Assembly: GCF_000311725.1 (NCBI RefSeq)
Contig: NZ_HE978513.1
Location: 486,005-550,004 of the forward strand
DNA length: 64,000 nucleotides
Reading direction: 5' to 3'
Source: Robertmurraya massiliosenegalensis JC6
GTDB taxonomy: Bacteria; Bacillota; Bacilli; Bacillales; Cytobacillaceae
Positions 1-64,000 of the stretch are shown one piece after another; position 1 is the first letter of the stretch; each line of letters begins with the position of its first letter. Under the pieces are notes generated by a model. That model saw only the letters and a program-made list of their open reading frames with translations. It was not told where the DNA came from and searched no databases. The position numbers were made by a program, and so were the translations under genes.

Positions 1-798
1 GGTCATCCCGTATACGTGGAAAAATGGTAGAAATCCAAGAACGACTTCCTCCCCTTTTTTACACTTATAAAGCCATGCTTCACACATCGAGGCATTTGCG
101 ACCAAGTTTTTATGCGTTAACATAACGCCTTTCGGAAAACCCGTTGTTCCTCCTGTGTATTGCAGTAAAGCGAGATCTTCTTCAAAATCAAATTCCGGCT
201 CCTGCAAAGGCTTTTGAGGCTGTTTTACTATTTCTGTTAAAAGATGTTGATTCCCTTCATGTTGAACATTAACGGAAAATCCGTATTGCTTTTTCTGAAT
301 AAATGGATAAACCAAGTTCTTTGGAAACGGTAAATAGTCTTTGATAGCGGTTACAATTATGTGTTGCAACTCCGTTTTTGCCATCACTTTCGTAACACGA
401 GGATAAAGGATATCAAGAGTGATAATAATTTTCGAACCGGAATCATTCATTTGATATTCAAGTTCTCGTTCGACATAGAGCGGATTCGTTTGGACGACAA
501 TTCCGCCAGCAAATAGTATCCCATAATAACTAATTACCGATTGCGGACAGTTCGGTAGCATGATCGCAACTCTGTCGCCTCTTTCTACTCCTAAGCTTTG
601 CAAATAACCAGCAAACTTGAGTGATGCAGCGTACACTTCATGATAAGTCATTTCTTTGCCCATAAAGTGAATGGCTATTTTATCAGGATTTTCTTCGGCT
701 GTTTTCTTTAAATAGTTTTGAACAGGTTCATTTGAGTATGTTAAAGTATGTGGAATTTCCTCTGGATAGCTCTTTAGCCAAGGCTTCAAATCAGTCAT
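1..798 (-). CDS. lcfA: long-chain fatty acid--CoA ligase, N-terminal part (cut by window edge)
   Basis: Acyl-CoA synthetase of the AMP-binding superfamily, which activates long-chain fatty acids to acyl-CoA through an acyl-adenylate. Only the first 266 residues lie in the window; the gene runs off the left edge. The AMP-binding P-loop YTGGTTGFPKG is visible at about residues 211-221, and the RGDRVAIMLPN and QTNPLYVERE stretches are typical of LcfA. The start ATG at 798 is preceded by AGGGGGGCC. In B. subtilis lcfA likewise lies next to yshE and mutS2, so family and position agree. Downstream content is unseen. Confidence 0.9.
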   Translation of the reverse strand, partial: MTDLKPWLKSYPEEIPHTLTYSNEPVQNYLKKTAEENPDKIAIHFMGKEMTYHEVYAASLKFAGYLQSLGVERGDRVAIMLPNCPQSVISYYGILFAGGIVVQTNPLYVERELEYQMNDSGSKIIITLDILYPRVTKVMAKTELQHIIVTAIKDYLPFPKNLVYPFIQKKQYGFSVNVQHEGNQHLLTEIVKQPQKPLQEPEFDFEEDLALLQYTGGTTGFPKGVMLTHKNLVANASMCEAWLYKCKKGEEVVLGFLPFFHVYGMT

Positions 799-1012
799 AG
801 TGGCCCCCCTATTCTTGAAAATTTTTCGAACATTCTAATTGTTCATTATTCATTATAATATAGTACGCTCTATACTGACAATGAAATCTTACTTGACATG
901 CCTGTCTTTTAGAATTTCGCCGTTTTCGCATAGATGGTGGCTTTTTGTAAAAATCCAGAAGGCCAGTTTATCCAGATATTTTCATGAAACGCTAGTGTAA
1001 TTGCCTAAAGCA

Positions 1013-1042
1013 CAAAAAAACGCCGAAGCCTCGACGTTTTTT
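1013..1042 (-). terminator. intrinsic terminator before lcfA
   Basis: On the minus strand a 7-bp stem with one G-T pair and a short loop is followed by seven T. It lies just after the 24-aa ORF at 1051-1125 and about 215 bases before the lcfA start, so it should separate the yshE transcript from lcfA. The region between it and lcfA (799-1012) holds no other gene that I can see. Confidence 0.6.
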
Positions 1043-1050
1043 GATCTTAC

Positions 1051-1125
1051 TTAAAATAAATAGAAAATGCCGATGACAACAAATACAGCACATAAAACAA
1101 AAAGGATTTTTGCTAATTTCTCCAA
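1051..1125 (-). CDS. 24-residue hydrophobic miniprotein
   Basis: Short ORF MEKLAKILFVLCAVFVVIGI followed by FYLF and TAA. It starts at TTG (1125) with a clear AAGGAG site 9 bases upstream, and begins 13 bases after the yshE stop, so the two are probably co-translated. The product would be a single transmembrane helix with two lysines at the N-terminal end. No family is recognised. Support is the ribosome-binding site, the uniform hydrophobicity, the tight spacing and the terminator directly after the stop; no homology was tested. Its neighbour YshE is also a small membrane protein, so a partner role is possible but is inference. Confidence 0.55.
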   Translation of the reverse strand: MEKLAKILFVLCAVFVVIGIFYLF

Positions 1126-1138
1126 CTAAACTCGCTCC

Positions 1139-1546
1139 TTATGCGATATTCGCACCAATTACAAATGATAAACTTATCGAAATCATCATCGAAATAAAAC
1201 CTACCGCACGGTTATCATTTTCAATTTCTTCATCGATTTTAAATTTTGGGGTGAAAAATTCAAAAATGAAATACCCAATTAATAGTAAGAAGAAGCCATA
1301 CGCTCCCCAACCAATCATCGTAAATAACGTGTCATGATGAGAAATGGAATGTCGGAATACGTTCACAATCCCGAAGATCTTTCCTCCCGTAGCCATCGCT
1401 ACTGCGATATTTCCTTTTTTAATTTCTTCCCAGTTCCGATATTTTGTTACTAGCTCAAAAATCGCTAAAAAGACGACAAGACATAAAATCACAACACTAA
1501 AATAGGCTGCTGTCTGTACGTATTCGTTTTCCCAAAAACCACTCAT
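1139..1546 (-). CDS. yshE: DUF350 family membrane protein YshE
   Basis: A 135-residue integral membrane protein with four hydrophobic segments at about residues 12-32, 47-67, 75-95 and 108-132. Sequence pattern and position between mutS2 and lcfA match B. subtilis YshE of the DUF350 family, whose function is unknown. It may be cotranscribed with the 24-residue ORF that follows at 1051-1125. A short A/T-rich hairpin (1575-1596) separates it from mutS2. Confidence 0.85.
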   Translation of the reverse strand: MSGFWENEYVQTAAYFSVVILCLVVFLAIFELVTKYRNWEEIKKGNIAVAMATGGKIFGIVNVFRHSISHHDTLFTMIGWGAYGFFLLLIGYFIFEFFTPKFKIDEEIENDNRAVGFISMMISISLSFVIGANIA

Positions 1547-1574
1547 CTCGAACTCACCCCATAATTCTAGGCAC

Positions 1575-1596
1575 CTCTTTTTTCGCTAAAAAAGAG
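1575..1596 (-). other. A/T hairpin between mutS2 and yshE
   Basis: Perfect 9-bp inverted repeat (CTCTTTTTT, 4-base loop, AAAAAAGAG) in the 58-base gap between mutS2 and yshE. It lacks a downstream T-run on the minus strand, so it could be a weak terminator or an RNA-stabilising hairpin. Confidence 0.4.
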
Positions 1597-1604
1597 ATAT
1601 TTCC

Positions 1605-3962
1605 TTATTTAAATTCTACTACTGTCACACCGGTTCCGCCTTCTCCTGCATCGCCAAAACGAATTTTCTTCACAGAACGATGATTGCGCAAGTATTCTTG
1701 TACACCTTGTCTTAATGCACCCGTTCCTTTTCCATGAATAATGGAAACGCGAGGGTACCCAGCTAATAGGGCATCGTCAATATATTTCTCTACCCGGACA
1801 AGGGCATCTTCAAACCGTTCCCCTCTTAGGTCTAATTCTAACCCAACATGGAAATCCTTGCCTTTGATCGTTGCCATCGGTTTCGTTTGTACAACTTTTT
1901 CACTCTTAATAAACTGCAAATCTGACTCATTAACTTTCATTTTTAATATTCCGATTTGAACCTGCCATTCTTTCTCTGACACTTTTTCAATCAGATGACC
2001 ATTTTGACCAAAGCTTAATACCTTGACTTCATCTCCAGGTTTAAAGTTATGGGCATGGCTCGTTGACGAAGCCGCTTTTTTTGTCTTACTCGTCTTTGGC
2101 ACAGCTTCTTCTAGGCGTTTTTTCGCTTCTATTAATTCATGCTCCTTCACGTCTGCTTGCTTTTCTATTTGCATTTTTCGTAAGGAACGAATGACATCTT
2201 CTGCTTCTGCCTTCGCTTTTTCAAGAATTTGCTGTGCTTTTTCCTTCGCTTTTTCCTCAAGCACTTCTTTCTGATTGTAATATTCCGCCATTTGTTTTTG
2301 AAGGTCTTTATGCATTTTCTCTGCATCTCGCAATAAGCTATGAGCCTCTTCTAATTCCGTTTCAGCCTGTCTTCGATTTTCCTCTAAAGCCGCAATCATG
2401 CCTTCTACTTGATTGGAATCAGCACTAATATACGTTTTAGCGGTATCAATTACAGTTTCCTTTAAACCAAGTCGTTTGGAGATTTCAAAGGCATTGCTTC
2501 GTCCTGGTACTCCGATTAACAGCTTATACGTTGGACTTAGGGTTTCGATATCAAACTCCACGCTAGCATTTGTGACCCCTTCCCGATTATAGCCGTAAGC
2601 TTTAAGTTCAGGATAATGGGTTGTTGCAATCACTCTCGCCCCACTTTTGTAAACCTCATCTAGAATCGATATGGCAAGCGCTGCACCCTCTTGTGGGTCA
2701 GTCCCCGCTCCAAGCTCATCAAATAATACTAAGCTTTGAAAATCGACTTCATTGAGAATGTCTACGATATTGACCATATGAGAGGAGAACGTACTTAAGT
2801 TTTGCTCAATCGATTGCTCATCGCCAATGTCTGCGAATACAGAACCAAAGACAGCCATTTCTGAACCATCTAAAGCAGGAATTTGCAAACCAGCTTGAGC
2901 CATTAGTGTGCAAAGTCCTACCGTTTTTAACGTGACCGTTTTCCCACCTGTATTCGGTCCTGTGATGACAATCGTCGAAAAATCCTTGCCAAGATAAATG
3001 TCATTTGCGACGACTTCATCGATTGGAATTAACGGATGTCTCGCTTTAAAAAGATTAATTCGCCCTTCATTGTTCATGTTTGGTTTAGATGCTTTTATTT
3101 TACTTCCATAACGTGCTTTTGCAAACATGAAATCAACTTGAGCAAGGACGTCAACTATCGTTCTTAATTCTATACTAAATTCCGCAACCCGACTGGATAG
3201 CTCAATTAATATTCGTTCAATTTCTTGTTGCTCTTTCACCCTTATTTCCTGAAGCTCGTTGTTTAATTGCACGATAGACTGCGGCTCAATGAATAAGGTT
3301 TGACCAGAGGAACTTTGATCATGAATAATCCCACCATAATGCCCGCGATACTCTTGTTTTACCGGAATGACAAAACGATCATTTCGAATGGTGACAATCG
3401 CATCCGAAAGCATTTTTTGTGCATTTGCGGAACGAATCATACTTTCTAATCTTTCTCGAACCCGGCTTTCCTTCGTTCTCAATTGATTTCTTAAAGACCT
3501 TAATAATTCACTGGCACTATCAAGAATGGCACCGTTGTCATCAACTGCCATTCGAATCGCTTCCTCTAAGTCAGATAATACGACAATTTCCAGCGTTAAC
3601 TCTTGAAGATGAACAAGTGCAAGCTCCTCCTCGATTAAATCACTGATGAATTTCTTGATCATCCGACTGGCATGAATCGTACTTGAAATTTGCATCAATT
3701 CTTGTGGACTAAGCATTCCACCGATATCCGCCCTCTTAATATGAGGCTTAATGTCATAAATTCCGCTCAAGGGAACATTCCCCTTTAAACGTAAAATACT
3801 GGTTGCTTCATCTGTTTCTTCTTGCCTTCTCACGACTTCTTCAAAATTAGTGGAGGGCATAAGTTCTTCCACAAGTTGCCTTCCTAAAGAAGATGACGCA
3901 AGCTCTAACACTTGCTCTTTCACTTTATGAAATTCTAAAACCTTTAAAACACGCTGTTGCAT
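1605..3962 (-). CDS. mutS2: MutS2 endonuclease / ribosome-collision ATPase
   Basis: A 785-residue MutS2 (MutSB). Core and lever regions fill residues 1-300. The ABC-type ATPase follows with Walker A GPNTGGKT near 334 and Walker [14 protein letters not shown] near 410. A long charged coiled coil spans about 515-630, and a C-terminal Smr nuclease domain (about 710-785) carries LDLRGE and HGKGTGALR. MutS2 is not a mismatch-repair protein; the family acts in recombination control and in splitting collided ribosomes. Length and domains are complete. It follows polX in the same direction, as in B. subtilis. Confidence 0.96.
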
Positions 3963-4100
3963 GGAGAAAAATCCCCCTTTTCTATAAACAAAGCTGTTTA
4001 CTTATTTTCCTCACTGTTGCGATTATAACTCTACTACAGAATTTTTCTCTGTCACCCTGACTTCCATTTTACGTATGAAAGTCAGGTATGGCTAGTAAAG

Positions 4101-5816
4101 TTATCTTTCATGTAAAAATTGTAGCAAATCTTCTAAACTTGAGGCATTCAATACATTTGTTCGTTTAACCCATCCTTTTTTTGCCGTGGAAACCCCGATT
4201 TTCATATGTTCTAACGTTTCCATTCGATGGGCATCTGTATTCATCACGATTTTGACGCCAGCATCATGTGCCTTTTGTATCTGTTCCGCATTTAGATCAA
4301 GTCGATTCGGATTGGCATTAAGCTCCAAAGCCGTATTTGTTTCTTTTGCTACCTCGATTAACAAATCAATATCGACTGAATATCCTTCCCTCATTCCAAT
4401 TTTTCTCCCGGTTGGATGGGCAATAATATCGACATGTGGGTTCTTTAATGCAGTCGTCAAGCGCTTCATAATCTGCTCTTTTGACTGGGAAAAGCCTGAA
4501 TGGATCGATGCGATCACAAGGTCCATCTCTTTTAGAAAGTCATCATCAAAATCAAGTGTCCCATCAGGGAGTATGTCCATTTCTACTCCTGCTAATATAG
4601 TGATGTCATCATATTTTCTATTCAGTTTCACGATTTCTTCCTTTTGACGTCTAAGTCTTTCTTCATCTAGTCCATTGGCTACTTTTAAAAATTTCGAGTG
4701 ATCGGTAATCGCCATATACCGATACCCGAGTTTACGACACTCATTAACCATTTGCTCTATCGTATGAGCACCATCACTCCAAGTCGAGTGCATATGTAAA
4801 TCACCTTTGATATCCTCGAGCGAGATGATCTCAAGTTCGTCTGAATATTTCTCGACTTCCGTCCCATCCTCTCTCATTTCTGGTGGAATCAATGGGAGAT
4901 TAAAATGATGATAAAATTCTTCTTCCGACTTAAAGGTGAGGATTTCTCCTGTCTCCACATTCTCTACACCGTACTCACTAATCTTTTCACCGCGTTCTTT
5001 TGCTAACTGTCTCATTCGGACATTATGATCCTTTGAACCTGTGAAATGGTGAAGGGTTGTTGCGAACTCTTCCGGTTTTACTAAACGAAAATCAACTGAT
5101 ACATCGTAGCTATGATCAAGTATGACGGATACTTTTGTATCTCCTGCTGCCATAATATCCTTTATTTTAGCAAGCTTTAGTAACTGTTCCTTAACTGAAG
5201 CAGGTTGAGCGGTGGAGATGATAAAATCTAAGTCCTTAACCGTTTCTCTTACCCTGCGAATACTCCCCGCTCTTGAAAAATTATCTACATCCTTCATTTG
5301 TGCTAGTTCTTCTTCTAGATGCTGGACAATTGGTAGCATGTAAGCAAGCGGAAGGCGTTCTGGCTGATTCCCTACTGTCTCAATAGCCGCTAACATTTTC
5401 TCTTCTGTCTTTTGCCCAAATCCAGCAAGCCCTCTTACTTTTTGTTCAAGGCATGCCTTCTTCAAATCATCTACATTCTCTATCCCAAGCTCTTTATGAA
5501 GCTTAGCAATCTTTTTTCCACCTAAGCCAGGAAGCTGCAACAACATAACAAGCCCCTTTGGTACTTCTTCTTGAAGCTCTTTGAGCACGACTGATTGACC
5601 TGTTTGTATGTATTCATCAATTACAGATGCTGTACCCTTGCCAATTCCTTGAAGCTTCGTAAAATCAGCTATTTCATCAATCGCTTGTTCATCTGCCTCA
5701 AGTGCTGCAGCTGCCTTTCGAAAAGCAGATACTTTAAAAGGGTTCTCTCCCTTTAACTCCATATAAACGGCAATCGTTTCAAGTAAACGAATAACATCCT
5801 TTTTATTAACCGTCAT
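4101..5816 (-). CDS. polX: DNA polymerase/3'-5' exonuclease PolX
   Basis: A 571-residue family X polymerase. Helix-hairpin-helix and Pol beta-like palm domains occupy residues 1-310 (LPGLGGKKIAKL, GSIRRVRETVKDLD). The C-terminal PHP phosphoesterase domain starts near 338 and shows DLHMHSTWSDG, ITDHS, GVEMDI, SIHSGF, AHPTGR and NTDAH, the metal-binding His and Asp residues of the 3'-5' exonuclease and AP-endonuclease activity. The family fills short gaps in base-excision repair. It lies between cvpA and mutS2 as in B. subtilis (yshC). Confidence 0.95.
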   Translation of the reverse strand: MTVNKKDVIRLLETIAVYMELKGENPFKVSAFRKAAAALEADEQAIDEIADFTKLQGIGKGTASVIDEYIQTGQSVVLKELQEEVPKGLVMLLQLPGLGGKKIAKLHKELGIENVDDLKKACLEQKVRGLAGFGQKTEEKMLAAIETVGNQPERLPLAYMLPIVQHLEEELAQMKDVDNFSRAGSIRRVRETVKDLDFIISTAQPASVKEQLLKLAKIKDIMAAGDTKVSVILDHSYDVSVDFRLVKPEEFATTLHHFTGSKDHNVRMRQLAKERGEKISEYGVENVETGEILTFKSEEEFYHHFNLPLIPPEMREDGTEVEKYSDELEIISLEDIKGDLHMHSTWSDGAHTIEQMVNECRKLGYRYMAITDHSKFLKVANGLDEERLRRQKEEIVKLNRKYDDITILAGVEMDILPDGTLDFDDDFLKEMDLVIASIHSGFSQSKEQIMKRLTTALKNPHVDIIAHPTGRKIGMREGYSVDIDLLIEVAKETNTALELNANPNRLDLNAEQIQKAHDAGVKIVMNTDAHRMETLEHMKIGVSTAKKGWVKRTNVLNASSLEDLLQFLHER

Positions 5817-5937
5817 CTTTACACCTCTTAAACAATTGAAAATTTGGCGTTTATTTTACAACCACTTTTAAATCCGATACAATTATTGTTACCTTATTTT
5901 ACTTATGGAAACCTTTTTCAGACGTTATCCCTGACCT

Positions 5938-5967
5938 AAAAAAACTTCTCTAAAACAGAGAAGTTTT
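5938..5967 (-). terminator. terminator overlapping the end of cvpA
   Basis: Inverted repeat AACTTCTCT / AGAGAAGTT with a 5-base loop, followed on the minus strand by a run of T. The cvpA stop codon (5966-5968) lies in the stem, so transcription of zapA-cvpA should end here, and polX should have its own start in 5817-5937. Confidence 0.7.
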
Positions 5968-6508
5968 AAGATGCGATATAATCAATCCATATTTCTTTTA
6001 TTTGGCTAGAAAAATAAGGTGTGTGCTCTACAATCATGTTCGCAAGTCCCGAGTTCCCAAGTGCATTTTGCACCACTTCAATCGGTAAGAGCGCTGATAT
6101 AAATAGAACGATGAAAAGCACAAGATATACTTCTACAAAACCAAGTATCCCACCAGCCCAAACATTGAGCATTTTTAAAATGGGGAGGTTAGCAACAAAA
6201 TCTAACATACTTCCAATGATTTGCATAGCAATTTTGACCGCAAAAAAAATCCCGACAAACGAGATGGCACGATAGTATGCAACTTCTAGATTCCCATTGT
6301 CTAGTAACAATTGAAATGCTGAGTCACTTCCAAAGCTTGGATAAGGGATCCAAAGTGTAAGCTTAGGGGCTAACTGATCATAATACATACGAGCAACGAC
6401 AAAGGCGACTATAAATCCACCTAAGTGGATAAGCTGAAGAATAAATCCTCTTTTTAACCCTACTAAAAAACCAAATAATAATATAATAAAAATTGCAAGA
6501 TCTAGCAT
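5966..6508 (-). CDS. yshB: CvpA family membrane protein
   Basis: A 180-residue protein with four predicted membrane spans (about residues 2-22, 26-43, 77-97 and 115-140) and the CvpA-family opening LDLAIFIILLFGFLVGLKRGF. CvpA proteins are linked to colicin V production, envelope homeostasis and septation, but the biochemical role is not settled. It sits 7 bases after zapA on the same strand, as in B. subtilis, so the two are almost certainly cotranscribed. Confidence 0.88.
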   Translation of the reverse strand: MLDLAIFIILLFGFLVGLKRGFILQLIHLGGFIVAFVVARMYYDQLAPKLTLWIPYPSFGSDSAFQLLLDNGNLEVAYYRAISFVGIFFAVKIAMQIIGSMLDFVANLPILKMLNVWAGGILGFVEVYLVLFIVLFISALLPIEVVQNALGNSGLANMIVEHTPYFSSQIKEIWIDYIAS

Positions 6509-6515
6509 GTTTTCT

Positions 6516-6776
6516 TCAATCCTTTACTCTTTTTGATTCACCTTCTAATCGTTCAAGCTGTTCTTTCATTTTTAAATAATCATTAACAGCATTAACCGCT
6601 GTTAAGACTGCAAGCTTGCTCGTATTGAGTGAAGGATTCTTGGAGCTAATTTCACGCATTTTCTCATCAACCATTGAAGCGATAAGTTTTACATGACTAG
6701 AATCTTCAGTGCCGATAATAACATAATGCTGACCATAAATGTCAACAGTTGTGCGCGTTTTCTGTCCTTCTGACAA
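6516..6776 (-). CDS. zapA: cell division protein ZapA
   Basis: An 86-residue FtsZ-associated protein. The N-terminal strand TTVDIYGQHYVIIGTE and the predicted coiled-coil C-terminus (KMKEQLERLEGESKRV) are typical of ZapA, which promotes FtsZ bundling and Z-ring assembly. The start is TTG at 6776 with AGGGGG a few bases upstream; no ATG gives the family N-terminus. It is divergent from rnhC and leads the zapA-cvpA pair. Confidence 0.92.
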   Translation of the reverse strand: MSEGQKTRTTVDIYGQHYVIIGTEDSSHVKLIASMVDEKMREISSKNPSLNTSKLAVLTAVNAVNDYLKMKEQLERLEGESKRVKD

Positions 6777-6935
6777 GCGAGATGCCCCCTATTCATAGAA
6801 TCCTAATCACTATGATAACATGAACCTATTATAGTGAAAAGTCTAAGTATGTCTAAACATAGCGTATTTTGGTGGTTATGATAACAGGGAGAAATTTCAG
6901 ATTAAGAGATAATACTATAGATTGGAGAAAATCAT

Positions 6936-7862
6936 ATGAGTCAGGTCGTTCTAAAGTTAACAACAAGCGAAATTGAAAAGATGAAGAAGCACTATGAAAA
7001 GCAACTAACGAACTCGAATCCACCCGGGAGTATTTTTTGTGCCAAAACTCCTCAATGTACGATTACTGCCTATAAGTCTGGGAAAGTTCTTTTTCAAGGT
7101 GGGAACTGCCAAAGTGAAGCAAACAAATGGGGAGAACCAGTAGCAAAACGCGAGGCCGCAAAACCGAAATCTTCAAGTGGAACACTTCCTGCCAATTTTG
7201 CAACCCTATCAGTAGTTGGCTCAGATGAGGTTGGTACAGGAGATTATTTTGGCCCGATTACGGTTGTAGCTGCTTTTGTGCAGAAGGAACAAATCCCGTT
7301 GTTGAAGGAATTGGGGGTGAAAGATTCGAAAAATTTGAAGGATGATGCGATTTCAGAAATTGCGAAACAAATTAAAGAAATTATCCCTTTCAGTCTCTTA
7401 ACATTGCACAATGAAAAGTACAATCAATTACAGCAAAAAGGAATGTCTCAAGGAAAAATCAAGGCGTTATTACATAATCAAGCTATCGGCCATGTCCTTG
7501 AAAAGATCGCTCCTGATAAGCCCGAGGCTATCCTGATTGATGAATTTGCAAAAAAGGAAGTATATTATCAATACTTAAAAGGCCAGTCTGTCGTGCACAA
7601 GGATGATGTATACTTTAGCACCAAAGCTGAAGGAGTACACCTAGCTGTTGCTGCCGCTTCGATAATTGCCCGTTATGCCTTTGTTAAACATTTTGCGAAC
7701 CTATCCAAGGAGGCAGGATTTACGATTCCAAAAGGGGCAGGGCCTGCTGTTGACAAAGCCGCTGCTAGGTTGATCAAAGAAAAAGGGGAAAATGTGTTAC
7801 CAAAGTTCGTGAAATTACATTTTGCCAATACAGGTAAAGCCTTAAACATCGTTCGAAGATAG
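6936..7862 (+). CDS. rnhC: ribonuclease HIII
   Basis: A 308-residue RNase HIII that cleaves RNA in RNA-DNA hybrids and at R-loops. Residues 1-85 form the TBP-like substrate-binding domain (DUF3378) with CTITAYKSGKVLFQGG. The RNase H fold begins at about 94 with GSDEVGTGDYFGPI, and later motifs include VKDSKNLKD and AAASIIARYAF. It is the only plus-strand gene in the left housekeeping block. The start ATG at 6936 follows a modest site (GGAGAAAATCAT). The TBP-like domain is a useful internal comparison for the extension on the OMP decarboxylase at 32949-33905. Confidence 0.96.
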   Translation: MSQVVLKLTTSEIEKMKKHYEKQLTNSNPPGSIFCAKTPQCTITAYKSGKVLFQGGNCQSEANKWGEPVAKREAAKPKSSSGTLPANFATLSVVGSDEVGTGDYFGPITVVAAFVQKEQIPLLKELGVKDSKNLKDDAISEIAKQIKEIIPFSLLTLHNEKYNQLQQKGMSQGKIKALLHNQAIGHVLEKIAPDKPEAILIDEFAKKEVYYQYLKGQSVVHKDDVYFSTKAEGVHLAVAAASIIARYAFVKHFANLSKEAGFTIPKGAGPAVDKAAARLIKEKGENVLPKFVKLHFANTGKALNIVRR

Positions 7863-7897
7863 GACCTTTGCTCCTCGTTACTGGTGAATCAGAGGTA

Positions 7898-8075
7898 TTC
7901 TGGAAAAATCGTATTTATTCCGGAACTTTTTGTGATAATTTTCGGAAAAACAACATTAATTCCGGAACTTTTTGTGATAATTCCGGAAAAATCACATTTA
8001 TTCCGGAACTTTTTGTGATAATTCCGTAAAAATCACATTTATTCCGGAAAAACAGCAATATTTCCGGAACTTCGC
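7898..8075. repeat. 41-42 bp tandem repeat, about four units
   Basis: Units begin at TTCCGGAAC near 7918, 7960 and 8001, with a diverged fourth at 8042, giving periods of 42, 41 and 41 bases. The core is TTCCGGAACTTTTTGTGATA followed by ATTCCGGAAAAATCACATTT. Each unit carries the palindrome TTCCGGAA twice, with some point variants. It fills the gap between the convergent genes rnhC and pheT, just before their shared terminator. A 61-residue ORF across it only reflects the repeat. Confidence 0.85.
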
Positions 8076-8082
8076 CTTTCAT

Positions 8083-8114
8083 AAAAAAAAGGGGGAGCAT
8101 GCTCCCCCTTTTTA
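8083..8114. terminator. bidirectional terminator between rnhC and pheT
   Basis: Perfect 8-bp stem GGGGGAGC / GCTCCCCC with an A-run before it and a T-run after it, so it can act in both directions. It ends the plus-strand rnhC and minus-strand pheT transcripts. Confidence 0.85.
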
Positions 8115-10529
8115 TTATCCTCTTAACACGGCTCCAGCTTTTTCTTTCACTGCTGTTAATACTTTTTCATGGACTTTTGTCACATCTTCGTCTGTTAATG
8201 TTTTCTCAGGGTCGAAGTATTTTAAAGAGAAGGCAATTGATTTCTTGCCTGATTCCATATGTTCACCTTCATATAAGTCAAAGACATGAACATCCTTCAA
8301 CAGTTTACCACCAGCTTCAACGATGATGCTTTCTAATTCACCAGCTACCTTTTCCTTATCAACCACAAGGGCAATATCTCTTGTAATCGAAGGATAACGA
8401 GGGATCGATTGATACTGTAATGGAGCGACTGCTTCTGTTAAAATCGCTTCTAAACAAAGTTCAAATACATATGTTTCTTTTAAATCAAGGTCCTTTTGAA
8501 CAGTTGGATGGACTTGACCAACGAAACCAATTGATTCACCAGCTAAGTAAACTTCAGCTGTTCTCCCAGGATGCATCCCCTCAACCACCGCTTGGCGATA
8601 TTCGATTTTCTGCTCCAGGCCCAACTTTTCAAATAAACCTTCTAATATTCCTTTTATTACATAGAAATCGACTTCCTTCTTTTCACCTTGCCATTGATGC
8701 TGTTCCCAAAGTCCCGTAATCGCACCAGCTAGACGCTCCTTTTCATTAGGAAGCTCATCAGATCCATTGGCTAAGAAAACAGGTCCTGCTTCGTAAAGAG
8801 CAACGCGATCATTTTGACGAGCAACATTGTACTTTACAACCTCTAATAATTGCGGAATAATGCTTAAACGAAGATGACTGCGCTCCTCGCTCATCGGCAT
8901 CGCAAGCTTAATTGGTTCACGTGTTTCAAGAGCAAATTGAGTCGATTTCCCAACACTTGTTAATGAATACGTTACTGCTTGATAGAGTCCTGCTCCTTCT
9001 AAATAATGACGAACTGCACGTCTCTTTTGCTGATACGTCGTTAAATGTCCAGGCGTTGCAGACCCGATTGGCAATGTTGAAGGAATCTGATCATAGCCAT
9101 ATAAGCGAGCCACTTCTTCAATTAAATCTTCTTCAATTGTTATATCACCACGGCGAGTTGGAACAGTTACCGTCATGATGTCGTTATCGACACTTGTTTC
9201 AAATTGAAGGCGAGTAAAGATGCTCTCAACCTCTTGAACCGTAATAGCTGTTCCAAGGACACGATTAATTTTTTCTAACGTAATCGAGATAACTGCTGGC
9301 TCAACTTCAAGCGTATCCACAACCGCTTCCCCTTGTAATACTTCTCCGCTCGCATTTAATGCTAGTAGCTCAACAGCTCTTTCTGCTGCTGCACGCACGC
9401 GTTCTGGGTCTACCCCTTTTTCAAAGCGAGAGCTTGCTTCACTTCTTAAGCCGTGATCCTTTGATGCTTTACGTACCGTTTCGCCTTTGAAATAGGCAGA
9501 TTCCAGCAACACCGTTGTCGTATCAGCTTGAACTTCTGAATTGGCACCACCCATCACTCCAGCAAGAGCAACTGGTTCGTTGCCGTTTGTAATGACAAGA
9601 TGATCTGCCGTTAATGTTCTTTCTGCATCATCAAGCGTAACCATTTTTTCACCAGTATTCGCACGACGCACAAGAATTTCCTTTGAACCAAGACGATCGT
9701 AATCAAAGGCATGGAGTGGTTGACCATACTCAAGAAGAATATAGTTCGTAATGTCGACAACATTGTTATGTGGACGAATGCCAGCAGCCATTAATCTTCC
9801 CTGCATCCATAATGGAGATGGTGCTACTTTCACGTTCTTAATCACTTTCGCCACATATAATGGGTTATCTTCTTTTGCCTCAACTTTAATGGAGATATAA
9901 TCGGTTGCTTTTTCAGAAATGGTCTTTACTGTTGGATTTGGAAGCTTCACTTCACGGTTTAAAATAGCCGCTACTTCATAAGCCACTCCAAGCATACTTA
10001 AGCAATCTCCGCGATTGGCTGTTAAGCCTAGCTCTAAAATTTGGTCATCACGTTGTAATTCTACAAGTGCGTCTTCGCCAACTGTTACATCATTTGGAAA
10101 TACGAAGATTCCTTCAGAAAATTCCTTAGCGACTAACTTCCCTTCAATTCCTAATTCAGAAAGGGAACAGATCATGCCATTGGATTCTTCACCACGAAGC
10201 TTTGCTTTTTTGATTTTGAAGTTACCAGGAAGAACAGCTCCTACTGTAGCAACGGCAACCTTCTGCCCCTTATCAACATTTGGAGCACCGCAAATAATTT
10301 GAACCGGATTTTCTTCTCCGATGTCGACTAAGCATTTATTTAACTTATCTGCATTAGGATGTTGTTCACGCTCAACGACATGGCCGATCACGACACCTTT
10401 TAGTCCTTCATTCAATACCTCGACGCCTTCAACTTCAATCCCGCTGCGTGTGATTTTCTCTGCTAGCTCATCAGGTGTAATTCCTGATAAATCTACATAT
10501 TCCTGTAGCCATTTATATGAAACATACAT
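8115..10529 (-). CDS. pheT: phenylalanyl-tRNA synthetase beta subunit
   Basis: An 804-residue beta subunit of the alpha2-beta2 enzyme that charges tRNA-Phe. Visible domains are the EMAP/tRNA-binding OB fold (about 40-150; [15 protein letters not shown]), the B3/B4 editing domain (about 210-385; [10 protein letters not shown]), the B5 domain (about 405-475), the catalytic-core-like region, and the C-terminal anticodon-binding FDX-ACB domain ([17 protein letters not shown]). Length is standard. The gap to pheS is 167 bases, longer than the few bases usual for pheST, and I see no terminator in it. Confidence 0.96.
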
Positions 10530-10696
10530 ATCAAAGTCCCCCTTATTATTCCTTTACCTAATAAATCGCTCAACCTTTGAAACACACCAAAAAGCGACAA
10601 TAATAACTTGATTTGCTAAGTACCTATTTACATAAGAAATTTTAATATGAATAGGCATCTAAAAATCGCTGTTTGTGATAAGTGAGCCATTTTAAA

Positions 10697-11730
10697 TTAG
10701 TTGAGTTTGAATTGCTTTAAGAAACGAGTGTCGTTTGTGTAAAAATGACGGATATCATCAATTCCGTATTTCAGCATCGCAATACGTTCTACACCCATTC
10801 CGAAAGCAAATCCTGAGTATTTCTTCGAGTCGAATCCAGACATTTCAAGAACATTCGGGTGAACCATTCCTGAGCCTAATACTTCAATCCAGCCAGTTTG
10901 TTTACAAATATTACATCCATGGCCACCGCATTTAAAGCAAGATACATCCACTTCTACGGAAGGCTCAGTAAATGGGAAGAAGCTTGGACGTAATCGAATT
11001 TCACGGTCTTCCCCAAATAATTTTTTCGCAAATAATTCAAGTGTCCCTTTTAAGTCACTCATGCGAATATTTTCAGCTACTACTAGACCTTCAATTTGCA
11101 TGAATTGGTGAGAATGGGTCGCATCGTCGCTATCACGTCTGTATACTTTACCAGGACAAATAATTTTTACTGGTCCTTTGCCATCATGCTTCTCCATCGT
11201 TCTTGCTTGAACTGGAGATGTCTGCGTACGAAGCAATACATCTTCTGTAATGTAGAAGGAATCCTGTGCATCACGGGCAGGATGACTTTTTGGTAAGTTT
11301 AATGCTTCAAAGTTATAGTAATCCTTTTCAACTTCTGGTCCTTCTGCAACCGTATAGCCCATTCCGATAAATAAGTCTTCAATCTCTTCCACAATTCGTG
11401 TAAGTGGATGATGATTTCCTGTTTGAATAGGTCTTCCTGGGAGGGTTACATCGATTGTCTCTGAAGCTAGCTGTGCTAAAACGGCCGCTTCTTCTAATGT
11501 TTTTTGCTTTTCTTCAATTTTTGCAGAAATACTATCACGCACTTCATTTGCGAGTGCTCCCATTTTTGGACGCTCTTCTGCAGAAAGCTTCCCCATTCCT
11601 TTTAAAACTTCGGTAATCGGTCCTTTTTTCCTAAATAGGAAACACGAATATCATTCAATTCTTTTAAGTCAGTAGCATGATCAACAGCTTGCAATGCTTC
11701 CTGCTGCAATTCCTTTAATCGCTCTTGCAT
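10697..11730 (-). pseudogene. pheS: phenylalanyl-tRNA synthetase alpha subunit, split by a -1 frameshift
   Basis: The catalytic alpha subunit of PheRS appears in two frames. The N-terminus starts at ATG 11730 ([20 protein letters not shown]) with an AAGGAGG site and reads to YLGKK near 11624. From there the family sequence [20 protein letters not shown] continues in the -1 frame to 10697. The run at 11624-11629 has six T (A on the coding strand) where seven would restore GKKGP; the zero frame ends after nine further codons. The in-frame heptamer A_AAA_AAG is a classic slippery site, and a -1 slip there restores exactly the conserved protein. Because pheS is essential, a sequencing error in the homopolymer or real frameshifting is likelier than true loss. 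All catalytic motifs ([10 protein letters not shown]) are intact. Confidence 0.9.
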
Positions 11731-11788
11731 AAGAAATCCTCCTTGATTTTTCATTAATTTCGTCAGCCTGTTTTTTCCTAGAAAAAAC

Positions 11789-12115
11789 AAAAAACCTCTA
11801 TCCCTAGAAAGGGACGAGGTTTATAATCGCGGTACCACCCTAATTAGCCATGTTAAAATGGCTCACTTCATTACGATAACGGCTTTTTAGGCCGATGCAT
11901 CTTTACATGAAATGCGGAAGCGGCTAGCCGCTGAAGCTAGACAGCTTTAGATAGCTAAAATTTGCATTTCTTGGTCCCGATGCCAACTCAGGAGGTGAAC
12001 TTCACTTACTTTTTCTATAAAAATGCTTTCAGTCTTAGGCATTTTCTCCCTCAATAGAAGTGGTAAGCTACTTTTCTCCGTCAATGTTTTTTATTTTATG
12101 TAAAAAATAATATCG
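11789..12115 (-). promoter_or_regulatory. T-box riboswitch leader of pheST
   Basis: The minus strand carries the T-box sequence AGGGTGGTACCGCG (11828-11841), whose UGG-type bulge binds the free acceptor end of uncharged tRNA. The competing terminator hairpin follows at 11789-11823 (AACCTC...GAGGTT then T-run). A GAAGTTCACC segment near 12000 offers a UUC phenylalanine specifier. The leader lies between a strong promoter and the pheS start, so pheST should be induced by uncharged tRNA-Phe. Confidence 0.93.
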
Positions 12116-12121
12116 CTGTTA

Positions 12122-12150
12122 ATTATAGTACATACAAGCTTAGGATTCAA
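12122..12150 (-). promoter_or_regulatory. sigma-A promoter of the pheS T-box leader
   Basis: On the minus strand TTGAAT (12145-12150), a 17-base spacer and TATAAT (12122-12127) form a near-consensus sigma-A promoter. The -35 box overlaps the stop codon of the ysgA-type gene. Predicted transcript start is near 12115. Confidence 0.8.
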
Positions 12151-12896
12151 CCTTTCAAATAATATAAAAGAATCCCTGCTGCAACAGCCACATTTAGTGA
12201 CTCGCTTTTCCCATAGATCGGAATGTACAAATTCTTAGCCGTCATTTGTAATAGTTCTTGATTGACCCCACTACCTTCATTTCCGACGAGAAGGGCAAAT
12301 GACTCAGAAGGACTTATTTCCGTATATATATGGCCATTTTCTAAAGATGTGCCATAGGTAGGAATATTATCAGCAGATAACTTCTCCATCCAATCTTTCA
12401 GAGAGCCTCTCACTACAGGTAAATGAAAATGACTTCCTTGTCCTGAACGAATGACCTTCGGGTTATAAATATCGACACTCCCATGCCCGACAATAACCCC
12501 ATCCATTCCGGCGGCATCCGCAGTGCGAATCATTGTCCCTAAATTCCCTGGATCTTGAACAGCATCAATGAATAAAAATTGTTTTCCTTCAGGCTGTACT
12601 TCTTTTTTCGGTGCCTCACAAACCGCTAGTACCCCCTGGGGAGTTTCGGTATCACTGAGCTCTCGAAAGATTTCAGTCGTGACTGTCGTTATGAGTATAG
12701 CACCGTAATCCAAATGCGGTGGGAGTTCAATCCCCTCACTAACAATCATCTCTCGTGCGACATCAGCTTTAATCGCTTCTTCAACAAGATGAAATCCTTC
12801 AACTAAAAAAGTCCCTGTCTTATCACGTTCTTTTTTCGTTAAAAGCTTTTTCCATTGCTTAACTTGTGGATTTTGAGCAGACTGTATATATTTCAA
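12147..12896 (-). CDS. ysgA: TrmH/SpoU-family RNA 2'-O-methyltransferase (YsgA-like)
   Basis: A 249-residue SPOUT RNA methyltransferase, likely acting on 23S rRNA with S-adenosylmethionine. The N-terminal L30e-like substrate domain (NPQVKQWKKLLTKKER, FLVEGFHLVEEA) is followed by the knotted domain with DAVQDPGNLGTMIRTADAAG, LLVGNEGSGV and SLNVAVAAGILLY. The start is best placed at TTG 12896 with AAGGAG 10 bases upstream, giving MKYIQSAQNPQ; a reading from 12935 adds 13 residues without a site. It lies between pheS and sspI as in B. subtilis. Confidence 0.9.
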   Translation of the reverse strand: MKYIQSAQNPQVKQWKKLLTKKERDKTGTFLVEGFHLVEEAIKADVAREMIVSEGIELPPHLDYGAILITTVTTEIFRELSDTETPQGVLAVCEAPKKEVQPEGKQFLFIDAVQDPGNLGTMIRTADAAGMDGVIVGHGSVDIYNPKVIRSGQGSHFHLPVVRGSLKDWMEKLSADNIPTYGTSLENGHIYTEISPSESFALLVGNEGSGVNQELLQMTAKNLYIPIYGKSESLNVAVAAGILLYYLKG

Positions 12897-13003
12897 CGGA
12901 ATAAATCTCCTTTTAGCATTAGGCTCTTTTCGCAATCAATATTGCTATTGAACGGTTGTATGGATAATAAAGCCCTATTTACCCAGAAACTATACTCTCG
13001 TAA

Positions 13004-13110
13004 GCGAAAAGTGCCGAGCAAAAATATTGTGTGCAACTGAACCTTATTTAAAGTGTAAATGTCGGCTTTAGATTTTTTCAAAAGAAAAAAATGTGGACAT
13101 TTACGATAAA
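13004..13110 (+). repeat. dispersed palindromic repeat, family A, copy 1
   Basis: Shares with 46402-46485 the block GCGAAAAGTGCCG(A/C)GCAA at its left end and, at its right end, an inverted repeat GTAAATGTC (13055-13063) / GACATTTAC (13096-13104). In this copy the loop is longer and holds an inner TTTTTT / AAAAAA hairpin. It lies in the 370-base gap between the divergent ysgA-type gene and sspI. No coding capacity is apparent. Confidence 0.7.
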
Positions 13111-13266
13111 ACAAAATCATTACGGAAACAAAGTAGCAATAAGTTCCCTCATTATAGCCTATAAATGCCTTGATACTCAATTGTGAACAAATTTAATAAC
13201 TTATACATATTTCATTTCAAAATAGAAAATATATAAAGGAAGTCATTTTAGAAGGAGTGTGCACGT

Positions 13267-13473
13267 ATGGATTTAAATTTACGCAATGCCATCATACACA
13301 ATGTGTCTGGCAACTCTCAGGATGAGTTACGGGATACGATTGTCGACGCTATTCAAAACGGAGAAGAAAAAATGCTTCCAGGACTCGGTGTTCTTTTTGA
13401 AATCATTTGGAACCATGCCTCAGAAGATGAAAGACAAGAAATGCTTGAAACGCTTGAATCAGGGTTAAAATAG
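13267..13473 (+). CDS. sspI: small acid-soluble spore protein SspI
   Basis: A 68-residue minor SASP of the SspI family ([20 protein letters not shown] ... [12 protein letters not shown]), expressed in the forespore under sigma-G in B. subtilis. The start ATG at 13267 follows AGAAGGAGTG. It stands alone before a strong terminator. Its presence shows that the organism forms endospores. Confidence 0.95.
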
Positions 13474-13479
13474 ACCTAT

Positions 13480-13515
13480 AATCCATCGGAGGTTATCCCC
13501 GCCGATGGATTTTCT
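13480..13515 (+). terminator. terminator of sspI
   Basis: Perfect 10-bp stem AATCCATCGG / CCGATGGATT with a 12-base loop, starting 6 bases after sspI, followed by TTCTT. It runs up to the convergent citR stop. Confidence 0.8.
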
Positions 13516-14393
13516 TATATCCGGTAATGAGAGAGAAATTCAAGAAATTCTTGCTGCTCTGAGTGTCTATATTTCATGATCGCATAAATATGTGCCTCAG
13601 GTAGATTGAAGGAATGATGATACACCTCTAACAATCTCCCTTCTAACAGTTCTCTCCGGACCGAAGATGCTGGTAAAAAGGAAATTCCCAAACCTTCTGT
13701 GATGAATCTTTTTGTTATATACGTCTGTGAGACTTTCATCATTTTTATACTCGGATATTTGCTCTTTATCATTTTGATTAAATCATCCCAATATCCTGGA
13801 TGATTGTGGGTAAATAGATAGTACTTTGATAGTAATTCTTCCTCATCGAGCGGTGGGGACGTTTCCGCATCTCCACCATCGTGCGGAACCACAAACAGAA
13901 TGCGATCTTTATACAAAAGTTCGCTCAACAAACTAGAATTTGCACAATTTATACAGGATAAGCCTAGATCGACTTCCTCCTTGATAATGGCATCTTCAAT
14001 GTGAATTGAGTCGAGAATTTTAATCTCTATTTCCACATTTGGATGTTTATTCGTATAGCTCTTTATCACAAATGGCAAAATCGTATCTGCTATTAAAGGA
14101 GAGATACCGAGAGACAGTTTCGTTTTATACCCCTGATTAATGGCGGCAAGATCCTCCAAACCTTTTTCATAAAAGGATAACAATTCTTGTGCATGGATAT
14201 AGTAGCTTCTCCCCGCTTCGGTAAGTTTTACTTTTTTTCCTTCCCTTTCAAACAATTGGACTCCTAATTGTTTCTCTAGTTGTTGAATATGAACGGTAAC
14301 GGAAGGTTGAGAAATATACAGCAGTTCAGCTGCCCTCCGAAAATTCCCGCATTGCGCTGCTGTCACAAACGTGTTGATCCATTGAAAATCCAT
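13515..14393 (-). CDS. citR: LysR-family regulator, CitR-type
   Basis: A 292-residue LysR regulator: N-terminal winged helix-turn-helix (residues 1-60; FRRAAELLYISQPSVTVHIQ) and a substrate-binding co-inducer domain (about 90-290). It is divergent from a citrate synthase gene 109 bases away, exactly the citR/citA arrangement of B. subtilis, where CitR represses citA. The intergenic 8-bp inverted repeat at 14413-14437 is a plausible operator. Orthology rests on context and length; the effector is unknown. Confidence 0.82.
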   Translation of the reverse strand: MDFQWINTFVTAAQCGNFRRAAELLYISQPSVTVHIQQLEKQLGVQLFEREGKKVKLTEAGRSYYIHAQELLSFYEKGLEDLAAINQGYKTKLSLGISPLIADTILPFVIKSYTNKHPNVEIEIKILDSIHIEDAIIKEEVDLGLSCINCANSSLLSELLYKDRILFVVPHDGGDAETSPPLDEEELLSKYYLFTHNHPGYWDDLIKMIKSKYPSIKMMKVSQTYITKRFITEGLGISFLPASSVRRELLEGRLLEVYHHSFNLPEAHIYAIMKYRHSEQQEFLEFLSHYRI

Positions 14394-14412
14394 ACTCCCC
14401 CACCTTATTAAA

Positions 14413-14437
14413 AATCATAATCAATTCGTTTATGATT
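14413..14437. promoter_or_regulatory. candidate LysR (CitR) operator
   Basis: Perfect inverted repeat AATCATAA / TTATGATT with a 9-base centre, located 20-44 bases upstream of the citR start and 66-90 bases before citA. Size and position fit a LysR regulatory site serving both divergent genes. Confidence 0.55.
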
Positions 14438-14502
14438 ATTTAATTTTCTTAATATTATTTATTTTATAAAATAAATTTAAAGAGGGAAAGGGGAAATTCA
14501 CA

Positions 14503-15591
14503 ATGAATCATAAAGGATTGAAAGGGATTGTTGCTGCTGAAACGAGTTTATCGCATGTGGATGGGGAACTTGGACACCTCATTTATCGAGGCTATGATAT
14601 TCAAAAACTAACAGAGCATTATGCATTCGAAGAGATAGCCTATCTACTTTGGTACGGACATTTTCCAAATAAGGAGCAACTTTTATCATTAAAGGACGCC
14701 TTAAATCATAATCGCGTCTTATCTGATGATTTAAAAAAGATTATCACGATATTGCCGCCTTCCATGGACTTAATGAGTGTGATTCGAACGGTGATTTCTG
14801 CAGAAGGTGGTTACGGAAACTATCATTTTCCACCTACCATTGCACAGGCAATTAAATTAACGGCGCTCACTCCCAGTATCATCGCCTTTCGTAAAAGAGC
14901 TTTAGAAGGAAAAGAAGATGTTACCCCACGTGAAGATTTAAATTATGTTGGAAATTATCTCTATATGTTGACTGGTGAAATTCCACTTCCTGCTCATGTT
15001 CAAGCATTGGAAAGCTACATGATTTTAACTGTAGAACATGGCATGAACGCTTCTACCTTCTCTGCTCGCGTCACTATTTCCAGTGAATCTGATATCGTAT
15101 CGGCGGTTACTTCTGCTATCGGAACGATGAAGGGTCCTCTTCATGGTGGTGCCCCTTCTGGCGTGTTACACTTACTCGACGAAATTTCATACACGAACGA
15201 TGCTGAAAAAGTGATTCGAGATAAGCTTGAAAAAGGTGAAAAATTGATGGGCTTCGGTCACCGAGTTTACAAAACCCATGATCCACGTGCTGTTGCCTTA
15301 AAATCTAAGTTAACACATCTCGGTGGGCAAGATGAGTGGTTAGATTTAGCCATGCATGTCGAAAATATCGCTATTGACTTGTTAAAAGAATACAAACCAG
15401 GCCGTTCATTGTATACAAATGTGGAGTTCTACGCCGCAGCGATCATGAAGGCAATTCAATTAGATCCCATGCTCTTTACTCCAACATTTACCGCAAGTCG
15501 AATGGTCGGATGGACTGCACATATATTAGAACAGGCTAGCGACAACACCATTTACAGACCAGAATCGAAATATGTGGGAAACCATTATTAA
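14503..15591 (+). CDS. citA: citrate synthase (CitA-type)
   Basis: A 362-residue citrate synthase that condenses oxaloacetate and acetyl-CoA. Visible signatures are GLKGIVAAETSLSHVDGE at the N-terminus, catalytic-region GPLHGGAPSGV (about 210) and GFGHRVYKTHDPRA (about 250), with the C-terminal RPESKYVG. AAAGAGGGAAAGGGG precedes the ATG. The divergent LysR gene supports the minor citrate synthase CitA rather than CitZ, which in Bacillus lies upstream of icd-mdh-phoPR; a 2-methylcitrate synthase is a less likely alternative. Confidence 0.88.
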   Translation: MNHKGLKGIVAAETSLSHVDGELGHLIYRGYDIQKLTEHYAFEEIAYLLWYGHFPNKEQLLSLKDALNHNRVLSDDLKKIITILPPSMDLMSVIRTVISAEGGYGNYHFPPTIAQAIKLTALTPSIIAFRKRALEGKEDVTPREDLNYVGNYLYMLTGEIPLPAHVQALESYMILTVEHGMNASTFSARVTISSESDIVSAVTSAIGTMKGPLHGGAPSGVLHLLDEISYTNDAEKVIRDKLEKGEKLMGFGHRVYKTHDPRAVALKSKLTHLGGQDEWLDLAMHVENIAIDLLKEYKPGRSLYTNVEFYAAAIMKAIQLDPMLFTPTFTASRMVGWTAHILEQASDNTIYRPESKYVGNHY

Positions 15592-15601
15592 AAGCTTTTG
15601 A

Positions 15602-16123
15602 TCAATGTGAAGTAACTTTTACTACTTGAGTTTTGGCAAACATATCGTATAAAGCTTGTTTCTTCTTTGTAAAAATAGCGGTCAAAATATAGGAAAACAT
15701 GAGTGCATAAATGAGTCCTCCAATGAAGTAGTATCTTATTGGCACCACTCCATCACCTATATTAACAAGTCTATAAACAAGAAAATGAGATAATTCCCAA
15801 GGTATGAACTTCAATACAGTACGGAAAGTTAGTTGAAAAATAGAGAGAGTTGCTCCATTTTCCCCGAGCACTCTTATTCCTATTTTCTTTTTCCCAAAGG
15901 ACTGCCCACAAAGGACAGAATCACTAATAATAAAATAGAGCGATACTGGTAATGTCACCATTAAAAAACCGGTGAACTGAGCCACAATTAATGAACCTTT
16001 GAAGAACTCTTGCAAGGATGGAAAAATAAATACATTTACGATAAAAAGTATTATTAAATAACCTAAAATAAGCATGTAATCTAACATAAATGCTTTAAAA
16101 CGAAGAAGAAATGTTGCCTGCAT
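15602..16123 (-). CDS. RDD family membrane protein
   Basis: A 173-residue protein with three to four membrane spans and the RDD pattern: RFKAFMLDYMLILGY near the start, FGKKKIGIRV in the middle and a hydrophobic C-terminal half. RDD proteins are small transporters or membrane factors, with Na+/H+ antiport reported for some; the role here is unknown. I choose ATG 16123 because AAAGGTGG lies 9 bases upstream, rather than 16180, which would add a 19-residue Cys-rich extension. It converges on citA. Confidence 0.78.
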   Translation of the reverse strand: MQATFLLRFKAFMLDYMLILGYLIILFIVNVFIFPSLQEFFKGSLIVAQFTGFLMVTLPVSLYFIISDSVLCGQSFGKKKIGIRVLGENGATLSIFQLTFRTVLKFIPWELSHFLVYRLVNIGDGVVPIRYYFIGGLIYALMFSYILTAIFTKKKQALYDMFAKTQVVKVTSH

Positions 16124-16260
16124 ATCAAGAAACCACCTTTCAAAACACATTTCACTACAGTAGTAATAATTCACTTTCATAAAATTCCTTTAGGGTAGCT
16201 TTCATGCTCCCATGCTTAAATGAAGTTTTTACATGAAGGTAAGCTTTTGGCAACGTTTCT

Positions 16261-16289
16261 ATTATTCAATGAATATTTTTCTGAATAAT
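16261..16289. promoter_or_regulatory. inverted repeat between RDD gene and dipeptidase
   Basis: ATTATTCA (16261-16268) and TGAATAAT (16282-16289) form an 8-bp perfect inverted repeat in the very A/T-rich 361-base divergent gap 16124-16484. It could be an operator. Nothing else coding is visible in the gap. Confidence 0.35.
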
Positions 16290-16484
16290 CTATACTATTT
16301 TCATTAACGTTAACACATAAAACATAATCATAAAATATCATTTCAGATATTAATTCAAAAATTGTATATAAATTTACTAATCAATTGTCTATGAGAAATA
16401 TTCAAATTATTGCATTAATTCATATACGAATTATAAAATTTTCGGTATTCTAAAGTGAGAAAACATTGTATGGGAGGAAAGATT

Positions 16485-17786
16485 TTGAACGAGAACATCC
16501 AATCCTATCTGAAAAAAAACCGAAATTCACAGTTAATGGAGCTTTTTGATTTTTTATCTATTCCAAGTATTAGCGCACTACCTGACCACAAGGAAGATGT
16601 AAGCAGAACTGCAAATTGGGTTGCTGAAGCACTTAAGAAGATTGGAATGGAAAATGTAGAAATACATGCTACGAAGGGACACCCTGTTGTATATGGAGAT
16701 TGGCTTCATGCCGAAGGAAAGCCGACTGTCTTGATTTATGGACATTATGATGTTCAGCCCGTTGATCCTCTTGATTTATGGGACAGCCCTCCATTTGAAC
16801 CAGAGATTCGTGACGAAAAAATTTTCGCACGTGGAGCCAGTGATGACAAAGGTCAAACTTTCATGCACCTTAAAGCATTGGAAGCCATTTTAAAGACAGA
16901 AGGCACCTTGCCGCTCAACTTCAAATTTTGCATTGAGGGGGAAGAAGAAGTTGGCAGCCCCAATCTTCCTGCTTTTGTTGAGGAGAGGGAAGAACTACTT
17001 GCTGCAGATGTCATTGTCATCTCAGATACAAGCATGAATGAACGAGGAAAACCTACAATTTGTTATGGGGTTAGAGGACTAGCCGGTCTGCAAATCGACC
17101 TGAAGGGTTCTAATAGTGACCTTCATTCTGGTCTATATGGTGGCGGTGTACATAATCCCATAAATGCACTTGTTCAATTATTAGATTCTTTCCATAGTGA
17201 AGACGGGAAAGTGACGGTTGATGGATTCTATGATCAAGTACTTCCATTAACGAATGAGGAAAAGAAAGCTTACGAGGAACTCAATTTTGATGAGGAAAAA
17301 CAGCGTCAAGAGCTAGGTGTTCCTGCGCTATATGGAGAAAAAGGCTTTAGCTATCTGGAACGGACATGGGTCCGCCCCACATTAGATATTAACGGAATTT
17401 ATGGTGGCTTCCAGGGTGATGGGATTAAAACGGTTATTCCATCAGAGGCACATGCCAAAATTACCTGTCGACTTGTACCGAACCAGGATCCAGATATTAT
17501 CATTGACCAACTCAAACGACATATTGAAAAAAATAAACCAGTCGGCGTTGAAGTGACCGTGACACCATTTGATAAAGGGGCACCTTATGTTACTCCATTC
17601 GATCATCCTGCTATCCAAGCAGCAAGTCGCTCTTTTGAAGCCATCTATAAAGTTCCTACTTCCTTTACACGAGGTGGTGGATCATTGCCAATCATTGCAA
17701 CCTTAGATCAGGTTCTCCATGCTCCGATCGTACTCATGGGTTTCGGACTACCTACTGAAAACTTCCATGAATATGGAAGTCTTTGA
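16485..17786 (+). pseudogene. M20 family dipeptidase, C-terminally truncated
   Basis: Metallopeptidase of the M20/dipeptidase type. Metal and catalytic motifs are present: GHYDVQPVDPLDLWDSPPF, GASDDKGQ, EGEEEVGS and ISDTS, followed by the dimerisation domain and GFGLPTENFH, which may retain the last metal His. The family normally continues about 25-30 residues with an APNE-type loop and a final helix; here it stops five residues after the His, in EYGSL. The start is best at TTG 16485 with GGGAGG 7 bases upstream. The 3' end is fused tail-to-tail with the gene at 17708-18385, so both lost their ends in one deletion. Activity is doubtful. Confidence 0.75.
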
Positions 17787-18385
17787 GCAAATCTTGCCTC
17801 GTGCGAATTCAACACTTTTAATAACCTTTGAAAATTATTAATCTCATGTTTATCCATTTTAGAAGCATTCATTAAACGATTGATTGCTTTTTCAACAGCT
17901 GACCATCCTATTTGAGAAGCTTCACTCTCTTCAAAGGACCAGTGAATGAGGAATCCAGCTAATTCTGCACCTGGATTGAACATCCAATTCTCCTGCACTC
18001 CCTCTGTCCAATGCCACCAAGGTGCATGTGGATATTCATTCGTCTCAGGTACGGTAGCGAACCATATTCCAGTTTCTCGTTGATTTGTATTGACCAAATA
18101 ATCAATCATCGATTTAACGATTGCTTCATCTTTATCCACATCTATTTCCATAAGGATTTGCCCCGCTGCCCATGTCGCCATTGGTGATGAATGAGGTAAC
18201 CAAAAATCCGGTTCAATTCCATGACCAAATCCACCATCATTATTTTGAAATGCCGATAAGTACTTGATCACGTTTTCCTTCGAGCCATTTTCGAAATGAT
18301 ATTCCCATCTCGCTGCCTCGAGTGGACGAGCGTTTCTTTTAATCCATGCATCTGATTGTTCGAAAACCTCTTTTGATCTTTTCAC
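17708..18385 (-). pseudogene. prenyltransferase/squalene-cyclase-like protein, 3' end lost
   Basis: About 200 residues resemble the alpha/alpha-barrel repeat family of prenyltransferase- and squalene-cyclase-like proteins: YLSAFQNNDGGFGHGIEPD and WAAGQILMEID are the repeat-type motifs. Function of this bacillary family is unknown. It starts at GTG 18385 with AGGAGGAATTAAACA upstream. The last 26 codons (17708-17786) are antisense to the dipeptidase end, so the authentic C-terminus is missing. A 49-residue membrane protein lies just upstream on the same strand. The junction is near the hairpin at 17761-17780. Confidence 0.65.
17761..17780. other. hairpin at the deletion junction
   Basis: Perfect palindrome ACTTCCAT / ATGGAAGT with 4-base centre GAAT, exactly where the dipeptidase reading frame leaves its family sequence and where the antisense ORF ends being plausible. 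It is either part of the breakpoint or a hairpin left at the join. Confidence 0.5.
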
Positions 18386-18410
18386 TGTTTAATTCCTCCT
18401 ACTATTTAAC

Positions 18411-18560
18411 TCATGAAAAAAGATTTAATATCATGATTAACATAATGGAAATAGAGAAGAAACCTGCCATACAATCTTCAAATCTATACGAGCAAGATTT
18501 GCCTTCTATTTTATTCATATGATCGCCCGCATCATTCATCAGCTTTTTATTCTCATCCAT
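18411..18560 (-). CDS. 49-residue single-span membrane protein
   Basis: ORF MDENKKLMNDAGDHMNKIEG followed by a Cys-containing stretch and a hydrophobic tail (about residues 31-48) ending at TGA 18411. The ATG at 18560 has AAAGGAG 5 bases upstream, an excellent site. It is 25 bases upstream of the prenyltransferase-like gene on the same strand, so probably cotranscribed. No family is recognised. The charged N-terminus and C-terminal membrane helix suggest a tail-anchored small protein. Confidence 0.55.
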   Translation of the reverse strand: MDENKKLMNDAGDHMNKIEGKSCSYRFEDCMAGFFSISIMLIMILNLFS

Positions 18561-18742
18561 CCCTACTCCTTTCTTTTTACAGCACTATCGGTTACTTCTC
18601 AATTCGATAGAAAGGGATGGATTTCCTTTTTTAATAGGGATTCCTATTTTTTAAATAGATATCAAAAAAATGGAACAAAATGATCGTTTATAATTTAACT
18701 ATTTGGGATAGAGGCTTTTTTTAATCACGCCGTTCAAATATA

Positions 18743-18757
18743 ATTAAAGCGGTTACA
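18743..18757 (+). promoter_or_regulatory. candidate cre site upstream of bdhA
   Basis: ATTAAAGCGGTTACA matches 14 of 15 positions of the CcpA consensus WTGNAANCGNWNNCW, failing only at the G in position 3. It lies 36 bases before the bdhA start, where CcpA binding would normally repress transcription. Confidence 0.4.
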
Positions 18758-18793
18758 TAAAAAATATTGGATAATAGGGAGGAGAAAGAAGAC

Positions 18794-19843
18794 ATGAAAG
18801 CAGCGGTTATTTATGGGGGGAAAGATGTAAAAATTCAAGATTGGGATGAACCAAAAGTTCAAGCAGGTCACGTAAAAGTGAAAGTTGCTTGGGCAGGTAT
18901 TTGCGGGAGCGATCTACATGCTTACAATCATGGCATGGGAATTTCTGTTGAACCTCATCCGGTTTCAGGGCGGAAAGTTCCTTTGGTATTAGGCCATGAG
19001 TTCGCTGGGGTTGTCAGTGAAATAGGAGATGGTGTATCCTCTGTCAAAGTAGGAGATCGTGTTGCTGTTGAACCATTAATCCATTCCGAGAATAATTATT
19101 ATGCTAAAAAAGGATTTTATAATCTATCAGAAGACTTTGGCTTCTTAGGGTTAAATGCAGATGGTGGGTTTGCTCAATATGCAGTGGCTAAAGAGGAGAA
19201 AATTTTTAAGTTGCCTGATCATATGTCTCTAGAAGAAGGTGCCTTAGTGGAACCGACAGCAGTAGCTGTACAGGCCGTTAAATCTAGTAGTCTAAAGATT
19301 GGAGATACGGTTGCTGTATTTGGTGCTGGTCCGATTGGCCAATTAACCATTATTGCTGCTAAAGCTGCTGGTGCAAGTAAAGTGTTTGCGATCGATTTAT
19401 CACCGGAACGGTTAGAGAAGGCGCTAGAAGTTGGAGCAGACGTCATCATTAACTCAGGTAATGAGGATCCTGTTACACACATTTTAGCTGAAACAGGTGC
19501 TGGAGTCGACGTCAGTTATGAAGCAGCAGGAGCTCAACAAACCTATACTGCAGCCATAAATGTGTTAAAGAAACGTGGAGAGTTAATGGTTATCGCAGGC
19601 TTTGGACGTCCAATAGAAATGGATGTTAATTCTGTACTAATTAAAGAGGCTAAAATAACAGCTTCACTCGCTTACCGACATATCTTCGCCGAAGTTATTC
19701 AATTAATTTCTTCTGGTAAAATGAATGTGAAATCAGTTATTACAAAGAAAATCCAACTAGATAATCTAGTTGATGAAGGACTTGAGATTCTAACAACAGA
19801 TAAATCGCAATCTAAGATTTTAGTTGAACTTCCTCAAGACTAA
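18794..19843 (+). CDS. bdhA: zinc-dependent alcohol dehydrogenase, 2,3-butanediol dehydrogenase type
   Basis: A 349-residue medium-chain dehydrogenase. The catalytic zinc motifs GICGSDLHAY and GHEFAG, NAD-binding GAGPIGQL and the downstream AIDLSPERLEKA are present. The structural-zinc cysteines are replaced in the EPLIHSENNYYAKKG region; B. subtilis BdhA also lacks them, so this is not damage. The start ATG at 18794 has GGGAGGAG upstream; an upstream TTG (18767) is unlikely. Likely reaction: interconversion of acetoin and 2,3-butanediol with NAD(H), though related sorbitol or threonine dehydrogenases cannot be excluded. Confidence 0.78.
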   Translation: MKAAVIYGGKDVKIQDWDEPKVQAGHVKVKVAWAGICGSDLHAYNHGMGISVEPHPVSGRKVPLVLGHEFAGVVSEIGDGVSSVKVGDRVAVEPLIHSENNYYAKKGFYNLSEDFGFLGLNADGGFAQYAVAKEEKIFKLPDHMSLEEGALVEPTAVAVQAVKSSSLKIGDTVAVFGAGPIGQLTIIAAKAAGASKVFAIDLSPERLEKALEVGADVIINSGNEDPVTHILAETGAGVDVSYEAAGAQQTYTAAINVLKKRGELMVIAGFGRPIEMDVNSVLIKEAKITASLAYRHIFAEVIQLISSGKMNVKSVITKKIQLDNLVDEGLEILTTDKSQSKILVELPQD

Positions 19844-19866
19844 CGATATACATGATTTTATCGAAT

Positions 19867-20210
19867 GAGGCTGGGTCATATTTTGATCTAGTCTTTTTGT
19901 GATGTGTAGAGTTAACTACAATAATGACGAACGATTCATAATAGTGCTTCTCAAATAAGAAAAAAGCTCCTACAAAATGTAGTAGCTTCCCGTTTGTCTC
20001 ATTCGATCCAACCATCTCTAACCCTTAAGCGGAATTTTTCCTGTTATCTCCTCGATGGAGTCCCTTTTAGGGGAAATAACGGAAGATTTTCCGCTTATGG
20101 AGAGCAAAATCGTTTATTTTGGCATTTTTTGAGGGAATAGCAGGAAATTTTCCTGTTATTTCGGCTCTTTTTCATGATAGTTGCTCAGTAAGCGGAATTT
20201 TTCCTGTTAT
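19867..20210. repeat. dispersed repeat family B, copy 1, with AAGCGGAATTTTTCCTG subrepeats
   Basis: Begins GAGGCTGGGTCATA and contains TCCAACCATCTCT-AA-CCCTTAAGCGGAATTTTTCCTG at 20007-20043; the same two blocks in the same order frame 63761-64000. After that come four diverged units near 20027, 20078, 20139 and 20189 with cores such as AAGCGGAATTTTTCCTGTTA. The 529-base gap 19844-20372 between bdhA and the DinB gene has no credible gene; a 67-codon ORF on the minus strand has no support. Confidence 0.7.
19960..19989 (-). terminator. terminator-like hairpin
   Basis: Minus-strand stem AGCTACTAC / GTAGGAGCT (one mismatch) with a 5-base loop, followed by six T. It would end leftward transcription, possibly from the DinB gene 380 bases away. 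Confidence 0.5.
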
Positions 20211-20372
20211 TTTTCATAACGATACTGTTTATACGAACACTTATCGAGGGAATTTATAAATTCCTTCTTTTCCTACAACATAAAAAATATAAAGTTACAT
20301 CAGTATGAAAAACATTAAAAATGTTCGTTTTTTAATTTATCTTATATTGAAATCGACTCAATTATTCGTTTT

Positions 20373-20846
20373 TTAATTCCCTTCTTTTGTCGGTCCCATT
20401 ACACCTGGAACTGGCAAACCAGCTTGACGAAGTAGAACGGTCATTTGACCACGATGATGCGTTTGATGGTCAATAAGTCCTCTTAACAAGGCACCTCGTG
20501 GAGTTGGTCCTGCAAAACTTTCCACCGTTTCAAGCATTTTTTCATCAGTCAAATTTGTTTCTATTGCTTGTTTTACAGCTTCAGCGCTTTTTTTATAAGC
20601 ATTAACAATTTCCGTTGCCTTCGTTGGCACTACTTTTGGGTCACCTGGAGATTCTATTTTTTCACCTACAAGGCTCAAGAAGAATACAGGACATGTCGCT
20701 AGATGCCAGCCTAGCCAGCCAAGAGTACTATGCCCTTCCACAATTGCTTGCCCTAATTTGTCATCTGACAATGATTCAAGAACTCGAAGTGTGCCCCCCG
20801 CTGAATGATTCCAATCAACTATAAAGTCATTCACTGTTCTATACAT
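20373..20846 (-). CDS. DinB family protein
   Basis: A 157-residue four-helix bundle of the DinB/YfiT superfamily (DUF664-like). The metal-binding His pattern is visible as WHLAT near residue 48 and LIDHQTHHRGQM near 125-136, with conserved W45. Many members are putative thiol-dependent transferases or damage-associated proteins; the substrate is unknown. The gene appears monocistronic, with repeat DNA downstream. Confidence 0.85.
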   Translation of the reverse strand: MYRTVNDFIVDWNHSAGGTLRVLESLSDDKLGQAIVEGHSTLGWLGWHLATCPVFFLSLVGEKIESPGDPKVVPTKATEIVNAYKKSAEAVKQAIETNLTDEKMLETVESFAGPTPRGALLRGLIDHQTHHRGQMTVLLRQAGLPVPGVMGPTKEGN

Positions 20847-21007
20847 ATTCCCAGCTCCCGTTCCTCATATATTCGATAAAATAACATCACGATTGTCCCT
20901 ATTCTAGTCTAAATGTTAAAACTTCTTCTTGCAAATAAGATGTTCTTTATAGCATCAATTAGAATGAATTAGAATGAATTAGGTGAATTTAATGATAAGG
21001 AGGGATG

Positions 21008-21197
21008 TTATGTCACTGTGCAACACGCACTTGTATATCTAAATCCCCTTTTGTCAGACTTTTTGGCACCACAATACTTCAAACATGCTGGACATCTACA
21101 AATGGTAGTTGTTCAATAATTTTCTTTTTATGATATAAGAATGCCTTCTCAGCTTTCTCACACAATAAATTTGGCTTAGAAAACTTACTTTTTCCAT
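21008..21197 (-). pseudogene. frameshifted remnant of a small Cys-rich protein
   Basis: No intact ORF exists, yet three minus-strand frames join into a protein-like sequence: an ATG at 21197 with GAATTAGGAG upstream, then KPNLLCEKAEKAFLYHKKKI, then CRCPACLKYCGAKKSDKRGF and RYTSACCTVT ending at TAA 21008. The CxCPxC...C pattern suggests a zinc ribbon. This is a reconstruction by eye requiring two shifts and has no database support. It lies 20 bases past the stop of the hydrolase gene and may be its former partner. Confidence 0.35.
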
Positions 21198-21216
21198 TTT
21201 GTTCTCCTAATTCGAT

Positions 21217-21765
21217 TCAATTACTGGGTAAGCTTTTTATATCATTAATTAACTCTGGCAATCCATTTTCGAATAAATGCTGCGCCCCTTTAAGTTCTCT
21301 TTTATTAGCCTGTAGCAGCTTTTTTGCATATGCAATATGGACGATCTTCTCGTCAAGACTGTGATATAGAATTATTTGAGGAATTTCAGTAAGATTAGCT
21401 ACAAAATCATTTTGAAGATGGAAATCGGCACGTTGCCAGTCTTCGTCAATTCCCCAATAGGGAGCGGAAACTATAAACAAACCAGATATCTTTATGTTAT
21501 AAGCTTTTTCCGATAAATATTTAAGAAGAACAGATCCGCCTAAGGAATGACCGATAAGTATGACATCACCTGAAAGAGATTTTAGTTCTTGCTCAAGTCG
21601 TACCTTCCATTCTACATAATTTGGATTCTCAGGTGTTGGCATGTCAGGATAACGAAAACTGTAGTCTGGCATTAGTTCTTTATTTAAATAGGTGATCAAA
21701 TTTGAGCTTCCTTGATTTGGTCCTTGTGGGCCAGCACTATGAATAAATATGACTGTCGACTTCAT
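21217..21765 (-). CDS. alpha/beta hydrolase (RBBP9/YdeN-like)
   Basis: Serine hydrolase of the RBBP9/YdeN type, about 183 residues. MKSTVIFIHSAGPQGPNQGS gives the oxyanion-strand region, DVILIGHSLGGSVLLKYL the nucleophile elbow (GHSLGG), and the C-terminal KGAQHLFENG the catalytic His; the Asp is probably in HSLDEKI. The chosen start at 21765 fits the fold, but its ribosome site is weak. Longer starts up to 21831 overlap the upstream ATPase gene, so translational coupling is likely. Substrate unknown. Confidence 0.75.
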   Translation of the reverse strand: MKSTVIFIHSAGPQGPNQGSSNLITYLNKELMPDYSFRYPDMPTPENPNYVEWKVRLEQELKSLSGDVILIGHSLGGSVLLKYLSEKAYNIKISGLFIVSAPYWGIDEDWQRADFHLQNDFVANLTEIPQIILYHSLDEKIVHIAYAKKLLQANKRELKGAQHLFENGLPELINDIKSLPSN

Positions 21766-21799
21766 TTTCAATCTTCTTGTAAAAAGTCCTGAATTCCAT

Positions 21800-22543
21800 C
21801 TATTCATCCTCATCATCTCGAAACAACTCATGCAAAAACTTTTCCCGTCTCGTTAAGAAATTCAAGGTTAGACTGTAATGTTCCGTTTCTTCGTACGAAA
21901 TTTCCTGAATGGGAGATTCGTCAAAATGATAGATTTGAGCATCTGGATAACCAAGTAAAATAGGCGAATGAGTTGCGATAATGAATTGTGCTTCATCCTT
22001 TGTCACTAGCTCATGGATGACCCTTAGAAAGGATAATTGACGAGCAGGAGATAACGCTGCTTCCGGTTCATCCAATAGGTAGATCCCACCCTCTCCAAAG
22101 CGATTTGTGAACAAGGAAAGAAAAGACTCCCCATGCGATTGTTCATGTAGTGATTTCCCACCGTATCCTTGATACTGGAATAAAGGGTCTTCCTCTGCTA
22201 ACTCATCTAGATAGGAAGCAAAATGATAAAAACTTTCCGCTCTTAAAAAGAAACCTTTATTGATTTTAGGAAACCAGGAAAGTCGAATATAATCCCCTAA
22301 ATCAGAGGTAGATGCATCAACAGAATATTGATTATTCCGTCCGCCACCAGCACTGTTGAAACCACATTGATAAGAAATAGCCTCTAGTAAGGTCGATTTC
22401 CCAGAACCATTTTCCCCCACAAAAAAAGTCACTGGATTATTGAACTCAAGTGTATCGGTATTTTTCAAACTCGGTATCGAGAATGGATAACTATTTGGTT
22501 TTTGGATTCTTTCCTTCATTATTTTTACACTTCGTAAATACAT
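21800..22543 (-). CDS. AAA/ABC-type ATPase of the RecF/SMC class
   Basis: A 247-residue stand-alone ATPase with Walker A FVGENGSGKST (about 42-52), ABC-like signature SHGESFLSLF, Walker B YLLDEPEAALSP and the switch IATHSPIL. There is no membrane segment or transporter partner, so it is closer to COG3910-type predicted ATPases than to a transporter. Function is unknown. It heads a run of small hydrolase genes on the minus strand, overlapping the alpha/beta hydrolase and starting 10 bases after the phosphatase. Confidence 0.8.
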   Translation of the reverse strand: MYLRSVKIMKERIQKPNSYPFSIPSLKNTDTLEFNNPVTFFVGENGSGKSTLLEAISYQCGFNSAGGGRNNQYSVDASTSDLGDYIRLSWFPKINKGFFLRAESFYHFASYLDELAEEDPLFQYQGYGGKSLHEQSHGESFLSLFTNRFGEGGIYLLDEPEAALSPARQLSFLRVIHELVTKDEAQFIIATHSPILLGYPDAQIYHFDESPIQEISYEETEHYSLTLNFLTRREKFLHELFRDDEDE

Positions 22544-22553
22544 TCCCCCCTAC

Positions 22554-23132
22554 CTACCTAAACTGCGAAAGGTGAGTAACTTGATTGAAGTCCTTTATAT
22601 TCCACTTCCCTTCGGAAAAGGCAATATTATTTATACATGCATTGACTAGTCTAGTTTTCTCAGAGCCTACTTCACCATTAGACAACTCCGCCAATATTGC
22701 ATTAATCACAGCCCCATGTGCTACAACTATCACTCTCTTAGATTTGTAGTTTTGAGTGATTTTCTCTAATCCAATCGTGACTCTGCTAATTAAATCTTCC
22801 CATTCCTCTACATTTATGTATTTCTTATCAGGAAATGTAGTCGTTCTTTCTTGTACAGTCATTCCTTCAGCATCCCCAAAGTGTCGTTCTACAAATTCAG
22901 ACATTTCGACCATAGGGATTCGTACGATATTACTGATAATTTCTGCCGTTTGTCTTGCTCGCATTAAAGGACTAGTAACGATTAAGTCCCACTTGTCTTT
23001 AGCTAAAAATTCTCCACATTCCCTGGCTTGGTATTTTCCATTATTATTTAGAGGGATATCCGTACTTCCTTGCAGTCTACCTATTGCATTCCAATCAGTT
23101 TCACCGTGTCGAACTAAACATATCTCAGTCAT
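22554..23132 (-). CDS. histidine phosphatase family protein
   Basis: A 192-residue phosphoglycerate-mutase-like phosphatase. The catalytic LVRHGETDWNAIGRLQG is at residues 6-22, the second arginine and glutamate in VTSPLMRARQTAE and VEMSEFVERHFGDAEG, and the second His in VVAHGAVI (about 138). Probably a broad-specificity phosphatase of the PhoE/CobC class; substrate is not predictable. It lies 27 bases downstream of a HAD phosphatase, forming a small hydrolase cluster. Confidence 0.85.
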   Translation of the reverse strand: MTEICLVRHGETDWNAIGRLQGSTDIPLNNNGKYQARECGEFLAKDKWDLIVTSPLMRARQTAEIISNIVRIPMVEMSEFVERHFGDAEGMTVQERTTTFPDKKYINVEEWEDLISRVTIGLEKITQNYKSKRVIVVAHGAVINAILAELSNGEVGSEKTRLVNACINNIAFSEGKWNIKDFNQVTHLSQFR

Positions 23133-23159
23133 AAAATCCTCTCCTTATAGCTACAAAAT

Positions 23160-23828
23160 CTAGATTATTATAATCTTTTTCATCATTAAAGGTAGCTCTC
23201 CCAAATCAGCCAATATGAAATCTCCTTTTGCATTGATCCAATGCATACCTTTCTTCCAGATTCCTAGCATTCCAACGTCTTGGGCAGCTCTAACATCATT
23301 TACTGGATGATCTCCGACAAATATACATTCACTAGGTGAAACATTAAGCTTTTCTATTGCTCTCATAAATATTTGAGGATTCGGCTTTTTCATTCCTTCC
23401 CATTCCGATACTAAAATCGTATCAAAATATGGCTCAATTCCCAAAGACTTAATATTATCTATCTGAAATTGCCCAAATCCGTTTGTGATCATTCCAAGGA
23501 CTAGATTATTTTGCTTCAATTGTTCCAACATGCTTATTAAATTTGGAAAAGGTACACAGTAATTCTTAAATTCTCTAATATAATCCCCAAGTAGTTCCTC
23601 CCACGTTAGGTCCTCAATCTGAAACTCATTCACTAGTTGCTGATATACTTTATCTTTCCAAACATACCCATGGTTATCTAATTCAATAAATCTCGAAATA
23701 TACTTTTCCTTTGGAACATGTCCTAATTGTTTGTCTAATCTCTCATATTGCTCCTCGATGAACCATTTGACTGAGGCATCTCTATCCAATAGCGTTCCAT
23801 CTAAATCAAATAAAACCGCTTTAATCAT
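23160..23828 (-). CDS. HAD-superfamily hydrolase
   Basis: A 222-residue haloacid-dehalogenase phosphatase with the four motifs: DLDGTLLDRD (motif I, residues 8-17), ITNGFG (II, near 115), KKPNPQIF (III, near 147) and FVGDHPVNDV (IV, near 171). The helical cap lies between I and II. It resembles YjjG/YsbA-type nucleotidases and phosphoglycolate phosphatases, but specificity is uncertain. Upstream is the 53-bp tandem repeat array. Confidence 0.85.
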   Translation of the reverse strand: MIKAVLFDLDGTLLDRDASVKWFIEEQYERLDKQLGHVPKEKYISRFIELDNHGYVWKDKVYQQLVNEFQIEDLTWEELLGDYIREFKNYCVPFPNLISMLEQLKQNNLVLGMITNGFGQFQIDNIKSLGIEPYFDTILVSEWEGMKKPNPQIFMRAIEKLNVSPSECIFVGDHPVNDVRAAQDVGMLGIWKKGMHWINAKGDFILADLGELPLMMKKIIII

Positions 23829-23910
23829 TTTGAATGCAATCCCCTCATTTATTTCCTAATCCTTCCTTTTCTCCAATACTCGTGTTAAATCCTGCAAATA
23901 GAGAAGAAAA

Positions 23911-24610
23911 GTATGTCTTGTGAAGGGCCATAAAACCAAGTCTTAATCATATCTTTTGGAAAGTTTGTCTCATGAAGCCTTCATGTTACATGAGTGCTCT
24001 CTTTCTTGAGAAAAGTTTGTCTCATGGAGCTTTCATGTTACACGAGTTACTCTCTTTCTTGAAGAAAGTTTGTCTCATCAGGCGTTCATGATACATGAGT
24101 TACTCCCTTTCTTGAGGAATGTTTGTCTCATCAGGCGTTCATGTTACATGAATTACTCCCTTTCTTGAGGAATTTTGTCTCATGGAGCCTTCATGTTACA
24201 TAAGTTACTCCCTTTCTTGAGGAATGTTTGTCTCATGGAGCTTTCATGTTACACGAGTTACTCTCTTTCTTGAAGAAAGTTTGTCTCATCAGGCGTTCAT
24301 GTTACATAAGTTACTCCCTTTCTTGAGGAATGTTTGTCTCATGAAGCCTTCATGTTACATGAATTACTCCCTTTCTTGAGAAAAGTTTGTCTCATGGAGC
24401 TTTCATGTTACATGAATTACTCCCTTTCTTGAGAAAAGTTTGTCTCATGGAGCCTTCATGTTACATGAGTTGCTCCCTTTCTTGAGAAAAGTTTGTCTCA
24501 TGGAGCCTTCATGTTACATGAGTTGCTCCCTTTCTTGAGAAAAGTTTGTCTCATGGAGCCTTCATGTTACATGGGTTATGCCCTTTCTATAAAAAAGTAT
24601 GTCTTATGAA
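23911..24610. repeat. 53-bp tandem repeat array, 12 good units plus degenerate ends
   Basis: Units start with GTTTGTCTCAT at 23963, 24015, 24068, 24121, 24173, 24226, 24279, 24332, 24385, 24438, 24491 and 24544; periods are 52 or 53. Degenerate units (GTATGTCTT) flank at 23911 and 24597. Variable positions follow the first ten bases (GAAGC, GGAGC, CAGGC). Units 2 and 6 are identical, as are 10 and 11, and units 3 and 7 are close, showing unit-pair duplication. There are no unique spacers. Several units hold CATGAAG-C-CTTCATG, a near-perfect hairpin. The 848-base gap holds no gene. Confidence 0.95.
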
Positions 24611-24676
24611 AGGTTTACGAAACAAGTTTTAAGCCGTTCCACAAGAAAAATGCAACTGCCATTTCAGCAGTCGCAT

Positions 24677-25600
24677 TTAATTCATTTTCTCAATCCTATT
24701 TTTCGGAAGATAGATTGTAAGAACAAACCAATTATCATGCAGTTCCGCTTCCATTTTCCCATTCATTTTTTCAATAAGTTTTTTCGACAAGTATAAGCCT
24801 AGTCCACTCGCTTCCGTGTTGGTTCTGCTCGCAACCTCTGAATAAAAACGCATAAATACTTTTTCTACAGCCATTTTACTATCAGATTTGATGTCATTTT
24901 TTATCCTAAAAACGAGATGATTTTCCTCATTCTCATAGCTAATAATCGCTGTACTTTTTGCATAACGAAGGATATTTTGAACAATGTTCTCGATCACCCG
25001 AGTTAGCATCAATTTGTCTCCAATAATTTGTGTATCACTACTTTGTTCGGGAAATTGAAGTTCAATTTTCTTTTCCTCTAATTGTTCATAAAAAGTCAAA
25101 AAGATTTCTTCCACTAACTTAGATAAGGAAATCGACGATAACTCCATTTCTTTTTGATTCGTTTCGATACGAGCCAAGTCATAGAAGTGCTCAGTCATTT
25201 CCATCAGTCGTTTTACGGACTGCTCAATAATCGATAAATAATGTGCTCTCTTTGCATCATCCGTGCTTCCATGTAAGAGTTGCACATACCCATTAATTGA
25301 TGTGAGTGGCGTCCGCAAATCATGTGAAAGACCAGCGATCGTTAGCTTTACATTCTCCTCCATTTGTTTTGCTTGAAGATTTTTGGCTTCAAACTCATCA
25401 ATCATTTGATTCAATTCATCAACTAAATCTAGCAAAGCCTTTTCACGAAAATTCAAAGATAATCTCCCCCCAAAGCTCGCACGTGTCGGAAGGCTTTTAA
25501 TCTCTTCTTTCAAATTTCGTATTTCTCTTCTCAAAAAGTACATATAAAAAAGAAGCGCAAATGCCAGGAAAACAAATATCCATCCCCACATTTCATCCAC
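24677..25600 (-). CDS. sensor histidine kinase (YcbM-like)
   Basis: A 307-residue kinase with one N-terminal membrane helix (residues 5-23), a short linker, the HisKA box GLSHDLRTPLTSINGY (His near 93) and an HATPase domain with N-box ENIVQNILRYA and G-box ASGLGLYLSKKL. With almost no extracellular loop it is of the intramembrane-sensing type that works with ABC transporters. Length and partners match B. subtilis YcbM. It is the last gene of the operon ATPase-permease-regulator-kinase. Confidence 0.85.
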   Translation of the reverse strand: MDEMWGWIFVFLAFALLFYMYFLRREIRNLKEEIKSLPTRASFGGRLSLNFREKALLDLVDELNQMIDEFEAKNLQAKQMEENVKLTIAGLSHDLRTPLTSINGYVQLLHGSTDDAKRAHYLSIIEQSVKRLMEMTEHFYDLARIETNQKEMELSSISLSKLVEEIFLTFYEQLEEKKIELQFPEQSSDTQIIGDKLMLTRVIENIVQNILRYAKSTAIISYENEENHLVFRIKNDIKSDSKMAVEKVFMRFYSEVASRTNTEASGLGLYLSKKLIEKMNGKMEAELHDNWFVLTIYLPKNRIEKMN

Positions 25601-25608
25601 GCTCCTTT

Positions 25609-26289
25609 CTAATCAAATTTGAAGCCAATGCCCCAAATCGTTTTAATATAGTTTGTATCGTCATAATTTAGTTTATTTCTTAGATTGCTGATGTGCATGT
25701 TAATCGTTTTATCACTATCAAAATAAGGTTCATTCCAAACGCTCTCGTATATATTTGTTCGACTTAACACTTTTTGCGGATGCTCAAGAAAAAGAAGGAG
25801 AATGGCGTACTCGCGACCAGTTAAATGGACGGTATGATCATTGACGAATACATCACGGGTCTCTATGTCGATACGAATATTTTTATAATGGATTTCTTTC
25901 TGCTCGTTAACAGAAACTTTTGAAGCATGGCGCAATTGAATGTGAACTCGTGCAAGAAGTTCTTTCACATCAAATGGCTTCGTAAGGTAATCATCTGCTC
26001 CATTTGTCAAAAGCTCCAATTTCGTGTCTTGATCCGATTTAGCTGAAATGACAATCACAGGTACACCGGATTTTTGCCGGATTTCCTGAAGAAATTCTTC
26101 TCCATTCATCCCCGGCAACATTAAATCTAAGAGCACTAAATCTACTTGATTTTGTTGGAAAAGTAATCTTCCCTCTGTCCCTGAGAATGCACTTAATGTA
26201 TTTAAATTCTCCAACTCTAATGTTTCTTTCATGAGCGAATGAATGGCCATATCATCTTCAATGATTAATACCGTTGTCATTTTTACCAA
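25609..26289 (-). CDS. OmpR-family response regulator (YcbL-like)
   Basis: A 226-residue regulator: receiver domain (residues 1-118) with phospho-acceptor Asp in VLLDLMLPG and Lys in DYLTKPF, then an OmpR/PhoB winged helix (about 130-226). It sits 8 bases upstream of the kinase gene and 1 base after the permease. The direct repeats upstream of the operon are its most likely binding site. Confidence 0.88.
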   Translation of the reverse strand: MVKMTTVLIIEDDMAIHSLMKETLELENLNTLSAFSGTEGRLLFQQNQVDLVLLDLMLPGMNGEEFLQEIRQKSGVPVIVISAKSDQDTKLELLTNGADDYLTKPFDVKELLARVHIQLRHASKVSVNEQKEIHYKNIRIDIETRDVFVNDHTVHLTGREYAILLLFLEHPQKVLSRTNIYESVWNEPYFDSDKTINMHISNLRNKLNYDDTNYIKTIWGIGFKFD

Positions 26290-26290
26290 C

Positions 26291-27070
26291 CTACTTTATG
26301 TCTGTTCGTTTAAACAAAATAATTCCTATAGTTGATGATAACACGATTGTGATCATACTAACCAATATCATTTCAGGATATCTTGCCACATCTATTGGAC
26401 TTGCGAAATCGGAATAGAACAAAAATGATTCTGTAAACCAATATGTCACATGTTTAAAATGCTCGGTTTCTAGAAAAATTGTTGCACCAAAACCTGTTCC
26501 AATCGTATAAAGGAAGCTCCAAACAAGGGAAATTGCACTGTTTTTTGTTATAAAGCTAAACATCACATAGATAGATACATTGGCCAAAATCAAGATATAA
26601 AGGGTGATAAAAGTTTTCATCGCATACCAGCCGTAATGACTTATTTCAGACACTTCCCCAAAGCCTAGAACAATTGAAAAACTGATCATACCAATCACTG
26701 TCATGACAACTACACCAACCAATGCAAGTAGAGAAGCCATGACCAATTTTGATAGATAATAATGAGTGCGACTACGACCTAAAGACAAGGCATTGCGAAT
26801 GGTCCCATTTTGAAATTCTTCACCAATGAAAAATCCAATAAATGCACACATCGTAAGCAACACAGTCAAACCGTTTTTCTCCATCATGAGAATGCCTGTT
26901 GCCCCATTAATAACGGTGTCTTTTGCCTGAATAAGCTCTGTCCCATAACTCACAATCATTTTGCTATTCACCGCTTGAATGAGAGGAAGCAAAACTAAAA
27001 TTCCAAGTACAATCATTAGTTTTTTACTGCGAATTAATTTAATCCTCTCCGCTGTTAAAAGATTAAGCAT
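26291..27070 (-). CDS. ABC transporter permease (YcbO/ABC-2 type)
   Basis: A 259-residue membrane protein with six hydrophobic spans and the ABC-2 permease pattern (LLTAERIKLIRSKKLMIVLG near the start; FIGEEFQNGTIRNALSLGRS near 85). It overlaps the ATPase gene by 8 bases. Such permeases pair with bacitracin- or lantibiotic-type exporters; substrate is unknown. The C-terminal GIILFKRTDIK is complete. Confidence 0.82.
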   Translation of the reverse strand: MLNLLTAERIKLIRSKKLMIVLGILVLLPLIQAVNSKMIVSYGTELIQAKDTVINGATGILMMEKNGLTVLLTMCAFIGFFIGEEFQNGTIRNALSLGRSRTHYYLSKLVMASLLALVGVVVMTVIGMISFSIVLGFGEVSEISHYGWYAMKTFITLYILILANVSIYVMFSFITKNSAISLVWSFLYTIGTGFGATIFLETEHFKHVTYWFTESFLFYSDFASPIDVARYPEMILVSMITIVLSSTIGIILFKRTDIK

Positions 27071-27980
27071 TTTTGTTTCCCCCTGTTAATTGTAAAAAAT
27101 ATTCTTCAAGTTTTTGTCGAGTTGTCCCAATTCGTGAAACGTTCACATCAGCTAAGATTAAAGAACGATTGATCGTAGAGACATCATTTAAACGTTCATA
27201 AATGTTGATGTCAGTCCCATTGATGACTTCATAATCACGAATCCCTAATTCATCTAGCACGACAACGGCTTTTTGAACCTCAGTAGTTTCTAATTCAATA
27301 TATTGGCGCGTTTCATTTGCGAGCTCTTCTCTTGAAAGCTCTTTAATAAGTCTTCCATCATGTAAAATGCCATAATGGGTAGCGATTTGTGAAAGCTCAT
27401 CGAGTAAATGACTTGAAAGCAACACGGTGATTCCCCTCTCAGATACCAATCGATGAATGATTTCACGCATTTCAACAATCCCTGATGGGTCAAGCCCATT
27501 TGTTGGCTCGTCTAAAATTAAAAATTCAGGATGAGTAATAAGTGTTGAGGCGATCGCTAAGCGTTGACGCATTCCTAATGAAAAGTTCTTCGCTTTCTTT
27601 TTTCCGGTATGCTCTAAGCTCATTAAACGAAGCAGGTCATCAATCTCCCGTTCACTGACACCACCGTTTGCCGCTTGTACTCTGAGATTATCCCGAGCTG
27701 TTAATTCTGGGTAAAGGGCAGGCGTTTCAATCGATTGGCCCATTTTTCTTCTTGCATGTTGCAATCCCTTCGCACCTGTTTTCCCAAACAGTTCAATTTC
27801 ACCCTCATCGATTGTGATTAATCCCATCACAGTTCGCATGAATGTCGATTTCCCGGCACCATTCTCGCCAATTAGACCATAAATCATTCCCCGCTTAATT
27901 TCGATTGACACTTTATCGAGGGCTTTGTGTTTCCCATATTTTTTTGAAACATTGGTTGCTTTAAGAATTGTCTTCGTCAT
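27063..27980 (-). CDS. ABC transporter ATP-binding protein (YcbN/BcrA-like)
   Basis: A 305-residue ATPase: Walker A GENGAGKST, signature FSLGMRQRL, Walker B FLILDEPTNGLDP and H-loop SSHLL, followed by about 80 residues typical of BcrA/YcbN-type peptide-antibiotic exporters. It is first in the operon with permease, response regulator and kinase. The layout fits a self-regulated antimicrobial peptide detoxification module, as in B. subtilis ycbLMNO; the peptide is unknown. Confidence 0.85.
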   Translation of the reverse strand: MTKTILKATNVSKKYGKHKALDKVSIEIKRGMIYGLIGENGAGKSTFMRTVMGLITIDEGEIELFGKTGAKGLQHARRKMGQSIETPALYPELTARDNLRVQAANGGVSEREIDDLLRLMSLEHTGKKKAKNFSLGMRQRLAIASTLITHPEFLILDEPTNGLDPSGIVEMREIIHRLVSERGITVLLSSHLLDELSQIATHYGILHDGRLIKELSREELANETRQYIELETTEVQKAVVVLDELGIRDYEVINGTDINIYERLNDVSTINRSLILADVNVSRIGTTRQKLEEYFLQLTGGNKNA

Positions 27981-28045
27981 AAAATGTTCTTCCTTTCGAA
28001 CTTGATAAACTTAGGATAAACAATACGTATAAAAAAATAGACTAG

Positions 28046-28067
28046 AAAAGTATAAAAAAAGTATAAA
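28046..28067 (-). promoter_or_regulatory. direct repeats, candidate response-regulator box
   Basis: On the minus strand TTATACTTTT occurs twice with an 11-base period, about 66-87 bases upstream of the ATPase start. OmpR-family dimers bind such helical-turn-spaced direct repeats. The rest of the 395-base gap 27981-28375 holds a terminator (28258-28296) and no gene that I can see. Confidence 0.4.
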
Positions 28068-28257
28068 GAAGTGACTGCTAAATCATTTAACTATTTTTTA
28101 AAAAGCTCTGTTATCATTTATTGACTGACTTTCTTATAGTTACGAAAATTCATAGGCAACGAATTTCACTCCTCTTAAGTAAAGGAAGCTTAGGGAGCAA
28201 ATATAAGAGCAATTTTGCGGTTGATTCTACATACAAGTAAAATCAACATATAACGAT

Positions 28258-28296
28258 AAAAAAACTGCGATTTATGATAAAAACGCAGTTTTTTTC
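28258..28296 (-). terminator. terminator downstream of the orotate-type cluster
   Basis: Stem AAAAAACTGCG / CGCAGTTTTTT with a 14-base loop, symmetric enough to act in either direction, 80 bases after the dihydroorotase stop. It closes the carbamoylase-pyrK-pyrD-dihydroorotase unit. Confidence 0.7.
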
Positions 28297-28375
28297 TAAA
28301 CAATTTTATTTTACTTCATAACGAAATATTTTATTTTGTACTCTCTACCATAGAGCTTAAAACTACTTTTTCTTC

Positions 28376-29767
28376 TTAATTTGGAGTTACAAAAGAACCT
28401 GATGGCTTGCCAATTATTTCACCATTTTTCATGACGATTTTACCACCAACAATGGTCTGAACTGGCATTCCTTTAATATTAAATCCATCAAATGCTGTTA
28501 CCTTACTTTTACTATGTAGGTTTTGGCTTTTAATAATCGACTTTTTGTCCATATCCACAATAGTTATATCTGCGTCAGCTCCAATTTTTATTTCTCCTTT
28601 GCTTTCAAGTCCAAATAATTTTGCAGGTCCTTCTGAAAGTAATCTTCTCAAATCAAATATCGAAATTTTCTCTTCGTTTACTGCATTTATCATTAGGGGA
28701 ACCAGTGATTCAACCCCACACATTCCAGCAGGGATTGACCATAAGTCTCCTTCCTTTTCTTCTTCAGTGTGTGGTGCATGATCTGAGCAAACTAATGAAA
28801 TCGTTCCATCACGTAAAGCGTTCCATAGTTCCTCTTGATCCTTCTTAAATTTCACAGGGGGATATACTTTCATTTTCGGGCCAATCTCTTCATAGTCCTC
28901 AGCGGATAAAAATAAATAGTGTGGACATGTTTCCGCAGTTATCGGATAACCTTCCTTTTGTGCTTGACGAATATGTTGAATGCCCTCTGCTGTACTGACA
29001 TGTAATACATGAAGTCTTGCACCAGTCTTTTTAGCCATTGAGATCCCTGCTTGTATCGTTAATTCCTCCGCTAAATTGGGTCTACCCTCTAGGAGATCCA
29101 AGTACGTTTTTCGATTTGGGTCCACAGACACCTTTTGAGTTAAATACTGAATCAAATCACTATTTTCTGCATGGATAGCAAATACTTGCCCTGTCTTTGC
29201 CACCTCCTGAAACATCTCAAATACCTCACCGTCAGAAAATGGTGGAATCACATCTTTCATCTCAGGATGATAGTTATACATTAATTGAAAAGTCTGTGAA
29301 TGAACGGCATAACCCCAGAAGAACTTAAATCCAATTACTCCCGATTGATGCAAAGATGTCAATTCCTCAAGATTCAGTTTCCCAAGACATATAGCCCAAA
29401 TTCCAAAATTAACAAATGCTTTACTTTCTAAGTTCTTAATCTGTCTTTGCAAGTTTGCTACGTTATTAATTGGCGGATTTGTATTAGGCATTTCAAAAAT
29501 AGTCGTAACGCCTCCAGCAGCAGCTGCTTGAGTTGAATGATAAAAATCCTCTTTATAGGTGGCTCCTGGATCACGAGAATGGACATGGGTGTCAATAAAA
29601 CCAGGAAAAATATATTTACCTTCAGCGTTTACTATTTCAATTGCTTCGTCGGATAATTCAGCACTCGTAATGACTTCAATTTTTCCATCTTTCACATAGA
29701 TACTTCCTTTATAAAGACTCTTTTCTGAAACAATGATTCCATTTTTGATTAATAGATCAAATTTCAT
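28376..29767 (-). CDS. dihydroorotase-type cyclic amidohydrolase
   Basis: A 463-residue amidohydrolase. Metal ligands are H61 and H63 (HVHSRDPG), carbamylated K148 (GFKFF), H199 (AIHAE), H256 (LHVLH) and D329 (SDHAPH). R65 and the MPNTNPP loop (93-99) are the carboxylate- and ring-binding features of dihydroorotases; allantoinases have Asn after HxHx and a different loop, and hydantoinases differ again. It would hydrolyse dihydroorotate to N-carbamoyl-aspartate. The neighbours PyrD, PyrK and a carbamoylase suggest use in the degradative direction. It is 68 bases downstream of pyrD. Allantoinase is the main alternative. Confidence 0.8.
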   Translation of the reverse strand: MKFDLLIKNGIIVSEKSLYKGSIYVKDGKIEVITSAELSDEAIEIVNAEGKYIFPGFIDTHVHSRDPGATYKEDFYHSTQAAAAGGVTTIFEMPNTNPPINNVANLQRQIKNLESKAFVNFGIWAICLGKLNLEELTSLHQSGVIGFKFFWGYAVHSQTFQLMYNYHPEMKDVIPPFSDGEVFEMFQEVAKTGQVFAIHAENSDLIQYLTQKVSVDPNRKTYLDLLEGRPNLAEELTIQAGISMAKKTGARLHVLHVSTAEGIQHIRQAQKEGYPITAETCPHYLFLSAEDYEEIGPKMKVYPPVKFKKDQEELWNALRDGTISLVCSDHAPHTEEEKEGDLWSIPAGMCGVESLVPLMINAVNEEKISIFDLRRLLSEGPAKLFGLESKGEIKIGADADITIVDMDKKSIIKSQNLHSKSKVTAFDGFNIKGMPVQTIVGGKIVMKNGEIIGKPSGSFVTPN

Positions 29768-29835
29768 AGTATCAGCTCTTTTCTTGATTAGTTGGTTTCT
29801 TATAGAAGGTTTATATACAGCGTATCTTCCTCCGT

Positions 29836-30759
29836 TTACCCTATTTCAATTTTTCCTATTAAATCACGTACATCTGTCATTTCATGCTGATTCATATACG
29901 AATCAATTTCATTTAGAATTCTAAGCATCGCATCCGGTTGAATAAAGCTAGAAGTCCCCACTTGAACAGCAGAAGCTCCAGCCAACATCATTTCAATTGC
30001 ATCTTCTCCCGAAGAAACTCCTCCACAACCAATAATAGGAATCTTTACTACTTGTGCGACTTGGTAAATCATTCTAATAATGACTGGTTTAATTGCTGGG
30101 CCTGATAATCCCCCCATAACATTTCCAATCTTCGGCTTCCTTGTATGAACATCAATCGACATAGCTAATAATGTGTTCGCCACATTTAAACTATTGCTTC
30201 CTGCCTCTTCTGCAGCTAAGGCAATTTCCTGAATGCTCGTAACATTTGGAGATAGTTTTGCGATGATTGGCTTATGCGTAACCGCTCGTACTTCTTTGAT
30301 TAGTTTAAAAGTCACTTCTGGGTCCATACCAAAAGCAAGACCATTACCTTTTAAATTGGGACATGAAATATTTAACTCTATCGCAGCAACATCATCACTC
30401 TGCGTTACAATATGTGCAATTTCAGCAAATTCATCTATTGAATCAGCCGACAAACTCGAAATTAACGGGGGAGTGAATTTTGAATAGAAAGGAACATAAT
30501 GATCCATATAATATTGGATTCCTTTACTTTGAATTCCAATAGAATTGATCATCCCTGCCACCGTTTCACAAACACGGGGAGTCTTATTTCCAGAGCGCGG
30601 ATCAAGTGTGATACTTTTTGGAACAATCGCACCTAATAGATTAAAATCGATCACACTTTCCATTTCAGGTCCGAATGTTCCAGAAGCAGGCATGATGGGA
30701 TTCTCTAATACTAACCCTCCGATATCAACACGTTTATTTATGAAAGAACCCCTAATCAT
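29836..30759 (-). CDS. pyrD: dihydroorotate dehydrogenase, class 1B catalytic subunit
   Basis: A 307-residue FMN barrel protein. Class 1B signature ELNISCPN places the catalytic base at Cys133; ASGTFG, VPKSITLDPRSGN and GCGGVSSGEDAIEMMLAGA (phosphate-binding) are typical. The start ATG at 30759 overlaps the pyrK stop as ATGA and has AAGGTGG upstream; the longer ORF start at 30801 is unsupported. The partner PyrK allows electron exchange with NAD(H), so orotate reduction by NADH is possible. A biosynthetic pyr operon is not in this window, so this copy may be catabolic. Confidence 0.88.
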   Translation of the reverse strand: MIRGSFINKRVDIGGLVLENPIMPASGTFGPEMESVIDFNLLGAIVPKSITLDPRSGNKTPRVCETVAGMINSIGIQSKGIQYYMDHYVPFYSKFTPPLISSLSADSIDEFAEIAHIVTQSDDVAAIELNISCPNLKGNGLAFGMDPEVTFKLIKEVRAVTHKPIIAKLSPNVTSIQEIALAAEEAGSNSLNVANTLLAMSIDVHTRKPKIGNVMGGLSGPAIKPVIIRMIYQVAQVVKIPIIGCGGVSSGEDAIEMMLAGASAVQVGTSSFIQPDAMLRILNEIDSYMNQHEMTDVRDLIGKIEIG

Positions 30760-31538
30760 AAGACCACCTTTTCTAAAGGAAAAACTGGTCCTTCGACACA
30801 TACTCGTGCACTTTTTAATTCTGTCCCCTCATTGATTTGACAAACACAGGCAAAACAAACGCCCATTGCACAGCCCATATGTTCTTCTAATGCGATTTCT
30901 CCTCTTAATCTTTCTTCTTTAGCTATTTTTTGTAATAAGAGGGACAATCTCCTTGAGCCACATGTGTATACTGAACGGATATTGTTCTCAACTAGTAATC
31001 TATTAATTAATCCTTCAACATAATCTAGATTACTTGAGCCTTCCTCATCTGTTACTTTGTATACTTTTACTCCAATACTTGAAAGATAACTAGCTGCGAG
31101 TAAATCTTTTTCAGATCTCGCACTTACTATAGCAAAGACCCTTTTATTTAACTTAATTGCCTCGTCTGCTAGAGCAGTTAATGTAGCAATTCCAACACCT
31201 CTAGCAAGAAGTAATAGTTCAGTCTCATCGTTTTTCACCTGAAATCCATTCCCAAGTGGCCCCATTATATCGATATATCCATCCTGCTTTAGTTCAGTCA
31301 TTTTCATCGTACCTAATCCTTTGACAAGGTATAAGAATTCAAGTCTCTCATTACGAGCATCGATCCGAAAAACACTTAATGGACGTCTCAAATAAGGATA
31401 AACACCATCACTGCATAAAATATTAAAAAATTGTCCAGGCTTAACATTTCTATTTAACTTACCTGCTTCAACTGTCATATGCCAATACCTATCACTTACT
31501 TTTACGTTCGAGAGGATTCTAACTTGATTTGTTTCCAT
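30756..31538 (-). CDS. pyrK: dihydroorotate dehydrogenase electron-transfer subunit
   Basis: A 260-residue FAD and [2Fe-2S] subunit. FAD-binding RRPLSVF is near residue 51; the NAD-binding region has LLLARGVGIATLTAL near 108; the C-terminal cluster cysteines are MGCAMGVCFACVC (about 216-228) with a fourth in RVCVEGPVF. It forms the NAD-linked dihydroorotate dehydrogenase with PyrD. Its 3' end overlaps pyrD by 3 bases and its 5' end overlaps the carbamoylase by 20 bases, so the three genes are translationally coupled. Confidence 0.9.
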   Translation of the reverse strand: METNQVRILSNVKVSDRYWHMTVEAGKLNRNVKPGQFFNILCSDGVYPYLRRPLSVFRIDARNERLEFLYLVKGLGTMKMTELKQDGYIDIMGPLGNGFQVKNDETELLLLARGVGIATLTALADEAIKLNKRVFAIVSARSEKDLLAASYLSSIGVKVYKVTDEEGSSNLDYVEGLINRLLVENNIRSVYTCGSRRLSLLLQKIAKEERLRGEIALEEHMGCAMGVCFACVCQINEGTELKSARVCVEGPVFPLEKVVL

Positions 31539-32784
31539 GTTGCTTTTCCCCTTTCATCAAAACAATAGCTTGTTCCTTAGTCATTTCCATTAATAAACTT
31601 AATCCCTTTTCGATATCATTTAACTCTGTAAATTCGTCTGGATGATGACTTAATCCTTGGACTGATGGGACAAATATTAACGAAGTGGGCCATCTTTTTG
31701 ACATATTCATAGAATCATGACCTGCTCCACTTGATAGAAACATATAATCTAATCCTAACCTTTCGCATATTAACACATTGTTTTTCAAAAGTTCTTTATC
31801 CATTAAAACGGGTGATTCTTCCATCATCCATTCAATTTGAACGGAAACACCTCTGTTATCTTTCATTTGTGATATTCCTTTTTGTAATGCTTGAACGACA
31901 CGGTTTCTCGATGAAATATTTGAACTTCTTATATCTACCTTTAGTTTTACAAGTCCGGGAATAACATTTATCGCTCCTGGATAAACTTCCATTGTACCAA
32001 CAGTTCCTACCGTTTCATACTCACTTTCTTTTAACGCAGCCGCTTCAATAAGTAGTGATAACTCGGATGCCGCTAATAATGCATCCTGTCGCTCTTTCAT
32101 ACCCGTTGTTCCAGAGTGGGAACTTTTCCCGGTAATTTTAAGCCCCATTCTTAGTGGAGCCGCAATTCCTGTCACGAGTCCTATATTTTTCTTATTTTCA
32201 ATTAATTTCATCCCTTGTTCTATATGAAGTTCAAAAAAGGACTTTAGTTCACTTTGTATGCGATTCGCTTTTTCCAATTCTTTTTCGTCAAGATTTTGTC
32301 TCTTCAAAGCCTCTTTTAATGTGATCCCCTCACGATCTTTGATTCGAAAGATATCTTTCTTTATATCGCCAATCATAGCTTTACTGCCTATTGTGGAAAC
32401 ATTAAACCTTGCTGATTCTTCACAAGCGAAGGCAATTAATTCGATAGAATGACGAGTTTTTATTCCTTCTTCCATGAAAGCTCTTATTACTTCTAGACCA
32501 CACACAACACCGAGAGTTCCATCATATTTTCCTCCGTTATAAACGGTGTCCAGATGTGAACCAATCGCAACAGCAGGTAATGAATCATCCTCCCCTTCTA
32601 ACCGAGAAATCACATTGCCAGCAGGATCAATCCTAGTTTTCATCCCCAAGGCGGTACATTGTTCTATAAGATAATATTTTGCTTTTTCCTCTTCACATGA
32701 GTAAGCCAACCTTGAAATTCCATCCTCACTCACTCCAAATTCATTCAATGTTTTCAACGTTTGTAATACTCTTTCCATATTCAT
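31519..32784 (-). CDS. M20 family N-carbamoyl-amino-acid hydrolase / ureidosuccinase candidate
   Basis: A 421-residue Zn-dependent amidase of the hydantoinase/carbamoylase family, also home to allantoate amidohydrolase. Motifs are GSHLDTVYNGGKYDGTLG (residues 75-92), FACEESARFNVSTIGSKAM (119-137), LHIEQG, the dimer-domain SSHSGTTGM and AGHDSM with HHPDEFT near the end. Beside dihydroorotase and PyrDK the logical substrate is N-carbamoyl-L-aspartate, giving aspartate, CO2 and ammonia. Other carbamoyl amino acids or allantoate remain possible. It is the first gene after an internal terminator and a palindromic site. Confidence 0.78.
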   Translation of the reverse strand: MNMERVLQTLKTLNEFGVSEDGISRLAYSCEEEKAKYYLIEQCTALGMKTRIDPAGNVISRLEGEDDSLPAVAIGSHLDTVYNGGKYDGTLGVVCGLEVIRAFMEEGIKTRHSIELIAFACEESARFNVSTIGSKAMIGDIKKDIFRIKDREGITLKEALKRQNLDEKELEKANRIQSELKSFFELHIEQGMKLIENKKNIGLVTGIAAPLRMGLKITGKSSHSGTTGMKERQDALLAASELSLLIEAAALKESEYETVGTVGTMEVYPGAINVIPGLVKLKVDIRSSNISSRNRVVQALQKGISQMKDNRGVSVQIEWMMEESPVLMDKELLKNNVLICERLGLDYMFLSSGAGHDSMNMSKRWPTSLIFVPSVQGLSHHPDEFTELNDIEKGLSLLMEMTKEQAIVLMKGEKQHGNKSS

Positions 32785-32879
32785 TAAAACACCTCATTTA
32801 TTGCAAAGTAACATATACATTAAAATACAATAAATTGACTGTGGATACATTTGTTTAAAGAGATAGTAAAAGGTAGTTT

Positions 32880-32901
32880 ATTTTGTCCATTTCAACAAAA
32901 T
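32880..32901. promoter_or_regulatory. palindrome upstream of the carbamoylase gene
   Basis: ATTTTGT and ACAAAAT, 7-bp perfect arms with an 8-base centre (CCATTTCA), sit between the terminator of the OMP decarboxylase gene and the carbamoylase start, about 95 bases from it. A regulator site, perhaps for the PucR-type protein, is plausible; the binding sequence is not known. Confidence 0.4.
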
Positions 32902-32910
32902 TAGCTATTT

Positions 32911-32943
32911 AAAAAAGGCATTGGTGACCAATGCCTTTTTTTG
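32911..32943 (-). terminator. internal terminator of the cluster
   Basis: Stem AAAAAAGGCATTGG / CCAATGCCTTTTTT with a 3-base loop, starting 6 bases after the OMP-decarboxylase-like gene. It should separate that gene from the carbamoylase-pyrKD-dihydroorotase unit. Confidence 0.88.
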
Positions 32944-32948
32944 TTTAT

Positions 32949-33905
32949 TTATGTTGTAAGAAGATCACTATTTTCTTCAATATCCTCTAATAGTTGATTG
33001 ACTTTACTCTTTCCTTCTTGAATCGAAGCTACATTACTAATGATACATGTACCGTTTCTATTGATATGGATGACTGAATTTTGATGTTGAAGAATCATCC
33101 CTTGCTCCTGAGGCAATCCTCTTTTCGTTCGAATACTATATTGAATGAAGTTCTCAATCATTTCTTTGATAGAATTTATCGGTTCAACTAGCACGGTATA
33201 TCGTTGTGTCTCACTACAAAAACGAATGATCTTACATTCTTTAATTGCCGTATGATCGTTTTCGAGAAGGAATTCTTGAACAGCCTTTCTTGGTGAATCA
33301 GAATCATAAATAGCACGCCCAATAATACAAAAATCCGCTCCGGCCTCAATGGCATTTAAGAATGAGCCACCTTGTGAACCGATTCCACAACATAATATAT
33401 TGAGGTCTGGTCCAACTGTTCTTCGCAAATGTTTAATTTGATCTGGACGAGTGCCTGGTGCTTGAATTCCATAACATTGAAAAAAAGCAGCCATCTTCGC
33501 AAAATCTTCTGAGAACTTCCTTGTGAATTCTAATCCCCCTGGATGAGTAAGTTCTGTCACTACAATAACACCCATTTCATCTCCCGCTATTTTCTTTATT
33601 TCAAATAGAGCGTCTGGGCCGATGAATCCATGGACCATAATCATATCTGCCCCGGCTGCCTTAACTAATTTGACAATTCTATTATTGGTAACTGGTACAT
33701 CCGCAACCTTAAAATCTGCAATAATGGGTAATGAATATCGATTTTTAAGTTCTGTTATGATTGAGAGACCTTCAGTTAAAATGAGTGGGTAATTAACTTT
33801 TATTGCATCAATAAGATCGTGACACTCATCCATGATGTCAAAACTTTTTTTCTTATTAGGCAAATCTAAGGCAAGAATAATTTGAGATTGTTTATTTAAA
33901 AACAT
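32949..33905 (-). CDS. archaeal-type OMP decarboxylase with C-terminal extension
   Basis: A 318-residue protein. Residues 1-215 match archaeal-type orotidine-5'-phosphate decarboxylase with the whole catalytic set: D14, K36, D64-x-K66-x-x-D69 (ADFKVADVP), THPGG at 121-125, APGTRPDQI, CGIGSQGG and IIGRAIY with the phosphate-binding R197. Residues about 231-318 form an extra domain not normal for PyrF; HQNSVIHINRNGTCIISN resembles TBP-like folds such as the N-domain of RNase HIII. Bacillus PyrF is of another type, so this copy was probably acquired. It might draw OMP to UMP when orotate floods the cell, or have a new substrate. The hexulose-phosphate synthase alternative is disfavoured by DFKVAD. 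Confidence 0.75.
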   Translation of the reverse strand: MFLNKQSQIILALDLPNKKKSFDIMDECHDLIDAIKVNYPLILTEGLSIITELKNRYSLPIIADFKVADVPVTNNRIVKLVKAAGADMIMVHGFIGPDALFEIKKIAGDEMGVIVVTELTHPGGLEFTRKFSEDFAKMAAFFQCYGIQAPGTRPDQIKHLRRTVGPDLNILCCGIGSQGGSFLNAIEAGADFCIIGRAIYDSDSPRKAVQEFLLENDHTAIKECKIIRFCSETQRYTVLVEPINSIKEMIENFIQYSIRTKRGLPQEQGMILQHQNSVIHINRNGTCIISNVASIQEGKSKVNQLLEDIEENSDLLTT

Positions 33906-34035
33906 AAGTTCCTCCCTTAACTAGCAAAATATGATAACCAGCTTTAAGAGTTTCCTCAATTGGCTACTAATCTGTTACGTCATATACCAAATTTAACAGT
34001 AGTTTCTAGTTATCCTTATCCTAATTTTCATTCAA

Positions 34036-35667
34036 TTATTGATTGAGGAAAAGTGATTTTTTTCTAGAACCCTCAACAGAAGGTTCAAAATATTGATGGA
34101 TCTTTAAGCCTAAATGAATCAACAGCTTATCCTCTGACTTTTGAAGATTTAGTCCTGTGATTTGTCTTATTTTTTGGAGCCTATATTTTAGAGTATTAAC
34201 GTGTATAAATAATGCTTTGGCTGTTTCTTTAAGAGATTCATTACATTTGAAATAGGTCTCTAGTGTTGTAGTTAATTCAAATTCATACTCTTTATCATAA
34301 TCAATAATCCTTTTAATGACGTCTCCATAAAAATCCGTCAATTCTGCATGATTTTCAATTTGAGCAATCAAACGGTACACGCCCAATTCACTATGAAATA
34401 TTATCGATTTCTTCATCCATAGCCTCGGTCCTAATGTAATCGTTTTTTGTGCTTCATGATAACTTTTCCGCAGGCCTTGGATTCCTAAGTAGGTTGATCC
34501 GACTCCTATTCTAATTCGTGTATGAACCCTTTGTTCAATAAGTAGTAATAATGAATCTAGAATCTTTCTAAAATCTTGAGTCACTCTATTTCTCATTGGA
34601 ACAATCATAAGCAAATACCTTCTGTATACCGCACATATAATATGAGGATCCAACTCTTTGATCCCTTTTTCTAATTGATTGATATTTCTTGAAAATAAAT
34701 CTTCCTGTTGAAGCTCTTTTTCAGCGACGACCATACATACATATGGATTACTTTCATGAAGGTTATAAATCCTTCCTTTTTCTAATAAATGTTCAATATT
34801 TTTATCTTCGCTAAATAATAAATCACGTATAAAATCATTTTTATAATGCTGCTCTATATCATACTTAATTTTCTTTTTAAGAAATTCTACTGAAAGTAGT
34901 GTGGCTGCTTTCTCTTGAATCGCTAAATCTACCTCCATAAACTGTGAATGATAGCTCCAACAAGTTATATTTCCATATAACTCTCCATCTATAATGATCG
35001 GTGTCACAATACAGGATTCTTCATTCTTTTCCCTACCTTTTCGAATCATTCGAATAGGTCTTTGTACGACTTCTAATTCTTTAATTTGTTGAGGTGTCAT
35101 GGGCAATAAACTTTCCAATTGCTCATGAACAGGGATATACGGCACGTTACTTTCCAGTAATACCTTACTTTTTGTTAAATAGGACAATGTTTGAATAAAT
35201 TGATTAAAATCTCCTTTAGCAATAGAGATTTCATTCAAAACTCTCGTTGCATGCTCTAAATCTTCTTGTAACACGATTTTATCATTGAAAATGGCATGCA
35301 TAGCAGGTGACAAAATATCAAGGTAGGAGATTTCTTCAGGAATTTCAATGAGCGTTATGCCCATTTCATCCGCCTTTTTTTTCATTTCTTCAGGAATCGC
35401 ATCAATAAATCTAACAGGCTTAATGGCGAGAGCAGTTGTCCCGGCTTTGTACAGCTTTTCTATTAACTGTATTTGATCATCTAAATCATCTTTTATGGGA
35501 TATAGACTTGTGATCAAAAGTTCATTTCCTCTTAACCACTGAACAATATCAGGGACCTCCATGATGGTTACGTTTGTTACGATCCTCTCTACTCCCTGCT
35601 GTCCCGCTATAATCTTACAATTCCTTAAGCCACCTATATTCATTAGCTTTTTTAATGGTACTCCCAT
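34036..35667 (-). CDS. PucR-family transcriptional regulator
   Basis: About 543 residues. The N-terminal PucR ligand domain covers about 1-125 (GLRNCKIIAGQQGVERIV, GNELLITSLYPI), a central GGDEF-like region follows, and the C-terminal PucR-type helix-turn-helix has CNESLKETAKALFIHVNTLK and YRLQKI. PucR proteins activate purine and ureide catabolism with ring or ureide ligands. The start ATG at 35667 has GGGAGGG 5 bases upstream; the upstream ATG at 35682 overlaps this site. It lies between the transporter and decarboxylase genes, so it probably controls the cluster. The effector is unknown. Confidence 0.87.
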   Translation of the reverse strand: MGVPLKKLMNIGGLRNCKIIAGQQGVERIVTNVTIMEVPDIVQWLRGNELLITSLYPIKDDLDDQIQLIEKLYKAGTTALAIKPVRFIDAIPEEMKKKADEMGITLIEIPEEISYLDILSPAMHAIFNDKIVLQEDLEHATRVLNEISIAKGDFNQFIQTLSYLTKSKVLLESNVPYIPVHEQLESLLPMTPQQIKELEVVQRPIRMIRKGREKNEESCIVTPIIIDGELYGNITCWSYHSQFMEVDLAIQEKAATLLSVEFLKKKIKYDIEQHYKNDFIRDLLFSEDKNIEHLLEKGRIYNLHESNPYVCMVVAEKELQQEDLFSRNINQLEKGIKELDPHIICAVYRRYLLMIVPMRNRVTQDFRKILDSLLLLIEQRVHTRIRIGVGSTYLGIQGLRKSYHEAQKTITLGPRLWMKKSIIFHSELGVYRLIAQIENHAELTDFYGDVIKRIIDYDKEYEFELTTTLETYFKCNESLKETAKALFIHVNTLKYRLQKIRQITGLNLQKSEDKLLIHLGLKIHQYFEPSVEGSRKKSLFLNQ

Positions 35668-35707
35668 CTTATCCCTCCCCATTACCGTAGAAAGCTTTTT
35701 AACGTTG

Positions 35708-36982
35708 TCATTCTATAAATCGTAATAGGAATAAAGAAACTTCTGGAATGTAAGTAATAATAAATAAACCGACTAAGTTACTTAATAAAAATTTATAGAC
35801 ACCTGGTAACATTTCACTCATCGGAATTTTAGTTATTCCTTGCGTTACAAATAGATTCAGACCAAATGGTGGTGTGTATAAACCAATGGCTAAATTAGAA
35901 ATCATGATAATCCCAAGATGAACGGGGTCAATTCCCATAGAAACAGCCGTATGGAATATTAACGGAGCAACAATGATGATAGCTGCGACTCCTTCCATGA
36001 ACATTCCTAAGATTAAAAGAACGACGTTAAGAATTAATAGGAATAAGAATGGTGAATGAATATTCTCTGTTATCCAAGTTGCAATCAATTGAGGAACTTG
36101 TCCTCGTGTAAGCATCCAACCTAACACCTGTGCAGCAGCTACTAACACAAGAACCTGTGCTGAAAGAACCGCAGAATCAACACATACTTTATATAAAGAC
36201 TTTAAATTCATTTCCCTATATACAAATAGACTAATAATCAAAGCATAAACCGCTGAAACACCAGCAGCTTCTGTCGGTGTAAACACTCCTCCATATATTC
36301 CACCGACAATGATAACTGGGATCAGCAGCGCCCATAGAGCCTTTTTAGTTGCATCCCACAATTCTTTCCCACTTGCTTTTTTATTACGAGGAATATTGTT
36401 CTTTCGTGCATAGTAGTAGATGTAAACTAATGATGTAGAACCTAAAATGATTCCTGCTCCTATCCCTGCGATAAACAAGCTCCCTACCGACACTCCTGTT
36501 ACAGAACCAAAGATAATCATGGTAATACTGGGTGGAATAATTAAAGAAACTGCTCCTGAAGATGCAAGTAGTCCAGCGGAAAATTTCCTATCATAATTTC
36601 CTTTAAGCATTTCCGGATACATAATTTTCCCAATAGCAACCACTGTAGCAGGACTTGAACCAGAAAGGGCCCCAAAAAACATACTTGAAATTTGAGTAGT
36701 CATTGCTACTCCTCCAGTAAGATGTCCTACGATTGCTTTTGCCCAGCGTAGAATACGATTAGACAATCCTCCAACTTCCATGATATTGGCAGCAAAAATA
36801 AAAAAAGGAAGGGCCATTAAGGCAAACTGGTCGATTCCACCAAAAAGTCGCTGAATAAGAATCATCGGCTGTATATCCGTTAAAAAAATGAGTGTAATAA
36901 AGGAAGAGATCGTTAACGCGACGAAAATCGGTGCACTACTAAATAAAAAGAAAAATATTAGTATTATCAAACAAATAATCAT
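35708..36982 (-). CDS. dctM: TRAP transporter large permease DctM
   Basis: A 424-residue membrane protein with about 11-12 spans and TRAP large-subunit hallmarks: ALPFFIFAANIMEVGGLSNR, SGSSPATVVAIGKIMYPEM, LLASSGAVSLIIPPSI and FTPTEAAGVSAVY. It energises uptake with an ion gradient. Its start overlaps the dctQ stop (ATGA), and pucR follows 40 bases later. Together with DctP and DctQ it forms a complete TRAP system for an organic acid, here most likely orotate or a related carboxylate. Confidence 0.93.
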   Translation of the reverse strand: MIICLIILIFFFLFSSAPIFVALTISSFITLIFLTDIQPMILIQRLFGGIDQFALMALPFFIFAANIMEVGGLSNRILRWAKAIVGHLTGGVAMTTQISSMFFGALSGSSPATVVAIGKIMYPEMLKGNYDRKFSAGLLASSGAVSLIIPPSITMIIFGSVTGVSVGSLFIAGIGAGIILGSTSLVYIYYYARKNNIPRNKKASGKELWDATKKALWALLIPVIIVGGIYGGVFTPTEAAGVSAVYALIISLFVYREMNLKSLYKVCVDSAVLSAQVLVLVAAAQVLGWMLTRGQVPQLIATWITENIHSPFLFLLILNVVLLILGMFMEGVAAIIIVAPLIFHTAVSMGIDPVHLGIIMISNLAIGLYTPPFGLNLFVTQGITKIPMSEMLPGVYKFLLSNLVGLFIITYIPEVSLFLLRFIE

Positions 36983-37473
36983 ACTTGTAACTCCTCGATA
37001 GACTCAGGTTTTCTTCTATTATCAAACAAATTCATAACTAGATGGATTAGGGATAATGTTGCACCAAGCGGAATACATAAGTAGACCCAATACATTTTAA
37101 TGCGAAGGGACGGGGTAATTTGACCGCTATTCATACTAAATAAAACCAATTCAGTTCCATAGTAGATTAAAAAGAGCATAAGAATGATTGATACGAAGTT
37201 CACAAAATATCCGATTATTTTTTTCCACTTTTCAGACATATATTCCAAAAAGAAATCAATTCCTACATGCAACCCCCTACCAAAACATACACTACAACCA
37301 ATAAATGTAATCCAAATCATCATATAGCGAATTAATTCTTCCGCCCAAGTGGTATTAGCACTAAAAAAATAACGAAGGACTATATTAATAAATAGAACAA
37401 ATGTTGCTGCTAAAATACTGATTCCAAGAAACCATCCTTCGATTCGAATCAACCATACTTTCATAGCTAACAT
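36979..37473 (-). CDS. dctQ: TRAP transporter small permease DctQ
   Basis: About 164 residues with four membrane spans and the TRAP small-subunit pattern NTTWAEELIRYMMIWITFIG and VGIDFFLEYM. The start is placed at ATG 37473, where AAAGGTGG lies 4 bases upstream; the ORF could open at 37503 but without a site. It bridges the dctP and dctM genes as in most TRAP operons. Confidence 0.88.
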   Translation of the reverse strand: MLAMKVWLIRIEGWFLGISILAATFVLFINIVLRYFFSANTTWAEELIRYMMIWITFIGCSVCFGRGLHVGIDFFLEYMSEKWKKIIGYFVNFVSIILMLFLIYYGTELVLFSMNSGQITPSLRIKMYWVYLCIPLGATLSLIHLVMNLFDNRRKPESIEELQV

Positions 37474-37579
37474 TTTACCACCTTTCATCCCGATATTTTC
37501 CATTTATAATATATTTAGGAAAGCTAGGAAATGTTTATTTAATCAACATAACCTGCTTTCCCATTAACAAAAAAAACGA

Positions 37580-38644
37580 TTATTTCTGAGCTTCGTCGAT
37601 TGCCTCGTATAGCTTGTCTAACAGTTCAACTTGCTGACCTGAATTATATACCTTTGCATGCATTGGAAGTGAAGCTTCTTTGAAAGCGGCTATTTCTTCC
37701 TCTGTTAACTCATAATAGTTCACACCACTATCGATGATTTGTTCAAGAAAATCTGCTTCTACCTCTGCAAGATTTTCACGAGCAGCTGTTTTTCCAGCAA
37801 GCTCTGCCTCTAGTATTACTTCTTGTAATGAACCTGAAAGTCCATCAAACCATCCTTTATTTGCCATCAGTACATATGTCATAGTTCCGTGATAACTCTG
37901 AATTACATTTTTCTGAACCTCATGATAATTATTGAGAAAGATCGTTTGTAGTGGATTCTCTTGTCCATCTACTACACCTTGCTGTAAAGAGTTATAAACT
38001 TCTGAATATGGTACTGGTATCGCAGTACCGCCCCATGCAGTGTACTGTTCAATCAAAACAGGTGATTCCATTACACGCATTGTTAATCCTTTAAAATCTC
38101 CAGGGCTATGAATTTCTTTTGAACCTGTCGTAAACAATTTGAAGCCACCTGGCCAGTAGCCTAGCCCTTGGAAACCACCTTGTTCAAGTGTTCCTAAAAG
38201 TTCCTTACCAACGTCCCCATCTAGCACTTCATATGTTTGCTCTTTATCAGCTGGCCATAAATATGGAAGATCGATTGCCTTTATATCATCGACAAAAGGT
38301 GAAACTACTGCCGTTGGTTGCATCGTAATATCTATTTCACCTATCTGAGTACCTTCTACCTGCTCTCTTAAACTACCTAATTGTGAAGCTGGAAAAAGGT
38401 TAACTGTGACTTTTCCACCCGTTTTTTCCTCTACTACTTCCTTAAATTTTAATGCTCCAACATGTTCAGGACTTTCAAGAGGCTGGTTATGACTAAAAGT
38501 TATCTCCATCTCTTCGAATTCCGCTTCATCTCCGGAAGAAGAATCAGGTTCATCACTACTCCCCCCATTGCTATTATTACTTCCACATGCCACTAAACCT
38601 AACATGAACATTAACGAAAAACACAAAATTAATACTTTCTTCAT
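37580..38644 (-). CDS. dctP: TRAP transporter substrate-binding lipoprotein DctP
   Basis: A 354-residue extracytoplasmic binding protein. A lipoprotein signal with lipobox LVAC has Cys20, followed by a Ser/Gly/acidic linker to about 44. Residues 46-354 are the DctP fold with SHNQPLESPEHVGALKFKE, FPASQLG and LTMRVMESP; R190 is the usual ligand-carboxylate arginine. A carboxylate substrate is therefore expected. It is the first gene of the dctPQM-pucR unit. Substrate identity as orotate is inference from the downstream enzymes. Confidence 0.92.
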   Translation of the reverse strand: MKKVLILCFSLMFMLGLVACGSNNSNGGSSDEPDSSSGDEAEFEEMEITFSHNQPLESPEHVGALKFKEVVEEKTGGKVTVNLFPASQLGSLREQVEGTQIGEIDITMQPTAVVSPFVDDIKAIDLPYLWPADKEQTYEVLDGDVGKELLGTLEQGGFQGLGYWPGGFKLFTTGSKEIHSPGDFKGLTMRVMESPVLIEQYTAWGGTAIPVPYSEVYNSLQQGVVDGQENPLQTIFLNNYHEVQKNVIQSYHGTMTYVLMANKGWFDGLSGSLQEVILEAELAGKTAARENLAEVEADFLEQIIDSGVNYYELTEEEIAAFKEASLPMHAKVYNSGQQVELLDKLYEAIDEAQK

Positions 38645-38794
38645 TTCTTTGCCTCCTATTTCTTTTGTTTTTAAAATTTTCTTAATTATATCTATTAATG
38701 AATTGTCTGTTTGGACAAATACCTCTTATTTTTTTTATAACAATCAACAACTAAAATAGGTTGAAACACTACTAAACTATTATTCATCCTCATT

Positions 38795-38849
38795 ATGTTA
38801 GATTTAATAACATATGACGTTATAAATTATAACATAATTTAATTAAATT
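38795..38849. promoter_or_regulatory. palindrome cluster upstream of dctP
   Basis: Three inverted repeats lie 150-205 bases before the dctP start: ATGTTA / TAACAT with 7-base spacer (38795-38813), the 15-base palindrome GTTATAAATTATAAC (38819-38833) and AATTTAATTAAATT (38836-38849). Such a series suggests regulator binding. The 423-base gap 38645-39067 otherwise holds only the terminator at 38911-38952. Confidence 0.45.
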
Positions 38850-38910
38850 GAAATAAAATTCTTTATTTTGACATAATTCTCTTATTTTCAAAATACTCTT
38901 TACGCAAACA

Positions 38911-38952
38911 TAAAAAAGCGGGACCAATTTATTTTCATTGGTACCGTCTCTT
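38911..38952 (-). terminator. terminator after the alpha-CTD-like gene
   Basis: Minus-strand stem built on ACCAAT / ATTGGT extended by GACGGT / CCCGC-type pairs and followed by six T, about 115 bases past the gene at 39068-39358. Confidence 0.6.
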
Positions 38953-39067
38953 CAAATCGAATTTTCACTTATCCCCGAATAAATCAAATCCACCTTTAGA
39001 GTTAATTATTTATCCCGCACCCATTGCGCTCGAGAGCCTTCTAATTGAAAAGCTTTCACAGATTAAA

Positions 39068-39358
39068 CTATTTTTTAAACTCCAATCCTTCTTCCTCTAA
39101 CGAAGCTCTCAGCAACGGTATAGAAGCAGGTCCTATTCCATGGAGTTTTAGAATCTCTTTCTCCGTGTACTTGGACAGTTCTTGCAAAGTTTCAATCCCT
39201 TCATGAATTAAGGCATTTCTTGCAGGAGAGCTGAGCTTCGAAAGAAATCCGCTCTGTGGTTTATTCTCTTTATCGCAAATCGGACAGCTCCTACAATCAC
39301 TACTTTTATAAAATTCATGACCTTTTTCGCATACTCTAAGGTTTTTATTTGTGGCCAT
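39068..39358 (-). CDS. zinc-ribbon plus RNA polymerase alpha-CTD-like protein
   Basis: A 96-residue protein with an N-terminal zinc ribbon (CEKGHEFYKSSDCRSCPICD, residues 10-29) and a C-terminal helix-hairpin-helix domain of the RNA polymerase alpha C-terminal type (SSPARNALIHEGIETLQELS ... LHGIGPASIPLLRASLEEEG). The pairing suggests a DNA- or polymerase-binding factor. Many Bacillaceae have such a gene, but its function is unknown. It is monocistronic, with its own terminator. Confidence 0.75.
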   Translation of the reverse strand: MATNKNLRVCEKGHEFYKSSDCRSCPICDKENKPQSGFLSKLSSPARNALIHEGIETLQELSKYTEKEILKLHGIGPASIPLLRASLEEEGLEFKK

Positions 39359-39424
39359 AATAATACCTCCCTATCCATTTCCTTATTTCAACATGATAAG
39401 GCTATTATCCTTGTTAAATTAAAA

Positions 39425-39464
39425 ATAGCATACCAATCAAGAATCAGATCGGTATGCTATCTGT
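39425..39464 (-). terminator. terminator of ysdC
   Basis: 10-bp stem ATAGCATACC / GGTATGCTAT with a 16-base loop, followed on the minus strand by TTTTTAATTT, 9 bases after the ysdC stop. Confidence 0.85.
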
Positions 39465-39472
39465 GTTAAATA

Positions 39473-40558
39473 TTATTCGTAAGTAATCTTGTTCACTGTA
39501 TCCGCATCAAGGCGCTTGATAACTTCTACGATTAATTTTACGGCATTCTCATAGTCATCACGATGTAACATCGCTGCGTGAGAATGGATGTATCTTGTTG
39601 CAACCGAAATTGCTAAAGAAGGGACACCTTCATGTGATAAGTGAATAGATCCTGCATCCGTTCCGCCACCAGCGACAAGGTCAAACTGATATGGAATATC
39701 TAATTCATCAGCTATTCCTGTGACGAAATCACGAAGGCCTTTATGAGAAACCATTGAAGCATCATATAAAAGAATTTGAGGACCTTTCCCCATTTTACTC
39801 ATTGCTTCTTTCTCCGTAATTCCAGGAGTATCTCCAGCAATCCCTACATCTACTGCAAATCCAATATCAGGGTTGATCGTATAAGTTGACGTTTTCGCTC
39901 CTCTTAAGCCAACCTCTTCTTGAACGTTCCCAACTCCATAGACGACGTTATCGTGGTTTTCCCCTTTAAGTTGCTTCAGAACATCGATAGCAATCGCACA
40001 ACCGATGCGGTTATCCCACGCTTTTGCGAGAAGCATCTTTTCATTATTCATGACCGTAAATTCGAAATATGGTACAACCATATCCCCTGGCTTAACGCCC
40101 CATTCTTGTGCCTCTTCACGACTTGACGCCCCAATATCAATAAACATATCCTTAATCTCAACCGGCTTTTTGCGTGCTTCTGGAGATAAAATATGCGGCG
40201 GCTTTGAACCGATAACCCCTGTCACATCCCCTTTGCTTGTCACAATTGTTACACGTTGTGCAAGCATGACTTGGGACCACCAGCCACCAACTGTTTGAAA
40301 ACGTAGAAATCCTTTTTCATCGATTTGTGTGATCATAAAGCCAACTTCATCTAAATGGCCAGCAACGACAATCTTTGGTCCGCCTTCTTTACCAACTTTT
40401 TTAGCAATCAGGCTCCCTAATCCATCTGTTGTGACTTCATCGGAAAATGGTTCAATATACTTTTTCATTACTTCACGCGGTTCTCTCTCATTACCAGGGA
40501 TCCCTTTTGCATCCGTTAATTCTTTAAGCATTGATAAGGTTTCATCTAATTTAGTCAT
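39473..40558 (-). CDS. ysdC: M42 family aminopeptidase (YsdC)
   Basis: A 361-residue M42 metallopeptidase of the glutamyl-aminopeptidase/endoglucanase-M type. Metal and catalytic residues are in [41 protein letters not shown] and the C-terminal YIHSHAAM. Position near ysdB, ysdA and rplT points to B. subtilis YsdC. It would trim peptides in the cytoplasm, usually as a dodecamer. The dUTPase-like gene upstream is separated by 66 bases. Confidence 0.9.
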
Positions 40559-40624
40559 TATTTCGACTCCCTTAATATGTATAATATGGCTTCATTATAA
40601 CGAAAATGATTATAAATGTACAAG

Positions 40625-41116
40625 TTAATATCCTTCCTGCTGCCTCTTATAATTTACTTCATTTTTGGAAATGTATGCTTCCTTTATTTCTGATTCGCTA
40701 AAGCCTAGAAGTGCCGCTAACCATAAATAATGCTCAAACATTTCTTTATAAGCCTCGAGTTTCTTAGTAGTACGAAATGTATGGACAGATTCATATACTT
40801 TTAGAAATTGCTCTGTTAAGGTTTTCCCCTCTTGCTTTTCTACAGATAATGTATCGATTCCTTCAAAGCCACATTCAATTCCTAGCGAGACGATGAAATG
40901 AATCCCATCAACAAACTCCTCTAAAATGATACTTCGTGGAGATGGTTCTTTTAAGCTCCAAAATTTGAAACATCTCGTTTCATTTGCAAGTTCGCCTAAT
41001 TCTACCAACAATGCAAGTGTTTTTCGGTCAAACAAGTCCTCTTTATCCAATTGATGTTGCTGTTCGATATGCTGATCTAGCCCTTTTTGCATCTTAAAAA
41101 TCTCTTTTAATTCCAT
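40625..41116 (-). CDS. dimeric dUTPase family protein
   Basis: A 163-residue all-alpha NTP pyrophosphatase of the dimeric dUTPase family (PF08761). ALLVELGELANETRCFKFW (residues 35-53) and ILEEFVDGIHFIVSLG (65-79) carry the metal-binding Glu and Asp. It likely hydrolyses dUTP to dUMP to keep uracil out of DNA, though related enzymes act on other nucleotides. It is divergent from ysdB. Confidence 0.85.
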   Translation of the reverse strand: MELKEIFKMQKGLDQHIEQQHQLDKEDLFDRKTLALLVELGELANETRCFKFWSLKEPSPRSIILEEFVDGIHFIVSLGIECGFEGIDTLSVEKQEGKTLTEQFLKVYESVHTFRTTKKLEAYKEMFEHYLWLAALLGFSESEIKEAYISKNEVNYKRQQEGY

Positions 41117-41215
41117 TTCTTTCTCCCACCATCTTTTTTAATGATAGTTTCATGATAAAGAAAACTGGGCAAAAAAGAAATATTAGATTCAATTTTAGTA
41201 ATATGTATAAAAAAA

Positions 41216-41241
41216 TGAAACCATTTTCCGTTTCAATCGTA
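41216..41241 (+). promoter_or_regulatory. sigma-W promoter of ysdB
   Basis: TGAAAC (41216-41221), a 16-base spacer and CGTA (41238-41241) match the extracytoplasmic-function sigma-W consensus exactly, 31 bases before the ysdB start. YsdB is a known sigma-W target in B. subtilis. Confidence 0.85.
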
Positions 41242-41271
41242 TATAAGTCAAAATGACTGGAGGACTATACT

Positions 41272-41676
41272 ATGTGGATGATTCGTTTCTTATTATTTGC
41301 CCTCATAATTTTTTTAATATATAGCCTGATTAAGTACCTACTAAATCCAAAACGGAAGCTAGAGCTTGCCCATGAGCAAAAACGCTTCTTCTTCCTTGAT
41401 AATAAAAATAATGTTCGAAAAAACTTTCTCATTACGTATAAAGGTGTTTTATTTGAAGGCGAAAAATATTTAGGGACAACAGACAACGCCTTTGAAGTCG
41501 TGAACGTATTTATTTGGCCACATCGTGTTGCTTCATTAAATGGTCTTGTACGAGAGGACTTCGAATTTATCGAGAAAAAAGTTCAAGAAAGTTACCCGAA
41601 TGCAAGCATTGACTGGAAAAGTCCCATTCATGAATTTATGAAAAAGAGCAATGGCTCTAACACTCCATTTACTTAA
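41272..41676 (+). CDS. ysdB: sigma-W pathway protein YsdB
   Basis: A 134-residue protein with one N-terminal membrane helix (residues 3-23) and a cytoplasmic domain (LNPKRKLELAHEQKRFFFLD, YKGVLFEGEKYLG). It matches B. subtilis YsdB, of unknown biochemical function in the envelope-stress regulon. The start ATG at 41272 has CTGGAGGAC upstream. The sigma-W promoter directly before it confirms regulation. Confidence 0.9.
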   Translation: MWMIRFLLFALIIFLIYSLIKYLLNPKRKLELAHEQKRFFFLDNKNNVRKNFLITYKGVLFEGEKYLGTTDNAFEVVNVFIWPHRVASLNGLVREDFEFIEKKVQESYPNASIDWKSPIHEFMKKSNGSNTPFT

Positions 41677-41683
41677 AAAGTAA

Positions 41684-41716
41684 CAAAAGGGCTCTCTACA
41701 TGAGGGCCCTTTTTGA
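41684..41716. terminator. terminator between ysdB and the VTT gene
   Basis: Stem AAAAGGGCTCTC / GAGGGCCCTTTT with a 5-base loop and T-run on the plus strand and A-run on the other side, so it can serve both convergent genes. Confidence 0.8.
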
Positions 41717-41736
41717 TTGTATTCTAATTTAGCTCT

Positions 41737-42309
41737 TCAAGCAGTCGCTTTAAAAAAATCACGCCATTTAATCACCGTCATTTTTTCCCTAAGAATATAG
41801 ACAAGGATGGAAAGTGAAAATAAGATAACCAGGATCATTGTCGGTGTAAAGCGACTAATAAACTCACCAAAGACTGTGTAGAAGAATGCGAGAGGAAGGT
41901 TAGTCAAGAAGGAGGCCTTCATATAATCCTTAAAGCTTCGATACCGTTCTAATAGACAAAAGCTTAGGAGATGATAATGAATAAAAGGAATTAACCGCAA
42001 AATTGCTACTTGGCCAGTCGTTAAATTGCGATATTCACCAAACCATTTTTTCTTAATGCCACTTAATTTTTCATGGGTTTTCGGCATTCGCTGAATCAGT
42101 ACATAAAAGAGGAAACTGCTTAATAACAAACCGATACATGAGTAAAAGGTACCAGCAACAGTCCCGAAGAGCACTCCTCCAGCGATACATATCACCGCAA
42201 CTGGAATAAATAAAAACTGTCTTAGAAAATGAAATAGGATGAATGCAATCGGCGCTAAAAATCCACTTGTTTGCGCAATAACCAAGAGCATCGCTACTTG
42301 TTCTTCCAT
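41737..42309 (-). CDS. TVP38/TMEM64 (VTT-domain) membrane protein
   Basis: A 190-residue protein with five or six membrane spans. The VTT/DedA-like core is AVICIAGGVLFGTVAGTFYS (about 37-56), and RLIPFIHYHLLSF is the conserved reentrant-region motif. Family members act in phospholipid or undecaprenyl-phosphate movement and membrane homeostasis; the exact substrate is unknown. It stands alone on the minus strand. Confidence 0.82.
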   Translation of the reverse strand: MEEQVAMLLVIAQTSGFLAPIAFILFHFLRQFLFIPVAVICIAGGVLFGTVAGTFYSCIGLLLSSFLFYVLIQRMPKTHEKLSGIKKKWFGEYRNLTTGQVAILRLIPFIHYHLLSFCLLERYRSFKDYMKASFLTNLPLAFFYTVFGEFISRFTPTMILVILFSLSILVYILREKMTVIKWRDFFKATA

Positions 42310-42431
42310 GCTACCACCTTCTTTAATTGTGTCATTCCCAGATGTGAGGGTGTCAATATTGTCTAAATCGATGCGTTACTAAAGCTTATCGATGAATCCA
42401 CCCTTTTATGACAAAAACCTTGAAGACGTAT

Positions 42432-42695
42432 TTAATCTAGAAGAAAATATCCAATCGCTCCTATTTGCAGTATGGCAAGGGCAGGAAATCCCCATTTAAA
42501 AGCAAGATGCTTCGTTTTATGTCGAAACCAATTCATTCCAATCGTCATACCCATTGCTCCGCCCACTATTGCAACGGTCCATAACGTTTTTTCACTAATG
42601 CGATATTGATTTTTTCTTGCTTTATTTTTGTCACTATACATTAGGTAAAGTCCAATGATATTGACTACAAATATGTAAATAAATGATTCAACCAT
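42432..42695 (-). CDS. ysdA: DUF1294 membrane protein YsdA
   Basis: An 87-residue membrane protein with three spans and the DUF1294 pattern YRISEKTLWTVAIVGGAMG and HKTKHLAFKWGFP. It matches B. subtilis YsdA in sequence type and in its place after rplT. I start at ATG 42695 with AGGAGAGGAATGAAAAAGAA upstream; a longer ORF to 42803 runs through the rplT terminator and is not credible. Function unknown. Confidence 0.85.
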   Translation of the reverse strand: MVESFIYIFVVNIIGLYLMYSDKNKARKNQYRISEKTLWTVAIVGGAMGMTIGMNWFRHKTKHLAFKWGFPALAILQIGAIGYFLLD

Positions 42696-42721
42696 TTCTT
42701 TTTCATTCCTCTCCTTTATGC

Positions 42722-42757
42722 ATAAAAGCCATTCTCTAAACGGAAGAGAATGGCTTT
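42722..42757 (-). terminator. terminator of infC-rpmI-rplT
   Basis: 13-bp stem AAAGCCATTCTCT / AGAGAATGGCTTT with a short loop on the minus strand, about 50 bases past rplT and before ysdA. Confidence 0.85.
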
Positions 42758-42804
42758 GTTGAAATAAGCTTGAATCAGCGAAAAGCCGATCTTCACTTAT
42801 CAAA

Positions 42805-43164
42805 TTATTTGTTTAGGTTTTGCTTAGCAACAGATGCTAATTCAGCAAATGCTTTTTCATCTGCAATAGCTAAGTCAGCAAGCATTTTACGGTTTACTTC
42901 GATACCAGCTTGCTTTAAACCGAACATTAAACGGCTGTATGAAAGACCGTTCATGCGAGCAGCTGCGTTAATACGAGTAATCCAAAGCTTACGGAAGTCG
43001 CGCTTTTTCTGGCGACGGTCACGATAAGCATACATTAATGATTTCATTACCTGTTGGTTAGCAACTTTATATAATGTATGTTTTGAACCGAAATAACCTT
43101 TAGCTAATTTTAAAACCTTTTTACGACGTTTGCGAGTAACTGTACCGCCTTTTACACGTGGCAT
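42805..43164 (-). CDS. rplT: 50S ribosomal protein L20
   Basis: A 119-residue L20, starting [20 protein letters not shown]. It binds 23S rRNA early in 50S assembly and represses its own operon by binding the infC leader. Start ATG 43164 has AGGAGGG. Third gene of infC-rpmI-rplT. Confidence 0.98.
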
Positions 43165-43192
43165 TCTATTTCCCTCCTATGTTTCGAAAATA

Positions 43193-43393
43193 TTACTTAA
43201 GATTTACTAATAAGTTACGGATACGCTTGAAATCTCCAGAAGAAACAAGTGCTCCTTTACGTAGTTTACGCTTTTGTTTTTGAGATTTGTTAGCAAACAT
43301 ATGGCTTCTGTAAGCATGAGAACGCTTCAGTTTACCAGATCCTGTTCTCTTGAAACGCTTTGCAGCGCCGCGGTGAGTTTTCATTTTTGGCAT
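43193..43393 (-). CDS. rpmI: 50S ribosomal protein L35
   Basis: A 66-residue basic protein starting [20 protein letters not shown], the standard L35 sequence. AAGGAGGAAATTCCAA precedes the ATG. It lies 17 bases after infC and 28 before rplT. Confidence 0.98.
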
Positions 43394-43410
43394 TTGGAAT
43401 TTCCTCCTTA

Positions 43411-43926
43411 TTACTTTTCGTTTTTAGGGGCAAGCATCATGAACATGCTTCTTCCGTCCATCTTAGGATGGGATTCAACTGTAGCAACTTCCTTACAGCT
43501 TTCAGCAAAACGGACTAAAACACGTTGACCAATTTCTTTATGAGTAATGGCACGGCCTTTAAATCGAATCGATGCTTTTACCTTATCGCCTTTTTCTAAA
43601 AATTTAATGGCATTTCGTAGCTTTGTATTAAAGTCGTGCTCATCAATAGTTGGACTTAGACGAACTTCTTTAATATTGATAATCTTTTGATTCTTACGTG
43701 CTTCTTTTTCTTTCTTCTGTTGTTCGAACTTAAACTTACCATAGTCCATAATACGAGCTACCGGTGGTTTAGCATTCGGTGCAACAAGAACAACATCCAG
43801 ATTCACACGTGATGCAATTTCAAGTGCTTCGATCTTCGATTTGATTCCAAGCTGCTCGCCATTTTGATCAATAAGACGAACTTCTCTGGCACGAATACCT
43901 TCATTCAATAACATGTCTTTGCTAAT
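43411..43926 (-). CDS. infC: translation initiation factor IF-3
   Basis: IF-3 of 171 residues, with [20 protein letters not shown] at the N-terminus and [20 protein letters not shown] in the C-domain. The start is not the first ATG (43914) but ATT at 43926: GGAGGTG lies 7 bases before it and it gives the family N-terminus [10 protein letters not shown]. An AUU start lets IF-3 control its own synthesis by initiator discrimination. First gene of the operon, with an L20-type attenuator leader. Confidence 0.94.
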
Positions 43927-44044
43927 AGTTAGACACCTCCAAGAATTTTTACGAACACAACGTTTGGGTCAAGAATTTTTCCAACATAAACGTTCAATAA
44001 TGGCTACTAAAAAGTTGAATCGCAGTGTTTACCTTATTGTTCGC

Positions 44045-44194
44045 AAATAAAAAAGTGTGGATGAATAATACACCCACACTTTACGAAAACAAACGTAAAC
44101 AAATAATTATGTTCGTAAAACCTGCCAACTGCGCTTTTGCGTCAATCAGGTGAGAAGCGGGTGCTTCTTCTTCCCTAAACTCGTATTCAGTTAC
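44045..44194 (-). promoter_or_regulatory. L20-type leader (ribosomal protein attenuator) of infC-rpmI-rplT
   Basis: The 435-base gap between thrS and infC holds a long leader. Its terminator is the stem AAAGTGTGG / CCACACTTT followed by six T on the minus strand (44045-44084), 120 bases before infC. Upstream is a structured segment around 44100-44170 with CTTCTCACCTGATTGACGC able to pair locally. In B. subtilis L20 binds this leader and promotes termination; the same is expected here. Confidence 0.8.
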
Positions 44195-44200
44195 CTAACT

Positions 44201-44229
44201 ATTTTACAATAAACGTTGCTACCTGTCAA
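44201..44229 (-). promoter_or_regulatory. sigma-A promoter of the infC operon
   Basis: TTGACA (44224-44229), 17-base spacer and TAAAAT (44201-44206) on the minus strand; transcript start near 44194, giving a leader of about 270 bases. Confidence 0.8.
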
Positions 44230-44361
44230 CGTGACACGAAATGTTTCAAGCAACTGTCTAAATTACAATGATAAAAGTTATCTTATCAAAACTTTTACAG
44301 CTTGGCAATAACTTTTTCAAAAATATACATAGGATTCGTTTGTTATATTTTTACAAACGAT

Positions 44362-46296
44362 TTAAACTCGCGCAACCTCTTTGTTTAAAGCAGCTAGGAA
44401 ATCGCTAAATGGAACGGTTTCAGATTTTTGCTCACCATATTTACGAACATTCACTGCCTTTTCCGCCATTTCATTATCTCCTACTACGAGCATATATGGA
44501 ATCTTTTGCATTTGTGCTTCTCGAATCTTATACCCCATTTTCTCATTGCGATCATCAAGTTCAACACGGAATCCTTCTGCTTTCAGTTGCTCCAGAACCT
44601 CACGAGCATAATCGTAATGAACATCCGCTGATACCGGAATCACTTGAACCTGCACAGGAGCTAACCAAGTTGGGAATGCACCTTTATATTCTTCAATTAA
44701 GAAGGCGACAAAACGTTCCATTGTCGATACAACTCCACGGTGGATAACGACGGGACGGTGTTGCTTTCCATCTTCCCCAACATATGTTAAGTCAAACCGC
44801 TCTGGCAATAAAAAGTCCAATTGGACAGTCGAAAGCGTTTCGTCTTTTCCAAGAGCTGTCTTCACTTGAACATCAAGCTTCGGACCGTAAAATGCCGCTT
44901 CCCCTTCAGCTTCAAAATAATCTAAGCCTAAATCATCCATCGCTTCTTTTAGCATCGATTGCGCTTTTTCCCACATTTCATCATCGTCAAAATATTTCTC
45001 AGTATCTGCTGGGTCACGGTAAGATAAGCGGAATGTATAGTCATTAATATCAAAATCTTTATATACTTCTAAAATAAGATTGACGACACGTTTAAATTCA
45101 TCCTTAATTTGATCAGGACGAACAAACACATGGGCATCATTTAACGTCATGCCTCGAACACGCTGTAATCCAGATAATGCTCCAGACATTTCATAGCGGT
45201 GCATCGTACCAAGCTCAGCAATCCGGATTGGGAGCTCACGGTAGCTATGGATTCCTTGTTTATAAACCATCATATGATGTGGACAGTTCATCGGACGTAG
45301 AACGAGTTGCTCATTATCCATCTCCATTGGTGGGAACATATCTTCTTGATAGTGCGCCCAGTGACCTGAAGTTTTATAAAGCTCAACACTTCCCATAATC
45401 GGTGTGTACACATGGTCATAGCCTAAACGTACTTCTTTATCGACGATATAGCGTTCAATCGTACGGCGAATTGTTGCACCTTTTGGAAGCCAAAGTGGTA
45501 AACCTTGCCCGACTAATTGAGAGCTTGTAAATAAGTTAAGCTCTTTCCCAATTTTACGGTGATCACGTTCTTTTGCTTCTTCAAGCAAACGTAAATGCTC
45601 GTCCAAATCTTCTTTTTTGAAGAAGGCAGTCCCATAAATTCTTTGGAGCATTTTATTTTTGCTATCTCCACGCCAGTAAGCACCTGCAATGCTTAATAGT
45701 TTAAACTCCTTGATTTTACCTGTAGAAGGAACATGGACACCCCGACAAAGGTCAAAGAAATCCCCTTGTTCATAGATCGTTACCTTCTCATCAGCTGGGA
45801 TGGCATCAATTAATTCTAATTTATACTCATCACCAATTTCCTTATAGAGCTCAATCGCCTCATCTCGGCTAACTTCCTTACGAACCACCTCGATATTTTC
45901 ATTGATGATTTTTTTCATCTCTTTTTCAATAATAGGGAGATCTTCCGGTGTAATCGATTGATCTAAATCAATGTCATAGTAGAAGCCCCCTTCAATAACA
46001 GGACCGACGCCAAGCTTCACATCTTTATACAAACGCTTGATTGCTTGCGCCATTAAATGGGCCGTACTGTGGCGTAACACCTCTAGTGCTTCATCACTTC
46101 CAACAGTGACAATTTCAATCGCACCATCCTCTTCGATTGGACGACGAAGATCGTACATTTCTCCATTCAACTTACCCGCAAGCGACTTCTTTTTTAGCCC
46201 AGGGCTAATCGAAGCAGCAACCTCTTCTGTCGTTACCCCGAATGGAAACTCCTTAACAGCACCATCCGGAAACGATAATTTAATTCCTTCTGCCAT
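44362..46296 (-). CDS. thrS: threonyl-tRNA synthetase
   Basis: A 644-residue class II synthetase with TGS domain (1-63), second additional domain with editing HSTAHLMAQ (His pair near 76-80), catalytic core (about 245-540; [26 protein letters not shown]) and anticodon-binding domain (about 540-644). The ATG at 46296 has AGGAGGAAAAAGAC. It is preceded by a threonine T-box leader and by one copy of dispersed repeat A between leader and gene. Confidence 0.97.
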
Positions 46297-46401
46297 GTCT
46301 TTTTCCTCCTTTAGTAAAGGCTCTTTTCGCTTTCCATCATTCTCTTTTAGTAATGATCAGTTGGTTAGGTTCCTCATTTCATAAAAAACAACAAAGCGGA
46401 T

Positions 46402-46485
46402 GCGAAAAGTGCCGCGCAATATGAATATGTACCTCCGTACCCACATATAAAGGGTAAATGTCGGTTTTGGACATTTACAGATAAA
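46402..46485 (+). repeat. dispersed palindromic repeat, family A, copy 2
   Basis: Second copy of the element at 13004-13110: GCGAAAAGTGCCGCGCAA at the left and the compact hairpin GTAAATGTC (46454-46462) - GGTTTTG - GACATTTAC (46470-46478) at the right. It lies inside the thrS leader region, after the T-box terminator and before the gene. It shows the element with a short loop, probably closer to the basic form. Confidence 0.7.
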
Positions 46486-46512
46486 CTTCTCTGCATGTGG
46501 ATCTTTAGAACA

Positions 46513-46794
46513 TAAAAAAACCCGTCCCTATAGAAAGGGACGAGTTATCGTAAATAACACGTGGTTCCACCCTAATTCTCATTTTTTCAAAGACAACGAA
46601 AAAATGACTTTAGTGACAACATAACGGGTTTGACCGTCAACCAATACTAATAGCTTCACTATGTTCCTGGTTGAAGTTTAGAGGTGGTAAGCATTCGATT
46701 CGTATTAGGAAGATTCCAGCCAAGTCTTCCCTCTCTATCAATCGGTTAAAGAACACTCATATCCTCATCAGAACTTTTACTATATCCTTATATG
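46513..46794 (-). promoter_or_regulatory. T-box riboswitch leader of thrS
   Basis: AGGGTGGAACCACG (46560-46573, minus strand) is the T-box; the terminator AACTCGTCCC...GGGACGGGTT with seven T is at 46513-46545. Uncharged tRNA-Thr should switch it to antitermination. The specifier codon was not assigned with certainty. Confidence 0.92.
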
Positions 46795-46800
46795 TAGGTA

Positions 46801-46829
46801 ATTATAGTAGTTTAAAATCGGAAAATCAA
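46801..46829 (-). promoter_or_regulatory. sigma-A promoter of the thrS leader
   Basis: TTGATT (46824-46829), 17-base spacer and TATAAT (46801-46806) on the minus strand, directly after the ytxC stop codon. Confidence 0.8.
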
Positions 46830-46833
46830 GTTC

Positions 46834-47685
46834 TTATCCGTTTTTTTTATGTTGATGAAAATCATCTTTAGACCTTAGCCGAACCCGCTCTTCAAAAATA
46901 TTTTGGATCGTGCGAACGAGTGGTTCCTCGACATCATCTACATACAAATAGATCGCAGAAGGCGTGATAGAAAGGAGTGGGGCAATCGTAACCGAATCAA
47001 TATAAACAGGGTGATTGGAAAGCAATTTTCGATCGATCATCCGTACCAGTTCCGCTCTTCTGATTTCGGAAAAATGTTCATCGAAGAACGTCACCCCATC
47101 TTCAAATAAAAGATGTAATTGATTAAACTTTGGCGTTCTATCTGTTAAAAATTGACGTAATGTTTGGATAAACATTTGATATTCTTGCTCCATTTTGTAT
47201 TCATCAATCGAGATTTCCACATACTTTTCTAATTGCTCCATATATGATCGCATGCGAAAACGGACAAAAGAATCAAATGAAAAGGAGTGCTGCTCATCAA
47301 AAATTTGCGAAACAGCCTTTTCCATTTGCTGATTCATATTTGAATCATGAATCAAAGCCTCAAGATCTTCACGCTCCCCTTCAATAATGGAATGAATGAT
47401 CTCTAAAATTTGCTGAATCTCATCCTCATCTTCGTAAAAATATTTTTCTTTAAGGATCATTTTAAACCAATCATGAAGCTTAATTTTGATAATAAATTGT
47501 AGGAATGCTGCCTTACTTGCTTCTACTAATTCCAATATGTCTCGATCTATTTTCACCTTCGCTTTATGGTCATCTTCATTTAGAAGCGTTATTTTTTCAT
47601 TTAACGATTTAGTTTGTACTTGATGCTGTATGTATTTGTGAAACTGGCTAGCATCCTCTTTATTCTGAAACGTAATTTCCGCCAA
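46834..47685 (-). CDS. ytxC: sporulation-associated protein YtxC
   Basis: A 283-residue YtxC-like protein (SFDSFVRFRMRSYMEQLEKY, FVRFRM core near 140), named in B. subtilis as a putative sporulation gene of unknown function. Two helix-rich halves and many acidic residues are visible; no signal peptide. It lies between dnaI and thrS as in B. subtilis. AAGGGGGGATTTGGTTGG precedes the ATG, which is GC-rich compared with neighbours but a normal site. Confidence 0.85.
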   Translation of the reverse strand: MAEITFQNKEDASQFHKYIQHQVQTKSLNEKITLLNEDDHKAKVKIDRDILELVEASKAAFLQFIIKIKLHDWFKMILKEKYFYEDEDEIQQILEIIHSIIEGEREDLEALIHDSNMNQQMEKAVSQIFDEQHSFSFDSFVRFRMRSYMEQLEKYVEISIDEYKMEQEYQMFIQTLRQFLTDRTPKFNQLHLLFEDGVTFFDEHFSEIRRAELVRMIDRKLLSNHPVYIDSVTIAPLLSITPSAIYLYVDDVEEPLVRTIQNIFEERVRLRSKDDFHQHKKNG

Positions 47686-47811
47686 CCAAATCCCCCCTTT
47701 AACGATCTCCTCTTGGGCTAATCCAGCATCGGACTAGTCCAAATCTCTGTAATCATATATATGGGGATTCTCACAAAAATAGAAGTGTTCCATCTAATTC
47801 TCTTATTACGA

Positions 47812-47869
47812 AAAAGAAGCTGTTTGCGAAAGTCTTTTTGTCATCGACTTTCGCATCAGCTTCTCTAAC
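47812..47869 (-). terminator. terminator of dnaB-dnaI
   Basis: Long stem AGAAGCTG-TGCGAAAGTC paired with GACTTTCGCA-CAGCTTCT, followed by TTTTTCG on the minus strand, 7 bases after dnaI. Confidence 0.9.
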
Positions 47870-47875
47870 ACATTC

Positions 47876-48817
47876 TTATCTTCTTCGATTAGGTCCATCC
47901 ACTAAAACAGGGTCAGTTAAAAAGCGAATTCTCTCTAATATGCGACGAGCTTTCATTTTCTCTTCCTCACCTCGTTGGCTGTAAGTGAGGTGATGCTCAA
48001 GTCCATCATAATCAAAGTTTGTACTAAAAAAGGTCGGCAAATATTCTTGCATTCTAAATTGCAGAATAGGTCCTAACACTTCATCACGAGTCCAGCTTGA
48101 CATCGTTTCCGCTCCAATATCATCAATCATTAAAACTGGCTGCTTTTTGATCGTTTCAATCTTTTCGTTCAAGGTCGAATCACCAATCGAATTTTTCAGT
48201 TCTCTTAGTAGCTCTGGAAAATACACGATCATCGATGGTACATTTTCTCTTGCTAATTCATTGGCAATCGCTCCAAGTAGAAAGGATTTTCCTACGCCGA
48301 ACTTTCCATAAAAATAGAGTCCCTTTGGCTTTTCATCTGAATTGTAATTCTTCACAAATTGAATCGCTTTCCTTATCGCCTCATTTCTCCCTGAATCATC
48401 ATCATATAAATCAGAGAATGAAGCTTGGTAAACATCCTTGGGCACATACATACTTTGAATTAATTTTTCACTTTTCTTCTTTTCATCATCCATAATCTTT
48501 AATTGGCATCGTTCATAAAAAATATCGATTGTCCCTCTTCCAATTGCGAGCTGAGGATGGTAGCCTTTCATCAAATTATTACACTCTTTAAGGCTCTGAC
48601 ACTCCGCACAATTCTTGCTTTGATTGGCGTAATCAAAAAGAGTCATTAGGCTTTTTTCAATCATATCTTCGGAGATTTCATCCTCATGTTTTATGATAAA
48701 AGCACGAACTGATGGATCTTGTAAAACTTCCAGCTTCATTTTTTTGTATCGAGATTGAAAATCGGAATTATTCCCTAACTTTTTCAAAGTATCATTAACT
48801 CTTTCCATAGACGTCAC
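47876..48817 (-). CDS. dnaI: helicase loader DnaI
   Basis: A 313-residue AAA+ loader. The N-terminal helicase-binding zinc domain has CAECQSLKECNNLMKGYH (residues about 76-93). The AAA+ domain shows Walker A GKFGVGKSF (near 171), Walker B MIDDIGAE and sensor residues before RILERIRFL. It loads the replicative helicase DnaC with DnaB and DnaD at oriC and at restart sites. Its start overlaps the dnaB stop by 4 bases. Confidence 0.95.
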   Translation of the reverse strand: MTSMERVNDTLKKLGNNSDFQSRYKKMKLEVLQDPSVRAFIIKHEDEISEDMIEKSLMTLFDYANQSKNCAECQSLKECNNLMKGYHPQLAIGRGTIDIFYERCQLKIMDDEKKKSEKLIQSMYVPKDVYQASFSDLYDDDSGRNEAIRKAIQFVKNYNSDEKPKGLYFYGKFGVGKSFLLGAIANELARENVPSMIVYFPELLRELKNSIGDSTLNEKIETIKKQPVLMIDDIGAETMSSWTRDEVLGPILQFRMQEYLPTFFSTNFDYDGLEHHLTYSQRGEEEKMKARRILERIRFLTDPVLVDGPNRRR

Positions 48818-50220
48818 CCCCTGTTTCTAAATTCTCTAAGCAATTCTTCTATTTCTCGTTTCTCATCATCATTCGTTTGATTCACATGCGCTGGCTTAAC
48901 AGCCTCGTCTTTTTCATCAAACCAATCAGGAATCGCCTCCGTACGAATTGGTTTCTTACGAGCAGTTGAGTTTGTGTTCTTATTATCCGCCCAATCCAAA
49001 TACTGACGATGCTCTTTAATGGCTAGATCCATTGCTTCTTTAACAGTCGTTATTTTTTTCCGAGCCCAGTGGGAAGCTATTTTATCGACATAGCCCTTTG
49101 TCAGCTTCATATCCGTTTTCAATAAAACATATTGAATCAGTACATTGACAACTCCAGGTAATAACTTTTGTTTAAACATGACATCTTCAATAATCTTTAA
49201 ATCTGCTTTAGACGGTACTGTTCCCCCTGATATGTCAATTAAGAGCTGTTTTGGAGACGTTGTATCTAAGTAATGAATGAGCTTGTCTTCTTTCGTCTGC
49301 GGCTTTACTACATCTGATTGTTTTAAAGTTGGTTGGATTTTCTCTACCAGTAACGGGAGCTTGTCCTGATGCTCAAGCTGATACCAATCCCTTGCTGCTT
49401 TGCGAAGCTCTTCAATATTTACTTTCCCTTCCAGATCATCCATTGCTGATATGACTAGGTTTTTCATTTGCAGAGAATCGATACCATAAAGATACGATAG
49501 ATTACTGATTGCATCTTTCACCTTTATTGTCAGCGCCTTTTTCGGAACAAGCGATTCTGATAATCCTGCCTCTAATAGGTCAAAATCAAAGTCTGGATGC
49601 CCATCAATTTGGATTCCATTTTGGACCGTTCTTCCTATGTACGTATGGTCTCTCTCCTGATCATAAACCTCATCGTTCCTTTGAAAATTCTCCGGTATCG
49701 CTGAATCATAGACATCCTGAAACGCCCTCGTTACATCATCATAGCCTTCAGTTGCAGCAGGAAGCGCTTTATCAGAGAAGAATTTCTTTAACTTTGCAAA
49801 CTGAGTTTTTCCCACTTTTTGATATAAATAAATGTTTAGCATTCCATCTAAAAAGAATTGTTCTGGTGGCAATGGTGGTTGAAGCTCATAAATAAATGAA
49901 CGAGAGCCTTCATTCGTTTGTACATAGGTTTTTAGTAAGCCAATCCCTTCAAGTTTTAATCGAGCTTCATAAATTGACTTTAAATGAAGATCCATAAAAC
50001 TCATGAGACTATGGTGGGAATTGCTTTGAGACCATAATCGATTTTCTTCCACCTCAGCCCATAACGTCATATATAAACTCATGGAAATCGGACCAATTAA
50101 AGGTTGATACAACAACGTAATGATCTTTCGGTCATATTCGTGAAGTATTCCATTACTGGCCACTGTATATCGATCAATTGGCAACATTTCTTTCCAATGC
50201 TGGGCCATATGTGTTTCCAA
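48814..50220 (-). CDS. dnaB: replication initiation and membrane attachment protein DnaB
   Basis: A 468-residue Bacillus-type DnaB, not the helicase. N-terminal DDBH1 domain (LPIDRYTVASNGILHEYDRK, TLLYQPLIGPISMSLY) and C-terminal DDBH2 (VMFKQKLLPGVVNVLIQYVL, ASHWARKKITTVKEAM) are present. It brings DnaI and helicase to the origin and to restart complexes. Cotranscribed with dnaI. Confidence 0.93.
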   Translation of the reverse strand: METHMAQHWKEMLPIDRYTVASNGILHEYDRKIITLLYQPLIGPISMSLYMTLWAEVEENRLWSQSNSHHSLMSFMDLHLKSIYEARLKLEGIGLLKTYVQTNEGSRSFIYELQPPLPPEQFFLDGMLNIYLYQKVGKTQFAKLKKFFSDKALPAATEGYDDVTRAFQDVYDSAIPENFQRNDEVYDQERDHTYIGRTVQNGIQIDGHPDFDFDLLEAGLSESLVPKKALTIKVKDAISNLSYLYGIDSLQMKNLVISAMDDLEGKVNIEELRKAARDWYQLEHQDKLPLLVEKIQPTLKQSDVVKPQTKEDKLIHYLDTTSPKQLLIDISGGTVPSKADLKIIEDVMFKQKLLPGVVNVLIQYVLLKTDMKLTKGYVDKIASHWARKKITTVKEAMDLAIKEHRQYLDWADNKNTNSTARKKPIRTEAIPDWFDEKDEAVKPAHVNQTNDDEKREIEELLREFRNRG

Positions 50221-50243
50221 CCTTTCTTTTAAAGCTAATAAGA

Positions 50244-50275
50244 AAAAAAGCCAAAGGTATTCTTTAGCCTAAAAA
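50244..50275 (-). terminator. hairpin between nrdR and dnaB
   Basis: Minus-strand GGCTAAAG-AATAC-CTTTGGCT pairs with wobbles and is followed by seven T; it lies 24 bases before dnaB, so it may end or attenuate nrdR transcription. Confidence 0.5.
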
Positions 50276-50326
50276 ATATGTTCATTCTTAAATGCCAGTA
50301 AGCATGTCGCACCACTCACCTGACAT

Positions 50327-50785
50327 TTATTGTTCTTTTTTTATAAGTTCCTTTAATTCATCAATAAATACGTTGATATCCTTAAATTGACGATACACAG
50401 AAGCAAAACGGACGTAAGCAACATCATCAATCTTTGCCAGGCGCTCCATCACCATTTCTCCGATGACCTCACTATCAATTTCAGATACCCCTTGACTGCG
50501 AAGTTCTTTTTCTACCTCAGCAGTTATATTCTCTAATTTCTGTAAGGCAACAGGGCGTTTCTCACAAGCTTTTATTAAACCACGAAGGATTTTATCCCGA
50601 CTAAATTCTTCTCGAGTACCTTCCTTTTTTACGACGATTAAAGGAATCTCTTCAACCTTCTCAAAGGTCGTAAAACGAGAAGCACAACGTTCACACTCTC
50701 TTCTACGGCGAATAGAGCGTCCTTCATCAACGGGACGGGAATCAAGGACTCGCGTATTACTATTTTGGCAGGAAGGGCATTTCAT
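50327..50785 (-). CDS. nrdR: transcriptional repressor NrdR
   Basis: A 152-residue NrdR: zinc ribbon ([20 protein letters not shown] and [12 protein letters not shown]) and an ATP-cone (about 49-139; [20 protein letters not shown]). It represses ribonucleotide reductase genes according to dATP/ATP. It sits before dnaB as in B. subtilis ytcG. No NrdR box pair was noticed in this window. Confidence 0.95.
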
Positions 50786-51045
50786 ACAACCATCAGCTCC
50801 GAATTCTGAAATTCTTTATAAATAGCTCTTTTCACATACATTTTTGCTTCTTTAAAGCAACAGTTGGTTATCTATCGAATACAGTGAAAAGCGCATGCAT
50901 ATTTTATCCGTGCAATTATTCTTCGTATGGAATAAGAGTGGTTGGCACTAATACACCTGCAAAATCATCATCCGTACGAAAACAATCTTATAAATATATC
51001 TTATTAAAAAGGAGAAAGTAGTACAAGTAATAGTAGGATGAAATT

Positions 51046-51075
51046 AAAAAAAGAGGTGTTATCATACACCTCCCC
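51046..51075 (-). terminator. terminator of speD
   Basis: 7-bp stem GAGGTGT / ACACCTC with a 6-base loop and seven T on the minus strand, about 60 bases past speD. The 352-base gap 50786-51137 holds nothing else that I recognise. Confidence 0.85.
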
Positions 51076-51137
51076 TGAGCTCATTGGTTTCGTTTTCTTG
51101 AATACCTGCTTAGATTAATTATCTAATTATCGTAAGG

Positions 51138-51512
51138 TTACAGATTGATTTTTTGCTTAACTTGAACAGGACCCATTCCTCGTGGTAGTTCAATATTTTC
51201 ACGAGTTTGGGCTCCTAATGCCTCTGCAATATAATTAGCAGCAATATTAGGATCCATTTCACCACATGTATACACGTCAATACTTGCATATCCATGTTCT
51301 GGAAAGCTGTGAATCGTTAAATGGGACTCAGAAATAATCACAACTCCGCTAACACCTTGTGGGGCGAATTTATGAAAGGCAACCTCACGAATCTCAGCAC
51401 CCGACTTTAATGCAGCATCCGCAAAAATCCGTTCAATTTGTTCAAGATCATTTAGCTTTTCAAAATCGCAACCCCATAACTCCGAAATGACATGGCGACC
51501 CATTGTTTCCAT
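51138..51512 (-). CDS. speD: S-adenosylmethionine decarboxylase proenzyme
   Basis: A 124-residue bacterial class 1B SpeD ([20 protein letters not shown]). The self-processing site is in [19 protein letters not shown], where the Ser of LTIHS becomes the pyruvoyl group; VYTCG holds the catalytic Cys. It makes decarboxylated SAM for spermidine. The start at ATG 51512 has AAAGGGGG; 51551 has no site. It lies between gapB and nrdR as in B. subtilis. Confidence 0.93.
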
Positions 51513-51721
51513 ATTCAATTTCCCCCTTTTTGCTTTATACGAAAACAACATGAATTTTTCTAGTGGACGATCACTACCACGGGGGAAAGTTAGTCCAGAG
51601 AGGTCCTAACCCTTTAAGTAGTCACCAAATCCTTCATTCATGAAGTTCACGTGCATTAGTATACTTTGTTTATATTTCTTTTGCAATATATAGGGGGAAA
51701 TTTGTTCGTTTTAAAAATAAA

Positions 51722-51755
51722 AAAGCCCGCTCAGGCATAAGGAGGGGCTTAGTGT
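51722..51755 (-). terminator. terminator of gapB
   Basis: Minus-strand imperfect stem GCCCCTC / GAGCGGGC with 9-base loop and six T, starting 9 bases after gapB. Confidence 0.7.
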
Positions 51756-51763
51756 TCAATCTA

Positions 51764-52795
51764 TTAACTTACTTTCACTTTAGATGTTTGAAGCAAGGCA
51801 TTTGCCACATGCTTTGTTAAATCAACAACACGGCACGAATAGCCCCACTCATTGTCATACCATGCTAATACTTTTACTTTATTAGCACCCATCACCATCG
51901 TTGATAAACCATCAATAATCGCTGAATGTTCATTTGTATTAAAGTCAACAGAGACCAATGGTTCTTCGGTGATATCAATTACTCCCTTTAAGGCTCCTTT
52001 AGAGGCAGAGACAAAGGCATCGTTTATTTCATCCACCGTAACTTCTCTTTTTAGATCGACAACAAGATCAACGAGCGAAACATTTGAAGTTGGTACCCTT
52101 AAAGCCATCCCATGAAGCTTTCCTTTTAAATTAGGAAGAACGAGAGACAATGCCTTTGCTGCTCCAGTCGAAGTTGGAATAATCGATTGGGCACAAGCTC
52201 TTGCACGTCTTAAATCTTTATGTGGGTTATCTATATTTTTTTGATCATTTGTATAGGCATGAACCGTTGTCATTAAACCATTGATGATCCCAAATTGTTC
52301 ATCTAACACCTTCGCAACAGGAGCTAAACAATTGGTTGTGCATGAGGCATTTGAAATGATATCATGTTTTTCCAGATTGAGGTCGTGTTCATTCACCCCC
52401 ATAACGATCGTTACGTCTTCATTTTTTCCCGGAGCAGTTAAAATGACTTTCTTTGCTCCCGCTTGCAAATGCAAGCTTGCTTGATCTCTAGAATTAAATT
52501 TCCCCGTTGCCTCAATGACTATATCAATCCCGTATTCCTTCCATGGAAGCTCAGCAGGATTTCGATTGCTTAATAGTTTCACTCTTTTTCCATTAACGAC
52601 TAAGGCGTTGTCTTCTGCGATAATGTTGCCCTCGAATTTCCCGTGATTTGTGTCATACTTTATTAAATGTGCCAACGTTTCCGCCGGATAGCTTGCATTG
52701 ATTGCTACAATTTCTAAACGATCTTCAAGAATGGCTTTTCTAAATACCATTCTACCAATTCTTCCAAACCCATTAATCGCAATTTTTGCCTTCAT
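51764..52795 (-). CDS. gapB: NADP-dependent glyceraldehyde-3-phosphate dehydrogenase GapB
   Basis: A 343-residue GAPDH. NAD(P)-binding GFGRIGRMVFR at the start is followed by INASYPAETLAHLIKYDTNH, the GapB form in place of GapA's VNDLTD; active-site SNASCTTNCLAPVAK has the catalytic Cys near 152. GapB runs in the gluconeogenic direction with NADPH. In B. subtilis it is repressed by CcpN on glycolytic carbon. It lies next to speD. Confidence 0.93.
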   Translation of the reverse strand: MKAKIAINGFGRIGRMVFRKAILEDRLEIVAINASYPAETLAHLIKYDTNHGKFEGNIIAEDNALVVNGKRVKLLSNRNPAELPWKEYGIDIVIEATGKFNSRDQASLHLQAGAKKVILTAPGKNEDVTIVMGVNEHDLNLEKHDIISNASCTTNCLAPVAKVLDEQFGIINGLMTTVHAYTNDQKNIDNPHKDLRRARACAQSIIPTSTGAAKALSLVLPNLKGKLHGMALRVPTSNVSLVDLVVDLKREVTVDEINDAFVSASKGALKGVIDITEEPLVSVDFNTNEHSAIIDGLSTMVMGANKVKVLAWYDNEWGYSCRVVDLTKHVANALLQTSKVKVS

Positions 52796-53193
52796 CTTTC
52801 GGCTCCTTCCGAATAAATGTTATACTTTTAAAACCTTTTATTACAATTAGTATAACACAATAAAAGGATTTTGTGATGAATTAAATGCGGAAATTATAGA
52901 AATTCGCATTAATGATCTTCAATCAATCAAAATAAGCCCTACCATTTTCCCACAAAGAGCGATCAAATGAACAAAATTTTACGCTAAATCCCTTTTAGAT
53001 ATTAGTCGTATAGTTAAATAGATGATGCCATTTGATAAATGATGCTTTTCAATAAAAGATAACTTTAAAAAACGACCCTTATTTATGGATCGCTTTTGCA
53101 GTGATTGTCTGTCTTCTAAAAAAAGAAGAAGATGGAATAGCACGTAGACGATGATTGTGACGTTCTCTCCTTAACAAACATTTTTAGTGGCGT
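52796..53193. other. gapB-coaE intergenic region
   Basis: A 455-base gap to coaE. The first 60 bases upstream of gapB carry a minus-strand TATACT-like element in a run (TGTTATACTAATTG) that may be the promoter region for CcpN-type control. I see no ORF with a ribosome site and no repeat in the rest, apart from the coaE terminator at 53194-53240. Confidence 0.5.
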
Positions 53194-53240
53194 AAAAAAA
53201 CTGTAGGTACTCGTCGTTCTCCGAGTTTACCTACAGTTTG
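53194..53240 (-). terminator. terminator of coaE
   Basis: Stem AAACTGTAGGTA / TACCTACAGTTT with an inner CTCG / CGAG pair, followed by seven T on the minus strand; 11 bases after coaE. Confidence 0.9.
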
Positions 53241-53250
53241 CAAAACGTAT

Positions 53251-53856
53251 TTATTCGTACGAAATCCCCCACAGCTGAAGGATTTCGCTTAATTGTCTTT
53301 TCGTTTCTTCGATCGTCCCATTATTATCAATCATGGCATCACTTAATTCAATTTTATCCTTTAAAGGCATTTGCGAGTGAACTCGTGCAAGTGCTTCTTC
53401 TTCTGTAAAATGGTTTCGTGCCATAAGTCTTTTTAGTTGCGTTTGTTCATCGACGTACACCAATAACGTTTTTTCGACCATATGAGTTAACTTGCTTTCA
53501 AATAAAAGGGGGATGTCCAAAACGATTAGTTTTTCGCCATTTTTTATAGCCTGCTCGCGCTTTTCATTCATCCTTCTCCGTACATCTGGATGAACAATGC
53601 TGTTTAACTTCATTCTTTTTTCTTCATCATGAAAGACAACGTTTCCGAGCTTTGCCCGGTCAATTTCCTTATTTTCTAACAAAACCTCTTGCCCAAAATA
53701 AGTGACAATTTCATGATAAGCTGGCTCCCCTACTTCCACAGCAAAACGGGATTCTAGGTCCGCATCAATAACGGGAAATCCTTTTTCCTTCAGTAAATTG
53801 GAAACTGTACTTTTTCCACTAGCAATTCCACCGGTTAATCCTACAACTAATGCCAT
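53251..53856 (-). CDS. coaE: dephospho-CoA kinase
   Basis: About 201 residues (MALVVGLTGGIASGKSTVSN). P-loop GGIASGKST is at 9-17, with DADLESRFAVE and the lid region LKRLMARNHFT. It phosphorylates dephospho-CoA in the last CoA step. The chosen ATG at 53856 follows GTG at 53859, either of which could initiate; AGTGAGGAATC is upstream. It overlaps no neighbour, and ytaF precedes it by 43 bases. Confidence 0.94.
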   Translation of the reverse strand: MALVVGLTGGIASGKSTVSNLLKEKGFPVIDADLESRFAVEVGEPAYHEIVTYFGQEVLLENKEIDRAKLGNVVFHDEEKRMKLNSIVHPDVRRRMNEKREQAIKNGEKLIVLDIPLLFESKLTHMVEKTLLVYVDEQTQLKRLMARNHFTEEEALARVHSQMPLKDKIELSDAMIDNNGTIEETKRQLSEILQLWGISYE

Positions 53857-53899
53857 CACGATTCCTCACTTTAACTTCGATTGCTACTTCAATGAATTG

Positions 53900-54532
53900 T
53901 TACATTTTCCATATCCCAATGAAAATGAGTAAAATTCCAGGGATAAACGAAAATTTTTGCAAGACACTATTTTTCGAAAGAACAACACCGATTTTCATTC
54001 CGATTGTCACAAAGAGCGAACTCATGACTGCTACTGCAATGGCTAATGCAACTGGTGAGTACCCTAACATCGCTGCCCCAATTCCAGCTCCAAAGGCATC
54101 AAGAGATAACGCAAAGCCTAGCATGAATGCCTCAATTCCCGTAATCGTTCCTGATTTATCGAAATCAGCTGACATCGGCTTCTTTAAAATATTAATGACA
54201 ATCCCGAGTGATTTAATTTCAAAATTAACAATCATTTTTTCATGGGGGAGCGCTTCTTTCGATTTTTCCGAGCGAAAAAATTGATACAAGATCCATCCAC
54301 CTAATAATACAAGTACGATTCCCCCGATTTTCTCTGCCATATCAGGAGAAAGAAAGGCTTCAACCATTTTTCCAACAGCCATCGCTCCGACTAAAGTGAT
54401 CGCTGAACAACAGGCAATAATGATAATCGATTTAAAAGGGATTCGCATTTTTCGAAGCCCATAAGTAAATCCAACACTAAAGCTATCTAAGCTTACCGCA
54501 AATGCAAGTAGAATAAGTGAAAATGTAAACAC
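53900..54532 (-). CDS. ytaF: sporulation membrane protein YtaF (MntP-like)
   Basis: A 210-residue protein with six hydrophobic spans in two repeats: LLAFAVSLDSFSVGFTYGLR at the N-terminus and FMLGFALSLDAFGAGIGAAM in the second half, a tandem layout of the MntP/YtaF family with Asp in each repeat. In B. subtilis it is a sporulation-associated membrane protein; transport of Mn2+ is known for MntP relatives, not proven here. Confidence 0.9.
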   Translation of the reverse strand: MFTFSLILLAFAVSLDSFSVGFTYGLRKMRIPFKSIIIIACCSAITLVGAMAVGKMVEAFLSPDMAEKIGGIVLVLLGGWILYQFFRSEKSKEALPHEKMIVNFEIKSLGIVINILKKPMSADFDKSGTITGIEAFMLGFALSLDAFGAGIGAAMLGYSPVALAIAVAVMSSLFVTIGMKIGVVLSKNSVLQKFSFIPGILLIFIGIWKM

Positions 54533-54663
54533 TGGTATTAGCTCCTTCCCATCAAAAAGCTAAGATAGTATATGGAAGGAGCCATTCCAATGTTAATATT
54601 TAGATTTAATGAATGTCGAAAAAGGAGCTTGTTCAGCCAAAAATGTTCAGTCTTTACTGTCGA

Positions 54664-55515
54664 TTATTTTTTTATCTTACTTGCCTTTTTTGATTTTTGA
54701 CACTTTGGACAAAAGACCGTACCTCTGCCACCAACTACGATTCTTTCAAGTTCAGACGAACAAACCTTACATTCCTCACCTTTTCGTCCGTACACATATA
54801 ATTCCAATTGGAACATTCCAATTTCTCCCTGCGTATTCACATAGGAGCGAACGGTGCTTCCCCCTTTTTCAACTGCTTCCTCTAATGTTTTCACAATTTC
54901 AGCATGTAATGTAACAAGCTCTTTTTGCGATAAGGAATTTGCTGCCCTTTCAGGATGAATACCTGCTTTAAATAAAGATTCATCTACATATATATTCCCT
55001 AGACCAACAACAAGCTTTTGATCTAATAAAACCGTTTTTATACTGCGATTCGTTTTGGCGAGCATTTCTTTCATCCGCTTAACCGTAAATTCTTCAGAGA
55101 AAGGCTCAGGCCCTAGCTGAGATAGTGGCAGTGCATTAAGTTCTTCCCCTTTTTTAAAGAGATGCATCGTTCCAAATTTACGAACATCTCGGTACCGCAA
55201 TTGCGTTCCATCGGTGAAATAAAAAATGACATGGGTATGTTTATCAGGTTGCTCATCTGGAGCAAACAGTCCGTATCTTCCTTCCATCCGCAAATGGGAC
55301 ACAAGAGCAAAGTCAGTTGTATAAATGAGTAAGAATTTCCCTCTTCGGCCAATATGATCAATCACCTGTCCGACTAGAGCATCCTTGAACTGCTCTACTT
55401 CTTCTGGTTGTTTAATGATTTTCGGCCAAGTAACCGAAACTCGTTCAATTTCCTTTCCTTTAACGAGCTGTTCAAGTGTTCTTCGTACCGTTTCAACCTC
55501 TGGTAATTCAGGCAT
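54664..55515 (-). CDS. mutM: formamidopyrimidine-DNA glycosylase
   Basis: A 283-residue Fpg/MutM. Mature Pro2-Glu3 (MPELPEVETVRRTLE) is the catalytic N-terminus; the helix-two-turn-helix region has DQKLVVGLGNIYVDE, and the C-terminal zinc finger C-x2-C-x16-C-x2-C ends with CPKCQKSKK. It removes 8-oxoguanine. The start ATG 55515 has GGTGGGAGAAAC; the longer ORF to 55554 overlaps polA. The extended Lys-rich C-terminus is slightly longer than in B. subtilis. Confidence 0.95.
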   Translation of the reverse strand: MPELPEVETVRRTLEQLVKGKEIERVSVTWPKIIKQPEEVEQFKDALVGQVIDHIGRRGKFLLIYTTDFALVSHLRMEGRYGLFAPDEQPDKHTHVIFYFTDGTQLRYRDVRKFGTMHLFKKGEELNALPLSQLGPEPFSEEFTVKRMKEMLAKTNRSIKTVLLDQKLVVGLGNIYVDESLFKAGIHPERAANSLSQKELVTLHAEIVKTLEEAVEKGGSTVRSYVNTQGEIGMFQLELYVYGRKGEECKVCSSELERIVVGGRGTVFCPKCQKSKKASKIKK

Positions 55516-55535
55516 GTTTCTCCCACCTCGTATCG

Positions 55536-58160
55536 TTATTTTGCATCGAACCAAGTAGGTCCATAGGAGAAATCGACCTTAAGTGGCACTTTTAGTTCAA
55601 CTGCATGCTCCATTACATCTGGAACAATTTCTTTTAATCGTTCAATTTCATCCTTCGGTGCTTCAAAAATCAATTCATCATGAACTTGGAGCAATAATCT
55701 CGTTTTTAGTTCTTCCTTTTCTAATCGTGCAGCCATATCGATCATCGCCTTTTTAATAATATCTGCAGCGCTTCCTTGAATCGGTGTATTCATTGCCGTT
55801 CTTTCAGCAAAGCTACGAATATTAAAATTTCGGCTTGTAATCTCAGGTAAGTACCTTCTCCGTTGTAGAAGAGTCGAGACAAATCCTTTTTGTTTCGCAT
55901 CTTGGACAATTTCTTCCATGTAGTTTTGGACACCTGGATAGCTTTTTAAATACTTCTCAATAAATGTTCCCGCTTCTTTTCTCGTAATATTTAGGCTTTG
56001 GGAAAGACCATAGTCACTAATCCCATACACAATCCCAAAGTTAACAGCCTTGGCATGACGACGCATATTGGAAGTGACCTCATCTTGAGCAACGTGGAAT
56101 ACTTCCATCGCCGTTTTCGTATGAATATCAAGTCCTTCTCTAAAGGCTTCTATTAATTTTTCATCTTCAGCAATATGGGCTAATACACGTAACTCAATTT
56201 GCGAATAGTCTGCGGCAAAAATCACCCAATCTTTTTCAGAAGGGATAAAGGCTTGTCTTATTTTTCTCCCTTCTTCTAACCGAATAGGGATATTTTGCAA
56301 ATTTGGATCGGTCGAGCTTAATCTTCCAGTCTGTGTAAGTGCCTGGTTATAACGAGTATGAACCTTATCATTTTCAGGGTTGACGACTTTCAGTAATCCT
56401 TCAATATATGTTGACTGGAGCTTACCTAATTGTCGATAATGGAGGATTTCTCTGATGATCGCATGCTCTTCCTCGAGTTTCTCTAATACATCAGCGGAAG
56501 TTGAATAACCTGTCTTTGTTTTCTTGATCGCAGGTAACTGTAATTTTTCAAAGAGGATAATCCCAAGCTGTTTTGGTGAGTTAATGTTAAACGCCTCTCC
56601 AGCCAGTTCAAATATCCGTCTCTCGATTTGCACTAATTGCTCATTGATATCCTGTCCCATCTTACGTAGACGTTCTAAATCAATCTTAATCCCAGTCGAT
56701 TCCATGTCCGCTAATATAAGGGATAAAGGCATTTCCAGTTCAAAAAAGAGGTCAGATTGCTCGTTTTCTTCCAATTTTTCTTCCAAAACAGGCTTTAAGT
56801 CATATAACACAATGGCCTTTCTCACCAAATGCTCTGCTAATTGATTTTCTTCAGGGACACTTCTCTTTGCCCCTTTCCCGTAAAAAGCGTCATTTGATTC
56901 GACGTTTCCATGACCATATGTATCAGCAATTGAAGCTATATCATCAATTGTTTCAGACGGATTTAATAAATAGGAGGCAATTAATAAATCAAATTCAATT
57001 CCTTTTAAATGAAGATCATGATGTCTTAAAGATACTTCAGAACGCTTTGCATCATAGACCCACTTCTTTTTCGTTTCGTCCTCTGCCCATTTTTTAAAGT
57101 CATCCGATTTTAAAGCTAGCTCAGTTGAGATGAAGTAACTTCCTTGCTTATTTACAACAGCAAAGCCGATAATTGGTGCGTAATGATAATTGTCCTCTAA
57201 TATCTCCACATATAAGGCTGATTCATCCATAAATAGCGCATCGGATACTTCTTGCACGATTTCAAACTCGATATCCTCTAAAGGTTTGGTCTCTTCCACC
57301 ACATCAAGTTTTTCTAAAAGAGAATTAAATCCTAATTCTTTAAAAAGTTTCACGACATTTTCTGGTTCATAAGATTCATATTCAATTTCACCTAATTCTA
57401 CCTTAACAGGTGCATCACGAATGATCGTTGCTAGGTCCTTGCTCATTCGTGCTTGATCTTGAAATTCTTCAATCTTTTCCTTTAGCTTTTTCCCATTGAC
57501 CTGATCGATTGAATTTAACAGATTATCAACCGTCTGAAATTCTTTTAGAAGTTTAATAGCGGTCTTCTCTCCAACTCCAGGAATACCTGGGATATTATCT
57601 GAGTTATCGCCCATTAATCCCTTCATTTCAATAATTTGCTCCGGTGTTAAGCCATACTTTTCCTTTATATGATCAGGGGTGTATTCTTCAATATCAGTTA
57701 TTCCTTTGCGCGTAATCGCAACGGTCGTTTTGTCAGAGCTCAATTGAGTTAAGTCTTTATCTCCAGAAATGACCTTCACTTCGAAACCATCTTGTTCTGC
57801 CTTCAACGATAAGGTACCGATAATATCGTCTGCTTCAAAATTCTCTAACTCATAACGAGGAATTCGGTAAGCATCTAATAGCTCACGAATATATGGAAAC
57901 TGCTCCGATAATTCTGGTGGTGTTTTTTGTCTTCCACCTTTATATTCGCTAAATGTTTTATGTCTGAACGTTGTTTTGCCCGCATCAAAAACCACCATAA
58001 TATGGGTTGGTTTTTCTTCTTCAAGTATTTTCATGAGCATCATTGTAAAACCATAAACAGCGTTTGTATGTATTCCCTTCTCATTGTTTAATAAGGGCAA
58101 AGCAAAAAATGCTCGATAAGCAATACTATTTCCATCAATTAACACTAACTTTTTCGACAT
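55536..58160 (-). CDS. polA: DNA polymerase I
   Basis: An 874-residue Pol I. 5'-3' exonuclease (1-290; LVLIDGNSIAYRAFFALP, GLMGDNSDNIPG), a degenerate 3'-5' exonuclease-like domain (about 300-465) lacking the DEDD residues, as in other Bacillus enzymes, and the polymerase domain (about 470-874; ADYSQIELRVLAH, RHAKAVNFGIVYG, QVHDELIFE). It fills gaps and removes RNA primers. It precedes mutM in one unit and follows the hflKC terminator by 20 bases. Confidence 0.96.
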   Translation of the reverse strand: MSKKLVLIDGNSIAYRAFFALPLLNNEKGIHTNAVYGFTMMLMKILEEEKPTHIMVVFDAGKTTFRHKTFSEYKGGRQKTPPELSEQFPYIRELLDAYRIPRYELENFEADDIIGTLSLKAEQDGFEVKVISGDKDLTQLSSDKTTVAITRKGITDIEEYTPDHIKEKYGLTPEQIIEMKGLMGDNSDNIPGIPGVGEKTAIKLLKEFQTVDNLLNSIDQVNGKKLKEKIEEFQDQARMSKDLATIIRDAPVKVELGEIEYESYEPENVVKLFKELGFNSLLEKLDVVEETKPLEDIEFEIVQEVSDALFMDESALYVEILEDNYHYAPIIGFAVVNKQGSYFISTELALKSDDFKKWAEDETKKKWVYDAKRSEVSLRHHDLHLKGIEFDLLIASYLLNPSETIDDIASIADTYGHGNVESNDAFYGKGAKRSVPEENQLAEHLVRKAIVLYDLKPVLEEKLEENEQSDLFFELEMPLSLILADMESTGIKIDLERLRKMGQDINEQLVQIERRIFELAGEAFNINSPKQLGIILFEKLQLPAIKKTKTGYSTSADVLEKLEEEHAIIREILHYRQLGKLQSTYIEGLLKVVNPENDKVHTRYNQALTQTGRLSSTDPNLQNIPIRLEEGRKIRQAFIPSEKDWVIFAADYSQIELRVLAHIAEDEKLIEAFREGLDIHTKTAMEVFHVAQDEVTSNMRRHAKAVNFGIVYGISDYGLSQSLNITRKEAGTFIEKYLKSYPGVQNYMEEIVQDAKQKGFVSTLLQRRRYLPEITSRNFNIRSFAERTAMNTPIQGSAADIIKKAMIDMAARLEKEELKTRLLLQVHDELIFEAPKDEIERLKEIVPDVMEHAVELKVPLKVDFSYGPTWFDAK

Positions 58161-58178
58161 TTATTCCACACCTTCCAC

Positions 58179-58250
58179 AAAAAAACCGTTATTTTCCTCC
58201 TTATATTCTATCATGAGAATATATAGAAGGAAAAATAACGGCTTTTTAAT
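58179..58250 (-). terminator. long hairpin terminator between hflC and polA
   Basis: AGCCGTTATTTTTCCTTCTATATATTC-type arm pairs over more than 20 positions with the opposite arm ending AAAATAACGG, followed by seven T on the minus strand. It ends 18 bases before the polA ATG, so it lies where the polA promoter would be expected. Confidence 0.75.
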
Positions 58251-58353
58251 TAAGGCTTATTTCATAAACTTTGTTGCTATCGAAACTGAATGATATCGAT
58301 TATCTAAAAATCAGGGTCATTTTCTATAATCATTTGAATATGAAAAACCAATT

Positions 58354-59292
58354 TTATTCAGTATATCCCATTAAAAGTCGTGCATATGGTGAATCTGATG
58401 GCAGCACAATGACCGTTTGATCATTAATCGTTTTCTTATAGGATTCGAGCGTTCTAAATAAAGAGTAGAATTCTGGGTCCTTTGAAAAAGCTTCGTTATA
58501 GATTCTCGCTGCTTCTGCTTCCCCTTCTGCTCTGATAATCTCAGCTTCTGCCTGAGCTTTGGAGAGCATTTCTCGAACCACTCTATCTGTTTCTGCTTCA
58601 ATCTGGTTCTTATCTGCGTCTCCTCTAGATAAATAATCTTGTGCTGTTGAATGACGTTCAGAGATCATTCTTGTAAAAACTGATTGTTCATTTTCCACAG
58701 GTAAATCAGTTCGCTTAATCCGTACATCTGTAACGACAATTCCATAATTATCGTTGGCTAGAAGTTCATTTACTTTCTCAGTTATACGGTCATTTAAGGA
58801 ACCACGTGAGGACTTTTCATCATTGATGATCTCATCGTAATCAAGTTGCCCTAATTCTGCACGAACAACAGAATAGATAAATTCTTCCATCCGTGATTCT
58901 GCACCTACAGTCGTTCTCGCATTAGAAATCATTAATTTCGGGTCTTCAATTCGCCAAACTGCGTAATTATCGATCAACATTCTCTTTTTATCTTTCGTAT
59001 TAATCTCCGCTTCACTGACATCATATGTCATTTGATACTTCGGTAATGAAGTGACCGATTGGATGAAAGGAATCTTGAAAGATATTCCTGGGGAATCGTC
59101 TATTCTAACAACCTCTCCGAATTGACGGACTACTTTATATTCTCCTTCCTTTACGACAAAGACGTTTGTTAATACGACAGCAAGAATACCAATTATGATA
59201 ACTGCGAAGATGCCAAGTTTAATATACGAACGGCCATTAAAACCATTCCCGCCACCACGTTCGTTCATATCAATCACATTTGGATCACTCAT
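58354..59292 (-). CDS. hflC: HflC, SPFH-family protease modulator
   Basis: A 312-residue membrane protein with one N-terminal span (about 24-46) and an SPFH/prohibitin domain (FVVKEGEYKVVRQFGEVVRI, PFIQSVTSLPKYQM), then a coiled coil rich in Ala and Glu (EAETDRVVREMLSKAQAEAE). HflC with HflK forms the cage around FtsH. Its ATG overlaps the hflK stop as TAATG, so they are coupled. Confidence 0.9.
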   Translation of the reverse strand: MSDPNVIDMNERGGGNGFNGRSYIKLGIFAVIIIGILAVVLTNVFVVKEGEYKVVRQFGEVVRIDDSPGISFKIPFIQSVTSLPKYQMTYDVSEAEINTKDKKRMLIDNYAVWRIEDPKLMISNARTTVGAESRMEEFIYSVVRAELGQLDYDEIINDEKSSRGSLNDRITEKVNELLANDNYGIVVTDVRIKRTDLPVENEQSVFTRMISERHSTAQDYLSRGDADKNQIEAETDRVVREMLSKAQAEAEIIRAEGEAEAARIYNEAFSKDPEFYSLFRTLESYKKTINDQTVIVLPSDSPYARLLMGYTE

Positions 59293-60272
59293 TATTGATT
59301 TCCACTCCCTTCTGCCGGTGCTTGTTCTTGTTCTTGTGCTTTTGGCTGATTATTCTCAAGTGGACGAATCGGGAAATACTTCATTGTATTCCCATCATCA
59401 TTCATAATATAGATTTCGGTACCTGGCAGTACTTCTTCTAACGTTTCTAATACTAATCGTTGTCTTGTAATATCAGGGTTGTTTTTATATTCGTTATATA
59501 ATTCGTTAAAGACTGCGACACTACCACGGGCTGCTTCTATACGAGCGGATTTTTCCCCCTGTGCCCTAGATTCGATCGCCTTCACTTCCCCTTTTGCTTC
59601 ATTTTCCTTTTGATTCTTGTATTTTTCAGCTTCGTTTCGCTTCGTATTCATCGTTTCCCGGGCATCTGTCACTTGAGTAAACGCTTGACGAACTTCATCA
59701 TTTGGAAGCTCTACATCCTGCAACTTGACCCCAAGAATGGAAATTCCAATATCGTATTTTGTAATTAAGGTTGAAAGCAACTCCCTTACTTCGCCTTCAA
59801 TTTCCGCTTTTCCTGAAGTTAATGCATCATCGATTTCTGAACTTCCAATTATACTTCTCAACGATGCAGAAGTGGCATCCCGTAAGATTTCTCTAGGATT
59901 ATCTGCATTAAACAAGTACTTACCAGGTTCTATAATTTTCCATTGCACAACTAAATCTGCAAGGACGATATTTTCATCCCCTGTTATCATTTTTGTTTCA
60001 TCTGGAAACTCAACAATTTCTCCATCTTTCTCTTCGAAACCAAATTGGAGACTAAATGTTTCTTTCGAGAGCTTTTCTACACTTTGGATTGGCCAAGGCA
60101 ATTTAAAATTCAACCCAGGCTCCGTAATCCCTTCTTCTACTTTTCCAAAGGTTAGAATCACGGCTTGCTCTGATTCATCTACTGTGTACCAAGTTGTAAA
60201 GGCCACTATACTTAATACAGCAATGGCAATTACAAGACCAGCAATTGTATAAATTCGTTTTAAACTAATCAT
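59292..60272 (-). CDS. hflK: HflK, SPFH-family protease modulator
   Basis: A 326-residue partner of HflC: single span (about 8-28), SPFH domain (VDESEQAVILTFGKVEEGI, PGLNFKLPWPIQSVEKLSK), coiled coil (EAEKYKNQKENEAKGEVKAI) and a Gln/Glu/Pro-rich tail (NNQPKAQEQEQAPAEGSGNQ). The start ATG 60272 has AAAGGAGAACTT. The pair lies between phoR and polA, where B. subtilis has none. Confidence 0.9.
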   Translation of the reverse strand: MISLKRIYTIAGLVIAIAVLSIVAFTTWYTVDESEQAVILTFGKVEEGITEPGLNFKLPWPIQSVEKLSKETFSLQFGFEEKDGEIVEFPDETKMITGDENIVLADLVVQWKIIEPGKYLFNADNPREILRDATSASLRSIIGSSEIDDALTSGKAEIEGEVRELLSTLITKYDIGISILGVKLQDVELPNDEVRQAFTQVTDARETMNTKRNEAEKYKNQKENEAKGEVKAIESRAQGEKSARIEAARGSVAVFNELYNEYKNNPDITRQRLVLETLEEVLPGTEIYIMNDDGNTMKYFPIRPLENNQPKAQEQEQAPAEGSGNQ

Positions 60273-60357
60273 AAGTTCTCCTTTCTTCAAAACAAATTTC
60301 CCTAAGCATTATTACGATTCAATGACAAAAAGGTTTCAATTCTCTGACATAATAAAA

Positions 60358-60394
60358 TTAAAAACGGTAAAAGCCCTTAGACCTTTACCGTCAA
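60358..60394 (-). terminator. terminator of phoPR
   Basis: 8-bp stem ACGGTAAA / TTTACCGT with an inner GGTCTAAGGGC loop and T-run on the minus strand, just after phoR. Confidence 0.8.
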
Positions 60395-60400
60395 TTCGTT

Positions 60401-62188
60401 TTATCTTTTCTCTTTTGGAAAAGTTTTATGAAGTTCGATTGTAAATGTTGTACCTTTACCTAACTTACTTTCCACGCTAATTTTTCCTTTATGAGCTTCT
60501 ACCAAATGCTTAACAATTGCAAGGCCCAACCCTGTACCGCCTGAATTTCGGCTTCTCGCTTTATCAACACGATAGAATCGTTCAAAAATTCGAGGGATTT
60601 CCTCTTGGGCGATTCCGATTCCCGTATCTGAAATGGAAACAGCGACAGAATTGAGTCCTTCCTTCATGGAAATCGTTACTCGACCACCTTGTAGACTATA
60701 AGAAATTGCGTTACTAATTAAATTGATAAATATTTGTTTTAATCGATAGTAATCGCCATCAATCGTTATTTCTTTTTCCAATGGTTCAAGAATTAATTCG
60801 ATCTCTTTTTCTTCCGCTTTCTGACATAATATCGGCAGCATTTCTTCTAATAGCTGGTTCATATGAACGTCACGAATAGCCAGGGTATAGCCTTGCTGCT
60901 CGATTTTCGATAACTCAAGTAAATCGAGAATTAATGACTGCAATCGATCACTTTCCTCTAAAATAATGCGAAGAAAATGCTCTAGCGTTTCCTTGTCTTC
61001 CTTTGCACCGTCTAATAATGTTTCTGTAAATCCTTTAATGGACGTAACAGGCGTTTTCAGTTCATGCGATACATTTGCGACAAAGTCTTTTCTCACTTGC
61101 TCCAGTTTCTTAATTTCTGTAATATCATGAAAAACGAGTAAAATCCCTTTCCACTCTTCATTTGTTCCTAAGATGGGCACTCCATATACTTCAAAATAGC
61201 GTCTTTCAATCCCGATCGGCAGATGCATTTGTTTTTTTGCTTTATGCTCAGTCATAAAGATTTCTTCTATCATATCAGAAATTTCTTTATGCTCTATCAC
61301 ATGATAATAAAGTCTATTCAAATAATTTTGCTTTTCTACACGAAATATTTCAATAAAAGTTCGATTGATTAAATTGATGTGACCTTTACTATTGATAAGG
61401 AGAAGTCCACTACCCATATTTTCAATGAGGGCACTTAACCGGCCTTGTTGGATTTCGTTTGCCTTGACCATCCCTTGCAGATTTCTTGCTAAAATATTGA
61501 TAGACGTACTTAGCATACCTGTTTCTTCAAGAGGGTCCTCATATGTACGAGCACGATAATTCCCTTTTGCCAATTCAATCGCAACCTTTGTTGCCGATTC
61601 AATGGGCTTCGTATATCTTGCAGTAATCCGTGAACCTAATATGAGGATAACGACAAGTGCTAATCCTAAACAAATAATTAAGACCCACCAAATTTGTTGA
61701 TAAGCCTTTTGAATTTCTGTTAACCTTGAACTTAAAAATATATATCCTTCTTCTGAGCCATTTCTTTCAATTGAATCCCAATAATAGTGTAGATTGAAAC
61801 CGCCCCCTACTTCGAGCGCTTGTACATTAGCCCTTCCATCCAGCTTTTCTTCAATAATATTTTCAACAATAGTTAAGTGCCTATTTTGATCAACTTGACT
61901 ATCTAGGCTACCACTGTCATAAAGAAGCTTCCCATTTAAGTCTACTACAGAAATCCTACTGTTGAGTGTATTACTAAATGACTCCAATTCATTTTCTTTC
62001 AGCTGATGGAGTCCTCCACCTTCTTCTATAAAAGCGGCAATAAGGCTACTTTCCTTACTCAATCGTGAATCATATGTATTGATGAAATGATTTTTGAATA
62101 ATTGGCCCAGCAATATCCCTAAACCAATTAATACGATAAAAATGAGGGTGATTAAACCGAAAAGGAGCCTCGTTCTATACTTTGTCAT
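60401..62188 (-). CDS. phoR: phosphate-response sensor kinase PhoR
   Basis: A 595-residue kinase: N-terminal span (8-30), extracellular sensor (about 31-160), second span (about 165-187), HAMP (about 188-240), PAS (about 245-355), HisKA (FVANVSHELKTPVTSIKGF, His near 375) and HATPase (SNAISYSLQGG, GGTGLGLAIVKHLV). It senses phosphate starvation through wall teichoic acid intermediates in B. subtilis. It overlaps phoP by 4 bases. Confidence 0.94.
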   Translation of the reverse strand: MTKYRTRLLFGLITLIFIVLIGLGILLGQLFKNHFINTYDSRLSKESSLIAAFIEEGGGLHQLKENELESFSNTLNSRISVVDLNGKLLYDSGSLDSQVDQNRHLTIVENIIEEKLDGRANVQALEVGGGFNLHYYWDSIERNGSEEGYIFLSSRLTEIQKAYQQIWWVLIICLGLALVVILILGSRITARYTKPIESATKVAIELAKGNYRARTYEDPLEETGMLSTSINILARNLQGMVKANEIQQGRLSALIENMGSGLLLINSKGHINLINRTFIEIFRVEKQNYLNRLYYHVIEHKEISDMIEEIFMTEHKAKKQMHLPIGIERRYFEVYGVPILGTNEEWKGILLVFHDITEIKKLEQVRKDFVANVSHELKTPVTSIKGFTETLLDGAKEDKETLEHFLRIILEESDRLQSLILDLLELSKIEQQGYTLAIRDVHMNQLLEEMLPILCQKAEEKEIELILEPLEKEITIDGDYYRLKQIFINLISNAISYSLQGGRVTISMKEGLNSVAVSISDTGIGIAQEEIPRIFERFYRVDKARSRNSGGTGLGLAIVKHLVEAHKGKISVESKLGKGTTFTIELHKTFPKEKR

Positions 62189-62898
62189 TCTCCTTTAGGC
62201 TCCTCCATCTTATAACCTAATCCACGAATCGTTTTAATAAAACTTGGTTTTTTAGAATCCTCTTCGATTTTTTCACGAAGATGACTAATATGAACATCGA
62301 CAATTCTTGTATCCCCAGCAAAGTCATAATTCCACACAGCACTTAACAACTGATCCCGTGTTAATACTCGCCCTTTATGCTGGGCTAAATAAAGGAGGAG
62401 TTCAAATTCCTTTGGTGTTAATTCTAACTGCTCATCATCAAAATAGGCTTCATAATGTTCTGGGAATATTTTTAAAGATTTTACTTTTATATAATCCGTC
62501 TTCTCTTCCTCTTGTCCCTCTGCTACAGGCTGAACCTGAATTCTACGAAGAATCGCTTTGACCCTTGCCACTACCTCACGAGGGCTAAACGGCTTCGTCA
62601 TATAATCGTCGGCACCCAATTCTAATCCTAAAACTTTATCAAATTCTTCGTCTTTCGCTGTTAACATCAGAATAGGAGTTGTTACCTTTTGCTGTCTAAG
62701 ATGCTTACATACTTCTATCCCGTCCATTTTTGGTAGCATTAAATCAAGAATAATAAAGTCCGGCTGCTCAGAAATGGCTAAGTTTTTCCCTTCTTCACCA
62801 TCCATTGCTGTAATCACTTCATAACCTGCTTGTTGTAAATTATATTGTAATAACGTAACAATCGATTGTTCATCATCAACGACAAGTATTTTTTTCAC
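62185..62898 (-). CDS. phoP: phosphate-response regulator PhoP
   Basis: A 237-residue OmpR-family regulator: receiver (1-120; ILVVDDEQSIVTLLQYNLQQ, phospho-Asp in IILDLMLPKMDG, Lys in DYMTKPFSPRE) and winged helix (about 140-237). The start is GTG 62898 with GGGGGA 7 bases upstream, giving 237 residues like B. subtilis PhoP; the ORF to 62955 adds an unsupported leader. It controls the Pho regulon. Confidence 0.94.
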   Translation of the reverse strand: MKKILVVDDEQSIVTLLQYNLQQAGYEVITAMDGEEGKNLAISEQPDFIILDLMLPKMDGIEVCKHLRQQKVTTPILMLTAKDEEFDKVLGLELGADDYMTKPFSPREVVARVKAILRRIQVQPVAEGQEEEKTDYIKVKSLKIFPEHYEAYFDDEQLELTPKEFELLLYLAQHKGRVLTRDQLLSAVWNYDFAGDTRIVDVHISHLREKIEEDSKKPSFIKTIRGLGYKMEEPKGE

Positions 62899-62967
62899 GA
62901 GTAAATCCCCCTGTCCTACAGTTGTCCATACGTCCATTATAATATAATTTTGCATTCGAGTACGAAA

Positions 62968-62984
62968 TTTACAATTCTTTTACA
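62968..62984 (+). promoter_or_regulatory. candidate Pho-box pair upstream of phoPR
   Basis: TTTACA at 62968-62973 and TTTACA at 62979-62984 are direct repeats with an 11-base period, the spacing of PhoP boxes. They lie 70-86 bases from the phoP start, on the opposite strand to it, which would suit autoregulation by repression or by a second promoter. Confidence 0.4.
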
Positions 62985-63162
62985 AAGTGGACCAATTTCA
63001 TCATAGTGTTTCTCAAGTTAAAAAACGAACGAATGTAACTCTAAACAAGATAAATATTAGAATAAGTTCAAATGATTCATGTTAGATATATTCGTTTTTT
63101 AATTTCCTTCGTACATGGTGAAAACGACTCAAGACAGTGATTTTTTGAAAAATATTTTTTTT

Positions 63163-63192
63163 AAAAAAAGATGCACGTTATGTGCACCTTTA
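63163..63192 (-). terminator. terminator of the MaoC-like gene
   Basis: 8-bp stem AGGTGCAC / GTGCATCT with a 5-base loop and seven T on the minus strand. The stem overlaps the last codon and stop region. Confidence 0.8.
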
Positions 63193-63675
63193 AAAATTCT
63201 CTAACGCTTGCCCTTCCATTCTGGCGAGACGTTCTGGTGGAGAAACAGCTAATTGTCCTTGGATGACCAATTCTTCTTTTTCATTTGTACCTTCTACTCG
63301 AATTTGGATCGTATTCATGCTTCGATTGACATCAGTCACTTCAAATAACAGTTCAATCGTACCATAATGATAGACAGGTTTTAAAAAAGTAATTTCCTGT
63401 TTATGAACATGACTTCCTGGACCAGGTAAATATTTTGAAACGGCAGAAGTGATGATTCCTGTTAGCATAATCGTTGGTACAAGTGGTTTTTTATATGAAG
63501 TTTGCGAAGCATAATCATGCTGAATATAAAGTGGGTTCGCATCATCTGTTAACCCCAAATATAAGAGCAAATCCTTATCTTCAATTTTCTCTGTTAAAGA
63601 TAATTTCTCACCAATCGTTATTTCATCGATCATTCTTCCTAATTTCCGTTTCCTTCCTAACAACAAATTCCCCAC
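63190..63675 (-). CDS. MaoC-like hotdog-fold dehydratase
   Basis: A 147-161 residue hotdog protein of the MaoC/PaaZ type: the hydratase-like helix DDANPLYIQHDYASQT has Asp and His at the expected catalytic places, then GPGSHVHKQEITFLKPVY. Many act on enoyl-CoA thioesters. The start could be ATG 63633 with TTAGGAAGA or GTG 63675; the shorter form begins nearer the fold. It lies upstream of phoP, where mdh is expected to follow. Substrate unknown. Confidence 0.75.
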   Translation of the reverse strand: MGNLLLGRKRKLGRMIDEITIGEKLSLTEKIEDKDLLLYLGLTDDANPLYIQHDYASQTSYKKPLVPTIMLTGIITSAVSKYLPGPGSHVHKQEITFLKPVYHYGTIELLFEVTDVNRSMNTIQIRVEGTNEKEELVIQGQLAVSPPERLARMEGQALENF

Positions 63676-63760
63676 CCCTATCTATTTTGTAAACGCATAC
63701 ATTGTTGTTTATAAAAATAACCTCACCTAATTTTACCATAAAGAAAAGATAAAAAGAAAA

Positions 63761-64000
63761 GAGGCTCGGACATAACTAGCTTCAAATCATGAGAAAGGTG
63801 AATTTGAGAGTACTCAACTCAAATTCACCTTTCTCTATTTTTGTATGAACGCAAGATTTTCGATTTTCCTCGTACAAAAAATCGAGGGAAACGTAAATTA
63901 GCCTTCAAAAATCCAATCGATTTCCACTTTGTCTAAATTTCTACTACGAAGACCCTATTTTGCTCCAACCATCTCTCGCCCTTAAGCGGAATTTTTCCTG
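63761..64000. repeat. dispersed repeat family B, copy 2 (cut by window edge)
   Basis: Starts GAGGCTCGGACATA, contains an 18-bp perfect hairpin (GAGAAAGGTGAATTTGAG at 63791-63808 with its complement at 63818-63835) and ends TCCAACCATCTCT-CG-CCCTTAAGCGGAATTTTTCCTG at 63964-64000. Start and end blocks match 19867-20043. The 18-bp hairpin is followed by TATTTTTG on the plus strand, so it may also be a terminator. The 325-base gap 63676-64000 holds no gene that I can see. Confidence 0.75.

Follow-up and report, generated by a model that had tools for sequence, protein, structure and literature searches.

The window, a stretch of 64,000 nucleotides from Robertmurraya massiliosenegalensis JC6, carries nine genes on the minus strand between positions 28376 and 38644 (Table 1). 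The genes were assigned with Pfam and NCBIfam models, and scores are given as bits/model cut-off. A first-pass annotation had listed eight of the genes, and their open reading frames and family names agreed with the models; it had overlooked pyrF, which lies between the pucR-type gene and the M20 gene. The same annotation had noted that CPS, ATCase and OPRT were missing and had used their absence to argue against a synthesis operon. The Pfam and NCBIfam searches found none of the three among the nine genes, while the argument itself has to be qualified for the presence of pyrF. Homologues of the pucR-type gene, 61-62% identical, occupied the matching position in two other loci (L044 and L045).

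Table 1. Genes of the cluster, with positions in the window
Gene and assignment	Position	Strand	Supporting match
dctP, TRAP substrate-binding protein, candidate orotate receptor	37580..38644	-	PF03480 277.8 bits; nearest solved chain 4NN3
dctQ, TRAP small permease	36979..37503	-	PF04290
dctM, TRAP large permease	35708..36982	-	PF06808, TIGR00786
pucR-type regulator, candidate cluster regulator	34036..35682	-	PF07905 + PF13556
pyrF, archaeal-type OMP decarboxylase, 318 aa	32949..33905	-	NF010386, TIGR01740
M20 carbamoylase, candidate N-carbamoyl-L-aspartate amidohydrolase	31519..32784	-	TIGR01879 400.4/204 bits
pyrK, electron-transfer subunit	30756..31538	-	PF10418; cluster cysteines
pyrD, class 1B type, candidate orotate reductase	29836..30759 (open frame to 30801)	-	NF005574 372.8/269 bits
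dihydroorotase-type amidohydrolase	28376..29767	-	TIGR00857 356.1/279.05 bits

Enzymes of the cluster

PyrD was assigned to the class 1B dihydroorotate dehydrogenases by NF005574 and by TIGR01037 (344.1/270), and its catalytic cysteine lies in an NISCPN motif. This cysteine is residue 147 in the 321-aa frame; counted from a start at Met15 (base 30759), which would make pyrD overlap pyrK by 4 bases, it is residue 133, as previously numbered. PyrD stayed below the cut-off of the PreA model NF006183 (132/335). PyrK, the partner of this PyrD, matched PF10418 (51.5/23.9) and has the expected 2Fe-2S cysteines at positions 223, 228, 231 and 247, which were invariant in four aligned rows; none of the NCBIfam PyrK equivalogs reached its cut-off (best 161.6/314).

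The two subunits are not the only copies in the genome. Contig C1 carries a complete pyrR-pyrP-pyrB-pyrC-carA-carB-pyrK-pyrD-pyrF-pyrE run, which includes CPS, ATCase and OPRT and a second, biosynthetic pyrK-pyrD. Homologous PyrC, PyrD and PyrK occur in both places, but the cluster has no CPS, ATCase or OPRT, and its PyrD and PyrK are only 46.7% and 29.8% identical to the biosynthetic copies. With a second pyrK-pyrD in the genome, the objection that the cluster copies must be the biosynthetic ones falls away; a biosynthetic operon was rejected as the less likely reading of the cluster.

The ring hydrolase was assigned to the dihydroorotases by TIGR00857, and the dihydroorotase motifs reported in the first pass were present, here as DTHVHSR and MPNTN, together with SDHAPH. 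No equivalog dihydroorotase model among the listed matches reached its cut-off. The protein also exceeded the cut-off of the allantoinase model TIGR03178 (373.8/357.85) and fell below PRK06189, AllB PRK08044 and the ErtD model (335.7/650). At the two diagnostic places its HVHSRDPG and SDHAPHT agree with solved dihydroorotases, whereas the corresponding sequences in two solved allantoinases are HVHFNEPG or HTHISEPG, and SDHSP. A blastp comparison of the ring hydrolase with the Klebsiella and Variovorax PyrC proteins gave no match.

The M20 enzyme matched the carbamoylase model TIGR01879, and its metal-site residues H77, D79, D88, E122, E123, H187 and H380, which bear out the motifs first noted, were invariant in 17 aligned rows. 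It exceeded the cut-off of the broader subfamily model NF006771, which is named allantoate amidohydrolase (455/399), and remained below AllC (265.8/597.75) and ErtE (381.4/520). No model named N-carbamoyl-L-aspartate amidohydrolase was found among its NCBIfam matches. The M20 enzymes that fill the corresponding step in related loci are distant (27-30% identity). We counted it in favour of orotate degradation that such dissimilar M20 enzymes and ring hydrolases take the same steps.

PyrF passed two OMP decarboxylase models (NF010386, 219/208; TIGR01740, 151.6/92.3) and reached only 60.3/200 with the hexulose-phosphate synthase model HxlA TIGR03128. Residues 9-211 align with the 2cz5 chain, and about 105 additional residues follow at the C terminus. 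A relation of this extension to the hypothetical protein of roughly 108 aa in plasmid loci was rejected, as the two had no similarity. An AlphaFold prediction of PyrF without an alignment had a mean pLDDT of 45. Base composition did not indicate that pyrF is foreign (0.358, compared with 0.375 for the window). Among the genomes searched, a cluster-type PyrF was found only in this one, and it was missing from the eight other family loci; PyrF relatives on the opened Vibrio and Agrobacterium plasmids lay in other contexts (aminotransferases, tmk, NUDIX) and not in orotate loci. We suggest that the enzyme provides a side route by which orotate reaches UMP.

Binding protein and recurrence of the gene set

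The closest solved relative of DctP is 4NN3, the TRAP receptor of Maridesulfovibrio salexigens, whose structure was reported with orotic acid bound. The identity is only 36% over the aligned part, and little below that (34%) to 4P47. We took as marks of a 4NN3-type receptor a lysine replacing Arg152, the conserved Arg173 and Asn213, and no acidic residue at position 76. Judged by these residues, DctP would belong to this type, with K169, R190 (already noted in the first pass), the asparagine and a leucine at column 76. For 4NN3 our alignment places Gln at position 76, preceded by Asn (75), unlike PMC11668362, where residue 76 is written as Asn. The unusual lysine, common to 4NN3 and DctP, was found in 8 of the 8 binding proteins aligned from orotate-type loci.

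Closer relatives of 4NN3 occur on plasmids. The binding proteins of three plasmid loci were 63-66% identical to 4NN3, and on 6 of the 8 plasmids holding a 4NN3-like binding protein its gene lies directly before PyrK-PyrD-M20-OPRT; one plasmid carries a binding protein of 55% identity and no PyrK close to it. The binding protein of locus L063 was 29% identical to 4NN3. Since the nearest solved relative bound orotic acid and relatives of 4NN3 adjoin the same enzymes, it appears unlikely from these comparisons that DctP binds an acid unrelated to orotate.

Genomes were surveyed for the gene set and for a second pyrD, as had been proposed earlier. Environmental carriers include Halalkalibacter oceani and Salibacterium aidingense. 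A cluster-type PyrK was found in 9 of 193 family genomes, including that of JC6 itself. All eight other carriers have both the set and a second PyrD, the latter 76-84% identical to the biosynthetic PyrD, and all eight keep the gene order M20-PyrK-PyrD-DHOase, which indicates that the clustering is more than chance. Six of the nine other PyrK matches in the phylum (L054-L059, with L055 on a short contig) resemble biosynthetic pyr operons. In the wider scan the best 80 of 544 relatives were kept and 37 of those 80 were annotated; M20, PyrK and PyrD occurred together in five of the 37 (L061-L064 and L066, where L062 repeats L049), and the set was not shown in the other 32. In the plasmid loci that were opened, PyrK-PyrD adjoin a zinc hydrolase in 9 of 10. 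The cluster itself has no DHOase gene in five of the nine plasmid loci with the set, six of the nine have OPRT-like genes, and no ATCase was found on the eight plasmids searched. A MslH/PGA_cap-like protein adjoins 7 of 12 Bacillota loci.

In a PyrD tree of 42 rows, the cluster PyrDs of Bacillota and Pseudomonadota formed one group (22/22 rows, 100/98), and seven positions distinguish them from biosynthetic PyrD (22 versus 15 rows). Five rows were left out of the group before counting: Roseivivax L025, which has an Arg-type binding protein and no M20 gene adjoining PyrKD; three rows of f72; and Lachnospiraceae L066, which has the gene set, yet its PyrD falls outside the group. The f72 genomes have the set and a single PyrD, so their cluster may serve synthesis too.

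Probable orotate degradation and alternative readings

The gene content, the separate full pyr operon, the recurrence and phylogeny of the set, and the kinship of DctP with a structure holding orotic acid form the observed basis of our interpretation. Taken together, they make it highly probable that the cluster is a dedicated operon for orotate uptake and degradation. We infer the enzyme substrates, the direction of flux, the release of aspartate, the regulation with PucR as sensor and the role of PyrF as follows. DctPQM would import orotate, and PyrD-PyrK, as a separate catabolic lineage, would use NADH to reduce it to dihydroorotate. Ring opening by the dihydroorotase would give N-carbamoyl-L-aspartate, which the M20 enzyme would split into aspartate, CO2 and ammonia, and PucR would switch the operon. 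Imported orotate could also be converted to OMP by PyrE, which is encoded in the biosynthetic operon; with the extra PyrF, this OMP would drain to UMP without any need to switch on that operon in full. Against the degradation reading we counted the modest DctP identities, the TIGR03178 and NF006771 matches, PyrF in the cluster, the plasmid loci without DHOase, the single PyrD of f72, the outlying PyrD of L066 and the plasmid receptor without PyrK.

The PyrF gene, together with the OPRT-like genes of the plasmid loci, would also fit a pyrimidine salvage in which imported orotate or dihydroorotate feeds UMP via PyrDK and PyrF, with the M20 enzyme serving some other purpose. However, M20 is present in 9 of 9 family loci and the zinc hydrolase in the nine plasmid loci with the set, the other family loci have no PyrF, and the path from orotate to UMP would need no PyrDK; we regard salvage as improbable. 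There is a similarly small chance that the cluster imports L-5-carboxymethylhydantoin, dihydroorotate or N-carbamoyl-aspartate and that the DHOase-type enzyme is a carboxymethylhydantoinase. Extracts of Clostridium oroticum act on carboxymethylhydantoin as well, and L066 has a cluster-type amidohydrolase alongside one of the PyrC type, but this reading leaves PyrD-PyrK without a use and does not agree with the orotic acid in the nearest solved binding protein.

Catabolism of uracil, allantoin or hydantoin with a dihydropyrimidine-dehydrogenase-like PyrD has a very slight probability, and an allantoin or uracil operon was rejected as less likely. Regulators of the PucR type are known in purine catabolism, and the ring hydrolase and the M20 enzyme passed one allantoinase and one allantoate amidohydrolase model, respectively; nevertheless, PyrD matched NF005574 rather than PreA, the AllC, ErtE and ErtD cut-offs were not reached, and the ring hydrolase has the dihydroorotase form of both diagnostic motifs. 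The ErtD/ErtE pair of the ergothioneine pathway (hydantoin-5-propionate hydrolase and N-carbamyl-glutamate hydrolase) likewise acts on an acidic substrate with a ring hydrolase and then an M20 carbamoylase, but the cluster enzymes score below both models.

Orotate degradation has a precedent in the fermentation of Clostridium (Zymobacterium) oroticum by orotate reductase, dihydroorotase and ureidosuccinase. PyrDK, DHOase and M20 would be explained by these three reactions running in the same direction; in contrast, the cluster described here has a TRAP carrier, PucR and an additional PyrF, and lies in a Bacillales-type genome. Orotate breakdown was worked out long ago as chemistry, and to our knowledge the C. 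oroticum fermentation is known without a gene cluster. In the literature searched, we found no description of such a locus or of an orotate-breakdown gene set.

A broader reading, which we offer only tentatively, is that an orotate-reducing PyrDK lineage, spread horizontally, defines a dedicated pathway of orotate breakdown that occurs on plasmids and in two or more phyla, and to which hosts add ring-opening and carbamoyl-releasing enzymes of differing lineages. Enzymes of the UMP branch (OPRT in Pseudomonadota, the archaeal-type PyrF here) might then siphon imported orotate to UMP with the biosynthetic operon off, M20 might be the ureidosuccinase gene, and the MslH/PGA_cap-like protein might be a racemase of a pathway intermediate.

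The cluster supplies candidate genes for every step of orotate breakdown, including the carbamoyl-aspartate hydrolase. Cluster-type genes, many of them on plasmids, carry the names of biosynthetic enzymes in annotation, and such names could mislead metabolic models.

Gene layout and biosynthetic copies

The nine genes of the cluster all lie on one strand, in the descending order dctP-dctQ-dctM-pucR-pyrF-M20-pyrK-pyrD-DHOase, and their family names are backed by Pfam and NCBIfam matches. The genes dctQ and dctM, and likewise pyrK and pyrD (with the pyrD start taken at 30759), overlap by 4 bases, M20 and pyrK overlap by 20 bases, and pyrF is flanked by gaps of 130 and 164 bases, one on each side. 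The genes listed in the first-pass annotation are all present, but pyrF had been omitted.

Contig C1 of the same genome carries a complete pyrR-pyrP-pyrB-pyrC-carA-carB-pyrK-pyrD-pyrF-pyrE run. The second, biosynthetic pyrDK that a catabolic role would lead one to look for is thus present, and the PyrD and PyrK of the cluster are extra copies. Cluster PyrD is 52.9 to 54.5% identical to distant plasmid-locus proteins versus 46.7% to its own biosynthetic counterpart; the corresponding values for PyrK are 36.8 to 39.6% versus 29.8%.

Coordinates of the cluster and of features at compared loci
Locus	Positions	Strand	Feature
Window	28376-38644	-	Nine-gene cluster
Window	32949-33905	-	pyrF, archaeal-type OMP decarboxylase
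L044	6205-7503		PGA_cap-type protein
L045	12610-13920		PGA_cap-type protein
L049	11506-12813		PGA_cap-type protein
L050, L061, L063, L064, L066			PGA_cap-type protein
L052	3019-6593		Cyanophycin synthetase and cyanophycinase
L017	9169-13317		PyrK-PyrD-zinc hydrolase-PyrC set (Klebsiella plasmid)
L022	11809-12135		Unnamed conserved protein
L016, L017, L018, L019, L021, L023			Unnamed conserved protein
L013	9983-10681		Plasmid PyrF relative
L014	9974-10681		Plasmid PyrF relative
L015	9980-10633		Plasmid PyrF relative

Related loci in Bacillota and on plasmids

Cluster PyrK matched 9 of 193 family genomes, its own included, in 5 of 25 genera (E<=1e-42). The gene set is conserved: M20-PyrK-PyrD-DHOase occurs in the same order in all eight other carriers, each of which has a second PyrD 76 to 84% identical to the biosynthetic one. 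TRAP and PucR genes accompany the set, as in the window, in two of these eight; an MFS carrier, 48 to 51% identical to those of Klebsiella and Variovorax loci, is found in six, and the regulator was of the IclR type in both MFS-type loci checked. A scan of named genomes (the best 80 of 544 relatives, 37 of these 80 annotated) also placed the set in Halalkalibacter oceani (L061), Salibacterium aidingense (L063) and Pullulanibacillus pueri (L064).

In the phylum sample, 10 of 398 genomes matched PyrK at E<=1e-45, namely the own genome, three of one genus (f72) and six with biosynthetic-looking operons. Two f72 loci (L052 and L060) have M20-PyrC-PyrK-PyrD with a sodium symporter, and the third (L053) is a 5-kb contig that stops short of the expected M20 position. 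Since each of these three f72 genomes has a single PyrD (E<=1e-40), its cluster may also serve synthesis. Cyanophycin genes adjoin the L052 cluster, which fits aspartate-nitrogen storage. A Lachnospiraceae metagenome-assembled genome (L066) holds two DHOase-type genes, M20, PyrK, PyrD and PucR-like genes.

Of 12 distinct Bacillota loci that carry the gene set, 7 have a PGA_cap-type protein next to it, and L066 has one too. None stands beside the window cluster; the own genome has four such genes elsewhere. The sole NCBIfam match, lasso-peptide epimerase MslH, falls far below cut-off (293/700); the protein may be a racemase that acts on an intermediate of the pathway.

Among plasmid records, 87 matched PyrK at E<=1e-20, 53 of them from Klebsiella. 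PyrK-PyrD and a Zn-dependent hydrolase are contiguous in nine of ten loci inspected; four of these nine have an annotated DHOase and six an OPRT-like gene. No ATCase was found on eight of the inspected plasmids (E<=1e-20). Many Klebsiella plasmids carry the set with PyrC, and the L017 copy has a lac operon at a distance of a few kb. An unnamed conserved protein of about 103 to 109 aa closes seven plasmid loci.

Enzyme lineages and PyrF

A 42-row PyrD tree places all 22 sequences taken from catabolic-type loci, which come from both phyla (21 independent, L062 repeating L049), on one side of a single branch (100/98). The nine biosynthetic PyrDs of the Bacillales genomes form a separate group (100/100), the three f72 rows are sister to the catabolic group (98/98), and L066 PyrD is a long branch outside it. 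Seven alignment positions split the 22 catabolic from 15 biosynthetic rows, including Ser92, Cys259 and Gln280, where the biosynthetic rows have Asn, mostly Met and mostly Ala respectively; the f72 rows have four of the seven. The cysteine of N(I/V)SCPN is retained in all 11 rows shown. Between the two phyla, by contrast, M20 enzymes share 27 to 30% identity, and window DHOase gave no blastp match to Klebsiella and Variovorax PyrC. Because different lineages of M20 and ring hydrolase appear to fill the same steps, the comparison argues that conservation acts on the reactions.

Residues 9 to 211 of PyrF align with the solved chain 2cz5, and the protein continues about 105 residues beyond. The cluster type was found in the own genome only; the searches covered overlapping sets of 193 genomes from the family and 398 from the phylum (both at E<=1e-30) and 397 from the order (E<=1e-20). 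PyrF is a local addition outside the core set. Orotate import would raise OMP, which a PyrF outside the biosynthetic operon could drain to UMP; the OPRT of the plasmid loci fits this idea. The nearest plasmid relatives (45 to 50% identical; Vibrio and Agrobacterium) neighbor aminotransferase, dTMP-kinase-like, adenylation or NUDIX genes, perhaps in natural-product clusters.

Candidate substrate and reactions

Among solved structures, DctP is closest to 4NN3, a TRAP receptor of Maridesulfovibrio salexigens (196.3 bits; next best 169.4). According to PMC11668362, the ligand bound to 4NN3 was orotic acid, and the site of Arg152 in the other compared structures is a lysine in 4NN3; PMC5812351 counts orotic acid among the TRAP ligands that were newly discovered. 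This lysine is present in all eight aligned binding proteins of orotate-type loci (window, L044, L045, L061, L063, L019, L021 and L022), and arginine occupies the site in the solved receptor 4P47 and a Roseivivax protein (L025). Since window DctP is 36% identical to 4NN3 versus 34% to 4P47, identity alone does not tie it to the orotate receptor; the predicted tie is made by the lysine, by 4NN3 being the top-scoring structure and by the enzymes that the loci have in common. Identity to the 4NN3 segment reaches 63% (L019), 66% (L021) and 64% (L022). Six of eight plasmids with a 4NN3-type binding protein (E<=1e-60) have PyrK-PyrD-M20-OPRT immediately after the TRAP genes; a Paroceanicella plasmid has PyrK at another place, and one of Paracoccus seriniphilus (binding protein 55% identical) has no PyrK within 7 kb.

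The window amidohydrolase scores above cut-off for two models, one of a dihydroorotase subfamily and one of allantoinases (TIGR03178). Aligned with solved chains, its HVHSRDPG and SDHAPHT agree with the DHOase pattern (HVHLREPG, DHAPHT); two solved allantoinases have HVHFNEPG or HTHISEPG, and SDHSP, at these places. A carboxymethylhydantoinase is a less probable alternative. For the next step, the M20 enzyme scores above cut-off for carbamoylases in general and for NF006771, whose subfamily bears the name allantoate amidohydrolase, but for neither AllC nor ErtE. Its substrate is not fixed by sequence, and carbamoyl-aspartate is a candidate.

No cluster of this type was described in titles or abstracts among the open-literature matches listed; because that search was mostly without subscription papers, we make no priority claim. 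The orotate-degradation gene set is real and conserved, and is also plasmid-borne; the direction of flux and the single activities are predicted.
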